From Pontibacter sp. G13 (GTDB lineage Bacteria > Bacteroidota > Bacteroidia > J057): a stretch of DNA of 64,000 nucleotides. Below are positions 1 to 64,000 of this stretch, piece by piece. The DNA is taken from positions 930,001 to 994,000 of the forward strand of contig NZ_CP134696.1 of assembly GCF_031851795.1 (NCBI RefSeq). The letters are read 5' to 3'. The notes beneath the pieces were generated by a model. The model was not told the DNA's origin and did not search any database. It saw nothing but the letters and a program-made list of their open reading frames with translations. How positions within the stretch are numbered: position 1 is the stretch's first letter; each line of letters starts with the position of its first letter. Made by a program: the position numbers and the translations under genes.

Positions 1-1856
1 ATGGACTGCTGAGAAGCGATATCCAGATTCAGCGTACCATCCAGTCTTCGTAGCTCGCGATAAAACGGAGGCTGAACATACAGTCCCCCTGCGATCTTCA
101 AGCGGGTCTTGACACCTCCACGCTCATTCTCAGCCAGATTGACCAGCAGCTGGCCCCGAGGAGATAGCAACCACTCATCCAGCAGATCATTGTAAATTCC
201 CCGAACCCCCATCAACAGGAATGCATGGTCGGAGAGCTGCCATTCATCTTGGATGAAAGCTTTGTATTGATTGGAAGACAAGGTGATGTTCCCTCTCGTG
301 AAGCTATTCACATTGAAAGAATAGTCATTCTCATTGACGACATAGCCCGCGGAATCTGTCAGGACATATTCCTTCAAATCATCCTGGACATCTTGATGCT
401 GGAATCTCACACCGAATTGAAAGCGGTGGTTGTCGTTTTTCCCCAATACCCATCTAGCGCGGAATTGAGCGGCGTAAACCTGAGCATCCAGATAATTTCT
501 ACCAGACCTGAAAATCGATCCAATTCCCAAATCGAAGTCCGTCTCATTGAATTCTTCAGATCCAAGGTTATTGTTGACCTGCCCAAGGAGATAGCCGCCT
601 TCCAGATCAAATAGTTCACTCTCCTGTGTGCGATAGGCAGATAGGATATAATCAAATTTGACGCGGGTAGTAGGCTGATGCTCCACCATCAATGCGCCAA
701 GGGTGGTATTGTATGCGGTGATCTCGCGTCCTTCAAATCCCACGAGCAAGCGGAATGGCTGTTGGAGCGTACCAAAGGTCGTCTCCATTGTAGATGGCTC
801 TACCGAATAACGATTGCGAGTCCAAGCGACAAAGGAGGTAATCTTGAGGGGATTGGTCGGACGATACAGGGTGTCCTGCGTACCATCTCTGCGCTCTCGA
901 ATTTTCAACAGTGGCTTATTGGACTTCGGGGTGTAGGTGAACAATCCCTGATAATCGAGGAAATTACTCGAATACTCTCCATCTGTCTCAAGGGTGTTCA
1001 GGAGGTTGCCGAACGTAAATCGACGTGCTCCCATGAGATAGGTCAATTTACCCGGTTCATCTGGGCCATCCTTGAGCAGGGTACCTTCCACATGGAGATT
1101 GGTGTTGAGCAATCCAAGCTCTGCGGTAGCGGCAAATTTGGTGGGCTGACGATAGGTAATATCCAGTACGGAACTGAGCTTGTCCCCGTAATTGGCTCCG
1201 AAACCACCTGTGCTAAACTTCAAGCCTTGCGCCATGGATGGATTGGAAAACCCAAGGCCTTCCTGTTGGCCACTTCTCGCAAGGAAAGGGCGGTATATTT
1301 CAATTCCGTTGACGTAGACCAAGTTCTCGTCAAAGTTCCCACCACGGACATTATACTGAGAGGAGAATTCGCTATTGGAGGTGACGCCCGGCATACTTTT
1401 CATCAAGCCTTCGATACTCGTCACAAGTGGAACCTCTTGTACCTCTTCCATACTGATGGGAGAAATCATCATGCCCTCCCGCTCATCAATGCTTGTCGGA
1501 TCTTGCTCTCCCAAAATGTCGACCTGCTCCGTTTCGCGAACGACCATTTTGATATTCAAATCATAGGTCCGTCCCGGTGCCAGATACATTTCGCGGACTG
1601 AACGGGCGTATCCTGCGTGGGTGAAGATGATGCGATAGGTATTTTCACTGGGGAGTGTCAGGGAAAATCTCCCGTCTTCATCGGTCTGGGCCCGAAAGGA
1701 AGTTCCTTCTACTGAGATATTTACGTCCACCAAGGGCTGATTTAGGGGGGTAACCACCTTCCCGACCAATTTGGCATCCTGAGCAAATCCAGCAAACGAC
1801 AGTCCTACACACAAGCAGAGCAGCAACCATGCTGTCCGAAACGAAGCATCTTTCAT
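1..1856 (-). CDS. TonB-dependent outer membrane receptor (3' end beyond window)
   Basis: About 618 codons are visible, reading from an ATG at 1856 off the left edge, so the C-terminal barrel end is missing. The N-terminus has a signal peptide of about 24 residues ending FAGFAQ, then a carboxypeptidase-regulatory-like beta-sandwich (about residues 27-105, with the usual VGKVV...P..V.V.GT pattern), then a plug domain with SMPGV and YNVRGGNFDENLVYVNG, then beta-barrel strands. This is the standard Bacteroidota architecture for TonB-powered import across the outer membrane. No SusD partner is visible upstream, so the substrate is unknown. A canonical -7 box lies only six bases before the ATG, which suggests a leaderless mRNA. 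The plus-strand open frames over this gene are shadows. Confidence 0.93.
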   Translation of the reverse strand, partial: MKDASFRTAWLLLCLCVGLSFAGFAQDAKLVGKVVTPLNQPLVDVNISVEGTSFRAQTDEDGRFSLTLPSENTYRIIFTHAGYARSVREMYLAPGRTYDLNIKMVVRETEQVDILGEQDPTSIDEREGMMISPISMEEVQEVPLVTSIEGLMKSMPGVTSNSEFSSQYNVRGGNFDENLVYVNGIEIYRPFLARSGQQEGLGFSNPSMAQGLKFSTGGFGANYGDKLSSVLDITYRQPTKFAATAELGLLNTNLHVEGTLLKDGPDEPGKLTYLMGARRFTFGNLLNTLETDGEYSSNFLDYQGLFTYTPKSNKPLLKIRERRDGTQDTLYRPTNPLKITSFVAWTRNRYSVEPSTMETTFGTLQQPFRLLVGFEGREITAYNTTLGALMVEHQPTTRVKFDYILSAYRTQESELFDLEGGYLLGQVNNNLGSEEFNETDFDLGIGSIFRSGRNYLDAQVYAAQFRARWVLGKNDNHRFQFGVRFQHQDVQDDLKEYVLTDSAGYVVNENDYSFNVNSFTRGNITLSSNQYKAFIQDEWQLSDHAFLLMGVRGIYNDLLDEWLLSPRGQLLVNLAENERGGVKTRLKIAGGLYVQPPFYRELRRLDGTLNLDIASQQS

Positions 1857-2415
1857 ACTGACAAATATAAGGGATGTCGAATGTAACGAAAGAGAATTAT
1901 TCGTTCCCTATTTCAATTTTCCTCGGAAAAACTGGACAGATGACGGCACTTCCCGAATCATAGAAGCACTCAACTCCTTCATCCGGGCGAGCTGAGATCG
2001 ACAGACGCTTTGGTGGATGGCCTAACGCAGCGAAACCGATTTCGGCCGAATGTTCCATTTTGGGTAAAAATGCATTTGGAAGGACCTGACGCCATGGATC
2101 GCCTAGCGTTGGCATCTCCTCTGATCTGTTGGAAATTGCGGTATATCCCCCGATGTAGGGATTAGGCCCAGATATGGAGACTAGACGGGCAAATGTAACA
2201 TCCCAAGGGATATGATTTGCCAAAACCCGTCGATTTTGATTTCATTTGGTATGTAAGACAATCGGCCCCGCCTCAACATTTCCCAGCTCGACCTATTTGT
2301 TTTTTGGGTTTTCAGTTCGTTTGATTTTCGAATTTTTCAAGGACAATGGATCCATGGGGCACCTTGGGATCTTCGAATGCTCGACTTTATTGCAAACTAC
2401 TTAGGAGACACACTC
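1857..2415. other. Intergenic region between divergent genes
   Basis: Apart from the receptor promoter at 1862-1891 I see no supported feature. An open frame of 108 codons on the minus strand (1897-2223) has no signal peptide, no recognisable motif and ends on the receptor promoter. I do not call it a gene, though a small protein cannot be excluded. Confidence 0.4.
1862..1891 (-). promoter_or_regulatory. Bacteroidota-type promoter of the TonB receptor
   Basis: On the minus strand TATATTTG (1869 to 1862) matches TAnnTTTG exactly. TTTC (1891 to 1888) sits 18 bases upstream in place of TTTG. The expected transcription start, a few bases after the box, falls at or next to the ATG at 1856. Confidence 0.6.
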
Positions 2416-2790
2416 ATGAACGGGAAGAAACAGGATGGAAAGTTGACCGCAGACCTTAGCTATCTGTATGAGGTGGCTGCAGGTAATGACGCCTTTATCA
2501 GAGACATTTTGCAGATGTTCTTGTCAAACACCCCCAATGGGTTACAGGCATTGGAAGCCAGCATTACCCAACAAAACCCTGATAGGGTCAAATTCTTTGC
2601 TCAAAAATTGCGACGCCCCTTTTTGGCCCTTGGCAGAGAAGATGTCGGAGATCAGCTCGAACGGTTGGAAAGACTTGCTGCAACTGGCGTACAATCTGAC
2701 ATGATCAGAGATCTCTACGACAGCATTCAGCAGGAAGCCACCGATTGCCTTCAAGATGTACAGCTCGAACTCAATCGCATAGTCAAATAA
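2416..2790 (+). CDS. HPt-like four-helix protein lacking the phospho-accepting histidine
   Basis: A 124-residue protein if started at the ATG at 2416, chosen because AGGAG lies 8-12 bases upstream; an upstream in-frame ATG at 2377 would add 13 residues. The pattern is that of a histidine phosphotransfer domain: DLSYLYEVAAGNDAFIRDILQMFLSNTP, then LEASITQQNPDRV, then the helix where HPt proteins carry AHxLKGSSxxxG. Here that helix reads FFAQKLRRPFLALG, so the phospho-accepting His is replaced by Gln. The C-terminal helix LEELE-like segment (QLERLERLA) follows. It may be a binding-only HPt relative. It is a lone gene with its own terminator, and no hybrid kinase is nearby. The family assignment is by pattern only. 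Confidence 0.6.
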   Translation: MNGKKQDGKLTADLSYLYEVAAGNDAFIRDILQMFLSNTPNGLQALEASITQQNPDRVKFFAQKLRRPFLALGREDVGDQLERLERLAATGVQSDMIRDLYDSIQQEATDCLQDVQLELNRIVK

Positions 2791-2806
2791 AGACTCCAGA
2801 TGCCAA

Positions 2807-2840
2807 AAAGCCCGTCAATCTTCATGGATTGACGGGCTTT
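2807..2840. terminator. Bidirectional terminator hairpin
   Basis: Perfect 14-bp stem (2807-2820 with 2827-2840, arms aaagcccgtcaatc and its complement) and a 6-base loop. T-rich sequence follows on plus and five T follow on minus, so it can serve both the HPt-like gene and the convergent MerR gene. Confidence 0.8.
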
Positions 2841-2907
2841 CTATTTTGAAGCGAGAACACTTTACGATACCTGTCCTGAGTCAGTTTTACAAACTCAGAT
2901 GGCGACC

Positions 2908-3804
2908 TTAATTGCTGGAAATTCCCAGCTGGTCCACGTAGGAAATAAATCCCGCCACAGTCTTGAATACCTGAGCGTGTTCAGGGAAAGAATCTTTTGA
3001 AAGCAAAGCCTGATAACCAGAGATCAAGAGCTTCACCTTGCCTACATATCCTTCCAGATCTGACAGATACTGCGGAACATCCTCTGGCCCGGGATAAGTC
3101 GTAAAAATACTCATCATGTAATCGGGCTCGTGCACTTCACATATACTGGGAAGGTTGTCCAATGGAAGGTTGGGTCCAAGATAAATGACCCGGTGACCAC
3201 GAGACCTTAGAAGATAGGCTGCAAACAGAAGGGAAATTTCATGCATTTCCCCCTCAGGAAGAAACAAGATGAAAGTCTTGGTCGCAGGAGTGAAGTGCTT
3301 GACCTGGCCGTCAATCGCTACCACTACCTTCTGGCGAATCAAACTAGACACGAAATGCTCATGCGCTGGGTTGATGCTCCCGGTCTGCCACAAAATTCCA
3401 ATTTCTCCCAAGAAGGGGTACACGATCTCCATCATAGTTCGCTCAAAACCGAACTGGAGAGTGTTGGTCGCTAGAATTTTCTCAAAACGGTCCTCGTCCA
3501 AATGGACCATGGCCAGAATCAACATCTGAACCTGGTTGGGAAATTCCAGATTGGTCTCTCCCAGAGACTTGACAGCCTCCTGTATCTCCACACGCGACAT
3601 CTTGGCGATCCGGGAGATTTTCATCCCGTTTCGATTGAGATAAGCCACGTTCATAATATGCTTCAGATCCTCGTCATCATAGTACCGGATATTCGTATCG
3701 GTACGTTTGGGTTCAACTACGCCGTGACGTTGTTCCCAAATTCTCAGGGTATGAGCTTTGATACCCGAGAGATGCTCCAGATCCTTAATGAAATATCTTC
3801 CCAA
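2908..3804 (-). CDS. MerR-family regulator with cobalamin-binding-like domain (CarH/LitR-like)
   Basis: 298 residues. The start is TTG at 3804: an in-frame TGA lies eight codons upstream, and the resulting N-terminus (GRYFIKDLEHLSGI) matches how this family begins. Residues 1-75 form a MerR winged helix (HTLRIWEQRHG, IRYYDDEDL). Residues 90-170 resemble the B12-binding cap, and residues 175-290 the Rossmann B12 domain. The CarH light-sensor signature W-x9-E-H is present (W139, E149, H150). The lower-ligand motif DxHxxG reads E186-M-H188-E-I-S, so the His is kept but Asp and Gly are changed. The residue after W139 is Gln; in Thermus CarH this neighbour is the upper-ligand His. Likely a transcriptional repressor. 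Whether it still binds cobalamin is open, and no carotenoid or photolyase gene is adjacent. Confidence 0.85.
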   Translation of the reverse strand: MGRYFIKDLEHLSGIKAHTLRIWEQRHGVVEPKRTDTNIRYYDDEDLKHIMNVAYLNRNGMKISRIAKMSRVEIQEAVKSLGETNLEFPNQVQMLILAMVHLDEDRFEKILATNTLQFGFERTMMEIVYPFLGEIGILWQTGSINPAHEHFVSSLIRQKVVVAIDGQVKHFTPATKTFILFLPEGEMHEISLLFAAYLLRSRGHRVIYLGPNLPLDNLPSICEVHEPDYMMSIFTTYPGPEDVPQYLSDLEGYVGKVKLLISGYQALLSKDSFPEHAQVFKTVAGFISYVDQLGISSN

Positions 3805-3850
3805 GGTGTTGGTATTAAATCCTCACTCCAAAAGTTGTTTAACCAATATA

Positions 3851-3858
3851 CAAAGTTA
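3851..3858 (-). promoter_or_regulatory. Candidate -7 box of the MerR-type regulator
   Basis: TAACTTTG on the minus strand fits TAnnTTTG and lies about 47 bases before the TTG start. No good TTTG is found at the expected distance upstream, so the call is tentative. Confidence 0.35.
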
Positions 3859-4184
3859 ATCAACAATACGTTACAATCCCACACATGAACTCAACCCAAT
3901 TTCGGGTAGATTGTTTTCATTCTCAGAATAATTTGTTCGTTTTTTTCTTAAAAATGTACGGATCACCTATCCAATCCCTCAAAATCAAACAATTCGCTTT
4001 TCAGCCACTATACGCAAAATATCGCAATCAACCCTATCAGGCCAATTTTTTGACAATCTTTCAAACCTTTTCCATCCATTGATCAAACATGGGTTTTTTG
4101 GTAAATTGAATGCGTGAAGAATCAGAGGTCTACCCAGATATTTTCTGTTTAATTTTTTCCACACGCCCATAAACACCTCCCAGC
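3859..4184. other. AT-rich intergenic region
   Basis: This gap separates two divergently transcribed genes. It is AT-rich and shows no open frame with protein-like features, no RNA gene and no strong inverted repeat that I can see. Confidence 0.4.
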
Positions 4185-5231
4185 ATGGCACCTTTCCCCA
4201 TTAGACTCCTCCTCATCGCTGCACTGCCCATCTTGTGGTTGGGCTGCGGAGGCGACAAAACTTCTCATAGCCAACCTTTTGCGGAAGCAGAAACCACAGT
4301 CTCGACCCAAGCGCCTCAGGCAGTGAATGCCCATGACAAAATCTTGATGCAGCTTGAGAGCTATTATCAAGATGTCAGTGTGGAACAAGTAGAACCATCC
4401 GCCTATTTTGCCCCAGTGGTGGAGCGATTCTTCCAAGCGGAACAAATAACGCCCGCCGAAATCCGAGAGAGTCTTGAGCAAGGATACCAGCACCACCACG
4501 CCCGCGTCATTGCACTGGATCGTCAAAGCCTGACCATCGAAGAGCTTCCCAATGGAAATCACCTCGCGAGATTCTCAGGCGTTTCTGCTCATCAGGCCAC
4601 TCCAGATTCAGATTGGGAGCGAAAACCCTTTCAGAACGAAATCGTCTTCAATCCGGAATTCCAGTTCATCTCCTACCAAGCCATAGAATCTGCGACACGA
4701 GGCATGCCGGCAGCAGATGCCGTTGAAGCCCCTATGGTGGAAATGAGAGCGCCAAGTTTGGTGGATCAATTGCGGGCAGGAATCTGGGAACAAACGGATT
4801 GGATTCACCCGGAATTGGGATTCTTCTTGCTTGAAAAACCCGGTGCCATTCCCATTTGCCGCCATCTGACTTCCCTCACAGGCATTCCTGAAGAACTACC
4901 GTGGACTGCAGCGGGAATCAAGTTCAGCGAGCAGGAGATCGCCTGGGAAGCCCTACCGACCTTCGATTGCAGGAATCAATTCTCTAAGTCTGGCGTATTT
5001 GGCGCGGAGCTATCCCAACCCATTTCCGACATCACAGATTTGGTCCGAGAACCGATCGATCCTGAAGCCCGAATAGACCCCAAATTGATCGAACTGGCCA
5101 ACAAAATCGACCAACTCGCTCAAGTACAGATCATTGACACAAAGGCAGAAGCTTCACTTATTCTAGGTGCGATTGACGGAAAATGGTACTTATTGGCGGT
5201 AGACTTGGGGAGTTATGACTGTTCTGCATAG
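4185..5231 (+). CDS. Predicted lipoprotein of unknown function
   Basis: 348 residues. The N-terminus is a lipoprotein signal peptide with hydrophobic run LLLIAALPILWLG and the modified Cys at residue 21 (WLGC). The mature part starts with a low-complexity, Thr/Ala/Gln-rich linker to about residue 50. A soluble domain follows, with Cys pairs near its middle (FDCRNQF, PICRHL) and a C-terminus reading WYLLAVDLGSYDCSA. I do not recognise the family. It stands alone between the divergent MerR gene and the M16 peptidase and probably resides in the envelope. Confidence 0.75.
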   Translation: MAPFPIRLLLIAALPILWLGCGGDKTSHSQPFAEAETTVSTQAPQAVNAHDKILMQLESYYQDVSVEQVEPSAYFAPVVERFFQAEQITPAEIRESLEQGYQHHHARVIALDRQSLTIEELPNGNHLARFSGVSAHQATPDSDWERKPFQNEIVFNPEFQFISYQAIESATRGMPAADAVEAPMVEMRAPSLVDQLRAGIWEQTDWIHPELGFFLLEKPGAIPICRHLTSLTGIPEELPWTAAGIKFSEQEIAWEALPTFDCRNQFSKSGVFGAELSQPISDITDLVREPIDPEARIDPKLIELANKIDQLAQVQIIDTKAEASLILGAIDGKWYLLAVDLGSYDCSA

Positions 5232-5274
5232 ATCAAAAATTGCCATAACTGTGTAACAAAGCGAACTTCACAGA

Positions 5275-5306
5275 TTTGCGACAGTTATCCGTACCAGATA
5301 ATTTTC
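5275..5306 (+). promoter_or_regulatory. Promoter of the M16 peptidase gene
   Basis: TTTG at 5275-5278, 20 bases, then TAATTTTC at 5299-5306 (one mismatch to TAnnTTTG). This predicts a start near 5310 and a leader of about 38 bases. Confidence 0.5.
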
Positions 5307-5347
5307 GAGCTTTTTAGAACCCAGACATCTTAGACCTAAGCTAAACG

Positions 5348-8245
5348 ATGATGTTTCAGACACCCATCAGGGGGCTGATCGCCTGTTCTGTCTTCGCTAT
5401 CGCACTCGGTTGCAAAGGCACCAAGGAGACAGCCAATGCTAACGCTACCACCCCTACCACCCCTCCTGCCACGGAATCTGTCGTTGCTACAGATCCCATG
5501 TCCGGAGAAATTCCATTTGACCCGGAGACCCGCACAGGCACCCTGCCCAACGGCATGCGCTACTACGTGCGTTACAACGCAAAACCTGAAAACTACGCAG
5601 AGCTCCGCTTGGCACTTGATGCGGGCTCCATGCAAGAATCTGACAACCAGCTTGGATTGGCGCACTTTGTAGAACACATGTGCTTCAACGGGACCGAGCA
5701 TTTCCCCAAAAGCGCACTCGTAGACTACCTAGAGGGAATCGGAACCAAATTCGGCGCTCACCTCAATGCCTATACCAGCTTTGACGAGACCGTCTATATG
5801 CTTCGTGTCCCCACTGACAACGAGGAACAATTCGACAAAGGATTGTTGATTCTCGAAGACTGGGCACACAATGTATCATTCGAAGGAGAAGAGATCGATA
5901 AAGAACGAGGCGTAGTCATCGAGGAATGGCGTACCCGCTTGGGGGCGCAATCTCGAATCATGAAGAAAACCCTCCCCAAAGAATACTACCAGTCCCGCTA
6001 TGTAGATCGCTTGCCGATTGGGGACACCGAGATTCTTGAGACATTTCCTTATGATACGCTCCGCCAATTCTACCAAGACTGGTATCGCCCTGACCTCATG
6101 GCCATCGTTGCAGTCGGAGATTTTGATGTAGACAAGGTTGAAGCGCAGATCAAAGCGCAGTTTGGCGCGATTCCCGGTGTTGAGAATCCTCGCGAGAAGA
6201 AGCTCTACCCACTACCTGACCATGAAGAGACGTTGGTTGCGATTGCAGCGGATGACGAAGCATCCTTCAACCGTCTTCAGATCATGTACAAGCACCCTAA
6301 GCGTGAATACAAGGATCTGGCTACCTACCGCAAAGGCATGATCGACCGCCTTTGCAGCCGAATGATCGATTCGCGTCTGGAAGAGATTATGCAACAGGAA
6401 AACCCTCCATTTACCTATGCATGGAGTGGATACGGAGACATGACTCGTACCAAAGATGCATACCAGGCGGGAGCAATCGTAGGAGAAGGCGGATTCCCTC
6501 GCGGGCTTGAGACTATCCTGACCGAACATGAACGTGCTGTACGATATGGCTTTACCGGAACCGAGCTTGAACGTGCCAAGAAGTCCATTCTCACGGGCCT
6601 CGAAAAGCAATTTCGCGAGAAAGACAAGCTCGAATCCGCTCGGATTGTCATGCGATACGTCTATCACTTCTTGGAGCAATCTCCTGTTCCCGGTATCGAA
6701 AACACGCTCAGCCTCTACCAAGAGACCCTACCGGGCATCACCTTGGATGAGGTCAATGAAGCCTTCAAAAGCTACATCACCGAGGAAAATCGAGTGGTGG
6801 TCATGACCGGAAACGAGCAGGGAGGAAATACCTTGCCCAAAGAAGAAGAAGTTAAATCTATCTTGACTGGAATCGCAAGTGCTGAAATTGAACCTTATGT
6901 AGACAATGTGGCTTCTGGCCCATTGATGGAAACCATCCCTACCGCTGGTGCGGTCACTGATGCCAAGGTCATCGAGGAAATCGAGGTGACAGAATGGACC
7001 CTCAGCAATGGCGTCAAGGTGATCATCAAGCCGACTGAATTCAAGAATGACGAGATCATGATGCGTGCCATGAGCCCCGGTGGAACTTCCCTCTATGGAG
7101 ACGAAGACTACCAATCCGCTCAATTCGCAGTGGATATCATCGAAGCTTCTGGCCTGGCCAATTTCGATCTCGTTCAGTTGGAAAAATACCTCTCCGACAA
7201 AGTGTTGGGCGTTTCTCCATATATCGGGGAACTGGAAGAAGGATTCAGAGGAAGCTGTTCTCCTCAGGACTTGGAGACATTCCTCCAAATCGTCAACCTG
7301 TACTTCACCCAGCCTCGCAAGGATGAAACTGCCTTCAATGCAATGATGGCCAAGAACCGTGCGCTGTTCAGCAACTTGCTGACGAACCCTGACTATTGGT
7401 TCCAGAGCGAAATGCTCAAATACCTCTATGACGGCAATCCACGTCGGAAATTCTTGCCTACCGAGGAAGACCTCGCCAGCGTATCTCTGGATCGCGCCTT
7501 CGAGATTTACCAAGAACGCTTTGCCGATGCGAGCGACTTCACCTTTGTATTTGTCGGAAATGTGGATGAAGCGACCTTCAAGCCCTTGGTGGAAACCTAC
7601 TTGGGAAGCCTTCCTAGCTTGAACCGTGAGGAAAACTGGAAAGACTTGAACATTACAGCCAAGGAAGGGCCATTCACCGAGAAAATGTATAAAGGCCGCG
7701 AGCCCAAAGCTCAGGTGCGCATGTCCTTCTCCGGCGACTTCGAATGGGATCTCAAAAAGCGTTACCAAATGACTTCCGCAGTTTCCGTGCTGCGAATCAT
7801 GATGCGTGAATCCATGCGTGAGGACAAAGGAGGCGTATATGGGGTTGGCGCGAGAGGTTCTGCCAGCCGCGATCCCAAAAGCCGATACAATGTCAGCATC
7901 CAGTTCACTTGTTCTCCGGACAATGCAGACCTGCTGATGGAAACAGCCTTGAATGACGTCAAGACGCTTCAGGAAGAAGGGCCTACCGAGCAGAATATGC
8001 AGAAGGTCAAGGAAACCCAGCGCAAAGACCTTCAACTCGGGATGCAGCAAAACGGATACTGGATGAGCCGTCTGATGTTTGACTACAAATACGGACGCGA
8101 CCCTCGTACCCTCCTCAACCAAATGGAAGCAATCGACGCACTGACTGCCGAGGAAGTGCAAGCTGCGGCCAAGGCTTACATGAACCTGGAGGAAGTAGCC
8201 AAATTCGTGCTATTGCCAGAAACCGATTCTGAGACAGATCGATAG
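5348..8245 (+). CDS. M16 family zinc metallopeptidase, lipoprotein
   Basis: 965 residues. A lipoprotein signal peptide (ALGC, Cys22) and a Thr/Ala/Pro-rich linker precede two M16 repeats. The first repeat holds the inverted zinc motif HFVEH at 106-110 and the downstream acidic cluster KERGVVIEE (about 185-193) that supplies the third ligand. The second half (about 520-960) is a related M16 domain without HxxEH, as usual for the non-catalytic half, with RMSFSGDFEW and a VYGVGARGSAS segment. The length fits the Bacteroidota pitrilysin-like type, which degrades peptides in the envelope. ATG codons at 5348 and 5351 are both possible. The gene is monocistronic: own promoter at 5275 and terminator at 8271. 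Confidence 0.93.
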   Translation: MMFQTPIRGLIACSVFAIALGCKGTKETANANATTPTTPPATESVVATDPMSGEIPFDPETRTGTLPNGMRYYVRYNAKPENYAELRLALDAGSMQESDNQLGLAHFVEHMCFNGTEHFPKSALVDYLEGIGTKFGAHLNAYTSFDETVYMLRVPTDNEEQFDKGLLILEDWAHNVSFEGEEIDKERGVVIEEWRTRLGAQSRIMKKTLPKEYYQSRYVDRLPIGDTEILETFPYDTLRQFYQDWYRPDLMAIVAVGDFDVDKVEAQIKAQFGAIPGVENPREKKLYPLPDHEETLVAIAADDEASFNRLQIMYKHPKREYKDLATYRKGMIDRLCSRMIDSRLEEIMQQENPPFTYAWSGYGDMTRTKDAYQAGAIVGEGGFPRGLETILTEHERAVRYGFTGTELERAKKSILTGLEKQFREKDKLESARIVMRYVYHFLEQSPVPGIENTLSLYQETLPGITLDEVNEAFKSYITEENRVVVMTGNEQGGNTLPKEEEVKSILTGIASAEIEPYVDNVASGPLMETIPTAGAVTDAKVIEEIEVTEWTLSNGVKVIIKPTEFKNDEIMMRAMSPGGTSLYGDEDYQSAQFAVDIIEASGLANFDLVQLEKYLSDKVLGVSPYIGELEEGFRGSCSPQDLETFLQIVNLYFTQPRKDETAFNAMMAKNRALFSNLLTNPDYWFQSEMLKYLYDGNPRRKFLPTEEDLASVSLDRAFEIYQERFADASDFTFVFVGNVDEATFKPLVETYLGSLPSLNREENWKDLNITAKEGPFTEKMYKGREPKAQVRMSFSGDFEWDLKKRYQMTSAVSVLRIMMRESMREDKGGVYGVGARGSASRDPKSRYNVSIQFTCSPDNADLLMETALNDVKTLQEEGPTEQNMQKVKETQRKDLQLGMQQNGYWMSRLMFDYKYGRDPRTLLNQMEAIDALTAEEVQAAAKAYMNLEEVAKFVLLPETDSETDR

Positions 8246-8270
8246 GCATCCGCCTAAATGACTATAGGAA

Positions 8271-8299
8271 GGGTGGCCCAATCCGGCCACCCTTTTTTT
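8271..8299 (+). terminator. Rho-independent terminator
   Basis: Stem gggtggcc/ggccaccc (8271-8278 and 8285-8292), six-base loop, then seven T. Confidence 0.9.
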
Positions 8300-8340
8300 G
8301 TGCCTTCTCTCCAAACCTATCCTTGAGTCGAATCGCCCAA

Positions 8341-8373
8341 TTAGGGCTTTTCGTTCCTTCCCAAAAGCCCTAA
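8341..8373. repeat. 11-bp inverted repeat upstream of the oxidoreductase
   Basis: TTAGGGCTTTT (8341-8351) and AAAAGCCCTAA (8363-8373) can form a hairpin with an 11-base loop. It lies 67 bases before the acuI-like start, so it may be a leader structure, or a second terminator for the M16 gene. There is no T-run after it. Confidence 0.5.
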
Positions 8374-8439
8374 CTTGCTGTTTAAAGGAATTAGGGAACC
8401 CTTCCCATTCTGACCGTAAGCATTCAATCACTCGCCCAC

Positions 8440-9438
8440 ATGCCCCTACCCGAAACATTCAAAGCCCTTCGTGTAACCGATGACTCCGGCCAAACCACCC
8501 GCGCCATCGTGCAGCACCCTTCCACCCAGATGCCCGAGGGTGATTTGATCGTCAAGGTGTCCCATTCAGCACTCAATTATAAAGACGCACTATCCGCCAC
8601 CGGCAATCGAGGAGTCACCCGAAAGTATCCACATACCCCCGGGATCGATGCAGCAGGAACAGTAGTCTCTGACGATTCTGGAAGATTCAAACCCGGAGAC
8701 GCGGTCATCGTGACCAGCTATGACCTTGGGATGAATACCGATGGAGGATTTGGCGAGTATATCCGAGTTCCCGCAGCATGGGCCGTCCCTATGCCTGAAG
8801 GCATGGATGCCAGAAGCGCCATGATCTATGGAACGGCAGGATTCACGGCAGGACTTGCGCTGTTCAAGATGGAACGCATTGGCCAAACACCAGAAATGGG
8901 ACCTATCGTGGTCACAGGAGCTTCTGGTGGCGTTGGTTCTATGGCAGTCGCAATCCTAGCCAAAGCAGGGTACGAAGTGATCGCTTCCACCGGAAAAGAC
9001 TCCGAACACAAATACCTCAAACAGCTTGGTGCTTCCCAAATAGAGCCCAGAGCGTTTGTGGATGACGAAAGCGGTCGCCCTCTACTTCGTTCCAAATGGG
9101 CGGGAGCGATTGACACTGTAGGTGGAAATACATTGGCCACGCTCCTGAAAGCTTGTAACCGTGAAGGGAGCGTCGCAGTTTGCGGACTCGTAGCGAGCCC
9201 CAAACTCGATTCCACGGTCTTTCCTTTTATCCTCAATGGGGTGAATATGCTCGGGGTAGAATCCGCCACTTGCGCCATGGAAGTACGCCAGCAAGTATGG
9301 GATTCGCTCGCAAGCAAATGGGCCGTCGATGAGCTGGAATTGATCGCACACGACTGTACCTTGGAGCAAATTCACGAAACCTATATCGACGAAATTCTAG
9401 CTGGCAGAACTCGTGGCAGAATGGTCGTCTCTCTCTAA
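8440..9438 (+). CDS. acuI: Acrylyl-CoA reductase-like zinc-free alcohol dehydrogenase (YhdH/AcuI family)
   Basis: 332 residues, the usual length of the YhdH/YhfP group of medium-chain dehydrogenases. The GroES-like part (1-130) has HSALNYKDALSATG and GIDAAGTVV. The Rossmann part has the nucleotide motif VVTGASGGVGSMAV (about 160-173), and the C-terminal region has GRTRGRMVV. Zinc-ligand positions of alcohol dehydrogenases are absent, as expected. Characterised relatives reduce acrylyl-CoA to propionyl-CoA with NADPH, and others act as quinone oxidoreductases. The exact substrate here is inferred from family only. Monocistronic, followed by a perfect hairpin at 9484. Confidence 0.88.
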   Translation: MPLPETFKALRVTDDSGQTTRAIVQHPSTQMPEGDLIVKVSHSALNYKDALSATGNRGVTRKYPHTPGIDAAGTVVSDDSGRFKPGDAVIVTSYDLGMNTDGGFGEYIRVPAAWAVPMPEGMDARSAMIYGTAGFTAGLALFKMERIGQTPEMGPIVVTGASGGVGSMAVAILAKAGYEVIASTGKDSEHKYLKQLGASQIEPRAFVDDESGRPLLRSKWAGAIDTVGGNTLATLLKACNREGSVAVCGLVASPKLDSTVFPFILNGVNMLGVESATCAMEVRQQVWDSLASKWAVDELELIAHDCTLEQIHETYIDEILAGRTRGRMVVSL

Positions 9439-9483
9439 CCGATATATTTTAGCGTCAATTCTGGATGAAAGAGTCCATCAATT

Positions 9484-9510
9484 ATGCCCCTGAGAGATCC
9501 TCAGGGGCAT
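9484..9510. terminator. Hairpin, probable terminator
   Basis: Perfect 11-bp stem ATGCCCCTGAG / CTCAGGGGCAT with a five-base loop, 46 bases after the oxidoreductase stop. There is no long T-run, so it may act by structure alone. Confidence 0.5.
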
Positions 9511-9582
9511 ACGTGCTTTCATGCTATCCCCTAGACGTTTCATCCCCGTGCGTAATTCAGTTGAAATGTGTATTTTACGTGT

Positions 9583-11871
9583 ATGAAACAGTCTGTCTTG
9601 TCGATATGTCTATTGGTTTTGGGCTTTCAAAACGGCTTGGGTCAAAGTACGGGTTCTCGGGATGCGCATGTCCAACCATTTCTCCAAAGACCTAGCCAAT
9701 CCAATGGCCATCATTGGTGGATCATTAATGAGGCCGCCCAGGTCAACCCCGCAGACTGGTTTTCTCATTATGGCCGCCATATCGGTGTTCAGCCTGCCCA
9801 TAGCTTCAAACTAATTGGACGCAAAACGGACGAGCTGGGCATGAACCACGATCGCTATCAGCTATTTCACCAAGGAATCCCCGTCAAAAACAGCCACTAC
9901 TTCCTGCACAGTTTCCGCGGAGAACTCAAGCATGCACATGGAGCGATTCCTGAAATTCCCATGTTTGCCTTTTCCGACACCATCTCCTCCGAGGAAGCCA
10001 CAGAACTTATTGAGGAGCATTTGGATGGTGCTTCATTTGCGTGGGAAGATCCAGACTGGTTGTTTGCCCATCACTCAGAATCGGATTCATCCATGACCGA
10101 TTGGCACCCACACGGCGAAATTGTCATTGGTCAATTTCAGGATCAACTTGGCCATACACACTTCCCCCTGCTCTGGGAGTTTAAGCTGAGGCTCCTAGAT
10201 CCTGATGAATGGGTGAATATTCAAGTAGACGCCTTTTCCGGAAAGATTCTCCATGTCATCAATTTGAGGCATCAGTGCCAACCTGAACCAGCTTCTGGCA
10301 ACACCCTCTACAATGGATCTCAGATCTTCAAAGTAAAATCCAGAGGATGGCCAAACTCTGATTACATCCTCAAAGACTGTAGCGACGCCAGCATCCATAC
10401 CAAGGTATTCGAGCTCAATAGCTTTGGACAACCCAAATCCTGGGGACGAATCTCCGAAGTCTCCCATGATGACCCTACTTGGGAAGACGAGCATCTACAT
10501 GCACAGAGTGCCCATTGGGCGACTCAACAGGCACAGGCATGGTTTTCTGATGCATTGAGCTATCAACCAGCAACGGGTTCTGAACTCAAAACAAGAGTAT
10601 TTGTAGACTGGCGAGATGCGGTCAATCAGATTCAGGGCAATTCCATGCACGAATTCGTCAAAGGCATCCACTATCTCTACATAGGCCAAATGGACGGAAT
10701 GAGCTTGGCGACATTGGATGTGGTCGGGCATGAATATGCACATGGCATCGTCGCAGAAACTGCCGGATTGGTATATGAGCGCGAGGCGGGAGCCCTCAAC
10801 GAGTCATTTTGCGATATTTTCGGTGTGATGATCCAACGACACGCCCAGACATCAGGAGCGATCGACTGGACCATTGCAGAGGACATTCGGGCCATCCGGT
10901 CTCTGGAATCTCCTTGGTCCTTTCAGCAGGCGTCCTCCTTTGGCACCTCAGACCCATTTTGGGTGCCTACCCATGCTCAGGAATGCCCAGTCGCCATTCC
11001 GGGGTTACCTCCTTTCGGCAACGACAATTGCGGAATCCACTTCAATAGCGGCGTCCAAAACCACTGGTTTTATCTGCTTTCCGTAGGTGGCAGTCAACTG
11101 AATATTCCCGTAGAGCCAATTGGCCCGGATGCAGCCGCACAGATTGCGTTCCGGAGCTTGCAATTCTATCTCCATCCTACGGCATCCTTCGAAGACGCCC
11201 GCAGAGCCTCCATCCAATCTGCCGAAGACCTCTTTGGCCGATGCTCGCCTCAATGGATACAAGTCCAGAATGCTTGGGCGGCGGTCGGCGTGGGCAATCC
11301 CCATCTCCAGCTTTGTCCGCATATTTCAGGTCCAGACACGGTATGCCTCAACGCAGTCGGCAAATACAGCCTCACTATGGAAGCAAGTGCCCCAGACGCA
11401 TCGCTCACATGGACCAGTATCCCCACAGGATGGCTCTATTCGCTATCAGGTCCCAATGAAACCATCCTCAATCTGGAACCACCGGAAATCCTGACGCCCG
11501 GAACCTATTTCGTTTCCGTTTCAGCGAGACGGGGAACCGAGGAGGTGCGATCCTCCCATCCGATTCATTTCGTGGAATGCACAGATCCGGATTCCGATCC
11601 TGCCAGTCCACCCCGTGGGCCTTCTCCCTATTTATTCGCAGCCCCCAATCCCACCTTCCGGAACGCTACCCTGTACTTCCCCTATCTGTACAATGATGGG
11701 GATCTGTCGGTGTTTGACCCGCAAGGCAGGCTGGTACATCGGGAATCGATCGAATCTAGCGGCCGAAAGGTCGATTTATCCCACCTGACTCAAGGCCTCT
11801 ACTATCTCCAGCTCAAGGCTCCTAGCATGGCGCCGATCACAACGATGCTGCAACTTTTGCCATCTCCCTGA
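9583..11871 (+). CDS. Secreted M4 (thermolysin-like) metalloprotease with T9SS sorting domain
   Basis: 762 residues from the ATG at 9583, preferred over the in-frame ATG at 9568 because it starts the signal peptide directly (MKQSVLSICLLVLGFQNGLG). An FTP-type propeptide (about 55-210) precedes the catalytic domain. The zinc motif HEYAH is at 383-387, the third ligand Glu407 lies in GALNES exactly 24 residues on, and the thermolysin active-site His lies in GIHFNSGVQNHW. An Ig-like stretch with Cys residues follows. The last ~80 residues (APNPTFRNATLYFPY...GLYYLQL) form a type A T9SS C-terminal domain. So this is an extracellular or surface-bound endopeptidase exported by the system to which porQ and porT belong. 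Confidence 0.93.
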   Translation: MKQSVLSICLLVLGFQNGLGQSTGSRDAHVQPFLQRPSQSNGHHWWIINEAAQVNPADWFSHYGRHIGVQPAHSFKLIGRKTDELGMNHDRYQLFHQGIPVKNSHYFLHSFRGELKHAHGAIPEIPMFAFSDTISSEEATELIEEHLDGASFAWEDPDWLFAHHSESDSSMTDWHPHGEIVIGQFQDQLGHTHFPLLWEFKLRLLDPDEWVNIQVDAFSGKILHVINLRHQCQPEPASGNTLYNGSQIFKVKSRGWPNSDYILKDCSDASIHTKVFELNSFGQPKSWGRISEVSHDDPTWEDEHLHAQSAHWATQQAQAWFSDALSYQPATGSELKTRVFVDWRDAVNQIQGNSMHEFVKGIHYLYIGQMDGMSLATLDVVGHEYAHGIVAETAGLVYEREAGALNESFCDIFGVMIQRHAQTSGAIDWTIAEDIRAIRSLESPWSFQQASSFGTSDPFWVPTHAQECPVAIPGLPPFGNDNCGIHFNSGVQNHWFYLLSVGGSQLNIPVEPIGPDAAAQIAFRSLQFYLHPTASFEDARRASIQSAEDLFGRCSPQWIQVQNAWAAVGVGNPHLQLCPHISGPDTVCLNAVGKYSLTMEASAPDASLTWTSIPTGWLYSLSGPNETILNLEPPEILTPGTYFVSVSARRGTEEVRSSHPIHFVECTDPDSDPASPPRGPSPYLFAAPNPTFRNATLYFPYLYNDGDLSVFDPQGRLVHRESIESSGRKVDLSHLTQGLYYLQLKAPSMAPITTMLQLLPSP

Positions 11872-11927
11872 TTTTCAGGCACCGTTTAAAAAAAGATGAA
11901 TTTTTTCGATTTTTTATCATCGGGGAC

Positions 11928-11958
11928 TTGTGTAATTAACTTTACCATACTACCTTCG
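11928..11958 (+). promoter_or_regulatory. Promoter of tRNA-Leu
   Basis: TTG at 11928-11930, 20 bases, then TACCTTCG at 11951-11958 (one mismatch to TAnnTTTG). The predicted start lies about 25 bases before the mature tRNA. Confidence 0.5.
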
Positions 11959-11988
11959 CAACGCCTTACAGAAAAGGCCTATCAAGCA

Positions 11989-12070
11989 GCTCAGGTGGCG
12001 GAATTGGTAGACGCGTTGGTCTCAAACACCAATAGGGAAACCTGTGTGGGTTCGAGTCCCACCCTGAGTA
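11989..12070 (+). tRNA. tRNA-Leu (anticodon CAA)
   Basis: 82 nt with the acceptor stem GCTCAGG / CCTGAGT and discriminator A. The D-arm holds GGCGGAATTGGTAGACGC, typical of class II tRNA-Leu. The anticodon stem is TTGGT/ACCAA around loop CTCAAAC, giving anticodon CAA (reads UUG). A variable arm and the T-arm GTGGG-TTCGAGT-CCCAC follow. CCA is not encoded. Confidence 0.96.
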
Positions 12071-12158
12071 CAAAATGGCTGTCTCGTTTTCGAGATGGCC
12101 ATTTTTGCATACATAGATTCAGATTGCCTTCAGGAGCCTTGGCAAGATCCTGAAAGGT

Positions 12159-12395
12159 ATTTGGGCGTGCCCCAGCGGCTTGCCAGTATTTCCTCGCCAA
12201 TCATCGGAGGCGCTGGGTCGGAGTCTTCCGGACTCGCTGGCGCTCGGTCGGTGGATGAGGAGCCCTGTTCTGGACATTCCGAAAGGAGTCCATCTCCAAA
12301 GGCCAGCCCCAGCAGCTTACCTGTTCGTAGACATTGTCCCAAAGCTCCACCGACTACTCCTGCAGGTTCCTCACGCCTCCGCAGGCCATCCGCAC
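12159..12395 (+). repeat. Dispersed structured repeat, copy 1
   Basis: A 237-bp GC-rich element sharing its order of blocks with 57704-57894. The blocks are the start ATTTGGGCGT, the 19-base core CTCGCTGGCGCTCGGTCGG (12233-12251), and the end block (cctcacgcctccgcaggccatccgcac, compare ccttacgccgccgcaagccatccgcac in copy 2). A 9-bp stem GTCGGTGGA (12247-12255) / TCCACCGAC (12346-12354) closes a ~90-base arm. It lies 89 bp after tRNA-Leu and 157 bp before the next gene. Open frames crossing it do not look like protein. Confidence 0.75.
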
Positions 12396-12552
12396 CCGAA
12401 AATGGATTCCCTCTCAGATCCCAACATTCTCATCCTCTGTCCAGTCCTTGAGCCCGACATATTCATCCATCGTGGAAACTTGTCAAAACCCCAAAAAACC
12501 CGTTTCTTGAATTCGGTCCTTTCCATCCAAATCTGAACCTAGAACCTGCCCC

Positions 12553-13671
12553 ATGGCTACAGAAACCTCCACCCATCTCAATATCAAATGCCCCAACTGC
12601 GGGTCACCCGAAGTGGTATTCCATGCAGGCAACCAAGCCCTGACCTGCTCGCATTGTGGCTATGAGAAACAACTCCCCAAGGAAACGCACGAAATTGTCG
12701 AACAACCGCTGGGCGCTTCCTTCCACTTGGAAGATGCCCAAACCGGACTCGAAATCGTCACGAAAGCCTATCACTGCAATGGGTGTGGAGCAGATGTGGC
12801 AGTCGAGGCCGATCAGGTAAATTTCGCATGCCCATTCTGCGGCTCTGAAAATGTCAACGAATCGGCCCTCGACACCCGGATCATTCGACCAGCAGGCGTC
12901 ATGCCCTTCAAAGTAGAGAAGAGCACCGCGCTCGATGCATTCAAGCACTGGCTCGGACAAGGTTGGTTTCGCCCTGGAGATCTCGCCAAAAAAGCCCAGG
13001 TGGACAAACTCAAGGGCGTTTACCTCCCGTTCTGGACCTTTGATGCGCATACCTCCAGCCAGTGGCGCGCCGATGCCGGATATTACTACTACGTCCAGGA
13101 ATCCTACACCGACAGTGATGGCAACCGCCAAACCCGCCAAGTGCGGAAGGTCCGCTGGGAACCTGCGGCAGGTAGACATTCCGAGTTTTTTGACGATGTC
13201 ATGGTCATCGCCTCACAAGGGGTGTCCCAAGATATGATGGAAGACATCCTCCCCTTCAATATCAAGGACGTGGTCAACTACGACAGTCGATACTTGCTAG
13301 GCTGGGAAACTGAGCTGTACCAAAAGGATCTCAAAGAAGGATTCGGAGTCGCCGATGACATCATGGATCAAGCCATTCGTGCGGCCTGTTCCAGAGCTGT
13401 ACCCGGCGACACCCAGCGGAATCTTCGCGTCAAGACCCAAAAAACCGGGCTCACCTTCAAGCACCTCTTGCTTCCTGTCTGGGTCGCCGGATATACATAC
13501 AAGGGCAAGATCTACCAGTTCATCGTCAACGGCCAAAATGGACAAGTTGCGGGTAAGAAACCGTGGTCTGCCATCAAGATTGCTCTGGCGGTCCTCGCAG
13601 CAGCAGCCGTCGCAGCAGCTATCTGGTATTTCTCCGAGATGCAGGGCAATGGCCCCATCGTCTTCGAATAA
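12553..13671 (+). CDS. Two-zinc-ribbon protein with C-terminal membrane anchor, unknown function
   Basis: 372 residues. Two rubredoxin-like zinc ribbons open the protein: CPNC...CSHC (about residues 16-36) and CNGC...CPFC (about 75-97). The middle part (120-320) is conserved-looking and aromatic-rich (GVYLPFWTFDAHTSSQWRADAGYYYYV; LLLPVWVAGYTYKGK). A single transmembrane helix rich in Ala lies near 343-362, with a short tail. Proteins of this build are sometimes annotated as primosomal-N'-like because of the ribbons, but no helicase part is present and I do not assign a role. Start at 12553 puts the first ribbon near the N-terminus, as in relatives. Confidence 0.82.
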   Translation: MATETSTHLNIKCPNCGSPEVVFHAGNQALTCSHCGYEKQLPKETHEIVEQPLGASFHLEDAQTGLEIVTKAYHCNGCGADVAVEADQVNFACPFCGSENVNESALDTRIIRPAGVMPFKVEKSTALDAFKHWLGQGWFRPGDLAKKAQVDKLKGVYLPFWTFDAHTSSQWRADAGYYYYVQESYTDSDGNRQTRQVRKVRWEPAAGRHSEFFDDVMVIASQGVSQDMMEDILPFNIKDVVNYDSRYLLGWETELYQKDLKEGFGVADDIMDQAIRAACSRAVPGDTQRNLRVKTQKTGLTFKHLLLPVWVAGYTYKGKIYQFIVNGQNGQVAGKKPWSAIKIALAVLAAAAVAAAIWYFSEMQGNGPIVFE

Positions 13672-13688
13672 CCCATCCCTACAAGACT

Positions 13689-13725
13689 AAAGCCCCCAAT
13701 GCGCATCAGCACATTGGGGGCTTTT
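13689..13725. terminator. Terminator between convergent genes
   Basis: 13-bp stem aaagcccccaatg (13689-13701) / cattgggggcttt (13712-13724) with a 10-base loop and T-run on plus. It lies between the zinc-ribbon gene and the S9 peptidase gene. Confidence 0.85.
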
Positions 13726-13750
13726 GATTGTCAACGGTTCAGGCAACCGC

Positions 13751-16189
13751 TTATCGCTGAACGGAAGATTCACCCAAATGCTTGTCCATGAAGGTGGTCA
13801 TCTCCCAAAGCATGTGCATGACGGATTCGTATGCACGATATCCATGGCTCTCCGCAGGCAACATGACCAGTCGGGCATCTCCTCCCAGCCCTTTGAGGGC
13901 ATTGAAGAGACGCTCACTCTGCATCGGATAGGTTCCGGAGTTGTTGTCAGCCTCCCCGTGAATCAGCAAGATCGGCTCATTGATCTTGTCAGCATGGCTG
14001 AAGGGAGACATCGTGTAGTACACCTCTGGAGCTTCCCAGTAGGTACGCTCTTCAGATTGGAACCCAAATGGCGTCAGCGTACGGTTGTATGCCCCAGAAC
14101 GCGCAATTCCACACTGGAAGAGATCACTATGCGCCAAGAGATTGGCAGTCATGAAAGCTCCATAGGAGTGTCCGCCTACTGCTACTCGGGCAGGATCACC
14201 CACCCCCATTTCATCCAATTTATTGATTGCTGCTTCAGCATTGGCCACCAACTGCTCTCGGAAGCTATCATTGGGCTCTGCATCTCCTTCGCCCACGATA
14301 GGCATACCGGGATCATCCAACACGGCGTATCCTCGCATCAGCCAGAAGAGCGGGGAGGCCCAGTTGATCCGGATGAAGGTATAGGGAGAACCACTCACCT
14401 GCCCAGCAGCATCCTTGCTTTTGTATTCCTCTGGATATGCCCACATCAACACAGGCAATTTACCATCGCGCTCCTTGTCGTATCCCGGAGGGAGATACAG
14501 GGTCCCAGTAAGCTCCACGCCATCTTTCCGAGTATAGCGAATGAGTTCCTTCTGCACTTCCTTCATCTGAGGGTAAGGATGCGGGAAGTCGGTGATGGCC
14601 GTCAATTCATCCTTCTTGAGATTGCGGATATAGTAGTTGGCGGGCTCATCAGTGGACTCTCTACGGGTGATGACCTCCATTTTCTTCAGATCGTAGATGA
14701 CGACTGGAGATTCGTAGTATGGCGCCTCTGATCTCCAAAGACGTTCTGTTTCACCGGTAGCGATTTCGTATTGGTCCACAAAGGGGCGATTTCCTTCTGG
14801 TGAGGCACCTGTACCAGTCAAATACAGATATTTCCCCTTCTTGTCTGTCAGTAGCACCTGACGGCCATATTCGTTCTCGTGCGTCTCAAAATCGCCTGGG
14901 TCGTTGTAACGATCCTCCCAAGATCGGTCCCAAATGACCTCTGTTCCTTTGGCGGGATCAGCAGGAGAGAACTTTTGAGTAACGATCCTGCGATTGCTCC
15001 ACCAGTACTGATAAGTCAGTGCCAGATCGTCATTTCCCCACTCGATGCCACTGTAACGTAGCTCAAAGTCCATATCCTTGACAGCTTCACCGGTAAATGG
15101 AGCCTCCAAATGGAAAAGGGCATCTCTCACATCCGTCTCTATGGCCGGGTCCCCTTCATCTTGCGCTTCAGCCCAATAGAGGGTCGCAGGTTTGTCTGCC
15201 CTCCAAGAAAAGCTTCTTGGGCCAGTCCGTACAGCCATGAACCCTTTGGGAATGGTCTCTCCGGAAGGCACATTGGCCACAGTTTTGACAACATTCCCCG
15301 CCATATCCCAAATCTCAATCGTCATCGGAAAACGAGAGTATGGTACGAGGTATGAAAACGGCTGCTCGACTTTGGTGACAAGCAGATATTGACCGTCGGG
15401 ACTATCTGCGAATCCGCGGATGATCCCGGGTTCCCCGATAGGCTCGGCAGTACCTCCGATCTTCATTTTTTTGAGCTGTCCGCTCGCATAATAGGTGAAG
15501 AGCTCCTCATCAAAACGGTTCTTCAACAAATCCTGATAGGTTCTCACGGCAGCTTTGCGGTCTCCGGTCTCCGAAATGGTAGGTCCCTCTGGCGTGGTGG
15601 GAGCCTCTGGAGCCGCACCAACATCATCCAATTTGGATCTGTAAACGATGGTTTCGTTGTCGGATAACCATGTATAGGGCGTTCCAGCCATGGATCCATT
15701 CAGCTCTGCCTCTGTCAGCTTTTGAGCGGATGCCTGAGCTACATCAATCACCCACAGCTCAAGTCCTTTTCCGGTATTATGGGTAAACGCCACGCGAGCT
15801 CCATCGGAAGACCAGCGGATGTTCCGCATATTGGCCTTTTCAGGCAATCCAGTCACTTTGCGCTCGGTGCCATCCATCTGCTTGAGCGTGAATCCGGTGG
15901 TGTAGGCATTGCGACTTCCGTCGAACGCACGAGGATTGATTCGAAGGCCAGCCAATCTGAGCTCAGGAGCCGCAACCTCCTCGATGGAAGGCAAGCTCGG
16001 ATTGTCCATCAAGAGCATGACTTGATTGTCCGGACTCAAGGAAGTCCAAGGCGTGGTCGGAGCGTCGATCAGATCCGCGATCGGCTTGGGTGGGGTTTGA
16101 TACATGAGATTGTTTTGCGCGAATGCAGGGGTCGAGGTCCCCAAGATCCATCCGCCTACGAGGCTGAGGGTCAAGGTACGTAGATTCAT
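13751..16189 (-). CDS. S9 family serine peptidase, glutamyl endopeptidase-like
   Basis: 812 residues from the ATG at 16189, chosen because it begins a signal peptide (MNLRTLTLSLVGGWILG...AFAQ); an upstream in-frame ATG would place 18 extra residues before it. The N-terminal half is a WD/TolB-like beta-propeller (LYWAEAQDEGD, LYLTGTGASPEGNRP). The C-terminal part is an alpha/beta hydrolase with the nucleophile Ser675 in GGHSYGAF, an acid in HGEADNN and His in ESHGY. The strings GIARSGAYNRTLTPFG and MQSERLFNALKG strongly resemble plant chloroplast glutamyl endopeptidase, so cleavage after Glu is the best guess. It is exported to the periplasm or beyond, and no T9SS domain is visible. Confidence 0.9.
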   Translation of the reverse strand: MNLRTLTLSLVGGWILGTSTPAFAQNNLMYQTPPKPIADLIDAPTTPWTSLSPDNQVMLLMDNPSLPSIEEVAAPELRLAGLRINPRAFDGSRNAYTTGFTLKQMDGTERKVTGLPEKANMRNIRWSSDGARVAFTHNTGKGLELWVIDVAQASAQKLTEAELNGSMAGTPYTWLSDNETIVYRSKLDDVGAAPEAPTTPEGPTISETGDRKAAVRTYQDLLKNRFDEELFTYYASGQLKKMKIGGTAEPIGEPGIIRGFADSPDGQYLLVTKVEQPFSYLVPYSRFPMTIEIWDMAGNVVKTVANVPSGETIPKGFMAVRTGPRSFSWRADKPATLYWAEAQDEGDPAIETDVRDALFHLEAPFTGEAVKDMDFELRYSGIEWGNDDLALTYQYWWSNRRIVTQKFSPADPAKGTEVIWDRSWEDRYNDPGDFETHENEYGRQVLLTDKKGKYLYLTGTGASPEGNRPFVDQYEIATGETERLWRSEAPYYESPVVIYDLKKMEVITRRESTDEPANYYIRNLKKDELTAITDFPHPYPQMKEVQKELIRYTRKDGVELTGTLYLPPGYDKERDGKLPVLMWAYPEEYKSKDAAGQVSGSPYTFIRINWASPLFWLMRGYAVLDDPGMPIVGEGDAEPNDSFREQLVANAEAAINKLDEMGVGDPARVAVGGHSYGAFMTANLLAHSDLFQCGIARSGAYNRTLTPFGFQSEERTYWEAPEVYYTMSPFSHADKINEPILLIHGEADNNSGTYPMQSERLFNALKGLGGDARLVMLPAESHGYRAYESVMHMLWEMTTFMDKHLGESSVQR

Positions 16190-16290
16190 CTGATGATTGG
16201 TCATTTCCAGCACCCAAATTCTCCCAATTGCCCAATCAGTCAATTTGGCAAAAAAGCGAATGGAGGGGCCAGCAGTGAAAAAATATATGT

Positions 16291-16309
16291 AAAAGGCCGC
16301 CTATCGGCC
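16291..16309 (-). terminator. Short terminator overlapping the response-regulator stop
   Basis: On minus, GGCCG (16309-16305), a five-base loop, CGGCC (16299-16295) and then TTTT. The stem spans the stop codon at 16301-16303. Confidence 0.5.
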
Positions 16310-17023
16310 CATTCCTTCTACAAACTTCAAAAAGGCTTCTTTGTAGGAATTGCTAATCGGAATTTCCTTGTCACCGATATAGATCCGATTGTGCTGAATC
16401 AGGGAGATGTGATCAAGCCCGACAATGTAGGACTTGTGTACCCGCATGAAAGATTTGACAGGAAGCTTTTTCAGCATATTGGTCATGCTCATCAAGGTCA
16501 AGATCTTCTGGGTCGGGGTATGGACGGCGATGTAATCCCGCATGCCCTCGATGTACCGAATATCTTCATAGTTGACCTTGAAAAATCGGGTATCCGATTT
16601 GATAAACAGATACTCCTGAGATTCATCCTCTCCAGCAAGTTCCTGGTTTTTGAGGGCATCCTCAGCCTTCAATTGGCTCTGAGCTTTGTTGACGGCCTTG
16701 ACAAACCTATCGAACAAAATGGGTTTGAGCAGATAGTCGACTGCATTTAGCTCATAGCTATCCACTGCATATTCCGAGTAGGCCGTCGTAAAAACCACCA
16801 TAGGAGGCTCGGAAAGGGTTTTGAGGAACTGTAGCCCCGAGAGATCTGGCATCTGAATATCTAGGAACATCAGATCCACTGCATTTTCCTGAAGGTAGGC
16901 TGCCGCCTCAAGGGGATTCTGGAAAGTCTTCAACAACTCCACATTGGGCACTTTTCCAGCAAATCGTTCGATGATTTCCAAGCCCAAGGGTTCGTCGTCA
17001 ATGGCAATGGCTTTGAGGATCAT
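16301..17023 (-). CDS. LytTR-family response regulator
   Basis: 240 residues. The receiver domain (1-120) has acidic pocket D9-D10, phospho-accepting D55 in FLDIQMPD, and the Thr and Lys switch positions (FTTAYSEYA, YLLKPI). The LytTR DNA-binding domain (about 140-238) contains IRYIEGMRDYIAVHT, FMRVHKSYIVGL and NRIYIGDKEIPIS. It overlaps the upstream kinase gene by four bases (ATGA), so the two are translated together. The target promoters are unknown; no autoregulatory site is obvious. Confidence 0.95.
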   Translation of the reverse strand: MILKAIAIDDEPLGLEIIERFAGKVPNVELLKTFQNPLEAAAYLQENAVDLMFLDIQMPDLSGLQFLKTLSEPPMVVFTTAYSEYAVDSYELNAVDYLLKPILFDRFVKAVNKAQSQLKAEDALKNQELAGEDESQEYLFIKSDTRFFKVNYEDIRYIEGMRDYIAVHTPTQKILTLMSMTNMLKKLPVKSFMRVHKSYIVGLDHISLIQHNRIYIGDKEIPISNSYKEAFLKFVEGMGR

Positions 17024-18081
17024 AAGGTAATCTTGAGGATTGTGTGGTAGGTTTTGTCTGTTGGCTGAATGGACAGTACATACGAGTCCTTGTAAATAAG
17101 TTCCAGTCGCTTGCGGACATTCGTCAATCCAACTCCCCCAATATGCTTAGGTTCAGCGGATCGCGTGGATTGAAGCGTATTGGACACTTCGAATGTAAGC
17201 TCACCATTCGAAAGCGTCAGTCGAATTTGGATACGCGAAGGATGCACCGTGCTCACGCCATGTTTAAATGCATTTTCAACAAATGGAATCAGCAGCAAAG
17301 GAGCAATCTCTGCGACCTGCACTTCTCCGGACACATCGAAGGACACCTCCACCGAGGGATCAAGCCTCAGCCGCTGCAAGGCGATATAATTCTCAATATA
17401 TTCAATTTCCTTGCCCAATGGTACCTTGGCGTCATTGGATTCATAGAGCATGTACCGCATCATATGGGAGAGCTGGGCAATTCCCTGAGCCGTCTCTTCA
17501 TCATCATGCTTGAAAGCGAGCCCATAGAGGCCGTTGAGGATATTGAACAGGAAATGAGGGTTGATCTGATGCTTGAGTGCCATCAATTCCGCCCGAAGCT
17601 TCTCCTGCTCCAACTCGCGACGCCTGCGCTGAACCTTGAACCAACTGTAGGTGAACCCATAGAAGTTGGCCGCCAACATGAATCCGCCATTGATGACCAT
17701 ATTGGTCCGCATCCAAATATTGAAACTCGACCAATCCTGCCCATACAACTCGGATAATCCCACCCGATCCATGTACCGGAGATCCAACGCACTCTCTATC
17801 ACCGAGAATCCCACCAAGAAGGCAACATTGATCAAGAGAAAATAGGCAAATGAATTGTCCTGAAAATACCGCGGCAGGGCAATATGCGCATACGAGTAGA
17901 CCATGATCGCATTCTGCACGATCCCATAGAGGAGGAACCACAAGGACTGTTCGGAAGAGAAATACTCGGGATTGAATAGACCCAAACCCAACGGATCGGG
18001 CAACATCAGATAACTGACCCCAAGCCAGATGGTGAGATGGGTCAGAATCAGGAGAAAGACGGAAAACTTCAGATTTTTCAA
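17020..18081 (-). CDS. LytS/YehU-type sensor histidine kinase
   Basis: 353 residues. Four hydrophobic helices (about 8-28, 45-65, 78-98 and 125-150) anchor it in the inner membrane. A coiled linker rich in Arg/Glu (VQRRRRELEQEKLRAELMALK) leads to the His-kinase domain with the phospho-acceptor His in QINPHFLFN. The ATP-binding part has LIPFVENAFKHG (N box) and GGVGLTNVRKRLELIY (G box). There is no extracellular sensor domain of note. It is the partner of the LytTR regulator directly downstream. Confidence 0.93.
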   Translation of the reverse strand: MKNLKFSVFLLILTHLTIWLGVSYLMLPDPLGLGLFNPEYFSSEQSLWFLLYGIVQNAIMVYSYAHIALPRYFQDNSFAYFLLINVAFLVGFSVIESALDLRYMDRVGLSELYGQDWSSFNIWMRTNMVINGGFMLAANFYGFTYSWFKVQRRRRELEQEKLRAELMALKHQINPHFLFNILNGLYGLAFKHDDEETAQGIAQLSHMMRYMLYESNDAKVPLGKEIEYIENYIALQRLRLDPSVEVSFDVSGEVQVAEIAPLLLIPFVENAFKHGVSTVHPSRIQIRLTLSNGELTFEVSNTLQSTRSAEPKHIGGVGLTNVRKRLELIYKDSYVLSIQPTDKTYHTILKITL

Positions 18082-18284
18082 ACGGATGAGGCTAATGAAT
18101 CATCAATCCCACAAGCTACGAAACTGCAAGATTGGCATGCAACACGCTTGGCAGATGGATGTCAATCACTTGTCGAGTCCTCTGGGGAATTGGTCGTACA
18201 ATTTTAAACTTCTTGCTAACCTCCCCCTTCACTCCGGGTATAAGCGGTGAAACACCTCCTACACGGAGACAATTTGGAACCTCT

Positions 18285-18539
18285 ATGAAAATGTTGATCG
18301 TCATATTGGGATGCTTGCTAGGAATGGCTTATTGCCAAGAGGGATTGGCCCAATCTACGGGAACGACCCTCCAAGTGGCGATCACCCCTACCCTATCTAG
18401 CCGGAGCCCTGCTCGGGCCCCCAAGAAGAAAACCGCTCAAAAAACACCGGCCAAACAGACGCAGCAAGCCCCAACCACTACTCGGTGCAGGCAACAAACT
18501 GCCCAACGGCCAAAGTCAGCCAAGATCAGAGAAACATAA
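18285..18539 (+). CDS. Small basic secreted protein, hypothetical
   Basis: 84 residues from the ATG at 18285. A clear signal peptide (MKMLIVILGCLLGMAYCQEGLAQ) is followed by a short segment (TTLQVAITPTLSSRSPAR) and then a disordered tail rich in Lys, Thr, Gln and Ala with net positive charge. It ends just before a strong terminator, which supports a real transcript. I recognise no family. The tail composition could also be chance translation, so the call is moderate. Confidence 0.5.
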   Translation: MKMLIVILGCLLGMAYCQEGLAQSTGTTLQVAITPTLSSRSPARAPKKKTAQKTPAKQTQQAPTTTRCRQQTAQRPKSAKIRET

Positions 18540-18570
18540 GCCTACTCATATAAATAAAGCCTTGAGGGAG

Positions 18571-18598
18571 CGCCTTCCAACCGTGGAAGGCGTTTTTT
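18571..18598 (+). terminator. Rho-independent terminator
   Basis: Stem cgccttcca/tggaaggcg (18571-18579, 18584-18592), four-base loop, then six T. Confidence 0.9.
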
Positions 18599-18664
18599 GT
18601 TGAATTCCTGCTAAATTGGAGGAGCAGCCAACAGGCTGAGTTAACGCCTAAACATACGCCTTTC

Positions 18665-19951
18665 ATGCTCGCCAAATTCTTTCTCTTCCGAGAGCGGAAT
18701 ACCAACTTCCAGACCGAATCTCTCGCAGGGCTGACCACCTTCCTGACGATGGGGTACATCATGTTTGTCAACCCCGCGATCCTCTCTGAAGCGGGGATGG
18801 ACAAGCAAGCCCTGATCGCGGTCACCTGTATCATATCAGCCCTTTCGACCATTCTGATGGGGATTTTTGGCAAGGTCCCCATCGCGCTTGCTCCCGGTAT
18901 GGGCTTGAATGCATTTTTTGCCTATACCCTTGTGATCGGCAAAGGAATCCCTTGGCAAACGGCCCTCGGCATGGTATTTCTGGCGGGTGTGGCATTTCTA
19001 TTGTTGAGCTTGACAGGCGCCAGAGAAAAATTCATTCAAAGTATCCCTAAAAGTCTCGTTACAGCCATTGCAGCCGGTATCGGCTTCTTCTTGCTGTTCA
19101 TCGGCTTCAAAAACATGGGACTTGTCGTAGCGCATCCAGCCACCTTGGTTCAATTGGCAAGCTTTTCCCCTGAATCCATGATAGGAATTGCCACCCTCAT
19201 GTTCACCGTTTGGCTGATGATCGCCAACATTAAGGGAGCATTATTGATCGGAATCGTAGGGGCAACGCTTGCCTCCATCCTTTTGGGATACACCCCTATG
19301 CCCGAAACATGGATTTCCCCCAACGTGGACATCTCCCCCATTGCCTTTCAGATGGACCTGAAAGACGCGCTCCAATGGACGTACATCGGGCCTATCTTTG
19401 CCCTGTTCTTCGTGGACATGTTTGATACCATCGGGACATTGGTAGCCTGCTCGCTTGAGGCCAAGCTGGAAAAGAAAGATGGTAGCATTGAACGGATCAG
19501 GCCGATGCTTCTGGTAGATGCCGCTGCCACCACAGCGAGTGGATTGCTGGGCACTTCCCCGACCACTGCGTTCGTGGAATCGACCACAGGCATCACTGCT
19601 GGAGGCAAAACAGGATTCACCTCCGTTGTTACGGGATTGCTTTTTCTGTTGGGGCTGGTATTCATCCCGGTAATCGGGATTGTTCCTGCGTATGCGACTG
19701 CTCCAAGCTTGATCATCGTAGGCGTATTGATGATCTCTCAGATGAAGAGCCTGCCGTTTGGGGACATGGAGGAATTTTTCCCTGCGGTGATAACGATTGG
19801 CACTATGGTGTTCTCCTTCCAGATTGCTGCGGGAATTTCTATGGGTTTTCTGTCTTGGGGAATCATCAAGATGCTTCGGGGGAAATTCGCGGAGATTCCA
19901 TGGATCATGTACATAGTCATGGCACTCTCAGCCCTCAATTTGTCTATCTAG
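18665..19951 (+). CDS. Purine permease, NCS2 family AzgA group
   Basis: 428 residues with about 12-13 hydrophobic helices. Family strings include FLTMGYIMFVNPAIL near the N-terminus, APGMGLNAFFAY (about 79-90), and FVDMFDTIGTLV and GTSPTTAFVESTTGI in the second half, where the substrate-binding Glu lies in NCS2 proteins. This group imports hypoxanthine, guanine or adenine by proton symport; the exact purine cannot be read from the sequence. It starts 67 bases after the terminator of the preceding gene. No purine riboswitch is visible in this leader. Confidence 0.93.
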   Translation: MLAKFFLFRERNTNFQTESLAGLTTFLTMGYIMFVNPAILSEAGMDKQALIAVTCIISALSTILMGIFGKVPIALAPGMGLNAFFAYTLVIGKGIPWQTALGMVFLAGVAFLLLSLTGAREKFIQSIPKSLVTAIAAGIGFFLLFIGFKNMGLVVAHPATLVQLASFSPESMIGIATLMFTVWLMIANIKGALLIGIVGATLASILLGYTPMPETWISPNVDISPIAFQMDLKDALQWTYIGPIFALFFVDMFDTIGTLVACSLEAKLEKKDGSIERIRPMLLVDAAATTASGLLGTSPTTAFVESTTGITAGGKTGFTSVVTGLLFLLGLVFIPVIGIVPAYATAPSLIIVGVLMISQMKSLPFGDMEEFFPAVITIGTMVFSFQIAAGISMGFLSWGIIKMLRGKFAEIPWIMYIVMALSALNLSI

Positions 19952-19956
19952 GAGTG

Positions 19957-19988
19957 GTTGCCAATCTGTCGCATTTGGACTAGATTTG
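19957..19988 (+). promoter_or_regulatory. Promoter of the cyclophilin gene
   Basis: GTTG at 19957-19960, 20 bases, then TAGATTTG at 19981-19988, an exact TAnnTTTG. The start is expected near 19992, leaving a ~34-base leader. Confidence 0.6.
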
Positions 19989-20025
19989 TAGGGAAGCGGA
20001 CTGTATTCCCTTAATCCAATCTAGC

Positions 20026-20643
20026 ATGAAAAGAATTCTGTTGATCATGGCGCTGGCAGTAGCCAGTATTGGTCTTTATTCCTGCGAGGAAAGCGACTCC
20101 TCCGGAAACGCGGCAAACTCCACCGATGGTATCTATGCAAAGTTTGTCACTTCGAAAGGCGACATTCTCTGCCGTCTTGAGCATGAAAAAGCACCGCTGA
20201 CAGTAGCAAACTTTGTGGCCCTTGCCGAGGGAGATATGCCCAACAACGAACGGGATCTGGGTGTACCCTACTACGATGGGCTCACCTTCCACCGAGTAGT
20301 TCCCAACTTCATGATCCAAGGGGGAGATCCTCAAGCCAATGGCATGGGAGGTCCCGGATACGCATTCAAAGATGAGATCCACCCCAAGCTTCGCCACAAT
20401 ATCCCCGGAACCCTATCTATGGCCAATGCAGGCCCTGCCACAAACGGAAGCCAATTCTTCATCACCCACGTACCGACTCCTCATTTGGACGGCCGCCACG
20501 CGGTTTTCGGCTACGTCGTAGAAGGACTGGAAACGGTATTTAAAATTCAGATGACCGACAGAATCGAGTCCATCGAAATCATCCGCCAAGGAGACGATGC
20601 AGAGAATTTCAACGCCTTGGAGATCTTCAATCAACTGAAATAG
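20026..20643 (+). CDS. Cyclophilin-type peptidyl-prolyl isomerase, lipoprotein
   Basis: 205 residues. The lipoprotein signal ends LYSC (Cys20). The cyclophilin domain (about 38-195) has the catalytic [15 protein letters not shown], then [16 protein letters not shown] and [14 protein letters not shown], so the active Arg, Phe and Gln positions are intact. It would speed prolyl isomerisation of proteins in the periplasm or at a membrane surface. It has its own promoter and terminator. Confidence 0.95.
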
Positions 20644-20666
20644 GAAATTCCATTCCCCCCAATGAA

Positions 20667-20709
20667 TGAGCCGCTCGGAAGTCAGATTCCAAGCGGCTCA
20701 CTATTTTTT
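20667..20709 (+). terminator. Rho-independent terminator
   Basis: TGAGCCGCT (20667-20675) pairs with AGCGGCTCA (20692-20700), extended by GGAA/TTCC; six T follow at 20704-20709. Confidence 0.85.
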
Positions 20710-20852
20710 CTCCCTTCCCCAAACGCCTTTTGGCTCATCGCTCCTGTAACACAAGCCTCGTTGGCAGGCCGTTTTGCTAGAGTCATTGCGATAGCTTGCC
20801 ATTTCCTCACCTGCATCTGCCCATCCCTCCACAAGTTGATTCGACATTCACC

Positions 20853-20890
20853 AAAAGTAAAAGGGCCATCTCCGGAAGAGACAGCCCTTT
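20853..20890 (-). terminator. Terminator of the first sugar-dehydrogenase-like gene
   Basis: On minus, 13 pairs between 20890-20878 and 20872-20860 (two of them G-T), loop of five, then TTTTACTTTT. It lies 27 bases after the stop codon. Confidence 0.8.
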
Positions 20891-20916
20891 GGTATATTTG
20901 ACGATAGGATCACGGC

Positions 20917-23900
20917 TTATTCAAGCACGATCACCTTCTCGACCATTTGCACATCATTTTGTGGCGTGATTCGCAGGCTGTAAGCACCAGCTGCCAATGC
21001 ACGGGTTGGAACCACCATTTGATTGTCTCCGAATTGACCTTCCAAGGCGTAAGTCGCGATAGACTGTCCCACCATGTTGATCCACTCAAATTTGACGCTA
21101 CCTGCTTGCTTCAGCTCAATGCGAATCTCAACACCTTGACCCAATTGAACGGGGTTGGGAAGAATCGTAAATACGCCTCCACGACGAGTAACAGACTGAA
21201 TCTCTGAGTAAGAGAATGCGCCATCAATATCCACCTGCTTCAATCGATATAGATTCTCGCCGAAGTTGGGGTTGTGATCTGTCCATTGGTAGCTCTGAGG
21301 CTGCTGGCTATCTCCCAGAGAAGATACTTGACCGACTGGGAAGAATGCGACCCCATCCTGACTACGCTCGATATCGAAATAGGCATTGTTGGTTTCGCTT
21401 CCAGTGATCCAGTCCAACTGAACCTCTGTATTCAAAGATTTCAGGCGAGCCTTGAAATCGAGGAATTCCACAGGGAGGGTTCCGCCATCAACTACAGCGC
21501 TATCCATCACAAAGTAAGCCAACTGCTCACCGGAGTGATTACGCTCTACATCATCCAACTGATCCTCTTCCACTGCGAGCAAAATCTCTGTATCGGAGAA
21601 AGCATTGGCCCCGTAAAGGACAGCCCAACCACCTTCATTCTCATCCATACCCGCCATCGTGGTCAAGGCAATTGCCGGAGCTTTCACCCCAGAAAGCGCA
21701 TATACGTGGTTGTCACTGGTATCGTCGACTCCTCGGATATTGTCCGCTCCCACACTTGCTGCGAATGGACGACCTCCGAATTTGCCTGAACCTTGCTCCA
21801 AGACAATATATCCAATCAACTCTGGGTTGCGAACCTGATCTGGATCATCGCCAACATGCTTACCTGCGCGCAACCAAGTTGCCACCGGAATCCAGTTCTT
21901 GTTCTTTCCAGAAGCCCAGAATACGGACCAATCTTCATCTGCGTAAGACATCACCTGTCCCAAAACTACAGGGTTGGTGTAGGTATTTTGGTAAGATCTT
22001 GCCTCAGTAGTCCAGCTGCTGGAATTGGCAGTTTCCCAAGAGGTATCGATCACAGCCTCCACATTCCATCCATCTACCGCATCAGTATAAACCCCTTCTT
22101 CCATTACCATGTAGTAGACGCTATATCCACCGATGCTATCGCCAGAAGGATTCTGCACCTTGAGGTCAAAGCTGGTATTGGTCACATTGGTGATACGGGT
22201 AACGGCAGGCTTGTAAGTCTCATCAGGGAGCTCTACGGAAGTTACCACTACCATACTTGTGTAAACCTGAGGCAGATTGACTGTCTGCCAAGCAGTATCT
22301 ACATTGGTCAATTTGCCTGTTTCGATCTTCATGTTGGAACCTGCTTCCAAAGCCGTGAACGCTACGGTATCACTGGCAGTTGAGAGCGGAAGAATCGCAT
22401 CGGCGTCGTCCTTCATGTGAGCGTACAGTGTACGAGCCCCCAAGGTCACGTCATCGAAAGTAACCGTTCCGGCAAATGCAGAATCAGACAACTCCTCGCC
22501 GGTATCCAAGATTAGATCGATATGGCTGACAATGGAGGTATCACCAGAGATGGAATAAGTAACGTCCAAGAACTTGTTGTCTGGATATCCTCCGTCTGAA
22601 GGATAAGTCACATTGACAGTGGGAGGACCGTGCCAGATCATTTCCACCATGGTCACTTTGGAAGTATCCCCGTCGATATCGCTTACTTGGTAGTAGAAGG
22701 TATCTTGGTAGGAGAAGCTTCCATCCTGCAAGTAGGTAATCAGACCAGTAGCTGGATCGTAGGAAGCAGTACCATGGGAGGGTTGAGCGATGATCACCAA
22801 GGAGGTAGAGTCCAGTAAGTCTTCGGTAATATCGTTCCCGAACACATCTACTTCGACACTCTCACTGATGTAGTATTTGTCGTTGTCTGGTTCTGCCAAA
22901 GGAGAACAGTGCGGATATACTTGGTAGATCGCTGTATCGGCCATTCCCTCAGGATCGGTCACAGTCAGGACAATTTCATACCAGTAAGTGGCGCCATCGC
23001 AACCAATCGGAGAAATCAGGGTACTGGTCGTATCGTTGTAGTCAATTGCTTCGGGGTGGTTGTGGTCATTGTGATACAAGATCGTTTGCCATCCGAAGAC
23101 CAACTCATCATCAGTGTGCTCAGCATCTTGAACGTCTGCTTCCAATTGCCAGATCACCGATTCTAGGACCGAGTACTCCACAACAGTGTCCATGGAAGAA
23201 GAAAGAATCTCCGGTGGCGTATTGTTGAGCCAGACCTGTAGAGTAGTTTGGCTGGACAAACTTCCTGTATCGGTCACCGTCAATGTGATGGTATAGGAAG
23301 CAGGAGTAGCTCCAGCGGTAGAGAAAGTATGAGAAGGATCGGCAGCAGTTGAGTTGTTGCCATCCCCAAAGTCCCAGAAGTAAGTCAAAGCGGCACCTTC
23401 TGGGTCCGTAGAACCACTTCCGGTAAAGTTGACCGTGAGAGAGTTGGAAGGAGCATAGAAAGTATCCAAGACAGCGGCTACTACCGGTGGTTGGTTTCCA
23501 GAAGGAGAATAAGTCACTCGACGGATCTCTGTTCCGTATCGGATATACCAGATTCCATCGTGCATGGAGCTCCATTCCATGTCCACAACCGCTCCTACAT
23601 TGATGAGGAAATCCTCGACATCAGTAGGCACACTAGCAGAATCAAATTCGAAGTGCTTGATCCAATTGGCGTCGTAGTCTGCATGGAAATAAGTGTCGAA
23701 GTATTCCGCAGGAAAATCACTGCCCTCATACCAAGTACCCGCAACAGAACAGTTCCCTTCCCAATCTGGCCCCAGTACAGGGTTGGTCATGGAATCGCTC
23801 ATGAGGTAAGTCTCTCCATCAATGCTCACACGTGCAAATCCACTCGACTTGTGCTTCCAGTCATAGGTGGGACGTGTATGGACAAACAGCGGATAAGAAG

Positions 23901-25068
23901 CAGAATCAATCTCATTGCCGGGGTTACAAGGATCTGGCCAGCTAGGAGCAGCAGAACCGGGATCCACCATCAGCTCTTTGAATTCGTAGTAATTCTGAAC
24001 TCCACAACCCGCTGGCGTAGGAGCATCAGGATTGTACATGGTGATCCAGCCGCTGCTGTTGATGTCCACGCCTTCGTAAAGCGGCCATCCGAAGTTTTGT
24101 GCAGGCTCGGTCACAATGTTCATTTCCTCGAATTTACCCCAACCTACATCGCCGATGTAAAGGTGGCCGGGAGCGCCGTCTTCTGGATAGTGGCTACCCG
24201 TTTCAGGGCGAAGCGTCATCCGGTAGGGGTTCCGCAATCCCAAGGACCAAGTTCTGGATTTGGCAGAACGGGGACTGGCAGCATCGTAGAAAGGATTGGA
24301 AGAGATACCATCTCCTGTGGCAGGATCAAGTCTCAAGACCTTTCCGTTGAGGGAGGAGAGCATCTGGCATCTGAAGGAACCCACGTCTTCATCATTGGTA
24401 CAGATTCCATCAGCCAAAGCTTGGAGGATGTACGATCCTGTGGTATTTCCACCCGGATCAAATGTAGCAGTCGCGCCGTCTCCACAAGTTGCCAGCAAGG
24501 TACCGTCTTTTCCAAAAAGGATGGTACCGACACCGTGGGTCTCTCCCAAAATCGGAATTCCCGTACTGACGGTTTCTCCCAACAAGATGGTTCGGGAAGC
24601 ATAGTCGACCGTGGTAAAATTGGTCGATGATTCTGCCGTGTAACGGGTGATACGGCCAATGGTAGCGTTGTAGTACTCATTGGCGGCAGCAGAATAGGAA
24701 CCCGTTCCGTAATTAATCAGGTGATGACGATCCACAACGTAGTACAGATAAATGTACCCGTTGTTGAGGAAGTTGGGATCCAATGCAAATCCCAACAATC
24801 CATGATCTCTCCAGTTTCCGACCTCTTCGGAAATATCAATCAAGGGAGTCGCGCTTTTCACGCCGCCATCCACGATGTAGACAGTCCCTTGTTTTTCCCA
24901 GACGAACATTCGTCCGTTATTGTCAAAGACCATCCCCAAGGCTCCATTCCAGCCTGAGAGGTAGCTTTGATCAATAAAGTCTGGGTTTTGGGCCATCACA
25001 GGCAGAAAGCCGGCGGAGAACATGCAAAAGGCTAAAAATAGCCTAAGCATAAGTTTTTCAATCAACAT
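20917..25068 (-). CDS. Giant secreted sugar dehydrogenase-like protein with PKD and T9SS domains (paralog 1)
   Basis: 1383 residues with a signal peptide (LFLAFCMFSAGFLPVMAQ; the ATG at 25050 is an alternative start). Residues ~30-520 form a six-bladed glucose/sorbosone dehydrogenase propeller (GLLGFALDPNF, GIPILGETHGVGTILFG, SLGLRNPYRM, YIGDVGWGKFEEMN), a family that uses PQQ. A PKD domain (~530-615, YFWDFGDGNN) follows, then a second Ig-like unit with a Cys pair, then a cadherin-like segment (VDVFGNDIT...GTASYDPATGLITY). The middle is of unclear type, and the C-terminal type A T9SS domain ends SLRITPQNDVQMVEKVIVLE. It is probably surface-bound and oxidises or binds a carbohydrate. Paralogous to the next gene. 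Confidence 0.9.
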   Translation of the reverse strand: MLIEKLMLRLFLAFCMFSAGFLPVMAQNPDFIDQSYLSGWNGALGMVFDNNGRMFVWEKQGTVYIVDGGVKSATPLIDISEEVGNWRDHGLLGFALDPNFLNNGYIYLYYVVDRHHLINYGTGSYSAAANEYYNATIGRITRYTAESSTNFTTVDYASRTILLGETVSTGIPILGETHGVGTILFGKDGTLLATCGDGATATFDPGGNTTGSYILQALADGICTNDEDVGSFRCQMLSSLNGKVLRLDPATGDGISSNPFYDAASPRSAKSRTWSLGLRNPYRMTLRPETGSHYPEDGAPGHLYIGDVGWGKFEEMNIVTEPAQNFGWPLYEGVDINSSGWITMYNPDAPTPAGCGVQNYYEFKELMVDPGSAAPSWPDPCNPGNEIDSASYPLFVHTRPTYDWKHKSSGFARVSIDGETYLMSDSMTNPVLGPDWEGNCSVAGTWYEGSDFPAEYFDTYFHADYDANWIKHFEFDSASVPTDVEDFLINVGAVVDMEWSSMHDGIWYIRYGTEIRRVTYSPSGNQPPVVAAVLDTFYAPSNSLTVNFTGSGSTDPEGAALTYFWDFGDGNNSTAADPSHTFSTAGATPASYTITLTVTDTGSLSSQTTLQVWLNNTPPEILSSSMDTVVEYSVLESVIWQLEADVQDAEHTDDELVFGWQTILYHNDHNHPEAIDYNDTTSTLISPIGCDGATYWYEIVLTVTDPEGMADTAIYQVYPHCSPLAEPDNDKYYISESVEVDVFGNDITEDLLDSTSLVIIAQPSHGTASYDPATGLITYLQDGSFSYQDTFYYQVSDIDGDTSKVTMVEMIWHGPPTVNVTYPSDGGYPDNKFLDVTYSISGDTSIVSHIDLILDTGEELSDSAFAGTVTFDDVTLGARTLYAHMKDDADAILPLSTASDTVAFTALEAGSNMKIETGKLTNVDTAWQTVNLPQVYTSMVVVTSVELPDETYKPAVTRITNVTNTSFDLKVQNPSGDSIGGYSVYYMVMEEGVYTDAVDGWNVEAVIDTSWETANSSSWTTEARSYQNTYTNPVVLGQVMSYADEDWSVFWASGKNKNWIPVATWLRAGKHVGDDPDQVRNPELIGYIVLEQGSGKFGGRPFAASVGADNIRGVDDTSDNHVYALSGVKAPAIALTTMAGMDENEGGWAVLYGANAFSDTEILLAVEEDQLDDVERNHSGEQLAYFVMDSAVVDGGTLPVEFLDFKARLKSLNTEVQLDWITGSETNNAYFDIERSQDGVAFFPVGQVSSLGDSQQPQSYQWTDHNPNFGENLYRLKQVDIDGAFSYSEIQSVTRRGGVFTILPNPVQLGQGVEIRIELKQAGSVKFEWINMVGQSIATYALEGQFGDNQMVVPTRALAAGAYSLRITPQNDVQMVEKVIVLE

Positions 25069-25489
25069 TCAAGTAGGCAATAATTCAGACTGAGTGATGA
25101 GCTTTCCGGTAGTCCTACCACAAAATGGAGTGGGAATCACCGTTCCCGCTGTTTTTTGCTAGCTGCACATTCATGCCGATAACAGAGAGCAGCGGGTTTC
25201 CGATTCCAGTTATAACAGGTATGCCCTGCGATAAAGAGGACACTTCAGCTGCTCTTCAAACAATAATCAATCCATTTCAACGCCCAAAATGTGAGGAAGA
25301 CCCTATCAAAATCCTAGCCTATTATGGCAAATGGCCAAAAATGACGACTGATCCGTCATTTTTGGCCACAAAATCTAACCCCTCATTTTAAAGGGGATTT
25401 TTAGACTTTTCAACACTCCCTTTCAACCTCCTCAGCGTCAATAGCTTGGTGTTTCAGGGAGCAAAAATCATTTTTTCGCGAAAAATCCG
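25069..25489. other. Intergenic region between the two paralogs
   Basis: The only marked feature is the inverted repeat at 25332-25368. An 88-codon plus-strand frame here has no protein-like character. Confidence 0.5.
25332..25368. repeat. 15-bp perfect inverted repeat
   Basis: TGGCCAAAAATGACG (25332-25346) and CGTCATTTTTGGCCA (25354-25368) with a seven-base loop. It lies 122 bases past the stop of paralog 2 on minus and could be its terminator, though no T-run follows. It might also be a protein-binding site upstream of paralog 1. Confidence 0.75.
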
Positions 25490-28400
25490 CTACTTTTTCA
25501 TCAATACCACCATTCGTACTATTTGCCGTCCTGCACCATTGACGATCACCGTATAAGTTCCTGACTCCAGATTTGAGGTCTCAATCAGATGGGTCATTCG
25601 TTCTTGGGACTGGTCATACTGCTTGCGGATCACCTCTTGTCCCATCACGTTGAAAAGCTGCACCTCTACCGAAGTACCGATGGCATCCATCCATTCTACG
25701 GAAATACCTTCACTTGCAGGTGCTGGATTGGGATACACAGATACCTGATCGGCCTGCTGGACATTCACTCTAGCTACCTCACTCTGGATCTGGTTTCCTG
25801 AAGGATTGATCCGAGAAATTCGATAGTAAATATCTCCTGCTACAGTCTGATGATCCTCCCACTCGAAGGCTCCTGATTGCTTTCCTTGAGTCGGAAGTTG
25901 CATACCCACCTGCTTGAAATTCTGCCCATCAATGGAACGCTCAATCAGAAATGGCGAAGCATCGTCCTCTCCTGACCAACTCCAAGTGAGATCCACCCAT
26001 GATTGTTCGCTCCATTCTCCCTGAAGATCGGTGATGGTCCCCAATCCTTGATTCAATTTTTCGCGTGCGCCGATGATGGCCCATGCAGGCACTTCGTGAG
26101 ATGGAGAAGTCTGGTTTCCAGCATAATCGTGCGTAGAAGTCAGCTGCACATCGGAACCCGCTAGATTTGGACTCCCAGCCCACTGAGGATGGTACCCAGC
26201 AAGATCCGAAACCCCCAAAATCACAGCCTGAGATTGTGCCGCATGGATCAGTTCAGATCGCCAAACTGGATCGGGAGAGGCGGCATATTGAAGGGCAGTC
26301 ACATGCTGGCGATTGCCCAAAAGCTGGAAATCACCTGCATCTATCAACATATAGCCTACTTGGCTTTTGATACGATCTTGGGTCGCCAAATCCGTTTCCA
26401 ATCCCCAAACCGCCGAGGTTGGATTAGACTTCTTCCAGAATACACCAGTCTGTCGTCCAAGCATTTGAGCAAACAGTTGCGGCGCATGAAAACCCGACGT
26501 CGAAATCTGCCAGTCAGCCACATCCGCAGCAGAAATCGTCCCCGCCTGCAAATCGACCCCGTCTCGCTCGAATGTGTAGGAACCTGCCTCTACAACTACA
26601 TAGTGAAGGTTGACCTTGACGTCTGATGGACCTTCTGACACTTTCACGCGGAATGTCTGTTGTCCGGTAGGTTCTACCAGAACAGAATGCCTTTCCGCAT
26701 GTGAGCTTACCATTTCCTCCGAAGCGATCACCACCATTTCCTGGTACTGGGTATCGAGCTGAATGGTCTGCCATTCAGCTCCAACTTGGAGGAGTTTCCC
26801 CCATCGGATCTTCATTCGTTCGCCGAAAGGCCGAGCTTCCAAGTTCACGGTTGCAGTAGCAGAAGGGTATGGCAAGGGATCACCAGATTCATCCAGAAGC
26901 GTCGCAGTGAGCGTTCGCGCGCCTTCTGTCACCTGAGCAAGCTGAATGGATTCTCCGGGAGCGGCAATTTGGACCGGACCACCATCTATTTGATACTGAA
27001 CCGAAGCCACCAAGGTAGTGTCGCCCCCCAACAAGGATTTTGGCTCAATTCCCTTTTGATCCAAAAACGCGCCTTCATTGGGTGAGGTAATGGAAATTGT
27101 GGGAGCTCCCAACCATTTGAAATAAACGACACCGGGTGCTTGGGCAGAATCCCCTCCCAAATCTTGAATGGTGTAAGTCAGCGAATCATCAAGCCCTACC
27201 TGCCCCTTTGGAAGGTAGCTAAGCTCCCCTGTTTCAACATCAAAAGTCGCAATCCCGTGTCTGGGCTTTTCCAATAGGGCAAAAGTCTCGAAATCTAGTC
27301 CATCCTCTGATTGGTCATTGTCGAGGATAGGCATCCGGCGGGTTTGATTGCCTGTGTAAATCAGGGTATCCTCCGTCAAATCAGGCTTACAATCAGGATA
27401 GACATTGAATTCCTTGTAGGCAGAAAACCCTTGCGGATCGGTAACCGTGAGCCTGAAATTGTACCAAAAGGTCTCGAATCCACAACCTTCTCCCAGAATC
27501 CTTGCGGTCGTGGGATTGTCAAAAACGGGCTCCTCAGGGTGATTGTGCTGATTGTGAAACAGAACTGTCTGCCAACTGAAGGTTAACTCATCCCGTGGCT
27601 GATCATCTCGAACCTTGGCGTTGAGCTGAATGACGGTTTCTTTTCTCGGGATATAGGTATGCACATTATCCAGCGAGGTCCAACGGATCTCCGGAGGGCC
27701 ATTATTTACCCAGATCGTCAACTGATCTTTCCCTTTTTCCCCCCAAATATCCTCCACTGTCAGGACAACATGAAAAGCGGTATCTATCCCTGCAGGTGCA
27801 GAGAAGACGTGTTGAGGGTTCCGTTTGGTTGAGGTCCCCCCATCTCCAAAGTCCCAGAAGTAGGTAATGTCGTCCCCATCTGGATCAGAGGATTCGCGCC
27901 CAGTGAACTTGACAAGCAATTCGCTATCTGGAGTGTAAAGGGTATCTGCGGCAGCCTTGGCAATAGGCGGCTCATTTCCGTTGGAGGCATATCGTATTCT
28001 TCGAATTTCATCGGTGTAATTGATGTAAAAGAATCCTTCGTGATGGCTATCCTCGCCGAGAAACACGATTGACCCTAGGTTTTCGAAGAGATTACGCACT
28101 CGTGTAGGCTCATTTCGTTCGTTGAAATTGAATGAATTGATCCATCCTGTGGCGTAATCGGCATGAAAGTAGACGTTCCTGTATTGCGGTGGAAAATCAT
28201 TTTTGCTGTACCAAACGCCTCCGATGGAACAATTCCCCATCCAATCCGGCCCAGCAATCGAGCCACCTGAGGACATTCTGATCATTCTATTTCCATCGCG
28301 AACCCGAGCGTGTCCATTAGGGGTATGCCCCCAATCGAATGCCGGCAAGGCATGCTCAAACAGATAGTACTTATTCCCATCAATCTGCTGTCCGGGGTTA

Positions 28401-29527
28401 CAAGGATCTGGCCAAGTGGGCCTTCCATTTTGAGGATCTGCCAAAAGCTGTTGGAAGGAATAATAGCGTTGGTCGCATTCCCCCGTGGTCCGAGCCTCGC
28501 GATTGAAAACAGTGCCTTGCGCAGCATTGAGTGGAGAAGCGCCCTCATAGATCGGCCAGCCAAAATTCAGCCCGGGCTCGTCTACGATGTTCATTTCCTC
28601 CCACCTGCCCCAGCCGACATCCCCCAAGAAGAGGACACCGGGATTCCCTTGTCCGGGGTTAGTGCTACCCGTCCCCGGCTTGAGCGTCATCCGATACGGA
28701 TTCCGAAGTCCCATAGCCCAAGTGCGAGATTGAGCCGATCGGGGTTTATTTCTGTTATAGTAGGGATTACTGGGTATACCATCTCCAGTGTTTGGGTCAA
28801 TCCGTATAACCTTCCCGTTTAGGGAACTCAAGACTTGAGACCGGAATGAACCTACATCATGGCTTTTGGGCAAGATCCCATCTGATAGTGCCTGGGTGAT
28901 GTATGACCCTGCCTGAGAACCTCCCTCCTCGTAGGTGGCGGTAGCACCATCTCCACAGGAAGCGAGCAGGGTCCCGTCGCTACCGAACAAGATGGTTCCA
29001 ATTCCGTGGGTTTCACCCAAAATAGGAAATCCGGTACTGATGGTTTCCCCCACGAGCACCTTCCTACTGGACAGATCTACGGAATTGAAATTATCGTTTT
29101 TATTGGCTTTGTATCGGGTGATTCGACCAATGGTGGCATCGTAGTATTCGTCTGCCCGCGAATTGTAGGCTCCTGTTCCAAACTTGGTCAAATGATGCCT
29201 ATCCACCACATACATGAGGTAGATATAGCCATTGTTCCGAAAATCCGGGTCGAGCGCAAGCCCCAAGAGCCCAAAGTCTCGCCAACTGCCGACTTCCTCT
29301 GAAATATCGATAAGTGGCTGAGATCTTTTTCGACCGTTTCGTTCGACGATCCAGATACGGCCCGCTTTTTCTACCACATACATTCGACCAGTGGCGTCAA
29401 ATTGGATGGTTACTGGCCGATTCCATCCTCCCATGAACAATTCGTCCACGAATACTCCCTGAGCATTCAGGTGAGCTGTACCTAACAGCAACACCATACA
29501 ATACAAGGAAATCTTCCACAGATGCAT
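25490..29527 (-). CDS. Giant secreted sugar dehydrogenase-like protein with PKD and T9SS domains (paralog 2)
   Basis: 1345 residues, signal peptide ending TAHLNAQ. The domain order equals paralog 1: glucose/sorbosone dehydrogenase propeller (GLLGLALDPDF, GFPILGETHGIGTILFG, AMGLRNPYRMTL, FLGDVGWGRWEEMN), PKD (YFWDFGDGGTST), Ig-like unit, segment with ILDNDQSEDG...GIATFDVETGELSY, a variable middle, and a type A T9SS domain (VSVYPNPAPASEG...SGTYTVIVNG). The propeller half is clearly more alike between the two than the C-terminal half, which points to an old tandem duplication followed by faster change in the middle. It is transcribed in the same direction as paralog 1, with 421 bases between them, so separate promoters are likely. 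Confidence 0.9.
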   Translation of the reverse strand: MHLWKISLYCMVLLLGTAHLNAQGVFVDELFMGGWNRPVTIQFDATGRMYVVEKAGRIWIVERNGRKRSQPLIDISEEVGSWRDFGLLGLALDPDFRNNGYIYLMYVVDRHHLTKFGTGAYNSRADEYYDATIGRITRYKANKNDNFNSVDLSSRKVLVGETISTGFPILGETHGIGTILFGSDGTLLASCGDGATATYEEGGSQAGSYITQALSDGILPKSHDVGSFRSQVLSSLNGKVIRIDPNTGDGIPSNPYYNRNKPRSAQSRTWAMGLRNPYRMTLKPGTGSTNPGQGNPGVLFLGDVGWGRWEEMNIVDEPGLNFGWPIYEGASPLNAAQGTVFNREARTTGECDQRYYSFQQLLADPQNGRPTWPDPCNPGQQIDGNKYYLFEHALPAFDWGHTPNGHARVRDGNRMIRMSSGGSIAGPDWMGNCSIGGVWYSKNDFPPQYRNVYFHADYATGWINSFNFNERNEPTRVRNLFENLGSIVFLGEDSHHEGFFYINYTDEIRRIRYASNGNEPPIAKAAADTLYTPDSELLVKFTGRESSDPDGDDITYFWDFGDGGTSTKRNPQHVFSAPAGIDTAFHVVLTVEDIWGEKGKDQLTIWVNNGPPEIRWTSLDNVHTYIPRKETVIQLNAKVRDDQPRDELTFSWQTVLFHNQHNHPEEPVFDNPTTARILGEGCGFETFWYNFRLTVTDPQGFSAYKEFNVYPDCKPDLTEDTLIYTGNQTRRMPILDNDQSEDGLDFETFALLEKPRHGIATFDVETGELSYLPKGQVGLDDSLTYTIQDLGGDSAQAPGVVYFKWLGAPTISITSPNEGAFLDQKGIEPKSLLGGDTTLVASVQYQIDGGPVQIAAPGESIQLAQVTEGARTLTATLLDESGDPLPYPSATATVNLEARPFGERMKIRWGKLLQVGAEWQTIQLDTQYQEMVVIASEEMVSSHAERHSVLVEPTGQQTFRVKVSEGPSDVKVNLHYVVVEAGSYTFERDGVDLQAGTISAADVADWQISTSGFHAPQLFAQMLGRQTGVFWKKSNPTSAVWGLETDLATQDRIKSQVGYMLIDAGDFQLLGNRQHVTALQYAASPDPVWRSELIHAAQSQAVILGVSDLAGYHPQWAGSPNLAGSDVQLTSTHDYAGNQTSPSHEVPAWAIIGAREKLNQGLGTITDLQGEWSEQSWVDLTWSWSGEDDASPFLIERSIDGQNFKQVGMQLPTQGKQSGAFEWEDHQTVAGDIYYRISRINPSGNQIQSEVARVNVQQADQVSVYPNPAPASEGISVEWMDAIGTSVEVQLFNVMGQEVIRKQYDQSQERMTHLIETSNLESGTYTVIVNGAGRQIVRMVVLMKK

Positions 29528-29749
29528 ATCCGTGCAATCATTGATTGGTTGTACAGAAAAAAGACAGGCGATCTAAGGAGAGTGAAAAAAGTCGCGGAGG
29601 ACTCTATCTTGATAGGTTGGAATACTAAATACCTTTGGGGGAATGATTGTTTAATTGCTGGGGCCTCAGAACATTATTTGATGGGCATCTGACTACTGAA
29701 ATCATATATACGTGTTCTATTTAAAGTATCTTTTTTAGGAGTAATCCCA

Positions 29750-29757
29750 TATTTTTG
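29750..29757 (+). promoter_or_regulatory. Upstream -7 box candidate of the suf operon
   Basis: TATTTTTG matches TAnnTTTG. The -33 position is only a T-tract, so it is weaker than the site at 29853. Confidence 0.35.
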
Positions 29758-29852
29758 CAGTCCTGTTGATCTTGGCACCCCATTAGGATGGGTCGAATCC
29801 CTGTTTAACTGCTTAAAGGGAAAATTCAACAAGGTTATTTCACCTACCTAAC

Positions 29853-29882
29853 TTTGGGTAATGAATAATCCTAGTATATTTG
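29853..29882 (+). promoter_or_regulatory. Main promoter candidate of the suf operon
   Basis: TTTG at 29853-29856, 18 bases, then TATATTTG at 29875-29882: both boxes match the Bacteroidota consensus. This leaves a leader of roughly 165 bases before sufB. Confidence 0.65.
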
Positions 29883-30050
29883 CAGTGATGAGGACGGGAA
29901 GTACACTCAATCCTCGCAAATCCAGCTAGGGATTCAAGATGAATTTACCGAGATTTGCGGCGATTAGAGCGAAAGAAAATAAATGCGATGCCCACTGGGC
30001 ATTAAATTTTGACCCGCTCCTTAGAATAAGTCTAAATATAAAGAACCCTT

Positions 30051-31532
30051 ATGGCTGAGGAAAAATTGATGCAAGTTCAGGAGCTTTCGGAAGATGAGCA
30101 AATCATCCAGGAGGTCACTGAGCGCAAGTACGAGCACGGTTGGGTTACGGACATAGAAACAGACAAGGCTCCCAAAGGTCTTGACGAATCCATCATTCGG
30201 TTCATCTCGGCCAAGAAAAACGAACCGGAGTGGATGCTGGAATACCGACTGAAGGCATTCGAGATTTGGAAGAAGATGGAAGAGCCTGAATGGGCGCATG
30301 TCAGCTATCCAAAAATCGACTTTCAGGATATCTACTATTATGCTGCTCCCAAGCAGAAACCCAAGCTCGATAGTCTTGACGAAGTAGATCCGGAATTGCT
30401 GAAAACGTTCGAAAAGCTCGGTATTCCGCTCCAAGAGCAGAAAATGCTCGCTGGGGTGGCAGTAGATGCCGTGATCGATTCCGTTTCCGTCAAAACCACC
30501 TACAAAGAAAAACTCGCTGAACTGGGCATCATCTTTTGTTCCTTTAGCGAAGCGATTCAGGATCACCCTGAATTGATCAAAAAATATATGGGTTCAGTTG
30601 TCCCAACCACTGACAACTACTACGCAACCCTCAACTCCGCGGTATTTACCGATGGATCATTTGTCTACATCCCCAAGGGCGTTCGCTGCCCAATGGAGCT
30701 GTCGACCTATTTCCGTATCAACGAATCCAATACAGGTCAATTTGAGCGTACGCTGATTGTCGCTGAAGAGGGCTCCTACGTGAGTTACCTGGAAGGGTGT
30801 ACTGCCCCCATGCGCGATGAAAACCAACTTCACGCTGCGGTTGTGGAATTGGTGGCCATGGACGATGCGGAGATCAAATACTCGACTGTTCAAAACTGGT
30901 ATCCAGGTGATCCTGAAACAGGTGCAGGTGGTATCTACAACTTCGTTACGAAGCGTGGACTCTGCAAAGGCCGCAATTCCAAAATCTCTTGGACGCAGGT
31001 TGAAACTGGCTCCGCCATTACGTGGAAATACCCTTCAGTCATCCTCAAGGGAGACAATTCCGAAGGCGAATTCTTCAGCGTTGCCGTAACCAACGGTCGC
31101 CAGCAGGCAGATACCGGCACCAAAATGATCCACATGGGCAAAAACACCAAGTCGATCATCGTATCAAAAGGTATTTCTGCCGGAAAATCAGAGAATAGTT
31201 ACCGCGGATTGGTGAAGATCATGAAGGGCGCCGAAAACGCTCGGAATTTCTCCCAATGTGATTCCCTATTGATTGGGGACACTTGTGGAGCTCACACCTT
31301 CCCATACATCGAGGTTGGCAACAAAACAGGAACCGTGGAGCATGAGGCAACCACTTCCAAGATTGGAGAAGACCAGATTTTCTACTGTAATCAACGTGGC
31401 ATTGATACCGAAACGGCAATCGGTTTGATCGTAAACGGTTATGCCAAGGAAGTACTTCAACAACTTCCTATGGAGTTTGCGGTAGAAGCCCAGAAGCTTC
31501 TTTCCATCAGCCTCGAAGGTAGCGTGGGATAA
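30051..31532 (+). CDS. sufB: Fe-S cluster assembly scaffold SufB
   Basis: 493 residues, slightly longer than average. SufB hallmarks: [22 protein letters not shown] near the N-terminus, [34 protein letters not shown], and the C-terminal [21 protein letters not shown]. With SufC and SufD it forms the SufBC2D scaffold that builds clusters in the cytoplasm. It is the first gene of sufBCDS and lies 46 bases before sufC. A long leader precedes it, with two candidate promoters. Confidence 0.98.
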
Positions 31533-31578
31533 TCCCACCGGACTGACTGTTTTTCACCCATTTGATTCTACATCCATC

Positions 31579-32334
31579 ATGCTTAACATACAAGACCTGC
31601 AAGCTTCTGTCGAAGGGAAGCAAATTTTGAAAGGGCTCAATCTGGAGGTCAAGCCCGGCGAAGTTCACGCGATCATGGGACCTAACGGTTCTGGAAAAAG
31701 TACCTTGGCGAACGTTTTGGCTGGTAAAGAAGACTATGAGATCAATGGAGGTTCTGCGACTTTCCATGGAAAAGATCTTCTGGACATGGAAGCCAACGAG
31801 CGTGCAGGTGAAGGCTTGTTCCTCGCATTCCAGTACCCAGTGGAAATCCCAGGGGTAAGCATGACCAATTTTCTTCGCACATCTGTGAATGCTGTTCGCG
31901 AGCATCGTGGCGAAGAGCCATTGAGTGCAGGTGCCTTCCTCAAATTGATGAAGGAAAAGAAGGAAGTTGTCGCACTCGACAGTTCCCTCACCAAGCGATC
32001 CGTCAACGAAGGATTCTCCGGTGGCGAAAAGAAGCGCAACGAGGTTTTCCAAATGGCATTGCTCGAACCGACATTGGCTATTTTGGATGAAACTGACTCT
32101 GGATTGGACATCGATGCCCTGCGAATCGTTGCCGATGCGGTCAACAAACTCCGCAATGAAAACAACGCATTCTTGGTCATCACCCACTACCAGCGCCTAT
32201 TGGATTACATCGTACCTGACTTCGTACACGTGTTGTACCAAGGTAAGATCGTAAAATCCGGTGGCAAAGAGCTGGCCCTCGAATTGGAGGAGAAAGGCTA
32301 CGACTGGATCAAAAGCGAGCACCCAGTCATCTAG
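31579..32334 (+). CDS. sufC: SufC ATPase of the Suf complex
   Basis: 251 residues. ABC-ATPase motifs are complete: Walker A GPNGSGKST (about 36-44), Q-loop FQYP, signature FSGGEKKRNE and Walker B LAILDETDSGLD, followed by the H-loop in VITHYQR. No transmembrane part exists, which fits the soluble SufC that drives SufB-SufD. 46 bases after sufB and 37 before sufD. Confidence 0.98.
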   Translation: MLNIQDLQASVEGKQILKGLNLEVKPGEVHAIMGPNGSGKSTLANVLAGKEDYEINGGSATFHGKDLLDMEANERAGEGLFLAFQYPVEIPGVSMTNFLRTSVNAVREHRGEEPLSAGAFLKLMKEKKEVVALDSSLTKRSVNEGFSGGEKKRNEVFQMALLEPTLAILDETDSGLDIDALRIVADAVNKLRNENNAFLVITHYQRLLDYIVPDFVHVLYQGKIVKSGGKELALELEEKGYDWIKSEHPVI

Positions 32335-32371
32335 TTCAGTATCCCGTTTGTTTCACCCACAATTGCGAGGA

Positions 32372-33658
32372 ATGGCAATCACCAACGAACAACAAACCGC
32401 ATTTGTCGAGCAGTTTCGCCCTGCATCGGAGAATGGATCCACCTTGGCTCCCTCTGTACGCAAGGCAGCAGAGGAGGCCCTTGCTGGACTTTCTCTCCCA
32501 AACCGCAAGACCGAGGCGTGGAAATATACCCAATTGAAATCCCTTCCAACTCGTCACCTTTCTTTTGGACAAACTGCTAGTCCAAAGCTGGAAGACGCTT
32601 GGAAAATCGAAGGATTGGAGGCTGATACGCTCGTTTTTGTGAATGGCGTATACCAACCCGAACAATCCAGCCTGTCCCTGAATGGGGATGCTTTGACTGT
32701 AGGCTCCATCAAAGGTGCTTCCGGCAAGATCAAAGAGGTGTTCGAAGCACATGTAGCAAAAGTAGCAGAAAGCGATGCGGATATCTTCACCGCGCTGAAT
32801 ACTGCTTACGCCCAGCATGGGGTGCTTATTCACTTGGCCAAAAATCAGATTGCGAACCATCCTGTCCACATCATCCACATTGGAGCAGGTGATCAGGACT
32901 TGGGCGTTCAAACTCGCAACCTCTTTGTGCTAGACGCCAATGCCGAAGCCAAGGTAGTCGAGTCCTTCCACACAGTAGAGGGAACGCAGCAGTTTGTCAA
33001 TGAGGTAACTGAGATTTCTGTCGGCGAAAACGCCAAGCTCGAATACATCAAGCTCCAGCAAGAGGGAGATCAGGCTTCCCGCGTTGACCGCACGGAGGTT
33101 CATCAGGACACGTATTCCAAGTTCTCGATCTTCACCTTCACCTTCAATGGAGATATCGTCCGCAACAATCTGTTCATTCACTTGAACGGGGAGCATACGG
33201 AGACTCATTTGATGGGAGCTTACCTCCTTTCTGGAACCCAACACGTGGACAACTTCACCCAAGTTCACCACAAGAAGCCCAATTGCTACAGCAACGAGCT
33301 GTACAAGGGGATCATGCACGAACAATCCACCGGGGTCTTCAATGGCAAAATCCATGTCTATCAGGATGCCCAGAAGACTAATGCGTTCCAATCCAACCGC
33401 AACATCCTGCTGACGGATTCCGCCAATGTGTTTACCAAACCGCAATTGGAAATCTATGCAGATGATGTCAAGTGTAGCCACGGTGCCACTACTGGACGAT
33501 TGGACGAAGAGGCCCTGTTCTACCTTAAAGCACGTGGGATCAAGGAATATGATGCCCGTATGATGCTGATCCATGCATTCGTCATGGAGGTAGCCGAACA
33601 AATCTCGCTAGAAGCTGTCCGGGATCATCTGGAGCAGCTCGTAAATGACCGGTATTAA
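32372..33658 (+). CDS. sufD: Fe-S cluster assembly protein SufD
   Basis: 428 residues from the ATG at 32372, preceded by GCGAGGA; the open frame extends upstream into sufC but without a family match. Recognised by NRKTEAWKYTQLKSLP near the N-terminus, the right-handed beta-helix core (HHKKPNCYSNELYKGIMHEQS) and the C-terminal CSHGATTGRLDEEALFYLKARGI. It pairs with SufB in the scaffold. Confidence 0.97.
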   Translation: MAITNEQQTAFVEQFRPASENGSTLAPSVRKAAEEALAGLSLPNRKTEAWKYTQLKSLPTRHLSFGQTASPKLEDAWKIEGLEADTLVFVNGVYQPEQSSLSLNGDALTVGSIKGASGKIKEVFEAHVAKVAESDADIFTALNTAYAQHGVLIHLAKNQIANHPVHIIHIGAGDQDLGVQTRNLFVLDANAEAKVVESFHTVEGTQQFVNEVTEISVGENAKLEYIKLQQEGDQASRVDRTEVHQDTYSKFSIFTFTFNGDIVRNNLFIHLNGEHTETHLMGAYLLSGTQHVDNFTQVHHKKPNCYSNELYKGIMHEQSTGVFNGKIHVYQDAQKTNAFQSNRNILLTDSANVFTKPQLEIYADDVKCSHGATTGRLDEEALFYLKARGIKEYDARMMLIHAFVMEVAEQISLEAVRDHLEQLVNDRY

Positions 33659-33664
33659 TACACT

Positions 33665-33705
33665 CCGTCTCCATGCCCCTACGGTATGGAGACGGCTAAT
33701 TTTTA
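33665..33705 (+). terminator. Intercistronic hairpin with T-run between sufD and sufS
   Basis: Perfect 10-bp stem CCGTCTCCAT (33665-33674) / ATGGAGACGG (33686-33695), 11-base loop, then CTAATTTTTATCC. It looks like a leaky terminator lowering sufS relative to sufBCD. Its downstream arm includes the alternative ATG at 33686. Confidence 0.6.
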
Positions 33706-33709
33706 TCCT

Positions 33710-34948
33710 ATGAGCACTCAGACGCTGCCAGGTTTCGATTTGGCCAAGGTTCGGGCGGACTTCCCCACCTTGCATCAGGAAGTCAACGGGAAACCCCTCG
33801 TCTATTTCGACAACGCGGCCACTTCCCAAAAACCCCAATTGGTCATCGACCGACTTGACCAATATTATGCTCGGGAAAACTCTAACGTCCACCGAGGCGT
33901 CCACACCCTGAGCCAACAAGCCACCGACGCATACGAACATACCCGATCTCTGGTCCAGCAGATGATCAATGCTCAACATCAGCATGAGATCATCTATACC
34001 AAAGGAACCACTGAAGGAATCAACCTGATCGCCTTCTCCTTTGGCCAGAAATATATCAAGGAGGGCGATGAGATCATCATCTCCACAATGGAGCACCACT
34101 CCAACATCGTGCCTTGGCAATTGCTCTGCGAACGTACAGGCGCCAAGTTGAAAGTGGTTCCTATCTTCGAATCCGGTGAATTGGACTTCGAAGCATATAA
34201 GAATATGCTTTCCGAGAAGACCAAGCTGGTTTCTATGGTCTATATCTCCAATTCCCTCGGGACCATCAATCCCATGCCCGAGATCATCAAGCTTGCCCAC
34301 GAACGGGACATCCCCGTACTGGTGGATGCTGCGCAGGTCGTCCCTCATATGGCAGTGGACGTGCAGGAACTGGATGCGGATTTCATGGTATTCTCAGGAC
34401 ACAAGATGTTTGGGCCAACAGGTACAGGCATTTTGTATGGCAAGGAGAAATGGCTGAATGATCTACCGCCTTGGATGGGGGGTGGTGACATGATCAAGGT
34501 GGTGCGATTTGACCACACTACCTACAGCGATCTCCCACACAAATTCGAAGCAGGAACTCCCAACATCGCCGGAGCTATCGGTCTGGGTGCTGGAATCGAA
34601 TACATCAATTCCATTGGCTATGACGCGATTTCTGCTTGGGAGCACGAATTGCTCGCATACGGAACCGAGCAACTCGGTACCATCCCCGACATTCGATTTG
34701 TGGGTACAGCCAAGGAAAAAGCAAGTGTGATCTCCTTCCTGATAGGTGATATTCACCCCTATGATGCTGGCACGATCTTAGATCAACTGGGAATTGCCAT
34801 ACGGACGGGCCATCATTGTACACAACCTTTGATGCATCACCTCCAGATTCCGGGCACGATGCGAGCTTCATTTGCCTTCTACAACACCAAGGAGGAAATC
34901 GATCGCCTCGTCGAAGGTATCCATCGCGTGAAAAAAATGTTTGGCTAA
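33710..34948 (+). CDS. sufS: Cysteine desulfurase SufS
   Basis: 412 residues from the ATG at 33710; the in-frame ATG at 33686 lies inside a hairpin stem and is less likely. This PLP enzyme has the Schiff-base Lys in FSGHKMFGPTGTGILYG and the catalytic Cys in IRTGHHCTQPLM, the SufS (group II) form of the active-site loop. It takes sulfur from cysteine for the SufBCD scaffold. The usual activator SufE (or SufU) is not downstream, so it must be encoded elsewhere. Confidence 0.97.
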   Translation: MSTQTLPGFDLAKVRADFPTLHQEVNGKPLVYFDNAATSQKPQLVIDRLDQYYARENSNVHRGVHTLSQQATDAYEHTRSLVQQMINAQHQHEIIYTKGTTEGINLIAFSFGQKYIKEGDEIIISTMEHHSNIVPWQLLCERTGAKLKVVPIFESGELDFEAYKNMLSEKTKLVSMVYISNSLGTINPMPEIIKLAHERDIPVLVDAAQVVPHMAVDVQELDADFMVFSGHKMFGPTGTGILYGKEKWLNDLPPWMGGGDMIKVVRFDHTTYSDLPHKFEAGTPNIAGAIGLGAGIEYINSIGYDAISAWEHELLAYGTEQLGTIPDIRFVGTAKEKASVISFLIGDIHPYDAGTILDQLGIAIRTGHHCTQPLMHHLQIPGTMRASFAFYNTKEEIDRLVEGIHRVKKMFG

Positions 34949-34970
34949 ACTCAGCCAATCTTCCAATCGA

Positions 34971-35000
34971 AGGTCCACTCAAATACGAGTGGACCTTTTT
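34971..35000 (+). terminator. Terminator of the suf operon
   Basis: Stem AGGTCCACTC (34971-34980) / GAGTGGACCT (34987-34996), six-base loop, then T-run. Confidence 0.92.
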
Positions 35001-35203
35001 CGTATCGGCTTCCCAGCTTATTTCTTTCCAATCTTCAGCTTGCAAGCACGCTTCTCCCCTACCCTCTCCAGTGTTTTTCCTGCCTTCAATGCCCTGTTAA
35101 CAATTTCAATTATTAACATTTTCAATACTAGGCTATTCCGGTAATTTGATTGTATGGTAATCAAATTGATTTACCCAATGCCATATCCTTCTACCCAAGT
35201 TGT

Positions 35204-35884
35204 ATGAAGCCAACCGGAATTCCATTCCTCCCCAAATTTTCATCAACGCGCTTTGCCTACCTAGCCGTTGTATTGCTTGTTTCCACCTGGTCTTCGCTGA
35301 GTGCCCAAGGTCCAGCCATTGAGATCACTCCAACAGGAGGATTTCAGTTTGGAGGCAAAATCAATTTTTTCGAAGGCCGATTCAGGATTCAGAATAGCGG
35401 GAACTACGGGGTCACCCTAGGGGTCGAACTCGCCCCATACTCATGGGGAGAAATCTACTGGACCCAGATGTCTTCCCAAGCCAATTTTGAATCATTCGAT
35501 CCGAGATTTGACGACGAGGACTTCAGGGTCTTGGTCAACTATATACAAGTAGGCGCCACAAGGGCCTTTCCTGTCAGCGATGTATTTCATCCTTTTGGTT
35601 CATTCACTGTGGGTACCGCCTGGATGGATTCCCGCGAGGGCAACAACCAAGATTATTGGAGCTTCGCGGCTACGATAGGCGGCGGAGCCAAAATCATGCT
35701 CAGCGATCGAATAGGAATTCGCCTACAAGGACGATTGCTACTTCCCATGAATTTCGCAGGAGCGGGATTCTTTTGCGGAATCGGAGGAGGTGGGTCGAGT
35801 TGCGGAATCACCCTCAATTCATTTGCCACGATCGTTCAAGGCGATTTTACCGGTGGACTCATCATTCGCCTAGGCAACTACTAA
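35204..35884 (+). CDS. Outer membrane beta-barrel protein, unknown function
   Basis: 226 residues from the ATG at 35204. A long signal peptide (FAYLAVVLLVSTWSSLSAQ) leads to alternating hydrophobic strands typical of an 8-stranded barrel (GVTLGVELAPYSWGEIYWTQ, WSFAATIGGGAKIML, FTGGLIIRLGNY with a terminal aromatic). A Gly-rich loop holds two Cys (FFCGIGGGGSSCGI) that could form a disulfide. Followed 73 bases later by a lipoprotein gene, a likely operon partner. Confidence 0.75.
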   Translation: MKPTGIPFLPKFSSTRFAYLAVVLLVSTWSSLSAQGPAIEITPTGGFQFGGKINFFEGRFRIQNSGNYGVTLGVELAPYSWGEIYWTQMSSQANFESFDPRFDDEDFRVLVNYIQVGATRAFPVSDVFHPFGSFTVGTAWMDSREGNNQDYWSFAATIGGGAKIMLSDRIGIRLQGRLLLPMNFAGAGFFCGIGGGGSSCGITLNSFATIVQGDFTGGLIIRLGNY

Positions 35885-35957
35885 CGGATAAATCACCTAC
35901 TCTAACACCTTCCAATCCACTACCCAAATTTTCACACAGCCCCATAACCCAAAATTC

Positions 35958-36842
35958 ATGATTCGCCCAATGCGATTCGCAGCGACCACCTTGTTCATTG
36001 CCACAGCCGCCCTATTTGGCTGCGGGGAAGACGACAACATTACTCCATCTAGCCCAGATCTGGAATTTATCTCGGGCTCAGGCTTTATCACGGATGATGT
36101 CACAGTTGAACCAGGATCCACCCTAAACTTCAGAATTCGTGCAGATCGAGGAGATGCTGCACTTGATCAGCTATCTATTCTAGAAAACAACAATCCCATC
36201 GGGGATTTGACTCGCCTTACTGTGGAAGGAGCTGAACCAATCTCCAATCCTATTTCCCTCTCTGGGGATGATCGCGATGGATTAACCTATACGATCACCA
36301 TCGCGAGTTCTTCCAGCGAGGAATCTATCGACTACGCATTTCGGGTAACCGATTCAGACGGATTGCTAAGAACAATTGGAGTCACAGTCACAACTGAAGA
36401 GCCGGGAACACCTGTATCGGAACGTACTGGCCTCCTATTGAGCAATTCAGCTGGACCAGCTGGAAAAGGGGGATTGGACCTTTCTACGGGAAGTGAGACA
36501 GGATCGTCCAGTGGCGATGCGGATTTGGTAGATGAGGGTATTGATTTGAATCAGCCATTTGACCAAAACTGGATTCAGATGTTTTCGAGTACCAACGGAG
36601 CCGAACTCCGAACCCCTGCGAGTGGTCTTGATTATGATGCAGTTTTGAATCAGGAAGATATCGTAGCGGCATACAATGCAGGAACCCCTATTGCCACTAC
36701 GGAAATCGTGAATACCGGGGATCTATTCTTGGTTCTAGCCGACAATGTGTATTATCTCCTAGAAGTGACCGATGTGGTCATCACAGGAACTGCCTCCCAA
36801 GGAGACAATACAGATTACTATGAATTCTCCGTGAAGGAGTAG
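35958..36842 (+). CDS. Predicted lipoprotein, unknown function
   Basis: 294 residues with a lipoprotein signal ending LFGC (Cys22). An Ig-like beta domain (about 40-150) precedes a Ser/Gly-rich linker (GSETGSSSGD) and a C-terminal domain ending YEFSVKE. No catalytic motif is seen and I do not recognise the family. It is probably cotranscribed with the barrel protein just upstream. Confidence 0.75.
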   Translation: MIRPMRFAATTLFIATAALFGCGEDDNITPSSPDLEFISGSGFITDDVTVEPGSTLNFRIRADRGDAALDQLSILENNNPIGDLTRLTVEGAEPISNPISLSGDDRDGLTYTITIASSSSEESIDYAFRVTDSDGLLRTIGVTVTTEEPGTPVSERTGLLLSNSAGPAGKGGLDLSTGSETGSSSGDADLVDEGIDLNQPFDQNWIQMFSSTNGAELRTPASGLDYDAVLNQEDIVAAYNAGTPIATTEIVNTGDLFLVLADNVYYLLEVTDVVITGTASQGDNTDYYEFSVKE

Positions 36843-36877
36843 CTACTGAAGACTGATCTTTGCGTCTGCTTTCCATT

Positions 36878-36907
36878 GCCCATGCTCTTCCGCGAGGAGG
36901 CATGGGC
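36878..36907. terminator. Hairpin between convergent genes
   Basis: GCCCATGC (36878-36885) / GCATGGGC (36900-36907) with extra inner CTC/GAG pairing. It lies between the lipoprotein gene and the SirB1-like gene. Confidence 0.55.
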
Positions 36908-36924
36908 TGACTTTTGGCGGAATT

Positions 36925-37803
36925 CTAAGAGAGCTCGTCAGGTTCGATTTCCATGGCACCCTGTAGATCGAGCAACCATTGGTCGAACAAGGCTTTATGC
37001 TCCTTGTCTTGCGACTTATCTGCGGCATGGGCGAGATTCCGGAGCATTCTGGAGACCATATTAGCAGCAGGGGAGAAGATATCTGGCCAATCCAAGCCCG
37101 ATTGCTCCAATCTACGGATCAAATACGTTTCCAGTGATTCCGGCAGGGGGTGCCCCGATCGAAAGGGATCTCGAATTACCCACCCATCCTCTGAGGCATG
37201 TGCCATCATGAAGTGCCCGGGAATATTCACCCCGTGCAATTCAAGACCAACTTCTTGGGCAAGGATCATGGCGATCGCACACAAGCTAATCTGCGTCCCC
37301 TCCTTCCTCAAAATGACTTGACCGAGCAAGCTATTGTCTAGTTGATGAAATGGTCCCTTGGGGGCATGGAATCCCTGTTGAACAAAAAGGAATTTCATCA
37401 AGTCCTCAAAAGTAGGCTGAGGATAAGCTGTCTTGAACAGCACCACCATATCCTCCATGAGCAGCCTAAATGGAGGTTTCCCAAAATCTGTCATCCGATC
37501 AGCGAGTGCTTCACAAGCGAGGTACAGCCCCCTGGGATGGGCCAAATCCTCCAACCATTCCTCCCAAAAAGTATGGAAGTTGGAATGCCTGATTTGCTCG
37601 GAAACTCCCCTCAAAACCTCCATCTGCGGATCGGACAATTGATCCCAGTAAGGAGCTGTTACCGTTTCTAGATTTCCTCCCCAAGCTCCCAATTGTTGAC
37701 GAACCTGCTGACGAACGTCTGGATCTTCGTCATCCAGCAATTGCATAAGAAAAGGGAGGTCTTGAAGCTTTGGCATGAGATCTTTAGCAGGAAGAGTGAA
37801 CAC
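36925..37803 (-). CDS. SirB1/transglutaminase-like protein
   Basis: 292 residues. The N-terminal third is helical, with a HEAT-like start (LDDEDPDVRQQVRQQLGAWGG). The central part matches the SirB1-type transglutaminase-like fold: LLGQVILRKEGTQISLCAIAMILAQEVGL, then GVNIPGHFMMAH, where family members usually have PGHF. The catalytic Cys would be that of SLCAI. The function of the family is not settled. A downstream in-frame ATG at 37776 is an alternative start. Confidence 0.75.
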   Translation of the reverse strand: MFTLPAKDLMPKLQDLPFLMQLLDDEDPDVRQQVRQQLGAWGGNLETVTAPYWDQLSDPQMEVLRGVSEQIRHSNFHTFWEEWLEDLAHPRGLYLACEALADRMTDFGKPPFRLLMEDMVVLFKTAYPQPTFEDLMKFLFVQQGFHAPKGPFHQLDNSLLGQVILRKEGTQISLCAIAMILAQEVGLELHGVNIPGHFMMAHASEDGWVIRDPFRSGHPLPESLETYLIRRLEQSGLDWPDIFSPAANMVSRMLRNLAHAADKSQDKEHKALFDQWLLDLQGAMEIEPDELS

Positions 37804-37846
37804 ATGAATGCTCGAAAATGAGCATAGGTATCTGATTGCCTGAATC

Positions 37847-37854
37847 CAAATATA
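37847..37854 (-). promoter_or_regulatory. -7 box of the SirB1-like gene
   Basis: TATATTTG on minus, an exact match, 44 bases before the start codon. The -33 region is weak. A small palindrome ATGCTC/GAGCAT (37808-37825) lies in the leader. Confidence 0.45.
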
Positions 37855-37938
37855 CGATGCATCCGGAAATCATGACGAAAACCTACCCCAACCCATCAAA
37901 AAAGCCGATATCGAAGCATCGATACCGGCTAAACGGTG

Positions 37939-38013
37939 GGTGACTAATGGGATTCGAACCCACGGCCCCCAGAACCACAATCTGGTGCTCTAACCAACTG
38001 AGCTATAGCCACC
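37939..38013 (-). tRNA. tRNA-His (anticodon GTG), downstream copy
   Basis: Read on minus: acceptor GTGGCTA / TAGTCAC, D-arm with AGCTCAGTTGGTTAGAGC, anticodon stem CCAGA/TCTGG with loop TTGTGGT, so anticodon GTG. The extra 5' G (position -1, 38013) faces C73, as expected for tRNA-His. CCA is not encoded. It has its own promoter at 38033-38063. Confidence 0.96.
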
Positions 38014-38032
38014 ATTTATCCTTAAGCGGGCG

Positions 38033-38063
38033 CAAACATAATCAACAATTTGATTCGCTGCAA
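38033..38063 (-). promoter_or_regulatory. Promoter of the downstream tRNA-His
   Basis: TTG (38063-38061), 20 bases, then TATGTTTG (38040-38033). Confidence 0.65.
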
Positions 38064-38129
38064 CAAAATGCCCTCGTTTTTCTGAAAAAATAATGGAAAC
38101 GAATCTGTCGATACATTTCCATCACGGTG

Positions 38130-38204
38130 GGTGACTAATGGGATTCGAACCCACGACCCCCAGAACCACAATCTGGTGCTCTAACCAACTGAGCTATAGC
38201 CACC
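38130..38204 (-). tRNA. tRNA-His (anticodon GTG), upstream copy
   Basis: Differs from the copy at 37939 by about one base in the T-arm (cgac against cggc on plus). Same anticodon GTG and same extra 5' G. The two genes are 116 bases apart and share flanks on their 5' side, so the duplication included the promoter. Confidence 0.96.
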
Positions 38205-38223
38205 GTGTTTGTCTTAACGGGTG

Positions 38224-38253
38224 CAAATATAGGCATTCCGCTTATTCTGTCAA
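38224..38253 (-). promoter_or_regulatory. Promoter of the upstream tRNA-His
   Basis: TTG (38253-38251), 19 bases, then TATATTTG (38231-38224), an exact consensus. Confidence 0.65.
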
Positions 38254-38451
38254 GGGTTTGGGGTAATTTTTTTGAAAAAAATTGCGAAACCCCAATTAAA
38301 ATCATCTTATTCAAATCCTTGATTATGAATACTTTAATTTTTCACCCCTTCCCCAAAAATCCTGATTACCAAACGAATAGACCCACATCTTCTAGGCTAA
38401 AATTCAGCAATGAAAAAATGGGCCATTATCGACAACTGAAACCCACCAAAT

Positions 38452-38483
38452 GAAAAATCCCGGGCCGCAATGGACCCGGGATT
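38452..38483 (-). terminator. Terminator of the giant PKD gene
   Basis: On minus, AATCCCGGG (38483-38475), a ten-base loop, CCCGGGATT (38464-38456), then T-run. It lies 20 bases after the stop codon. Confidence 0.85.
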
Positions 38484-38503
38484 GTAAACGGGAAAATTGA
38501 TAA

Positions 38504-41500
38504 TTATCTGATCAGAGTAACCGAACCAGTCAATTCAACTGGGGTACCATCCTCTCCTACACCGTTCACACGGTACACATATACCCCTTCCTGAACAGGC
38601 ACACCGTCTCGGGTACCGTCCCAACCGCCTTGATCGGAGGATGGGTCCAAAGTCCGGAAGATCATTTCGCCCCATCGGTTAAAGATCTGGAGTTCCATGG
38701 TGTTGAGATTTCGGCCAAATACCCGAAACCGGTCATTCTGGAGGTCTCCGTTCGGGGTAAAGGCGTTCGGCGCGAATACCTGAGGCCCAAATACCACCGT
38801 GGAAACATTGGAGTAAGACTCTAGTTGATTTCCTCCCAATTCAATTGCGATCACCCGATATTCATACACTGGCTGATCCAGAGTGGTGAATCGGTCTTCA
38901 TAGAAGTTCAAGGTACCATCGACGACACCGACTTCCTCCCATGCACCCAATGCATCGTTGAAGATCTCGATACGATATTGGAAGACTCCATTTTGCCACT
39001 CCAAATAGGGCGTCCATTGAAGGGTTGGATATTGAGTGGAGATCCCACGAGTGGCCTGCAACAAGATCGTCTTTCCGATATAACCGGGCACCGATACGTC
39101 CTCGCACTGATCCACAGTAAAGACCCTGTAGTAGTATGACTGATTATCGACATCTACATCAGTATCAGTGTATGACTGAATGCTCAAGTCAAATTCGTCG
39201 ATCAAGTTCCAATCCAAGCCGTTTCTCGATCTTTCCAAATAGTAGAAATCGGGGAGATAGCCTTCGTAGTTATCCCAAGAAATGTCGATAACAGAGTCTG
39301 TTACAGTTGCTACCAAAACATCAGTTGGGGTGGTTGGCTCCAAGTGATCAGGACGCTCTGCATCCAGATCTCCCCATGAGACCTGATCTATCGCACCGCC
39401 ACTGGCAACTGCCTTGATCCGGTAAGATTTCTCTTCGCGGCAGAATGTCTCCTCATCCAGATAAGACAGGGTGTTGCCCGGAACAATTGCGATAGGCTGA
39501 GGAGGATTGGTCAAATCATAGGAATCCAATTCATAGATCTCGTATTGAGCGACGGTATAGCCCACGTAAGGTGTCCATTCCAACAAGATGGCATCCAAGG
39601 CAGGCAAGGTTTCCAAATTGATGGTACAGTGCTCCTCCGTCTGATCTATATCTGAAGTTTCCCCACAGGTATTCAGCACCAAAACCTGATAGCAGAAGCT
39701 ATTGGCCTCCAAGTTCAAGTTTCCAACTGCCGATGAGTCGATGAAAGTCACTACGGCTTGATCCGTAATCGTCCCAACCTGAATGGCATTTCCGCCACTC
39801 ACTTTGCGATAAATGTGATATTCGACAAAATCAGTTCCCAAATAAGGCTCCCAGAGCACCTCTGCTACTCGTCGTTCCAACACAGTCACATTTCGCATAA
39901 CCACCGGATCAGGAATGACCCGCTCATCAATAATGACTTGGAATGGTTCAGAGATTTCTCCACAACCCAATACATTGGTAATGGTCACAGTCACCTCGTA
40001 GATACCCGGATTGAGGAATTCGTAGTCATAGAACACCTTCCCTCCATTGAAACTCTCACAGGTAACAATACCAGTCGCGATTTCAGTCACGCAGTATTCG
40101 TAGGTCGCCACGGTTGTGTCCAAGATAGAAGAATCCGCGTGGAATCTAATTTCTACAGGATTACATCCTGAGGTCACATCCGCGTAGATATAAGGCTCCG
40201 GACGTCTTAGGTCGATATAATCGACTTTGGTCAACGTATCGCGGCAACCGAGCGAATCTTCGATCAGCAATGTAACAGAGTACAGCGTATCAGCGAGGTA
40301 CTCATGTACCGGATTGGGATCACCATTCACGGTGTCTCCATCTCCGAAAATCCACTGCCAATCAATCACCGTTTCTCCCGAAGACAAATCGGTAAAAGTG
40401 ATATCCTCTGGTGCACAACTTCTGGTAATATCAGCTTCAAACTCTGCAATAGCCCCTTGATAGGTTGCAACCGTGGTGGTAGCTGTATCTCGACATCCAT
40501 TGATGTCCTCCACCATCAAGGTGACGTTGTACAGGCTATTGCCGGTATATAAATGAACAGGGTTGGTGGCATTTGCGGTATCGCCATCTCCAAAGTCCCA
40601 GAACCAAGCACTAATGGACGAATCACCCGGAATGCTGGCATCCATGAAAGGAATAAGCAGTGGCGCACAACCTGCAGTATCCTGAGGAAGGATCTGAGCA
40701 GTTGGATGTGAGAAAATCATCACGCTATCCGTCTGCGGCAGTGTATAAGGGCATGGCGGCATCTGTGCATCCAGCAACAAGATTTCGGGCTTGAAATTGC
40801 CAGGATCGGCATACAGGTGACAGATCGTAATCGTATCGTTGGTCGCTGTCAATCCCAACAGAGAATCTACGCTACCATCTTTCCAGTCTAGGAATCCTGC
40901 AGCCGTACTCGTAGTTATCAAGGTGATGCATACCGTATCTCCCAAACACACATCACCCGGCAAGATTTCATAAGAACCATTAGGTCCAGAAAGATTGATA
41001 TAATCTTCTCGGATCAAGGTGTCCTTACAACCCTCTTCATGAGTAGCAATCAACCTTACGTCATATTGACCAGGCGCAAAGTAGACATAGCCAGGATCTT
41101 GAAGGAAACTGAAGCCAAATCCATCACCAAAATCCCATTCCCAACCGACTACATTTCCTTCGGAGGAATCAGTGAATTGAGAACTCATTGGCGGACAGAA
41201 TCCGGAAGTTGGATCACCCCCGAAATTGGCACGGAAATACTCAATGTATACCGCATCGGTATAGGTGATGCTGTCTACACATCCATTGATATCTGTCAAT
41301 ACCAATTGGACATCGAATGACCCCGTATCTGTATAGGCATAAGTCGGGTTAGACATAGTGTCTGTTCCCATGCCATCTCCAAAGTCCCAAAGGTAGGAGA
41401 GGCCAATGCCTTGAGAAGAATCTACAAATTGAACCAGAGCACCTTTACATGTCGTGTCATCCACAATGGTAAAGTCTGGCTCGGGAAAGGTAATCAACAC

Positions 41501-44158
41501 ATAATCATTGAGAACAAGCGTGTCTTGACATCCATTGTCATCCACTACCGCCAATCGAATGTCGTAGCTACCCGGAGAAGAGAAGCTATGGGCAGGGTTC
41601 TGCAAAGTCGAAGTATTGTTGGCTCCACTTGCCGGGTCTCCAAAATCCCAAGACCAGCTGACAATGTTATTTGAGGTAGTGGTACTAGAATCGGAGAATT
41701 GAATATTCGCACCAGGACATCCCGTCGTCAATGAAGATCCAAAATTGGCAAATGCTCCATCCACTCGAATCAAGCTATCAAACGAAACGGTATCTCGACA
41801 ACCAAATTGATCAATGGCTACCAAACTTACCGAGTATTCCCCGGTATCCTGATAAACAAAAGTAGGAGAATCCCCAAAAATAAACTGCCCCGGAACAGGC
41901 TTGTTATATGCCAAGCTCCAAACCGATGTGGAAGTACTATTCAACGAGGTATTCGAAAAGTTCACAGTTAATGGAGCACACCCTGATGTTACGCTAGGAG
42001 TGAAGCTCGCCTGCGGATTTCCGGCAAAGACAATGGAAGTGGCGGTATCGCTACAGTCTGTGAGCGTGTTTACAATAATCTGATCAATAATGTAGACCCC
42101 TGTACCCGGAATTGGGAAAGCTGGAGGATTCTGTTGGGTCGAGTAAAGCGATCCATTGATGTACCATTCATATACATCTGCAGGTCCAACTGACTGATCC
42201 TGAAATTGGATCGTGTCTGGCAAACTACAGAAAATGGAATCTGACACCCCGAATTCCGCCTTTGGAGGGGACGAGAACACCATGTTGTTGACCACCATGG
42301 TATCATTACATCCATTGTCAGAGACAATCAGTGCTACGGAGTACAACCCAGAATCAGGATAAATCGTGGTTACGACATTGGTATCATAAGGGGTGAAGTT
42401 CCCCGGAGCTACATATTGAAAATCGAATAGATACTCCCAATCATCATTGAAGGAGTCTGCCTCGAATGTGATGTCTTCGTTGATACAGACCGTATCCTTG
42501 TCGGCAGAAAAACCATTGACGGGAGGCTCTCCTACTCTAACGGCACCACCAATTCGCAAGGTATCGGTACATCCGGTTGCAGTTGCAACGATCAAGGTTA
42601 CCGGATAACTCCCCGGATTCGGAAATACGACAGACGGGTTTTGCACAGATGCCGTAGGCGGAACGGCAGTAGGCGTACCAAAGTCCCAATTCCATGAGAT
42701 GATCGGATCAATGGCGGTGGAATTGTCGGTAAACTGTACGGACAATGGCGCACAACCTTCCTCTGGATCTCGGGTAAAGGCCACATTGGGCGGCGCAATT
42801 TCCACAGAATCACAGAACACATCAGTACATCCCTGCGCGTTTTCCACAGTCAGGCAAATCACAAATGTTCCGTAAGCCGAATAGACATGTGTAGGATTCT
42901 GCTGATTGCTAGTTGCGCCATCTCCAAAGTCCCAATCCCATGCAACCGCGCCAGTAGAAATATCTGTGAAGTTGAATGGAAGCCCTGGCTGACAATCTTC
43001 GGCATGGTCAACCGTGTAACCAGCTGTCGGGACTGGCTGAACGAGGATGTAACTTGTACGGACTAGTGTATCTCCACAATCGGTGTTATTGGCAAAAAGG
43101 GATACTGTGTAAACGCCCGGCGTGGAATAAGTATAAGACTCTACAGGATCGGTTCCATCCACACCCGGAAACTCACCAAAGTCCCAAGCCAATGAGCTTA
43201 CACCTCCAGTACTCAAACTGGTGAATGTGATGCTATCGCCCAAACAAATTGTGGTTTGAGATGCGGTGAAATCTGCAGTTACGCCACCAATTCCCACCAT
43301 GTTGTCGAAAGCCAAAGTATCCAAGCAACCATTGGCTGATTCCATGATGAGCTCAACATCGTATTGACCATCAGCACCATAGGTGATTGGAGGAGGATTG
43401 GCTCCTATTGAGGATGATGTCCCCCCTGGAGTCGAACCGCCTGGAAAATTCCATGTGTAGGTGGGAGAAGTTGCCCCATTCAGCGTGGTATTGTTCGTAA
43501 AGTTTACCGTCAAAGGGGGAGAACAAGCAGAATTGACATCTACTGAAAAATCCAAATCCGCAGCTTCATATACATAGATCTGGTCCTGAAAAACCACCGT
43601 ATTGGAACAGCCATCAGCATTCACTACCGTCATGGCCACACTGATGGTGTCTGGAGCATTGGAAAAAGTGAATGTGGGATTAGGATCCATGCTAATCGAC
43701 CCATCCGACAATACATATGTATAATCGGTAATGGGGCTTCCTCCTGTCCCAGTAGTGTCTGTGAAGGTAACAGTAAGTGGCGCACAACCCTCTGTCTGAT
43801 CCAACACAAACCCCGGTGATGGAGGGGCATTCATTTCGATGAAACACGTTTTGGTTATGGAATCGGTCCCTTGAGGGCCAGAAATAACCAAAGTCACATC
43901 ATAACATCCGGGATCGGAGTAGATGAATGTGGGGCTTTGAAGGGTACTGGTACTATTTGAGGCATCTCCAAAATACCAAGTCCAGCTAGTGGGGTTGCCC
44001 GTAGACAAATCTGAAAACTTGACCACAAGAGAAAATGGGCTACACCCAGTATTCTTGTCGGAAGTAAAGTCAGCAGAAGTCTGAGCAAGCAGATTAGGTT
44101 TTGCAAATATGAAAAAGATTCCACACAGCAGAAACCAACGGATGGATACGTGATTCAT
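38504..44158 (-). CDS. Giant PKD-repeat adhesin-like protein with gliding-type C-terminal domain
   Basis: 1884 residues, signal peptide ending FAKPNLLAQ. About 16 tandem PKD-like repeats of 75-95 residues fill residues ~25-1400. Most start with GC-P-TV-FTD-S and carry a WDFGDG core; some cores are worn (WNFPGG, LDWKDG, FDFQYV). Each repeat has a regular Cys pair. About four fibronectin-III-like units follow (ILLEWTPYVGYTVAQYEIYE). The end is a type B T9SS domain (APNAFTPNGDLQNDRFRVFG, LQIFNRWGEMIF, GWDGTRDG). Such proteins are exported by T9SS and held on the surface or released; adhesion or matrix roles are inferred only. Monocistronic, with terminator at 38452. Confidence 0.95.
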   Translation of the reverse strand: MNHVSIRWFLLCGIFFIFAKPNLLAQTSADFTSDKNTGCSPFSLVVKFSDLSTGNPTSWTWYFGDASNSTSTLQSPTFIYSDPGCYDVTLVISGPQGTDSITKTCFIEMNAPPSPGFVLDQTEGCAPLTVTFTDTTGTGGSPITDYTYVLSDGSISMDPNPTFTFSNAPDTISVAMTVVNADGCSNTVVFQDQIYVYEAADLDFSVDVNSACSPPLTVNFTNNTTLNGATSPTYTWNFPGGSTPGGTSSSIGANPPPITYGADGQYDVELIMESANGCLDTLAFDNMVGIGGVTADFTASQTTICLGDSITFTSLSTGGVSSLAWDFGEFPGVDGTDPVESYTYSTPGVYTVSLFANNTDCGDTLVRTSYILVQPVPTAGYTVDHAEDCQPGLPFNFTDISTGAVAWDWDFGDGATSNQQNPTHVYSAYGTFVICLTVENAQGCTDVFCDSVEIAPPNVAFTRDPEEGCAPLSVQFTDNSTAIDPIISWNWDFGTPTAVPPTASVQNPSVVFPNPGSYPVTLIVATATGCTDTLRIGGAVRVGEPPVNGFSADKDTVCINEDITFEADSFNDDWEYLFDFQYVAPGNFTPYDTNVVTTIYPDSGLYSVALIVSDNGCNDTMVVNNMVFSSPPKAEFGVSDSIFCSLPDTIQFQDQSVGPADVYEWYINGSLYSTQQNPPAFPIPGTGVYIIDQIIVNTLTDCSDTATSIVFAGNPQASFTPSVTSGCAPLTVNFSNTSLNSTSTSVWSLAYNKPVPGQFIFGDSPTFVYQDTGEYSVSLVAIDQFGCRDTVSFDSLIRVDGAFANFGSSLTTGCPGANIQFSDSSTTTSNNIVSWSWDFGDPASGANNTSTLQNPAHSFSSPGSYDIRLAVVDDNGCQDTLVLNDYVLITFPEPDFTIVDDTTCKGALVQFVDSSQGIGLSYLWDFGDGMGTDTMSNPTYAYTDTGSFDVQLVLTDINGCVDSITYTDAVYIEYFRANFGGDPTSGFCPPMSSQFTDSSEGNVVGWEWDFGDGFGFSFLQDPGYVYFAPGQYDVRLIATHEEGCKDTLIREDYINLSGPNGSYEILPGDVCLGDTVCITLITTSTAAGFLDWKDGSVDSLLGLTATNDTITICHLYADPGNFKPEILLLDAQMPPCPYTLPQTDSVMIFSHPTAQILPQDTAGCAPLLIPFMDASIPGDSSISAWFWDFGDGDTANATNPVHLYTGNSLYNVTLMVEDINGCRDTATTTVATYQGAIAEFEADITRSCAPEDITFTDLSSGETVIDWQWIFGDGDTVNGDPNPVHEYLADTLYSVTLLIEDSLGCRDTLTKVDYIDLRRPEPYIYADVTSGCNPVEIRFHADSSILDTTVATYEYCVTEIATGIVTCESFNGGKVFYDYEFLNPGIYEVTVTITNVLGCGEISEPFQVIIDERVIPDPVVMRNVTVLERRVAEVLWEPYLGTDFVEYHIYRKVSGGNAIQVGTITDQAVVTFIDSSAVGNLNLEANSFCYQVLVLNTCGETSDIDQTEEHCTINLETLPALDAILLEWTPYVGYTVAQYEIYELDSYDLTNPPQPIAIVPGNTLSYLDEETFCREEKSYRIKAVASGGAIDQVSWGDLDAERPDHLEPTTPTDVLVATVTDSVIDISWDNYEGYLPDFYYLERSRNGLDWNLIDEFDLSIQSYTDTDVDVDNQSYYYRVFTVDQCEDVSVPGYIGKTILLQATRGISTQYPTLQWTPYLEWQNGVFQYRIEIFNDALGAWEEVGVVDGTLNFYEDRFTTLDQPVYEYRVIAIELGGNQLESYSNVSTVVFGPQVFAPNAFTPNGDLQNDRFRVFGRNLNTMELQIFNRWGEMIFRTLDPSSDQGGWDGTRDGVPVQEGVYVYRVNGVGEDGTPVELTGSVTLIR

Positions 44159-44578
44159 ACCAAAAACGAATGATCAATATTTCCCGTTATCGAAAATCTA
44201 GGTCCTAGTTATATGCTCGAAAGTGGTTCGCGGTGTGCTTGTCGTCTTAGGGTACCAATCAACTCAACTGGCTTGAATTCACAAAACCCATCCACCCTCT
44301 GTACCTTTCTTCCTTGCAACTATTCCAACTCTCGAACTCAATTTCAAACCAAAACGACAAGTTAGCGGTTTTCGAAGAATTTTCCTTAACACTAAAAGGG
44401 AATACAAGCAATAAATCCCCGATCAGGGCTGCCTGTAATCAATAGATGTCCATTTGGGGAAGATCCCCTAATCGACTCACCGACCACTCCCTTGCTCACG
44501 GCCAGTTCACAACCAAGATAGTTCACATTCAAAGAAAATCCCAAATTCCACACAAAGCACATCTCACAAGCCTAACAA
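44159..44578. other. Intergenic region
   Basis: Upstream of the PKD gene and downstream of the membrane-protein gene, both on minus. No convincing promoter, hairpin or open frame is visible. Confidence 0.4.
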
Positions 44579-45145
44579 TCAGCTAAATGGATGATGAACT
44601 TCCGTGCCACGCATGAGATTCATGATCACCAACAAGATGAGGTATAAAAATAATGGACTCAGATCGATCCAAGATTTTTTGCGAGACCACCTCTGGCCCC
44701 AGTGAAGAATGATCTGAAAGAAGGTGGTAAATAGTAGGAAATTCCCCAAAAACTTGATGACAGGATGGAGAATTTGCCTATCCGAAGCGATAAATGGATG
44801 CCAGAATGAGGAGGGAGGCAAATAGGTATAGGGCTCGAACAGGCACATCGCACCAGCTGCAGCCAATGCGGCCCACTGAGAAATTGAGAAGAAAAGCTGT
44901 ACCGCATGAAGCTCTCGGCTATAGTCCAAATTACGCGCCCAAAGCAGCAAAGCTGTCGTCAGGAACATCATCCCAAGCAAAAGCCCCGTCAGTTGGGAAT
45001 TCATATGGAAAAACCAAGTGACGAGGGTGAACACATATTGTGCAATGGCATGCATGGCGATGAACAAGGGCACCTCCTTTCGCCTAGCCAGCAGTAAGTA
45101 CAGGGCAAAGCATAGGATAAACACCAAAAATAACCCATCGAGCAT
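44579..45145 (-). CDS. Multi-spanning membrane protein, unknown function
   Basis: 188 residues with about six hydrophobic helices (for example LFLVFILCFALYLLLA, LLLGMMFLTTALLLWA, FLLFTTFFQIILHWG, LFLYLILLVIMNLM). Charged loops such as RRKE and RWSRKKS suggest an inner-membrane protein. No family recognised. It lies 51 bases after porQ on the same strand and is probably cotranscribed. Confidence 0.7.
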   Translation of the reverse strand: MLDGLFLVFILCFALYLLLARRKEVPLFIAMHAIAQYVFTLVTWFFHMNSQLTGLLLGMMFLTTALLLWARNLDYSRELHAVQLFFSISQWAALAAAGAMCLFEPYTYLPPSSFWHPFIASDRQILHPVIKFLGNFLLFTTFFQIILHWGQRWSRKKSWIDLSPLFLYLILLVIMNLMRGTEVHHPFS

Positions 45146-45196
45146 AAGGAAGCGATTTGCGAGGTGGTGGCGGATCGACGAGCAATGTGAAAGCCA

Positions 45197-46249
45197 CTAT
45201 TCGGCTTCGGGCTTGCTCAGATTGATAATCGCAGAAAACTGGTGAGAATTGAAGGCATTTCCAATTCCATAGCTGGCATATCCATAATTGAATGCCACTC
45301 GGCGGCTATTGACACCCACTCCTAGAGAGAAACCCGTGAAGCCTCCACGATTTTCAGGACGAAGCTCCTGACGACGCATATAGTTGTATCCAGCTCTGAG
45401 GCGTAGGGCATTTCCCAGCAAAAACTCCGTACCGAATACAAAATGTCTAAATAAATTGTCGAAGAAGGTGTTTTCCGGCTGAATTTCTTCCCCTGTGAAA
45501 GGATCGATGACTGGTTGCGGATTGGGATCTTGATAGATGAGGATGGGCTGCTCGAGATTGGTCGCGGTGATGGAGAATCGCAAAGGCATGTATTTGAGCT
45601 TATTGGAAACTCCGGCTACCACCTGAAATGGCAGTGGATATCGCTCCCCTGAAGCTGTGTAGTTGGTCAGTTGAACGCCCAAATTCTGAACGGAAATGCC
45701 CGCATGGAACAATTCTGACTTACTTCGATAAGCTGCACCAAAATCCATCGCGATTCCAGAGGCGGAAAAGCCGGGGGCCAATTGAGAGATCAGAAGCTTC
45801 ATATTGGCTCCATACCGAAAGATCCCCTGCTTTCTCGAATACCCCACAACCCACGCAAACTCGTTGGCAGAAAAACTACCCAGCACCTGACCTGTGGCAT
45901 CCGCTTCTGTCATTTCCCCATAATTGATGACTTGAACGGCGGAATGGAAGGTTCCCACTCCCTCAAAATGCCGAGCATACCCGACATATTCATGAAAGAT
46001 GCCGCCCACATAGGGACTCAAGGAGATTCCTACCCGGTTGTGCATGTCCTCATTGAGCAGAGCTGGATTGTCGATCGCCATCATCAGGTCTTCATCCTGA
46101 GTGGATACATTGATCGATCCCAGTGCCAAGGTCCTCGCAGAAACCGGTATATTGACAAAATCAAATGCATGCCGCCCCCCAATCTGGGCTTTCATCCCAA
46201 TAGGCAACAAAAACAACAGCAGCGTCAGGTAAGTAGATTGCTTCATCAC
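45197..46249 (-). CDS. porQ: Type IX secretion system protein PorQ
   Basis: 350 residues with a signal peptide (LTLLLFLLPIGMKAQ) and a FadL-like barrel. The N-terminal string GGRHAFDFVNIPVSARTLALG and the following NPALLNEDMHNRVGIS are typical of PorQ, as is the ending GIGNAFNSHQFSAIINL. PorQ is an outer-membrane component tied to T9SS, where it works with PorZ at the attachment step. porZ is not in the window. The family assignment rests on these motifs and the length. Confidence 0.88.
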   Translation of the reverse strand: MMKQSTYLTLLLFLLPIGMKAQIGGRHAFDFVNIPVSARTLALGSINVSTQDEDLMMAIDNPALLNEDMHNRVGISLSPYVGGIFHEYVGYARHFEGVGTFHSAVQVINYGEMTEADATGQVLGSFSANEFAWVVGYSRKQGIFRYGANMKLLISQLAPGFSASGIAMDFGAAYRSKSELFHAGISVQNLGVQLTNYTASGERYPLPFQVVAGVSNKLKYMPLRFSITATNLEQPILIYQDPNPQPVIDPFTGEEIQPENTFFDNLFRHFVFGTEFLLGNALRLRAGYNYMRRQELRPENRGGFTGFSLGVGVNSRRVAFNYGYASYGIGNAFNSHQFSAIINLSKPEAE

Positions 46250-46445
46250 GTGTTAAAGGTACAAGTTTTCCGTTGACCTCGAAGGGCAAAATTTTATCCC
46301 GATTTCTAGCCAATCCAATTTACGTAACGTTTTTGGTCAAATTTCTCCCTGCAATTGGCTTTCTGTCTGTAGCATGCAACCGACTCTCCAACCATTGGGG
46401 CGCGGAGCCGTAAAGTTCCATCCATCGTTATACCTACTGACTATT

Positions 46446-47141
46446 ATGAGTAATTACTTCGCTGAAAGAAGAAAAGAATGGAAAAAGGAGAATCAACAAC
46501 ACTCCTGGCTCGTCTTCAAGATCATGGCAGAGTTTGTCGAAGGGTTTGAAAAAATGGCCGAGATCGGCCCTTGCGTTTCCATTTTCGGTTCCGCCCGAAC
46601 CAAAACTGACCATCCCAACTATCTACTCGCTACGGAAATTGCCTCCAAATTGACCGAGGCCGGATTCGGCATCATCACGGGTGGTGGTCCCGGCGTCATG
46701 GAGGCGGGCAACAAAGGGGCACATGAAGCAGGAGGGACCTCGGTTGGCTTGAACATCATGCTCCCTTTCGAGCAACACTCCAATCCTTATATACAACCAG
46801 ACAAGAACATCAATTTCGATTACTTCTTTGTCCGAAAGGTCATGTTCGTCAAATACGCTCAAGGCTTTGTGGTACTTCCGGGTGGATTCGGTACGCTGGA
46901 TGAGCTTTTCGAATCCCTCACCTTGATTCAGACCTATAAGATCGAGCGATTTCCTGTGGTGCTAGTAGGAACCGAATTTTGGTCTGGCCTGCTCGATTGG
47001 CTCAAGACTGCCGTATTGGAGCGTGCAGGCAACATCTCCCCCGGGGATTTGGACCTTTTTGCGTTGGTGGATACCGCGGATGAGGTAGTGGACCATATCT
47101 CCAACTTCTACAAAACCCACAGAATCAAGCCCAACTTCTAG
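46446..47141 (+). CDS. LOG-family (TIGR00730) Rossmann-fold phosphoribohydrolase
   Basis: 231 residues from the ATG at 46446, where family members begin (MSNYFAERRKEW); the frame is open upstream. The two signature motifs are present: GGGPGVMEAGNKGA with the catalytic Glu, and PGGFGTLDELFE. SIFGSARTK marks the first nucleotide-binding strand. Relatives cleave nucleoside 5'-monophosphates, some releasing free cytokinin. In bacteria of this kind a role in nucleotide clean-up is more likely, and this is inference. Confidence 0.92.
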   Translation: MSNYFAERRKEWKKENQQHSWLVFKIMAEFVEGFEKMAEIGPCVSIFGSARTKTDHPNYLLATEIASKLTEAGFGIITGGGPGVMEAGNKGAHEAGGTSVGLNIMLPFEQHSNPYIQPDKNINFDYFFVRKVMFVKYAQGFVVLPGGFGTLDELFESLTLIQTYKIERFPVVLVGTEFWSGLLDWLKTAVLERAGNISPGDLDLFALVDTADEVVDHISNFYKTHRIKPNF

Positions 47142-47182
47142 GCATCGTACCATTTTCAGGTCACTTCGCCTCAAAATCATAC

Positions 47183-47220
47183 GCCCCCGTCCTCATTCGA
47201 AGACAGGGGCTTTTCTTTTT
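47183..47220 (+). terminator. Rho-independent terminator
   Basis: GCCCC-C-GTC / GAC-A-GGGGC stem with one mismatch, then TTTTCTTTTTT. Confidence 0.8.
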
Positions 47221-47583
47221 TGGCACAAATGGACAAATTCCGGATGACTGATGAACCTTACAACCATTCCGTCCGTACCGGATATTCGCCCGAACGGACA
47301 GTTGAGCTCCAGAGGTGGGCAAGAATTCTACACTTTTATGAAAAGAAAACGCCTAACGACTTCAAGCCTCCCGGCTAAATCCCTAAGCTACACCTTGCTA
47401 AACGCGGCTCTCTGACCGCTTTCCCTGAATCTTTCCCTGCCTTAATTTGAATCCTGAGACATCTCGACCCGATGAAAGGTTTTGACCGTTTTTGTCACCC
47501 CTTTCTTGCGCTTTTGGTCAGACTTTTGTCTCCGTTTGTTTCGCTTTTCCTCAAACCTAATTGAAAGGAACAAACCTCTCCTT
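47221..47583. other. Intergenic region
   Basis: No supported feature. Open frames enter from the transglycosylase frame but lack protein character before 47584. No promoter of the TAnnTTTG type is clear. Confidence 0.4.
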
Positions 47584-48561
47584 ATGGCTAAATTCTTATT
47601 CGCCCTGATCCCCCTTGGCATCCTCATCAGTGGATTGAGCCTCCGCCCCGAACCCCAGCCCGAAGAGACGCTGGAGCCGGAGTTGAGCCAAGCCGCGCCG
47701 CAACTGTCCGTTCTTCGGATGCAGGCACCGATGACCATGGACTTCTGCGGGACATCTGTTCCTCTCGGGAATCTGGAGATCTGGGAACGCCTCAATCGCG
47801 AACTTCAATACCAATTGAAATATCCTCACGGTGCCAAACTCGTCCTCAAGCGCTTCCATCGCTACGAGGAAACCTTCAGATCCATTCTGGAAGAGCAAGG
47901 CATCCCGCAGGACTTCATCTATCTCGCCGTTGCCGAGAGCCAATTGTCCAATGCGACCTCTCCGGTAGGAGCGCAGGGCTTCTGGCAGTTCATGAAACCC
48001 ACTGCCAAAGCTTATGGCTTGGAAGTTTCTTCGACTGTGGATGAAAGATTTGATCCGGTAAAGTCCACTTACGCGGCTTGCCGATATCTCAAGGAATCCT
48101 ATGAACGCTTTGGAGACTGGCCGTTGGTGGCAGCTTCCTACAACATGGGAATGGGAGGAATTAACCGCGCCATGAAGCGCCAACAGCAATTCAATTACTT
48201 CCACCTTGAGTTGAATCCTGAAACTCACCGATACCTGTTCCGAATTTTGGCCTATAAACTCATCATTGAGCATCCCAAATCCTACGGGCTCTTTGTAGAT
48301 CAAGATGACCTCTACGATCCGATTCCGTGCAAGCGCATTCTGGTGAGGCAAAATATTGGCAATCTTGCTACCTTTGCAGAATCTGAGGGTACCGATCTGG
48401 AGACTCTCCGAATGATGAACCCTTGGCTAGTGTCCCACAACTTGGTCATTTCCAGAGGAAAATCTTTCGATATCCAGATCCCCATGGAGGATGCCCCTTC
48501 TGCTAACGAATTGCTGGTGCAATATCCCGATCAGCCCGATGCTTCCGATGTGGATTCGTGA
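47584..48561 (+). CDS. Membrane-associated lytic transglycosylase (MltD-like)
   Basis: 325 residues from the ATG at 47584, which opens a signal peptide (FLFALIPLGILISGLSL). The SLT domain (about 95-235) carries the catalytic Glu in VAESQLSN, then SPVGAQGFWQFMKPTAKAYGL, and the AASYNMGMGGINRAM motif. The C-terminal part (KRILVRQNIGNLATFAESEGTDLETLRMMNPW) is a LysM-like or worn LysM unit for glycan binding. It cleaves peptidoglycan glycan strands in the periplasm. uvrA starts 36 bases later, so the two may share a transcript. Confidence 0.9.
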   Translation: MAKFLFALIPLGILISGLSLRPEPQPEETLEPELSQAAPQLSVLRMQAPMTMDFCGTSVPLGNLEIWERLNRELQYQLKYPHGAKLVLKRFHRYEETFRSILEEQGIPQDFIYLAVAESQLSNATSPVGAQGFWQFMKPTAKAYGLEVSSTVDERFDPVKSTYAACRYLKESYERFGDWPLVAASYNMGMGGINRAMKRQQQFNYFHLELNPETHRYLFRILAYKLIIEHPKSYGLFVDQDDLYDPIPCKRILVRQNIGNLATFAESEGTDLETLRMMNPWLVSHNLVISRGKSFDIQIPMEDAPSANELLVQYPDQPDASDVDS

Positions 48562-48597
48562 TCTGGTTTGAGGGAGCACCCAAAGCCTGTCAGCTTC

Positions 48598-51420
<2,823 letters not shown>

Positions 51421-52521
51421 TCAGGCAATCAAAATCCACGAGAGCCATCGTTCCCACCACTTGGGTTCGATGGCTTTCTGTTTGGGCAAAATGGGTTGAA
51501 TGGGCCGATGAAGGCCAAACGCCTTGACTGGCACAGGACCACAGCATATATGGCCAGAGGTCGGCAAAAAGGCACCAATCTCTGTGGACTCCCGATCGAT
51601 GAATTCCACATGCGCCGAATCCATTGTGGTTGAATCTGGCAAAATCATCAAGTTCAGCCTGCGCAAATCAGGAGAACCTGCATCTTTCCAAGCAGTGTAC
51701 CACCAAGAGGCGACGGTCCGAATGGAGATTCTCAGCCTTGCTTCAACCATGCCTTCCAATGCTCGATGGTAAGCCTCCGAATATGATCTAGAATAGCATC
51801 GCACGACCTGGCCGTTTCGGGTTTCATAGGCATATCTTCGGTCGGGAGGAAATTGCCCTTGAAGTTGCTTTTCCAGCGCCAACACCCGCTCTACTTCTGC
51901 ATGACTGTCCCGAACGATCCCCCAAGCAGCCCGCCGAATGGATGGCACATAGGCCGCGCGACCCACCCAATAGTCGTATTCCAAGGCAAAGAGCTCCGGG
52001 AGTCTCGACTCCCAGAATCCATGAATTCCCTTCTGCCCAGTCAGCTGGCCATTGTAGTTTTCAGTGGTGTGGAGCGGAACGTGCGCATCACCAAGATAAT
52101 GCCCGAGATCGGCACTCGCCTTGAGGATCTGAGGTTTGTTTCCTGCTTCGAATGCTGATTTCAGTTGCCAATATGCCCGTTCCAGATGAAAAGGCAGCAT
52201 ACCATGTTCCAACAGATATGCTTCTCCCCAGCGCGATTTTGCCGCGTCCCAATTGGGAAGGGTATCACCCTTTGGCCAGTCAGGGTATTTTTCGGAATCC
52301 CAATAGTGTCTAGCGGCCTCTCCCTCCAAAACATATCGACGCTTGTCCGGATCGGTAGCGTGACGGGTCAAATAGGGCAAATGCGGCTTGTAGAGGACCA
52401 ACATCTCAGCAGGCAGGGAGAATACCGCCATCCGATTGATTCGCTCATGCGCCCAAAACCCCCAGCCAAATCCCAACTTTATACAGAGGCCAAAAACCAA
52501 CGAAAACACACATCTTTTCAT
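51421..52521 (-). CDS. S1/P1 nuclease or zinc-dependent phospholipase C family protein
   Basis: 366 residues from the ATG at 52521 (a second ATG at 52542 is possible). The signal peptide precedes a Trp-starting mature end (GWGFWAHERINR), as in this trinuclear-zinc family whose N-terminal Trp binds zinc. Further ligands are visible in DPDKRR, HYWDSEKYP, HYLGDAHVPLHTTENYNG and GIHGFWESRLPELF. So the zinc set His/Asp looks complete. The enzyme would hydrolyse nucleic acids or phospholipids outside the inner membrane. The gene is convergent with uvrA with no spacer. Confidence 0.85.
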   Translation of the reverse strand: MKRCVFSLVFGLCIKLGFGWGFWAHERINRMAVFSLPAEMLVLYKPHLPYLTRHATDPDKRRYVLEGEAARHYWDSEKYPDWPKGDTLPNWDAAKSRWGEAYLLEHGMLPFHLERAYWQLKSAFEAGNKPQILKASADLGHYLGDAHVPLHTTENYNGQLTGQKGIHGFWESRLPELFALEYDYWVGRAAYVPSIRRAAWGIVRDSHAEVERVLALEKQLQGQFPPDRRYAYETRNGQVVRCYSRSYSEAYHRALEGMVEARLRISIRTVASWWYTAWKDAGSPDLRRLNLMILPDSTTMDSAHVEFIDRESTEIGAFLPTSGHICCGPVPVKAFGLHRPIQPILPKQKAIEPKWWERWLSWILIA

Positions 52522-52643
52522 ATATATAAAATTTATATCCATTCATAATATATTAAATTATTCTCCTCCCACATCGGCCTCCGAGTCAAGCATGCAATGT
52601 CTTAATGCCCCCTTTTCCCATTTTTTTTTTGGGGTATATTTCC

Positions 52644-52651
52644 TAGCTTTG
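52644..52651 (+). promoter_or_regulatory. -7 box of clpS
   Basis: TAGCTTTG, an exact TAnnTTTG, 68 bases before the ATG. A ten-base T-tract (52621-52630) lies at the -33 distance in place of TTTG. Confidence 0.4.
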
Positions 52652-52719
52652 CCGTCAGGTTAAAACTACCAGAAGGAAGAACCAAGCCTATTTTTAGCCT
52701 GTACATCCAATATAAAATC

Positions 52720-53010
52720 ATGATGATTACCGACGCGATGGTGAAGGAACTGGAACAAGTCCAGGAACATGTCGGCGATACAACCCCTTGCAGTCTGATT
52801 GTGTGGAATGACGAAATCAATACCTTCGATTGGGTGATCCAATCACTGGTCGAGATCTGCGGACACACCATCGATCAGGCAGAGCAGTGCACCATGATCA
52901 TTCACCTCAAAGGTAAATACGCTGTCAAAAAGGGCCCTAGATTCAAAATGGAGCCCATGCGTGAAGGCCTTTCTGACCGTGGCATCGGCGCCACTGTAGA
53001 AGAAGCCTAA
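52720..53010 (+). CDS. clpS: ATP-dependent Clp protease adaptor ClpS
   Basis: 96 residues. The N-recognin motif WNDEINTFDWVI lies near residues 28-39, followed by CGHTIDQAEQCTMIIHLKGKYAV, the ClpS core that binds N-terminal Leu, Phe, Tyr and Trp. It hands such proteins to ClpAP or ClpCP. It lies 28 bases before aat, whose product creates these N-degrons, so the two form one pathway. Confidence 0.95.
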   Translation: MMITDAMVKELEQVQEHVGDTTPCSLIVWNDEINTFDWVIQSLVEICGHTIDQAEQCTMIIHLKGKYAVKKGPRFKMEPMREGLSDRGIGATVEEA

Positions 53011-53038
53011 CCTCCACTACCCTACCAGACTACCTTGC

Positions 53039-53737
53039 ATGCCCATTTTTGCACTGGATGACCAGCTTGCATTCCCACCCGTACACCTCGCTGATCCTGA
53101 AGGAATCCTCGCTGTGGGTGGTGACTTGCGCCCCGAGCGCCTAATCCTTGCCTACCAATCCGGCATTTTCCCTTGGTACTCCGACGGCCAGCCTATCATC
53201 TGGTGGTCCCCCGACCCACGATTCATTCTTGAACCCCACGAAGTCAAAGTCTCCAAAAGCATGCGCAAGGTCCTCCGGGATCGACAATTCCGCATCACCT
53301 ATGATCAAGCGTTTGAGGACGTGATCCAAGCTTGTAAACAGATTCCTCGCATGGGACAGAGTGGGACGTGGATCACCGACGAGATGCAGCAGGCGTACAT
53401 TCATTTGCACAAATTGGGATATGCGCATTCGGTGGAAGCATGGCAGGAAGACCAATTGGTCGGTGGGCTATACGGAATTTCGCTGGGGAGTTGCTTTTTT
53501 GGGGAATCCATGTTTGCCAAGGTCAGCAATGCTTCCAAGGCAGCATTCTTGACGCTGGTTCACGATTTGACCAATCACGGATTCACCATGATCGATTGCC
53601 AAGTCCATACCGCTCATTTGGAGAGTTTGGGAGCCAAAGAAGTGTACAGGGAATGGTTTGTGACTAGATTACACGAAGGCCTACAAGCGCCCAGCATGAT
53701 TGGCAACTGGGAGAGCCTCATTCCTCAGAAGAACTAG
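53039..53737 (+). CDS. aat: Leucyl/phenylalanyl-tRNA--protein transferase
   Basis: 232 residues of typical length. Motifs: FPPVHLADPEGILAVGGDL, GIFPWYSDGQPIIWWSPDPRFIL, VEAWQEDQLVGGLYGISLGSCFFGESMF and DCQVHTAHLESLGA. It moves Leu or Phe from tRNA to proteins with N-terminal Lys or Arg. It overlaps functionally with the upstream clpS, and the pair is likely one operon. Confidence 0.97.
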   Translation: MPIFALDDQLAFPPVHLADPEGILAVGGDLRPERLILAYQSGIFPWYSDGQPIIWWSPDPRFILEPHEVKVSKSMRKVLRDRQFRITYDQAFEDVIQACKQIPRMGQSGTWITDEMQQAYIHLHKLGYAHSVEAWQEDQLVGGLYGISLGSCFFGESMFAKVSNASKAAFLTLVHDLTNHGFTMIDCQVHTAHLESLGAKEVYREWFVTRLHEGLQAPSMIGNWESLIPQKN

Positions 53738-53740
53738 CAA

Positions 53741-54802
53741 TCATTCCTCGTAGGGGGTACAAACCGTTTCGCAGTCTTCGCAGTAGTGAACCGTCTCATT
53801 CACGGATTCCGGGCGCTGCTTGTGAATGGACACATAAGACGACCATTCTTGGATCGTCAATTGCACTTGGCCATGCACAGGTTGAGAGACATACCCCTGA
53901 ATGCCCACAATCGCCAGCCAAGCCAGCACACGGAGGTCCCAGCCTTTTTGTGGATGGGCAGTCATCAACGCCTCGATGCGCGCACGGAGATCAGGACCTT
54001 TTAGATGTCCCGCCAACGATACCTGCTGGAGCGCCTTGAAATTCAGGAGCAAATGCGCATAGGCTTTGGTGGAACCCATTTGCTTGGCGGCAGCGCGATC
54101 CGCCAGATGTTCGCTGATCAGTTCCAGATCGTAGCGTACCAGGTACCAGAAGGGATTCGCAAACCAGCCGCATTGCAGCAATTGAAGAAATGCCTTTTCG
54201 AGCGTATTGGCTTGCTTGAGATGGGACCATTCATGGCGAATAATCGCATGCTGTTCCATTTCACTGACGTGATTCAACTCCTCTTGCCAGATCAAGTAGG
54301 GCTTCCCAAGCCAAAAAACTCCCACTGCCAGCGGTTTCGAGGGGAATAGCACGGTGATTTTCCTTCCTTCCCAAATCAGCTCCTTTTGCAGACTGGAACG
54401 GACGAGATGGTAGAGATACCCCAGTTGTCCCATCAACTTCATCACCATCAGGCCGAACAGTCCAATCCATAGGTACTCTACCCAAGCCTTGTGTTCAGCG
54501 AGAAAGTTGTAGAAGGAGTTGGTCTGATAGGCGATTCGGTGGCCGTAGTTGGGTGCCTCGCATCTACAGAAATGCTGAAGTTGTCCCTCGGTCACCCGTT
54601 GCCCAAAGTGGAAGGTCGGAATTTCAGGTTTGGGAGCGGGCAATTGGGCAGGAAACCAAGCCGGAATCAATAGGCTAGATATGACCGCTACATACAGGAA
54701 AACCTTGCGCTGTGTCCATGAAAACCTATTCCGCACCCAAAACAGGTAGCAGGCGCCCGCAATCCAGGACAGCAAGATGGTGGTGAGGAGATAGGAAATC
54801 AT
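53741..54802 (-). CDS. M56 (BlaR1/MecR1-like) membrane metallopeptidase
   Basis: 353 residues. Two or three hydrophobic helices open the protein (YLLTTILLSWIAGACYLFWV, VFLYVAVISSLLIPAWF), then LWIGLFGLMVMKLMGQLGYLYHL. The zinc motif HEWSH lies in IIRHEWSHLKQAN, with the third ligand in ISEHLADRAA. There is no C-terminal penicillin-binding domain, so it is not a beta-lactam sensor by itself. The tail has Cys pairs (YCEDCETVC) of unknown use. It overlaps the BlaI-like gene by four bases, so the two form a sensor-repressor pair. Confidence 0.9.
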   Translation of the reverse strand: MISYLLTTILLSWIAGACYLFWVRNRFSWTQRKVFLYVAVISSLLIPAWFPAQLPAPKPEIPTFHFGQRVTEGQLQHFCRCEAPNYGHRIAYQTNSFYNFLAEHKAWVEYLWIGLFGLMVMKLMGQLGYLYHLVRSSLQKELIWEGRKITVLFPSKPLAVGVFWLGKPYLIWQEELNHVSEMEQHAIIRHEWSHLKQANTLEKAFLQLLQCGWFANPFWYLVRYDLELISEHLADRAAAKQMGSTKAYAHLLLNFKALQQVSLAGHLKGPDLRARIEALMTAHPQKGWDLRVLAWLAIVGIQGYVSQPVHGQVQLTIQEWSSYVSIHKQRPESVNETVHYCEDCETVCTPYEE

Positions 54803-55176
54803 TCGGAGGAGCCTTCGTCAATCAAATTCCGCAAAGCGTCTATTTCTTCTGAGGAAATATACTCATCTGAAAGCAATTGGGATACCATCCCAGTCAAGGA
54901 ACCTGAAAAAACATTGTCCCGGACGTTGCGGAGCAATTGCTTCTGATAGGCAGGCTTGGATACGATGGGAAAATAAGCGTGGCTCCTTCCCACCGCTTCA
55001 TGGCCCACATACCCCTTCTTGTCGGCCAATATTCGGACGATCGTCGAAATGGTATTGTAGGCAGGGGGCGGAGTTTCAGGCCAATGCGCAATAATGTCCT
55101 TCACGAAGCCCCGCTCCAATTCCCACAACACATTCATCACCTTCAGTTCGAGGGGAGTTAGCAGTTTTTGTTCCAT
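54799..55176 (-). CDS. BlaI/MecI-type transcriptional repressor
   Basis: 125 residues from the ATG at 55176, where BlaI proteins start (LLTPLELKVMNVLWELERGFVKDI); the open frame extends upstream without match. Winged helix in the first 75 residues (AYNTISTIVRILADKKGYV), then the dimer region with SQLLSDEYISSEEIDALRNLI. A palindromic operator lies 19 bases before the ATG, so it should repress its own operon until the M56 protease cleaves it. Confidence 0.92.
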   Translation of the reverse strand: MEQKLLTPLELKVMNVLWELERGFVKDIIAHWPETPPPAYNTISTIVRILADKKGYVGHEAVGRSHAYFPIVSKPAYQKQLLRNVRDNVFSGSLTGMVSQLLSDEYISSEEIDALRNLIDEGSSE

Positions 55177-55194
55177 CGCTATGGCTTTTTCCAA

Positions 55195-55210
55195 AACTAA
55201 GTATTTAGTT
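55195..55210. promoter_or_regulatory. BlaI-type operator
   Basis: AACTAA-GTAT-TTAGTT, a perfect 6-bp inverted repeat with a four-base spacer, in the 76-base gap between engB and blaI. BlaI sites in other phyla are comparable short palindromes (TACA/TGTA type); the assignment is by position and symmetry. Confidence 0.6.
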
Positions 55211-55252
55211 GGAGTAATCCCAGTCGAGGAAAGGTTTTTCCCTGCTAAAAGC

Positions 55253-55861
55253 CTAAGCTGGCGGTTTGAACAACTTATTCGTGTCCTCGATGAAGTCCAG
55301 AATATCACTCATGCCCGTTCCTTTCACAGAAGAAGTCAGGATGATATTCGGCAATTCCTCCCATTCCACCAGCAAGCGGTCCTTGTATCGACGCATCTGC
55401 TCGGCAAATTGCTTTTGGGACAATTTATCGCGCTTGGTGAAGACGATCGTAAACGGAATCTCCTTGATGCCCAAATAGCGAAGGAACTCCATGTCGATGT
55501 CCATCGGTTTCACACGGGAATCAATCAGAACGAATACGGTCATAAGATTTTCGCGCTGCTCGATGTACTCGCTGATCATCGTGGCAAAGGACTCACGCTT
55601 CTTTTTGGAAGCTTTTGCATAGCCATAACCCGGCAAATCCACCAAGTACCAATCTTTATTGACCGTAAAATGGTTGATCAACTGGGTCTTACCGGGGGTG
55701 GACGAGGTCTTCGCCAAATTTTTTCGCTTCACCAGCGCATTGATGAGCGAAGATTTACCTACATTCGAGCGTCCGACAAATGCATATTCGGGCCGATCAG
55801 CAGCGGGTAACTGGTTAAACTTAGCACTACTCACGAGAAAGTCTGCGGACTTGATCTCCAT
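55253..55861 (-). CDS. engB: Ribosome biogenesis GTPase EngB (YihA)
   Basis: 202 residues. GTPase motifs: G1 GRSNVGKSSLIN, G3 DLPGYGYAK, G4 FTKRDKL and G5 SSVKGTG. It is essential in many bacteria for 50S ribosome assembly. It lies upstream of the blaI-type genes on the same strand and divergent from menG. Confidence 0.97.
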   Translation of the reverse strand: MEIKSADFLVSSAKFNQLPAADRPEYAFVGRSNVGKSSLINALVKRKNLAKTSSTPGKTQLINHFTVNKDWYLVDLPGYGYAKASKKKRESFATMISEYIEQRENLMTVFVLIDSRVKPMDIDMEFLRYLGIKEIPFTIVFTKRDKLSQKQFAEQMRRYKDRLLVEWEELPNIILTSSVKGTGMSDILDFIEDTNKLFKPPA

Positions 55862-55871
55862 ATATAGGGTG

Positions 55872-55903
55872 TTAGGGTAAAGCCGGTTGTTATTGTATTT
55901 TTG
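55872..55903 (+). promoter_or_regulatory. Promoter of menG
   Basis: TTAG (55872-55875, one mismatch to TTTG), 20 bases, then TATTTTTG (55896-55903), an exact -7 box. The ATG at 55910 is seven bases later, so the mRNA may be leaderless. Confidence 0.55.
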
Positions 55904-55909
55904 TCAGGC

Positions 55910-56656
55910 ATGCAAATTAGCAAGAAGTTGAGCAAAAACGTAGTTCCATACGCAGAGGGGAATGGCAGCAAGAAAGAACAAGTCGTGGAGATGTTCGACA
56001 ACATCGCCCCAAGTTATGACTTGTTGAACCATGCCCTGTCGTTTGGCGTCGACATCCTTTGGAGAAAAAACGCCATCAAACATCTCAAACCCTACCAGCC
56101 CAAGGTCATCGTGGACATGGCCACCGGGACAGGGGATTTTGCCATCGAGGCCCTGAGCCTCAATCCAGACAAGGTCATCGGGATCGACATCTCTCCGGAG
56201 ATGTTGGAAGTCGGCAAACAAAAGATGAAAAAGAAGGGAGTGGATGATCGAATCGAGATGATCATCGGAGATTCCGAGGACATCCAATTGGACGACAAAT
56301 CCGTGGATGCCTTCACTGTCGGGTTCGGGGTCCGAAACTTCGAAAACCTCAATAAAGGGCTGGGCGAATTGCACAGAATCCTGAAACCCGGAGGCGCCGG
56401 AGCCATTTTGGAACCATCGTTTCCGACCAGTTTTCCCCTCAAGCAGCTCTTCCAGCTGCATTTTCGGGTCTTGACACCCATCTTGGGCAAAATGATCTCC
56501 GGGGACGACGCAGCCTACAAGTATCTACCTGAGTCTGTTAGGGCGTTTCCCAACGGCAAGGAGTTTACCGATATCTGCCAAGGAGTCGGCTTTTCCAAAG
56601 CCACCTATTATCCATTGGCTTTCGGAATGTGCTCCATGTATATTCTGGAAAAATAA
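55910..56656 (+). CDS. menG: Demethylmenaquinone methyltransferase (UbiE/MenG)
   Basis: 248 residues from the ATG at 55910; the TTG at 55901 overlaps the -7 box and is not chosen. UbiE motifs: FDNIAPSYDLLNHALSFGVDILWR, the SAM site VDMATGTGDFAIEA, IGIDISPEMLEVG, and VGFGVRNFENLNKGL. It makes the last C-methylation of menaquinone. The next gene is porT, an arrangement I recall from other Bacteroidota. Confidence 0.96.
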   Translation: MQISKKLSKNVVPYAEGNGSKKEQVVEMFDNIAPSYDLLNHALSFGVDILWRKNAIKHLKPYQPKVIVDMATGTGDFAIEALSLNPDKVIGIDISPEMLEVGKQKMKKKGVDDRIEMIIGDSEDIQLDDKSVDAFTVGFGVRNFENLNKGLGELHRILKPGGAGAILEPSFPTSFPLKQLFQLHFRVLTPILGKMISGDDAAYKYLPESVRAFPNGKEFTDICQGVGFSKATYYPLAFGMCSMYILEK

Positions 56657-56661
56657 ACCAT

Positions 56662-56710
56662 ACAGCAGGTCATTTTTCCATGTGATTGAATGACCTGCTG
56701 TTCATTTTTT
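56662..56710 (+). terminator. Terminator of menG
   Basis: 13-bp stem ACAGCAGGTCATT (56662-56674) / AATGACCTGCTGT (56689-56701), then TCATTTTTTG. It separates menG from porT. Confidence 0.88.
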
Positions 56711-56923
56711 GTATTCATATCATTTTTACTACTTTTGATTTCGTCCTGCCAAAGCATCTTCAAAAGCTGTTTATCGGTGCAGGGCTCGAAGTGAAATCAA
56801 CCAGTTTGAAGTTCTCAAACCTTCATCTTTGCAGCCCAAAGAGCGACCATTAAACATCTTTCCCAACCAAAATAGAGGGTATATCGAGCACATCTACACT
56901 ATTTCTTCAACCAATCATTCTGT

Positions 56924-57631
56924 ATGCTCCGACGAGTCTCCAAGGCGCTATTGACCATGGCCCTCGCAGTGGTGTTTGCCCAGCCGCTTCACGCCCAATT
57001 TTTTGGTAATCACCGATTCGACCAAAGCAGATTCAACCTCGGGTTCCTCGTGGGAATGGCTTACAATAGCTACAATCTCAATGAGGAGATCTTGGTAGAG
57101 GATGACGGGATCCTCTTGAAACGCATCGAATTGGTCCCCAAATACGGCATCCGGCTTGGCCTTATCACCAATTTCAAAATCAACAAACGGGTCGCATTCC
57201 GGTTCATCCCCTCCGTTTCATTGGAAGAGCGGGACTTCAACTACGTGTTTCAGGGGAGTGGAAACCTCGATTCCACCGCCATCCGGAAGATTTCCACAAC
57301 CTACTTCAACTTGCCTCTGCTCGTGCAGATCAAGACTGGATACTACAAGCGGACCCGGTTCTACGTCATGACCGGCATCCAGCCATCCATTAACCTCCAA
57401 AGCACCAAGAAGGTAGTCAACAACCTAGACCTCCTCAAGATCAGCGACTTTGACTTGGCACTCGTATTTGGCGCTGGCCTCAACCTCTACGGAGACAAGG
57501 TCAAGCTCTCCCCCGAGATCTACTATTCCCTCGGCCTCATCGACATCTACGAGCCACAATTCACGACCCACGCCAACGCCATCCAGCGATTGAGCACGCA
57601 GACCCTGAGCCTGGTCATCAACTTCGAATAA
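56924..57631 (+). CDS. porT: Type IX secretion system protein PorT
   Basis: 235 residues with signal peptide (LLTMALAVVFAQPLHAQ) and an eight-stranded barrel pattern. It starts with NHRFDQSRFNLGFLVGMAYNSYNL and has TYFNLPLLVQIKTGYYKRTRFYVMTGIQPS, followed by DFDLALVFGAGLNLYGDKVKLSPEIYYSLGL. These and the location after menG fit PorT, an outer-membrane protein needed for T9SS. The end is NFE with a terminal Phe before Glu. The family match is by pattern. Confidence 0.85.
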   Translation: MLRRVSKALLTMALAVVFAQPLHAQFFGNHRFDQSRFNLGFLVGMAYNSYNLNEEILVEDDGILLKRIELVPKYGIRLGLITNFKINKRVAFRFIPSVSLEERDFNYVFQGSGNLDSTAIRKISTTYFNLPLLVQIKTGYYKRTRFYVMTGIQPSINLQSTKKVVNNLDLLKISDFDLALVFGAGLNLYGDKVKLSPEIYYSLGLIDIYEPQFTTHANAIQRLSTQTLSLVINFE

Positions 57632-57650
57632 TTCGCTTCAAAACATACTT

Positions 57651-57684
57651 TCAGGGCTGGTTCATGCATGTGGACCAGCCCTGA
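57651..57684 (+). terminator. Hairpin after porT
   Basis: 11-bp stem TCAGGGCTGGT (57651-57661) / ACCAGCCCTGA (57674-57684), 12-base loop, weak T-run. Confidence 0.55.
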
Positions 57685-57703
57685 CTGATTGTATAAGCAG
57701 GAG

Positions 57704-57894
57704 ATTTGGGCGTATCCCGGCGTGCTGGGCTTTCATAAGGACGCTTGGCCCAATGGTCGCCGGGCCGGTCCCACTCCGTGGCTCGCTGGCGCTCGGTCGG
57801 GGATCTACGGGCGAGAGATCGCCACCCGTAGATCCCCGACTCCTCGTACCTCGGACCACTCCGGGCACCTTACGCCGCCGCAAGCCATCCGCAC
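57704..57894 (+). repeat. Dispersed structured repeat, copy 2
   Basis: 191 bp with the same blocks as 12159-12395: ATTTGGGCGT, the core CTCGCTGGCGCTCGGTCGG (57782-57800) and an end block ending CCATCCGCAC. The hairpin here is a perfect 16-bp stem, GTCGGGGATCTACGGG (57796-57811) / CCCGTAGATCCCCGAC (57825-57840). The first six pairs sit in the same place as in copy 1, but the sixth pair is T-A there and G-C here. Confidence 0.8.
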
Positions 57895-57953
57895 TTGGAG
57901 CCTCATGATGGTTCACTTCATTCTCGAAGCACATCGGCAATGGCCCATCACCA

Positions 57954-58338
57954 CTTTGGCTGAGGCGGATTTCGGCAAATGCGCAGGCTCGTGGGTAATC
58001 CGCCTCCTGCTCGGCTCCTTGGCATCTATACCCATCGCTTCTGGGGCCTGTGTGGCACAGGACAACCATCCTGCCCTGCGGGCGCCCAATCTGCGACTCC
58101 CTGTTTGTTGAGACGTGAGATCCCGCATACATTTCCCGGCCCACAGGCGCCAGCCCGTCGAAATGTTGCGGGATGAGGCAGTTTGTTTTTTGCTGGCATG
58201 GTGGGCAAGTGCTTCGCCGATGCATGGCTTTTCGCACTTAGGAATCGTGGGCGCATGGCATCTGTTCGCGCGCTTGGGGGATTCCACCTCTGCCCCCAAC
58301 ACACAGCCCACGGCTGATGGCAGGCTGGAAAGACGTGA
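57954..58338 (+). repeat. Long direct repeat, copy A
   Basis: 385 bp, closely matching 58469-58854 over its whole length, with a few substitutions and short indels (for example acttaggaatcgtgggcgc in A against cttctgggaatcgggtggc in B). No transposase or terminal inverted repeat is visible. Confidence 0.9.
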
Positions 58339-58468
58339 TGGCGGATTGGATGAAAAGCAAAAAGGGTAGCCTCATCAACAATAATTCCCACTCCAACCCC
58401 ATCTGCGTCATCCCTGAAAATCCCCGCGCTGGCATCGGTGAGCTTGGCGGGATTTATCAGGGATCTCT

Positions 58469-58854
58469 CTTTGGCTGAGGCGGATTTCGGCAAGTGCGAA
58501 GGCTCGTGGGTAATCCGCCTCCTGCTCGGCTCCTTGGCATCTATACCCATCGCTTCTGGGGCTGTGTGGTGTGGGACACATCCATCCTGCCCTGCGGGCG
58601 CCCAACCAGCGGCTCCCACCGGTTGAGACGTGAGATCCCGCATACATTTCCCGGCCCACAGGCGCCAGCCCGTCGAAATGTTGCGGGATGAGGCAGTTTG
58701 TTTTTTGCTGGCATGGTGGGCAAGTCCTTCGCCGATGCATGGCTTTTCGCTTCTGGGAATCGGGTGGCGCAGGGCATCCGTTCCCGCGCTTGGGGGATTC
58801 CACCTCTGCCGCCAACACACAGCCCACGGCTGATGGCAGGCTGGAAAGACGTGA
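58469..58854 (+). repeat. Long direct repeat, copy B
   Basis: 386 bp, second copy of the element at 57954-58338. The two are separated by 130 bp of unique sequence. The end of each copy is the same ~45-base block that opens every unit of the tandem array that follows. Confidence 0.9.
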
Positions 58855-59472
58855 GGAGCTTGCATGTATCCAAGTCCTGTAGGGACGACATCCCACAGAC
58901 GGGTTTTTAAATGCCCGAATCTGCCGCCAGCACAAAACCCTCGCCTGATGGCAGGCTGGAAGGACGTGAGGGGCTTGCATGTATCCAAGTCCTGTAGGGA
59001 CGACATCCCACAGACGGGTTATTAAATGCCCGAATCTGCCGCCAGCACAAAACCCTCGCCTGATGGCAGGCTGGAAGGACGTGAGGGCGAGTGAAATACA
59101 AGTCCTGGAGGGACGACATCCCACAGACGGGTTTTTAAATGCCCGAATCTGCCCCCAACACACAATCCTCGCCTGATGGCAGGCTGGAAGGACGTGAGGG
59201 CGAGTGAAATACAAGTCCTGGAGGGACGACATCCCACAGACGGGTTTTTAAATGCCCGAATCTGCCCCCAACACACAATCCTCGCCTGATGGCAGGCTGG
59301 AATGACGGGAAGGGCTTGCATGTATCCAAGGCCTGTAGGGACGACATCCCACAGACGGGTTTTTCAATGCCCGAATCCTCGGTAGGGGCGACATCCCACA
59401 GACGGGTTATTAAATGCCCGAATCCTCGGTAGGGACGACATACCGCAGACGGGTTATTAAATGCCCGAATCC
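58830..59472 (+). repeat. Tandem array of 113-115-bp units
   Basis: Units start at 58830, 58945, 59060, 59173 and 59286 (CTGATGGCAGGCTGGAA), so the period is 115, 115, 113 and 113. Two shortened units follow, from about 59377 and 59425. Each unit has a constant start, a middle segment of one of two kinds (ggcttgcatgtatcc in units 1, 2, 5; gcgagtgaaata in units 3, 4), then GGGACGACATCCCACAGACGGG and GTTTTTAAATGCCCGAATC. The motif GACATCCCACAGACGGG recurs seven times with small changes. It contains two short hairpins (TGT-GGGA/TCCC-ACA and CGGG/CCCG). It is not CRISPR-like in size. Confidence 0.9.
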
Positions 59473-59483
59473 ATCCCAAAAGC

Positions 59484-59508
59484 AAAAAGAGGCCACCTTG
59501 CGGCGGCC
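59484..59508 (-). terminator. Terminator of pyruvate carboxylase
   Basis: On minus, GGCCGCC (59508-59502), loop GCAA (a GNRA tetraloop), GGTGGCC, one base, then TTTTT. Confidence 0.85.
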
Positions 59509-59537
59509 CCTTCCTAATTCATGTGTGGGGGTCTCCC

Positions 59538-62500
59538 CTACTCCATCTCGACGACGAGGTCGCCTTGCTCGACCATCGTACCGCCAGTTAATGGTACATT
59601 CCGGACGACGCCTGCGACATTCGAAGTGATGGTGGACTCCATCTTCATGGCCTCGATGACAAAGAGGGGCTGATTCTTCTGGACGGTCTCGCCGGGCTCC
59701 ACGAAGATCTTGGTCAATTTCCCCTGCAGGGGCGCACCAATTTGATTGTCGGCCGTCGCTTTTTGGTTCTGAACGACCTCCACGGCGATTTGCTCGTCGC
59801 GAATCTCGACAGATCGGGTCACGCCATTCAACCGGAAGAACACCGTACGCATGCCTTCCTCATTGGGCTCCAACATGTAGAGGTATTGGATCAGCAGTTT
59901 CTTGCCGGGATCGATTTTCACCAATATTTCCTCGTTGGGCTTCATCGGGAAGAAGAACTGCTCGGTCGGGATCTTGGACACATCGTCATAGGTCTGCAAA
60001 TGTTCATAGTAGGCAGGCCAGACGTTGGGATAGAGCTTGCTGGAAATGAAGTCCTGAAAGTCCATCCGCGAATCGGGATAGGCTTGGCGAAACTCTTGAA
60101 ACTCGCGCTCGGTGTCGATCGGCGCCAAATGTGCATTTGGGCGATCGGTGTAGGGAATTTCGTCCTTGAGGACCATCCGCTGTAGACGCTCGGGGAATCC
60201 TCCGTAGGGCTGGCCCAAATCTCCGCGGAAGAAGCTTTTCACCGAATCGGGGAAGGAAATGGTCTCGCCCTGATCGAGCACATCATTCGCAGTCAGATTA
60301 TTCGAAGTCATGAACAGTGCCATGTCCCCTACCACCTTGGAGGAAGGCGTCACTTTGACGATATCGCCGAACATCTGGTTGACCGCTGCATAGTTTTCCT
60401 TGATGGTCTCAAATTGCTCCTCCAGACCGAGCGAACGTGCCTGCGGCAACAAATTGGAGTATTGTCCGCCGGGAATCTCGTGCTGATACACTTCCGCTGT
60501 TCCGGCGCGGAGTTCTGACTCAAACGGATAGTAATGCTCGCGCACCACCTCCCAGTAGTTGGAGAATTGATTCAATCGGTCGAGATCCATCGGCATTTCC
60601 CGCTCATGGCCCTTCATCATCGCCGCGAAGGAGTTGAAGTTGGGCTGAGAGGTCAAGCCAGACATAGAACCAATCGCTAGATCCACGATATCCACTCCTG
60701 CTTCCACTGCCTTGAGGTAGGAAGTCGCTTGGTTGGAGCTGGTATCATGCGTATGCAGGTGAATGGGCAGATGTACGGCATCCTTCAATGCGCCAACCAA
60801 TTCCTGCGCGGCCATCGGCTTGAGCAAGCCCGCCATATCTTTGATGGCGAGAATGTGCGCACCCTCGTCTTCCAATTGCTTGGCGAGATCGACGTAGTAC
60901 TGGAGATTGTATTTGGTGCGGGTCGGATCGGTGATATCGCCCGTGTAGCAGATACACGCCTCCGCCAAGGAATCCGTGCGCTCGCGAACAGTCTTGATGC
61001 TCACCTTCATGGCCTCAAGCCAGTTGAGCGAATCGAAGATCCGGAAAATATCGATTCCCGTTTCGGCCGCCTGCTCGATGAAGGAGATGACCAGATTGTC
61101 CGGATAGGCCTTGTACCCCACCGCATTGGAACCACGAAGCAACATTTGCAGCAACATGTTGGGCATCTTCTGTCGGAAAATCTCCAAGCGTCTCCACGGA
61201 TCTTCCTTCAAGAATCGGAGGCACACATCAAAGGTCGCCCCTCCCCAAACTTCCATGGAGAAGACTTCGGGGTGATTCTTGGCAAAACTCTCCGCAGCGA
61301 GGAACATATCCATCGTCCGCATGCGCGTCGCCAGCAAGGATTGGTGGGCATCGCGGAACGTGGTATCCGTGTATAGGATTCGATTTTCCTGACGAATATG
61401 CTCCACAAACTTGTCCCGACCCATCGATTTGAGCTTATCTCGATAGCCTTCTGGATAGGGCTCAGCTCGGTCAAATGGCGGGATAATGGGGCTCCGGAAG
61501 GTTCGCTCCGGATCGTAATTTTTGACGTTGGGATTGCCATTGACCAACACATTCCCCAAAAACTTCAGCGCCTTGGTACCTCGGTCCAGCCCCGGGCTCA
61601 CCTGAAGAATCTCCGGATGGTTGGAGATAAATCCAACCGTGGCATCCCCCGCGATGAAGGTCGGGTGAGACATCACATTGAGGAGGAAGGAAATATTGGT
61701 TTTGACACCGCGAATCCGGAATTCACGCAAGGCACGGTGCATCCGCTGGGTAGAACCTTTCAACGTGCGGCCCCAAGCGGAGACCTTCACCAGCATGGAG
61801 TCAAAGAAGGGCGAAATCCGAACACCCGGATAGCATGATCCCTCATCCAGACGGATCCCGAATCCTCCACCATTTCGATAGGCGATAATCCGACCGTAAT
61901 CCGGCTTGAAGTTCTGCTTCGGATCTTCAGTGGTAATGCGACACTGAATGGCAAATCCATTGCAGGGCACATCTTCTTGAGATTTCAGGTAAATCTGGGG
62001 ATCAGACAAACGCGCTCCTGCAGCAATCAAGATCTGAGAACGAACGATGTCCACGCCCGTGATCTCCTCGGTGATCGTGTGCTCCACCTGAATTCGGGGA
62101 TTCACCTCGATGAAATACACCGCTCCATGCTTATCCACGAGGAATTCAACGGTCCCTGCATTGTTGTAGGAGACCTTCTTTCCGATTCGCAGGGCATATT
62201 CGTACAGCTGATCACGCGTTTCTTGCGGCAAAGTGGAAGGAGCCATTTCGACCACCTTCTGGAATCGGCGCTGCACCGAGCAATCCCGTTCGTACAGGTG
62301 AATGACCTCACCGTGAGAATCGCCCAACAGCTGCACCTCGATATGCTTGGGGTTTTCGATGAATTTCTCGATGAAAACGGTATCGTCCCCGAAGGCATTT
62401 TTCGCTTCATTGCGAGCCTCATAGAAGGATTTGGCCAATTCCTCCTCATTGTTTACGACCCGCATTCCTCTACCTCCACCACCTGCGGCGGCTTTGAGCA

Positions 62501-62987
62501 TGATGGGATATCCGATGCGCTCAGCCTCGGCAGCGGCATCCGCCAATTTCAGTAGCTTGATCTGGCTATCGGGAATCATGGGAACATCCACGGATTTGGC
62601 GAGCTCCTTTGCTCTCACCTTGTCTCCGAGTTGATCCATCACCTCCGGTCGAGGCCCGATAAACACGATTCCTTCCTCGGCACATCTGCGGGCAAATGTG
62701 ACATTCTCTGACAGAAAACCATATCCCGGGTGAATCGCATCCACGCCTTTGCGCTTGGCGGTCGCGATAATCGCCTCGATATCCAGGTAGGGTTTGAGGG
62801 GTTCTTCGCGGTCACCAATCATGTAGGCCTCATCGGCCTTGTAACGGTGGAGTGAGTAGCGGTCTTCGTATGAATAAATGGCAACAGACTGGATCTTCAG
62901 CTCCGAAATGGCCCGGAGCACTCGGATGGCTATTTCTCCGCGGTTAGCCACCAAGATCTTGTTGAACTTGCGGATATGTTGACTCAT
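59538..62987 (-). CDS. pyc: Pyruvate carboxylase
   Basis: 1149 residues from the ATG at 62987 (MSQHIRKFNKILVANRGEIAIR); the frame is open 27 codons upstream but those residues fit no family start. Biotin carboxylase part (about 1-460) with AAGGGGRGMR ATP-grasp loop, and EVNPRIQVEHTITEEITG. Carboxyltransferase (about 530-830) begins with DTTFRDAHQSLLATRMRT and has the metal-binding HLHTHDTSSNQ. The biotinyl domain ends the protein with EAMKMES (Lys is biotinylated). It fixes bicarbonate onto pyruvate to give oxaloacetate, refilling the TCA cycle. All three parts are in one chain, as in other Bacteroidota. Confidence 0.99.
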   Translation of the reverse strand: MSQHIRKFNKILVANRGEIAIRVLRAISELKIQSVAIYSYEDRYSLHRYKADEAYMIGDREEPLKPYLDIEAIIATAKRKGVDAIHPGYGFLSENVTFARRCAEEGIVFIGPRPEVMDQLGDKVRAKELAKSVDVPMIPDSQIKLLKLADAAAEAERIGYPIMLKAAAGGGGRGMRVVNNEEELAKSFYEARNEAKNAFGDDTVFIEKFIENPKHIEVQLLGDSHGEVIHLYERDCSVQRRFQKVVEMAPSTLPQETRDQLYEYALRIGKKVSYNNAGTVEFLVDKHGAVYFIEVNPRIQVEHTITEEITGVDIVRSQILIAAGARLSDPQIYLKSQEDVPCNGFAIQCRITTEDPKQNFKPDYGRIIAYRNGGGFGIRLDEGSCYPGVRISPFFDSMLVKVSAWGRTLKGSTQRMHRALREFRIRGVKTNISFLLNVMSHPTFIAGDATVGFISNHPEILQVSPGLDRGTKALKFLGNVLVNGNPNVKNYDPERTFRSPIIPPFDRAEPYPEGYRDKLKSMGRDKFVEHIRQENRILYTDTTFRDAHQSLLATRMRTMDMFLAAESFAKNHPEVFSMEVWGGATFDVCLRFLKEDPWRRLEIFRQKMPNMLLQMLLRGSNAVGYKAYPDNLVISFIEQAAETGIDIFRIFDSLNWLEAMKVSIKTVRERTDSLAEACICYTGDITDPTRTKYNLQYYVDLAKQLEDEGAHILAIKDMAGLLKPMAAQELVGALKDAVHLPIHLHTHDTSSNQATSYLKAVEAGVDIVDLAIGSMSGLTSQPNFNSFAAMMKGHEREMPMDLDRLNQFSNYWEVVREHYYPFESELRAGTAEVYQHEIPGGQYSNLLPQARSLGLEEQFETIKENYAAVNQMFGDIVKVTPSSKVVGDMALFMTSNNLTANDVLDQGETISFPDSVKSFFRGDLGQPYGGFPERLQRMVLKDEIPYTDRPNAHLAPIDTEREFQEFRQAYPDSRMDFQDFISSKLYPNVWPAYYEHLQTYDDVSKIPTEQFFFPMKPNEEILVKIDPGKKLLIQYLYMLEPNEEGMRTVFFRLNGVTRSVEIRDEQIAVEVVQNQKATADNQIGAPLQGKLTKIFVEPGETVQKNQPLFVIEAMKMESTITSNVAGVVRNVPLTGGTMVEQGDLVVEME

Positions 62988-63310
62988 GACGTGAATTACG
63001 GTTGGACAGCAGGACTGCCATTCGAAAAGGCATATCATCCGTCCCAAAGGGAAAGTGATATGGCTCAAGACCTTACCTCATGGAAGGTCTTTTCGTAAAA
63101 CAAATAGGTTGATTGGCGCAGTTATCCAATATAGAGGGGGGAAGGCATAGGCGAGGGCAAAAAACGAAATATGCGCTTGCGAAACAATTTCAACCCTCAG
63201 GTAATTTCTGCAAGATGTTCAACCACGTAATGGCGTAAACCTGCCTATTTGTTGGAAGACAGTGGGATTATGGTTGTGTTTCCTCGATCACTTGGGTAAT
63301 TTTAACAGGT
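62988..63310. other. Intergenic region upstream of pyc and a divergent lipoprotein
   Basis: It holds an 8-bp hairpin AAGACCTT (63067-63074) / AAGGTCTT (63084-63091), about 80 bases before the pyc start, and a possible plus-strand -7 box near 63296-63303 (TAATTTTA, with TTG 20 bases upstream). Nothing else is supported. Confidence 0.45.
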
Positions 63311-63811
63311 ATGACAAAACAAACACTCTTTACAACCTCCATTGCATGCGCGCTATTGGCTCTTGTTACAATTTCCAGTTGTGATCAGGGACCTGTTTTT
63401 TCAGAAATACCTGCCATTGAATTCATCGACATTCAGCCCAAGGAAGTCCGGCAATGGCAAGATTCCATCCTCGTGACTTTCCGATTTGAAGACGGGGATG
63501 GAGACCTCGGAGAAGCCAATGACACCTCCGCTTCCATTGCATTGATCGACTCACGGGTCAATGATGGAATTTCCGAACGAGATGCCACTCAAACCTTCCG
63601 GCTGCCCAACCTCGTTTCCGATGCCAAGAACCCCTCCATCCAAGGAGAGATTACGGTACGGATTCCTTTCACCGTGATTCGTCCGCCAGCATTGGCTGAA
63701 ACTATCCGGTACGAAATTCGCCTCTGGGATCAGGCAGGTCATGCAGCCACCCCCATCAATGGCGATTCCGATGACGGCGTTTTTACAGATTACATCATCA
63801 TCACCCAATAA
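63311..63811 (+). CDS. Small predicted lipoprotein, unknown function
   Basis: 166 residues. The lipoprotein signal ends TISSC (Cys24). The mature part is beta-rich with an Ig-like look (DSILVTFRFEDGDGDLGEAND, IRYEIRLWDQAGHAATP), including a DGDGDLGE stretch that could bind calcium. No family recognised. It stands alone, divergent from pyc, with a hairpin terminator about 80 bases downstream. Confidence 0.78.
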   Translation: MTKQTLFTTSIACALLALVTISSCDQGPVFSEIPAIEFIDIQPKEVRQWQDSILVTFRFEDGDGDLGEANDTSASIALIDSRVNDGISERDATQTFRLPNLVSDAKNPSIQGEITVRIPFTVIRPPALAETIRYEIRLWDQAGHAATPINGDSDDGVFTDYIIITQ

Positions 63812-63893
63812 GATCATTGGGTAAGGCAAACGCCGCTGAATGCACAGCACGATTGTAGTGCTTGGTCGCCTTGGCCGGAAGTGCATGTTGCGA

Positions 63894-63930
63894 GGGAGGT
63901 GAGATCCATTGAGGGAGCTCACCTCCCTTT
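63894..63930 (+). terminator. Terminator hairpin
   Basis: GGGAGGTGAG (63894-63903) / CTCACCTCCC (63918-63927), 14-base loop, then TTT. Confidence 0.7.
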
Positions 63931-63948
63931 CTGCTTCCCAGCCAAAAA

Positions 63949-64000
63949 CTACTCATCCCCCCCGGCAATGTAGAGATCGGCATGATGAAGGGCGCCACGG
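63949..64000 (-). CDS. Possible C-terminus of a minus-strand gene cut by the window
   Basis: Read on minus from the right edge, one frame gives RGALHHADLYIAGGDE then TAG (63951-63949). It sits convergent to the lipoprotein gene. The other frames carry a longer open stretch that crosses the hairpin at 63894, which makes it less likely. Sixteen codons are too few to name the gene. Confidence 0.3.
   Translation of the reverse strand, partial: RGALHHADLYIAGGDE

Follow-up and report, generated by a model that had tools for sequence, protein, structure and literature searches.

The window (the whole 64,000-nt stretch of DNA that was analysed) carries two copies of a structured repeat, both of which contain the 19-mer CTCGCTGGCGCTCGGTCGG, at 12233-12251 in copy 1 and at 57782-57800 in copy 2. 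Copy 1 lies beyond a tRNA gene and a hairpin with a T-run, and copy 2 beyond a terminator-like inverted repeat. The features are as follows, with the minus strand as the putative folded strand of each copy.

11989-12070, plus strand: tRNA gene ahead of copy 1
About 12075-12110: hairpin with a T-run between the tRNA gene and copy 1, seen by eye
12160-12395, minus strand: copy 1, P4 type C, from TTTGGGCG to CCGCAC, with ends taken from family end profiles
12164-12168 and 12373-12377, minus strand: arms of copy 1 helix P1, from the sequence read on the model
12171-12177 and 12211-12217, minus strand: arms of copy 1 helix P2, from the sequence read on the model
12247-12354, minus strand: copy 1 P4, 108 nt in total, with a 9-bp stem (12247-12255/12346-12354) and a 90-nt loop
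57651-57684, plus strand: inverted repeat (14 nt, 93% complementary), a terminator-like hairpin without a clear T-run that ends 20 nt ahead of copy 2
57705-57894, minus strand: copy 2, P4 type A, placed by family end profiles and the match to model R1
57709-57713 and 57872-57876, minus strand: arms of copy 2 helix P1, from the model
57716-57764, minus strand: copy 2 P2, with a stem (57716-57722/57758-57764) and a 35-nt loop
57767-57769 and 57867-57869, minus strand: arms of copy 2 helix P3, 3 bp, every pair covarying across the family
57796-57840, minus strand: copy 2 P4, with a perfect 16-bp stem (57796-57811/57825-57840) and a 13-nt loop

Both copies, the shared 19-mer and the 9-bp and 16-bp stems are where, and as, the original prediction had put them. 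Stem pairs 1-5 are identical in the two copies; at pair 6 one has T-A and the other G-C. The similarity of copy 1 to the rest of the family exceeds chance. Model R1 was made with 26 copies, among them copy 2 but not copy 1, and matched copy 1 at 12163-12377 with 74.3 bits and an E-value of 9.9e-14. Copy 2, as a member of the training set, was matched at 57708-57876 with 155.6 bits.

The repeat had been described as a two-copy one. It is real, but that number was too low, and the complete genome does hold further copies, the lack of which had been named as a point against the prediction. With copy 2 as the query, 43 matches turned up in the same genome (G000; 7.67 Mb, 3 contigs), and three of these were the hairpin read in reverse. 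R1 gave 150 matches, a floor because all 150 scored candidates passed. Scanning of fetched neighbourhoods raised the count to at least 171 copies, of which at least 169 are chromosomal (2 of them partial, under 130 nt) and 2 lie on the 93-kb contig C3. Applied to 39 other relatives, none of them a congener, R1 found matches in just one (G009, seven weak matches, excluded from the own-genome counts), so this form of the element seems narrow. There were no large versions among 107 pattern matches: 87 had a 3′ end nearby, and none of the remaining 20 had a distant one. No match was found in plasmid and phage collections with one flavobacterial query each, or in the plasmid collection with one piece from the own genome. 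Among the matches listed, the open-licence PMC literature yielded no account of this repeat.

On the strand used in the original prediction, the element runs for about 190 bp from TTTGGGCG to CCGCAC, with shorter and longer subtypes. Six helices are firmly conserved and a seventh less so. The anatomy on that strand comprises P1 (GGCGT/ACGCC), P2 (CCCGGCG/CGCCGGG), P3 (3 bp), a second short 3-bp stem, the 2-bp hairpin P3a, P4 and P5. The P2 loop is 34-35 nt long in 137 of 167 copies. By a single rule, the P4 of these 167 copies falls into types A (112), B (24, including the two partial copies) and C (31). The type C loop has a near-fixed length and a free sequence: among the 29 copies whose P4 spans 75-94 nt, 26 have a P4 of 82-89 nt. 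The P4 of copy 1 measures 108 nt, against 79-89 nt in 29 other type C copies. Loops that act as guides were considered and rejected: neither P2 loops (162 copies) nor type C loops (29) showed an excess of matches to flanks, type C loops against P2 loops gave no excess over re-dealt partners, and z ranged from -2.9 to 1.1 across the guide comparisons.

Pairing within the element is under strong selection. Among 71 aligned copies, 411 cells showed pair changes on both sides, compared to 110 ± 8 in shuffled alignments and 25-52 with slid structures; in 26 copies there were 119 such cells against 33 shuffled. Helices 1-6 contained no mispair in 78 of the 167 copies and a single one in 62. P5 is the weakest helix, with 80-82% of its cells paired. 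Covariation extends even to the short helices P3 (3 bp) and P3a (2 bp). Alignments A3 and A4 were made to follow the model structure, which lets pairing look better than it is; A2 (MAFFT, with a manually set structure) agrees with them. The input to A5 was preselected for five paired P1 bases, and A5 omits 4 of 36 non-redundant sequences, so its P1 counts are not evidence. Selection on structure, as originally proposed, is therefore borne out across the family, and the family alignment is not one in which stem positions vary without compensation. The covarying hairpin in particular is established on the family, but copies 1 and 2 alone are not a clean covariation pair because their P4 types differ (C and A).

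The kinds of mispair point to the strand that folds. The 5453 cells of helices 1-6 in 167 own-genome copies comprise 5325 Watson-Crick pairs, 14 G·T, 67 A·C and 47 others. Where two copies at least 80% alike differ on just one side of a stem pair, the result was A·C in 32 cases, G·T in 1 and another mispair in 6, counted over pairs of copies that are not independent; with each distinct helix counted once, the non-Watson-Crick cells were 52 A·C, 12 G·T and 41 others. Mutation bias is not the cause of the A·C excess, since A/G and C/T differences between close copies were similar at unpaired and loop positions (230 and 200). Because an A·C mispair reads as a G·T(U) wobble on the complementary strand, it would have to be the minus strand that folds. 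From this asymmetry we infer that the selected fold is on the reverse complement of the strand on which it was originally drawn. The inference is strong only in this genome; a wider set gave a weak asymmetry (A·C 8, G·T 4, other 9, for P1, P2 and P4). The Flavo-1 model of Rfam, which was made independently, is on the same strand.

These results bear on two explanations that do not require a mobile element. A functional structured RNA (an sRNA or 3′-end element), spread and kept for a cellular role, would account for selection on structure, for wobble of the G-U type on the minus strand and for the agreement with the strand modelled by Rfam. However, wobble is rare (A·C and G·T together make up 81 of 5453 cells), and the tips seen most often in type A, read on the minus strand (TCTA, TCTC and TATC), are not GNRA or UUCG. 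A DNA element that serves the chromosome (gyrase, nucleoid or terminator boundary) in a role like those proposed for REP/BIME, and that spreads through duplication of copies and conversion between them, fits less easily with these data: double-stranded or cruciform DNA offers no cause for an excess of A·C over G·T, and the covarying P3 and P3a point to an intricate single-strand fold.

The element favours the ends of genes. Both neighbours were called for 118 of 164 copies by a home-made codon-usage caller, so the counts are approximate: 57 copies lie between convergent genes, 52 between co-directional and 9 between divergent ones. In a lenient terminator scan of the 164 copies, the 130 nt ahead of the element held a terminator-like hairpin in sense orientation for 53 copies and in antisense for 31; after the element, such a hairpin was antisense in 35 and sense in 18. 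Several features of these surroundings count against a functional RNA. The co-directional copies are split about equally between sense (28) and antisense (24), the 70 nt past the 3′ end show no conservation after the first few bases, and the TANNTTTG box is found on the minus strand in just 1 of 150 copies against 5 of 150 on the other strand.

Neighbouring copies are arranged tail to tail in 17 of 17 cases within 200 bp, 20 of 21 within 400 bp and 22 of 23 within 800 bp. Other orientations occur beyond 800 bp and reach 6 of 29 by 3000 bp. Doublets join unlike P4 types in 19 of 22 cases (P 4e-4 under random mixing), one of the 22 containing a partial copy typed by length alone. Gene-end location, tail-to-tail doublets and the joining of unlike types would all suit a chromosomal role. 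Some ssDNA transposons have a replichore orientation bias. None was seen here (29+/32- and 48+/39- among 148 copies, with an assumed origin position), which weakens the mobile reading.

The flanks of the twelve closest disjoint copy pairs, 85-99% alike, were compared by gapped searches that covered 500 nt to either side. Matching 5′ flanks occurred in 0 of 12 pairs. The 3′ flanks had no match in six pairs, matches of only 15-26 nt in one and shared sequence in five, including the three most alike pairs, with shared blocks of 338-435 nt in three. The TTTGGGCG end is thus sharp in all twelve, and roughly half also have a clean CCGCAC end. The five pairs with shared 3′ flanks may be larger duplications that merely start at the element, and 3′ repeat tracts common to both copies of a pair are also what a chromosomal element spread by duplication and conversion would leave. 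The shared tracts are mosaics of other repeats. Such intergenic mosaics follow several copies on the 3′ side (L418, L420 and L422), for instance as GATCCCGCATA..TGCGGGATGAGGC units, which recur 3′ of copy 2 in the window, at about 58080-58190.

A site next to serB in a Flavobacterium-like genus allowed comparison between species. From 81 genomes, 38 of which had a serB match, 30 loci were read: a relative of the element was present in 13, truncated in 1 and absent in 16. In the 13 loci its place is the T-run with which the serB terminator is marked. Judged by eye, three of the 13 copies are damaged (one without its 5′ part, one without its 3′ half and one with altered P2/P3), which speaks against a kept RNA. 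The P4 tips of the orthologous copies vary by species with pairing kept, as might also be expected of a chromosomal element subject to conversion. The pattern resembles one of insertion or loss, of decay and of exchange among the copies. The same-site presence in 13 loci could also reflect retention for a function, which favours the RNA and counts against the mobile reading. The empty serB sites have diverged too much to resolve a target-site duplication, and the end profiles of the element show no matching ends of the kind that form terminal inverted repeats.

The element resembles REP, REPIN and BIME sequences in its high copy number, intergenic location, palindromic structure and tail-to-tail doublets. 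It differs in size and complexity, with about 190 nt and several helices against 20-40 bp for REP, the length given in an excerpt of PMC3733652. It also resembles MITEs and IS200/IS605 derivatives in being short, dispersed and hairpin-bearing, but its end profiles showed no terminal inverted repeat, and no Y1 transposase gene was found beside copies in the tested loci.

It is very improbable that the element is a REP sequence moved by a RAYT (Y1 HUH) transposase, although its copy number, doublets and gene-end location would suit this and the genome has two Y1_Tnp genes. One of them, RAYT-like (L154, about 1100-2080; G000:C1 near 5488564), has NHIH, WQ and YIHQNP motifs, those listed for Bacteroidetes subclass 2.6 in an excerpt of PMC6006769; according to the same excerpt, genes of this subclass are flanked by atypical structures that recur elsewhere in the genome. 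Its flanks instead carry another repeat, with CGCGGACT..AGTCCGCG arms in five units (three plus two, by eye). The second gene (L153, 1486-1938, 150 aa) has a YIRRQKEHH motif similar to that of subclass 1.2 in the excerpt. Model R2 found no element near either gene, and patterns together with two R models found none in 30 Y1_Tnp loci of other genomes (30 of 44 listed matches). Four element-bearing genomes (G327, G255, G239 and G076) have no Y1_Tnp match. There is also no GT[AG]G at the foot of the hairpin, as the 5′ end of the minus strand is GTGCGG; the element is unlike REP/BIME in this and in the lack of any RAYT link found.

Another idea placed four-helix-bundle 23S-IVP genes (PF05635) inside such elements. 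This idea was rejected because 29 of 30 loci gave no pattern match, with one poor, un-element-like match in the other, and because the own genome has no PF05635 match. Such genes were present in 63 of 80 genomes. In Bacteroidia they lie between other genes (L123-L152), flanked at several loci, by eye, by inverted repeats (e.g., L130, L135, L137 and L145) made of imperfect 7-9-nt tandem units that are different at each locus. No partner gene for the element was found among the loci tested, which counts against the mobile reading.

Relatives occur in other Bacteroidota, as had been suggested, by pattern, R2 and Flavo-1 matches. A short pattern was found in 43 of 395 Bacteroidota genomes and its reversed control in 2; scoring just 7 candidates per genome gave 5 positive genomes of 395, a figure that is not an estimate of distribution. 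The plan GGGCGTG-CCC-P2-GGGTCGGGCTTTCCGCTNCAA-P4-TTTCCGCTNCAATCCCTCACGC, in which both sides of the internal loop are similar in sequence, was seen by a lenient rule in 27 of 30 fetched loci. A scan of named genomes gave at least 119 stretches; among the matches listed, 60 of 80 loci show the plan, with Flavobacterium, Algibacter, Aquimarina, Chryseobacterium and Pedobacter among them. The matches listed include 16 records whose titles name other phyla; 1 of the 16 passed the lenient rule, and that one (L329) has no 3′ end by another test.

These relatives connect the family to Flavo-1 (RF01705; Rfam gathering cut-off 42 bits). The Flavo-1 model matched 43 of 296 Bacteroidota genomes (in 35 cases with a score above the cut-off) and 0 of 14 control genomes. 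It matched 11 of 15 relative loci tested (5 above the cut-off), with three intermediates among those that did not match. It gave no match in the window, none in lenient mode in sets of 5 and 12 loci, and none in the own genome, where 15 candidates were scored. The original statement that the repeat is of no known class that could be named thus stands for the window copies and fails for their flavobacterial relatives, which do match RF01705. Rfam group II intron models matched neither the window nor, in lenient scans, the same sets of 5 and 12 loci. Six Acido-Lenti-1 (RF01687) matches were met elsewhere (L003, 35-535 and 2333-2378), five at a spacing of about 105 nt and one above the Rfam cut-off.

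Models of the two types meet at intermediate elements. The own-type model R2 finds L088-L092 with E-values of 1.1e-11 to 1.9e-6. The Flavo-type model R3 finds L090 at 3.6e-6, L089 at 0.012 and L088 at 0.017, and the own copy L053 at just 0.27. R2 on 25 Flavo loci gave three matches with E-values of 0.43-1, so directly compared (R2 on Flavo loci, R3 on the own copy) the types are not significantly similar. Model comparison thus indicates that the window family is distantly related to Flavo-1 via intermediates, mainly L090. It is the inner P3-P4 part that is related: Flavo-1 has this hairpin with internal loops, on the same strand, in many copies per genome and in Bacteroidota. The Rfam model differs in being a single hairpin of 76 positions. 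Flavobacterial elements of full length have P1 and P2 too; on L116, the model has a P1 arm within an insertion and P2 outside. The window copies go beyond Flavo-1 in P3a, P5, loops of near-fixed length and P4 types. Rfam classes Flavo-1 as an sRNA, which counts against the mobile reading, and a table in an excerpt of PMC2864571, from 2010, gives it as a probable RNA, neither cis-regulatory nor a riboswitch.

We lean towards a non-autonomous, REP-like mobile element that acts as a folded single strand. It is supported by the unmatched flanks of close copies, the covariation, the strand asymmetry, the doublets and the presence and absence at serB. It is weakened by the 3′ flanks that 5 of the 12 pairs have in common, by the weak strand asymmetry outside the own genome and by the lack of replichore bias. 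A trans-acting factor would recognise the folded minus strand, as ssDNA or as RNA copied back, and would place the element near gene ends, in many cases directly after a terminator; copies that face each other would then yield tail-to-tail doublets, as REP sequences do. The moving machinery would not visibly be a Y1 (RAYT) transposase. The original prediction had left the choice between an RNA and a mobile hairpin element, and the latter fits somewhat better than a gene-linked RNA. We consider the kept functional RNA the next most likely reading, though rather unlikely, and the chromosomal element quite improbable.

We suggest, tentatively and with more doubt than belief, that Flavo-1, instead of being a small RNA, might form the core of a widespread class of Bacteroidota mobile elements that move as a multi-helix folded single strand, with loops of near-fixed length and free sequence and with machinery other than the known Y1 (RAYT) transposases. 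Flavo-1 would be recast as a probable mobile repeat by its extended anatomy, by the sharp TTTGGGCG end and by the serB sites found empty. If mobile, the class would be a Bacteroidota counterpart to the REP/BIME repeats, and the unlike P4 tips of its orthologous copies make it well suited to the study of change in long stems that stay paired.
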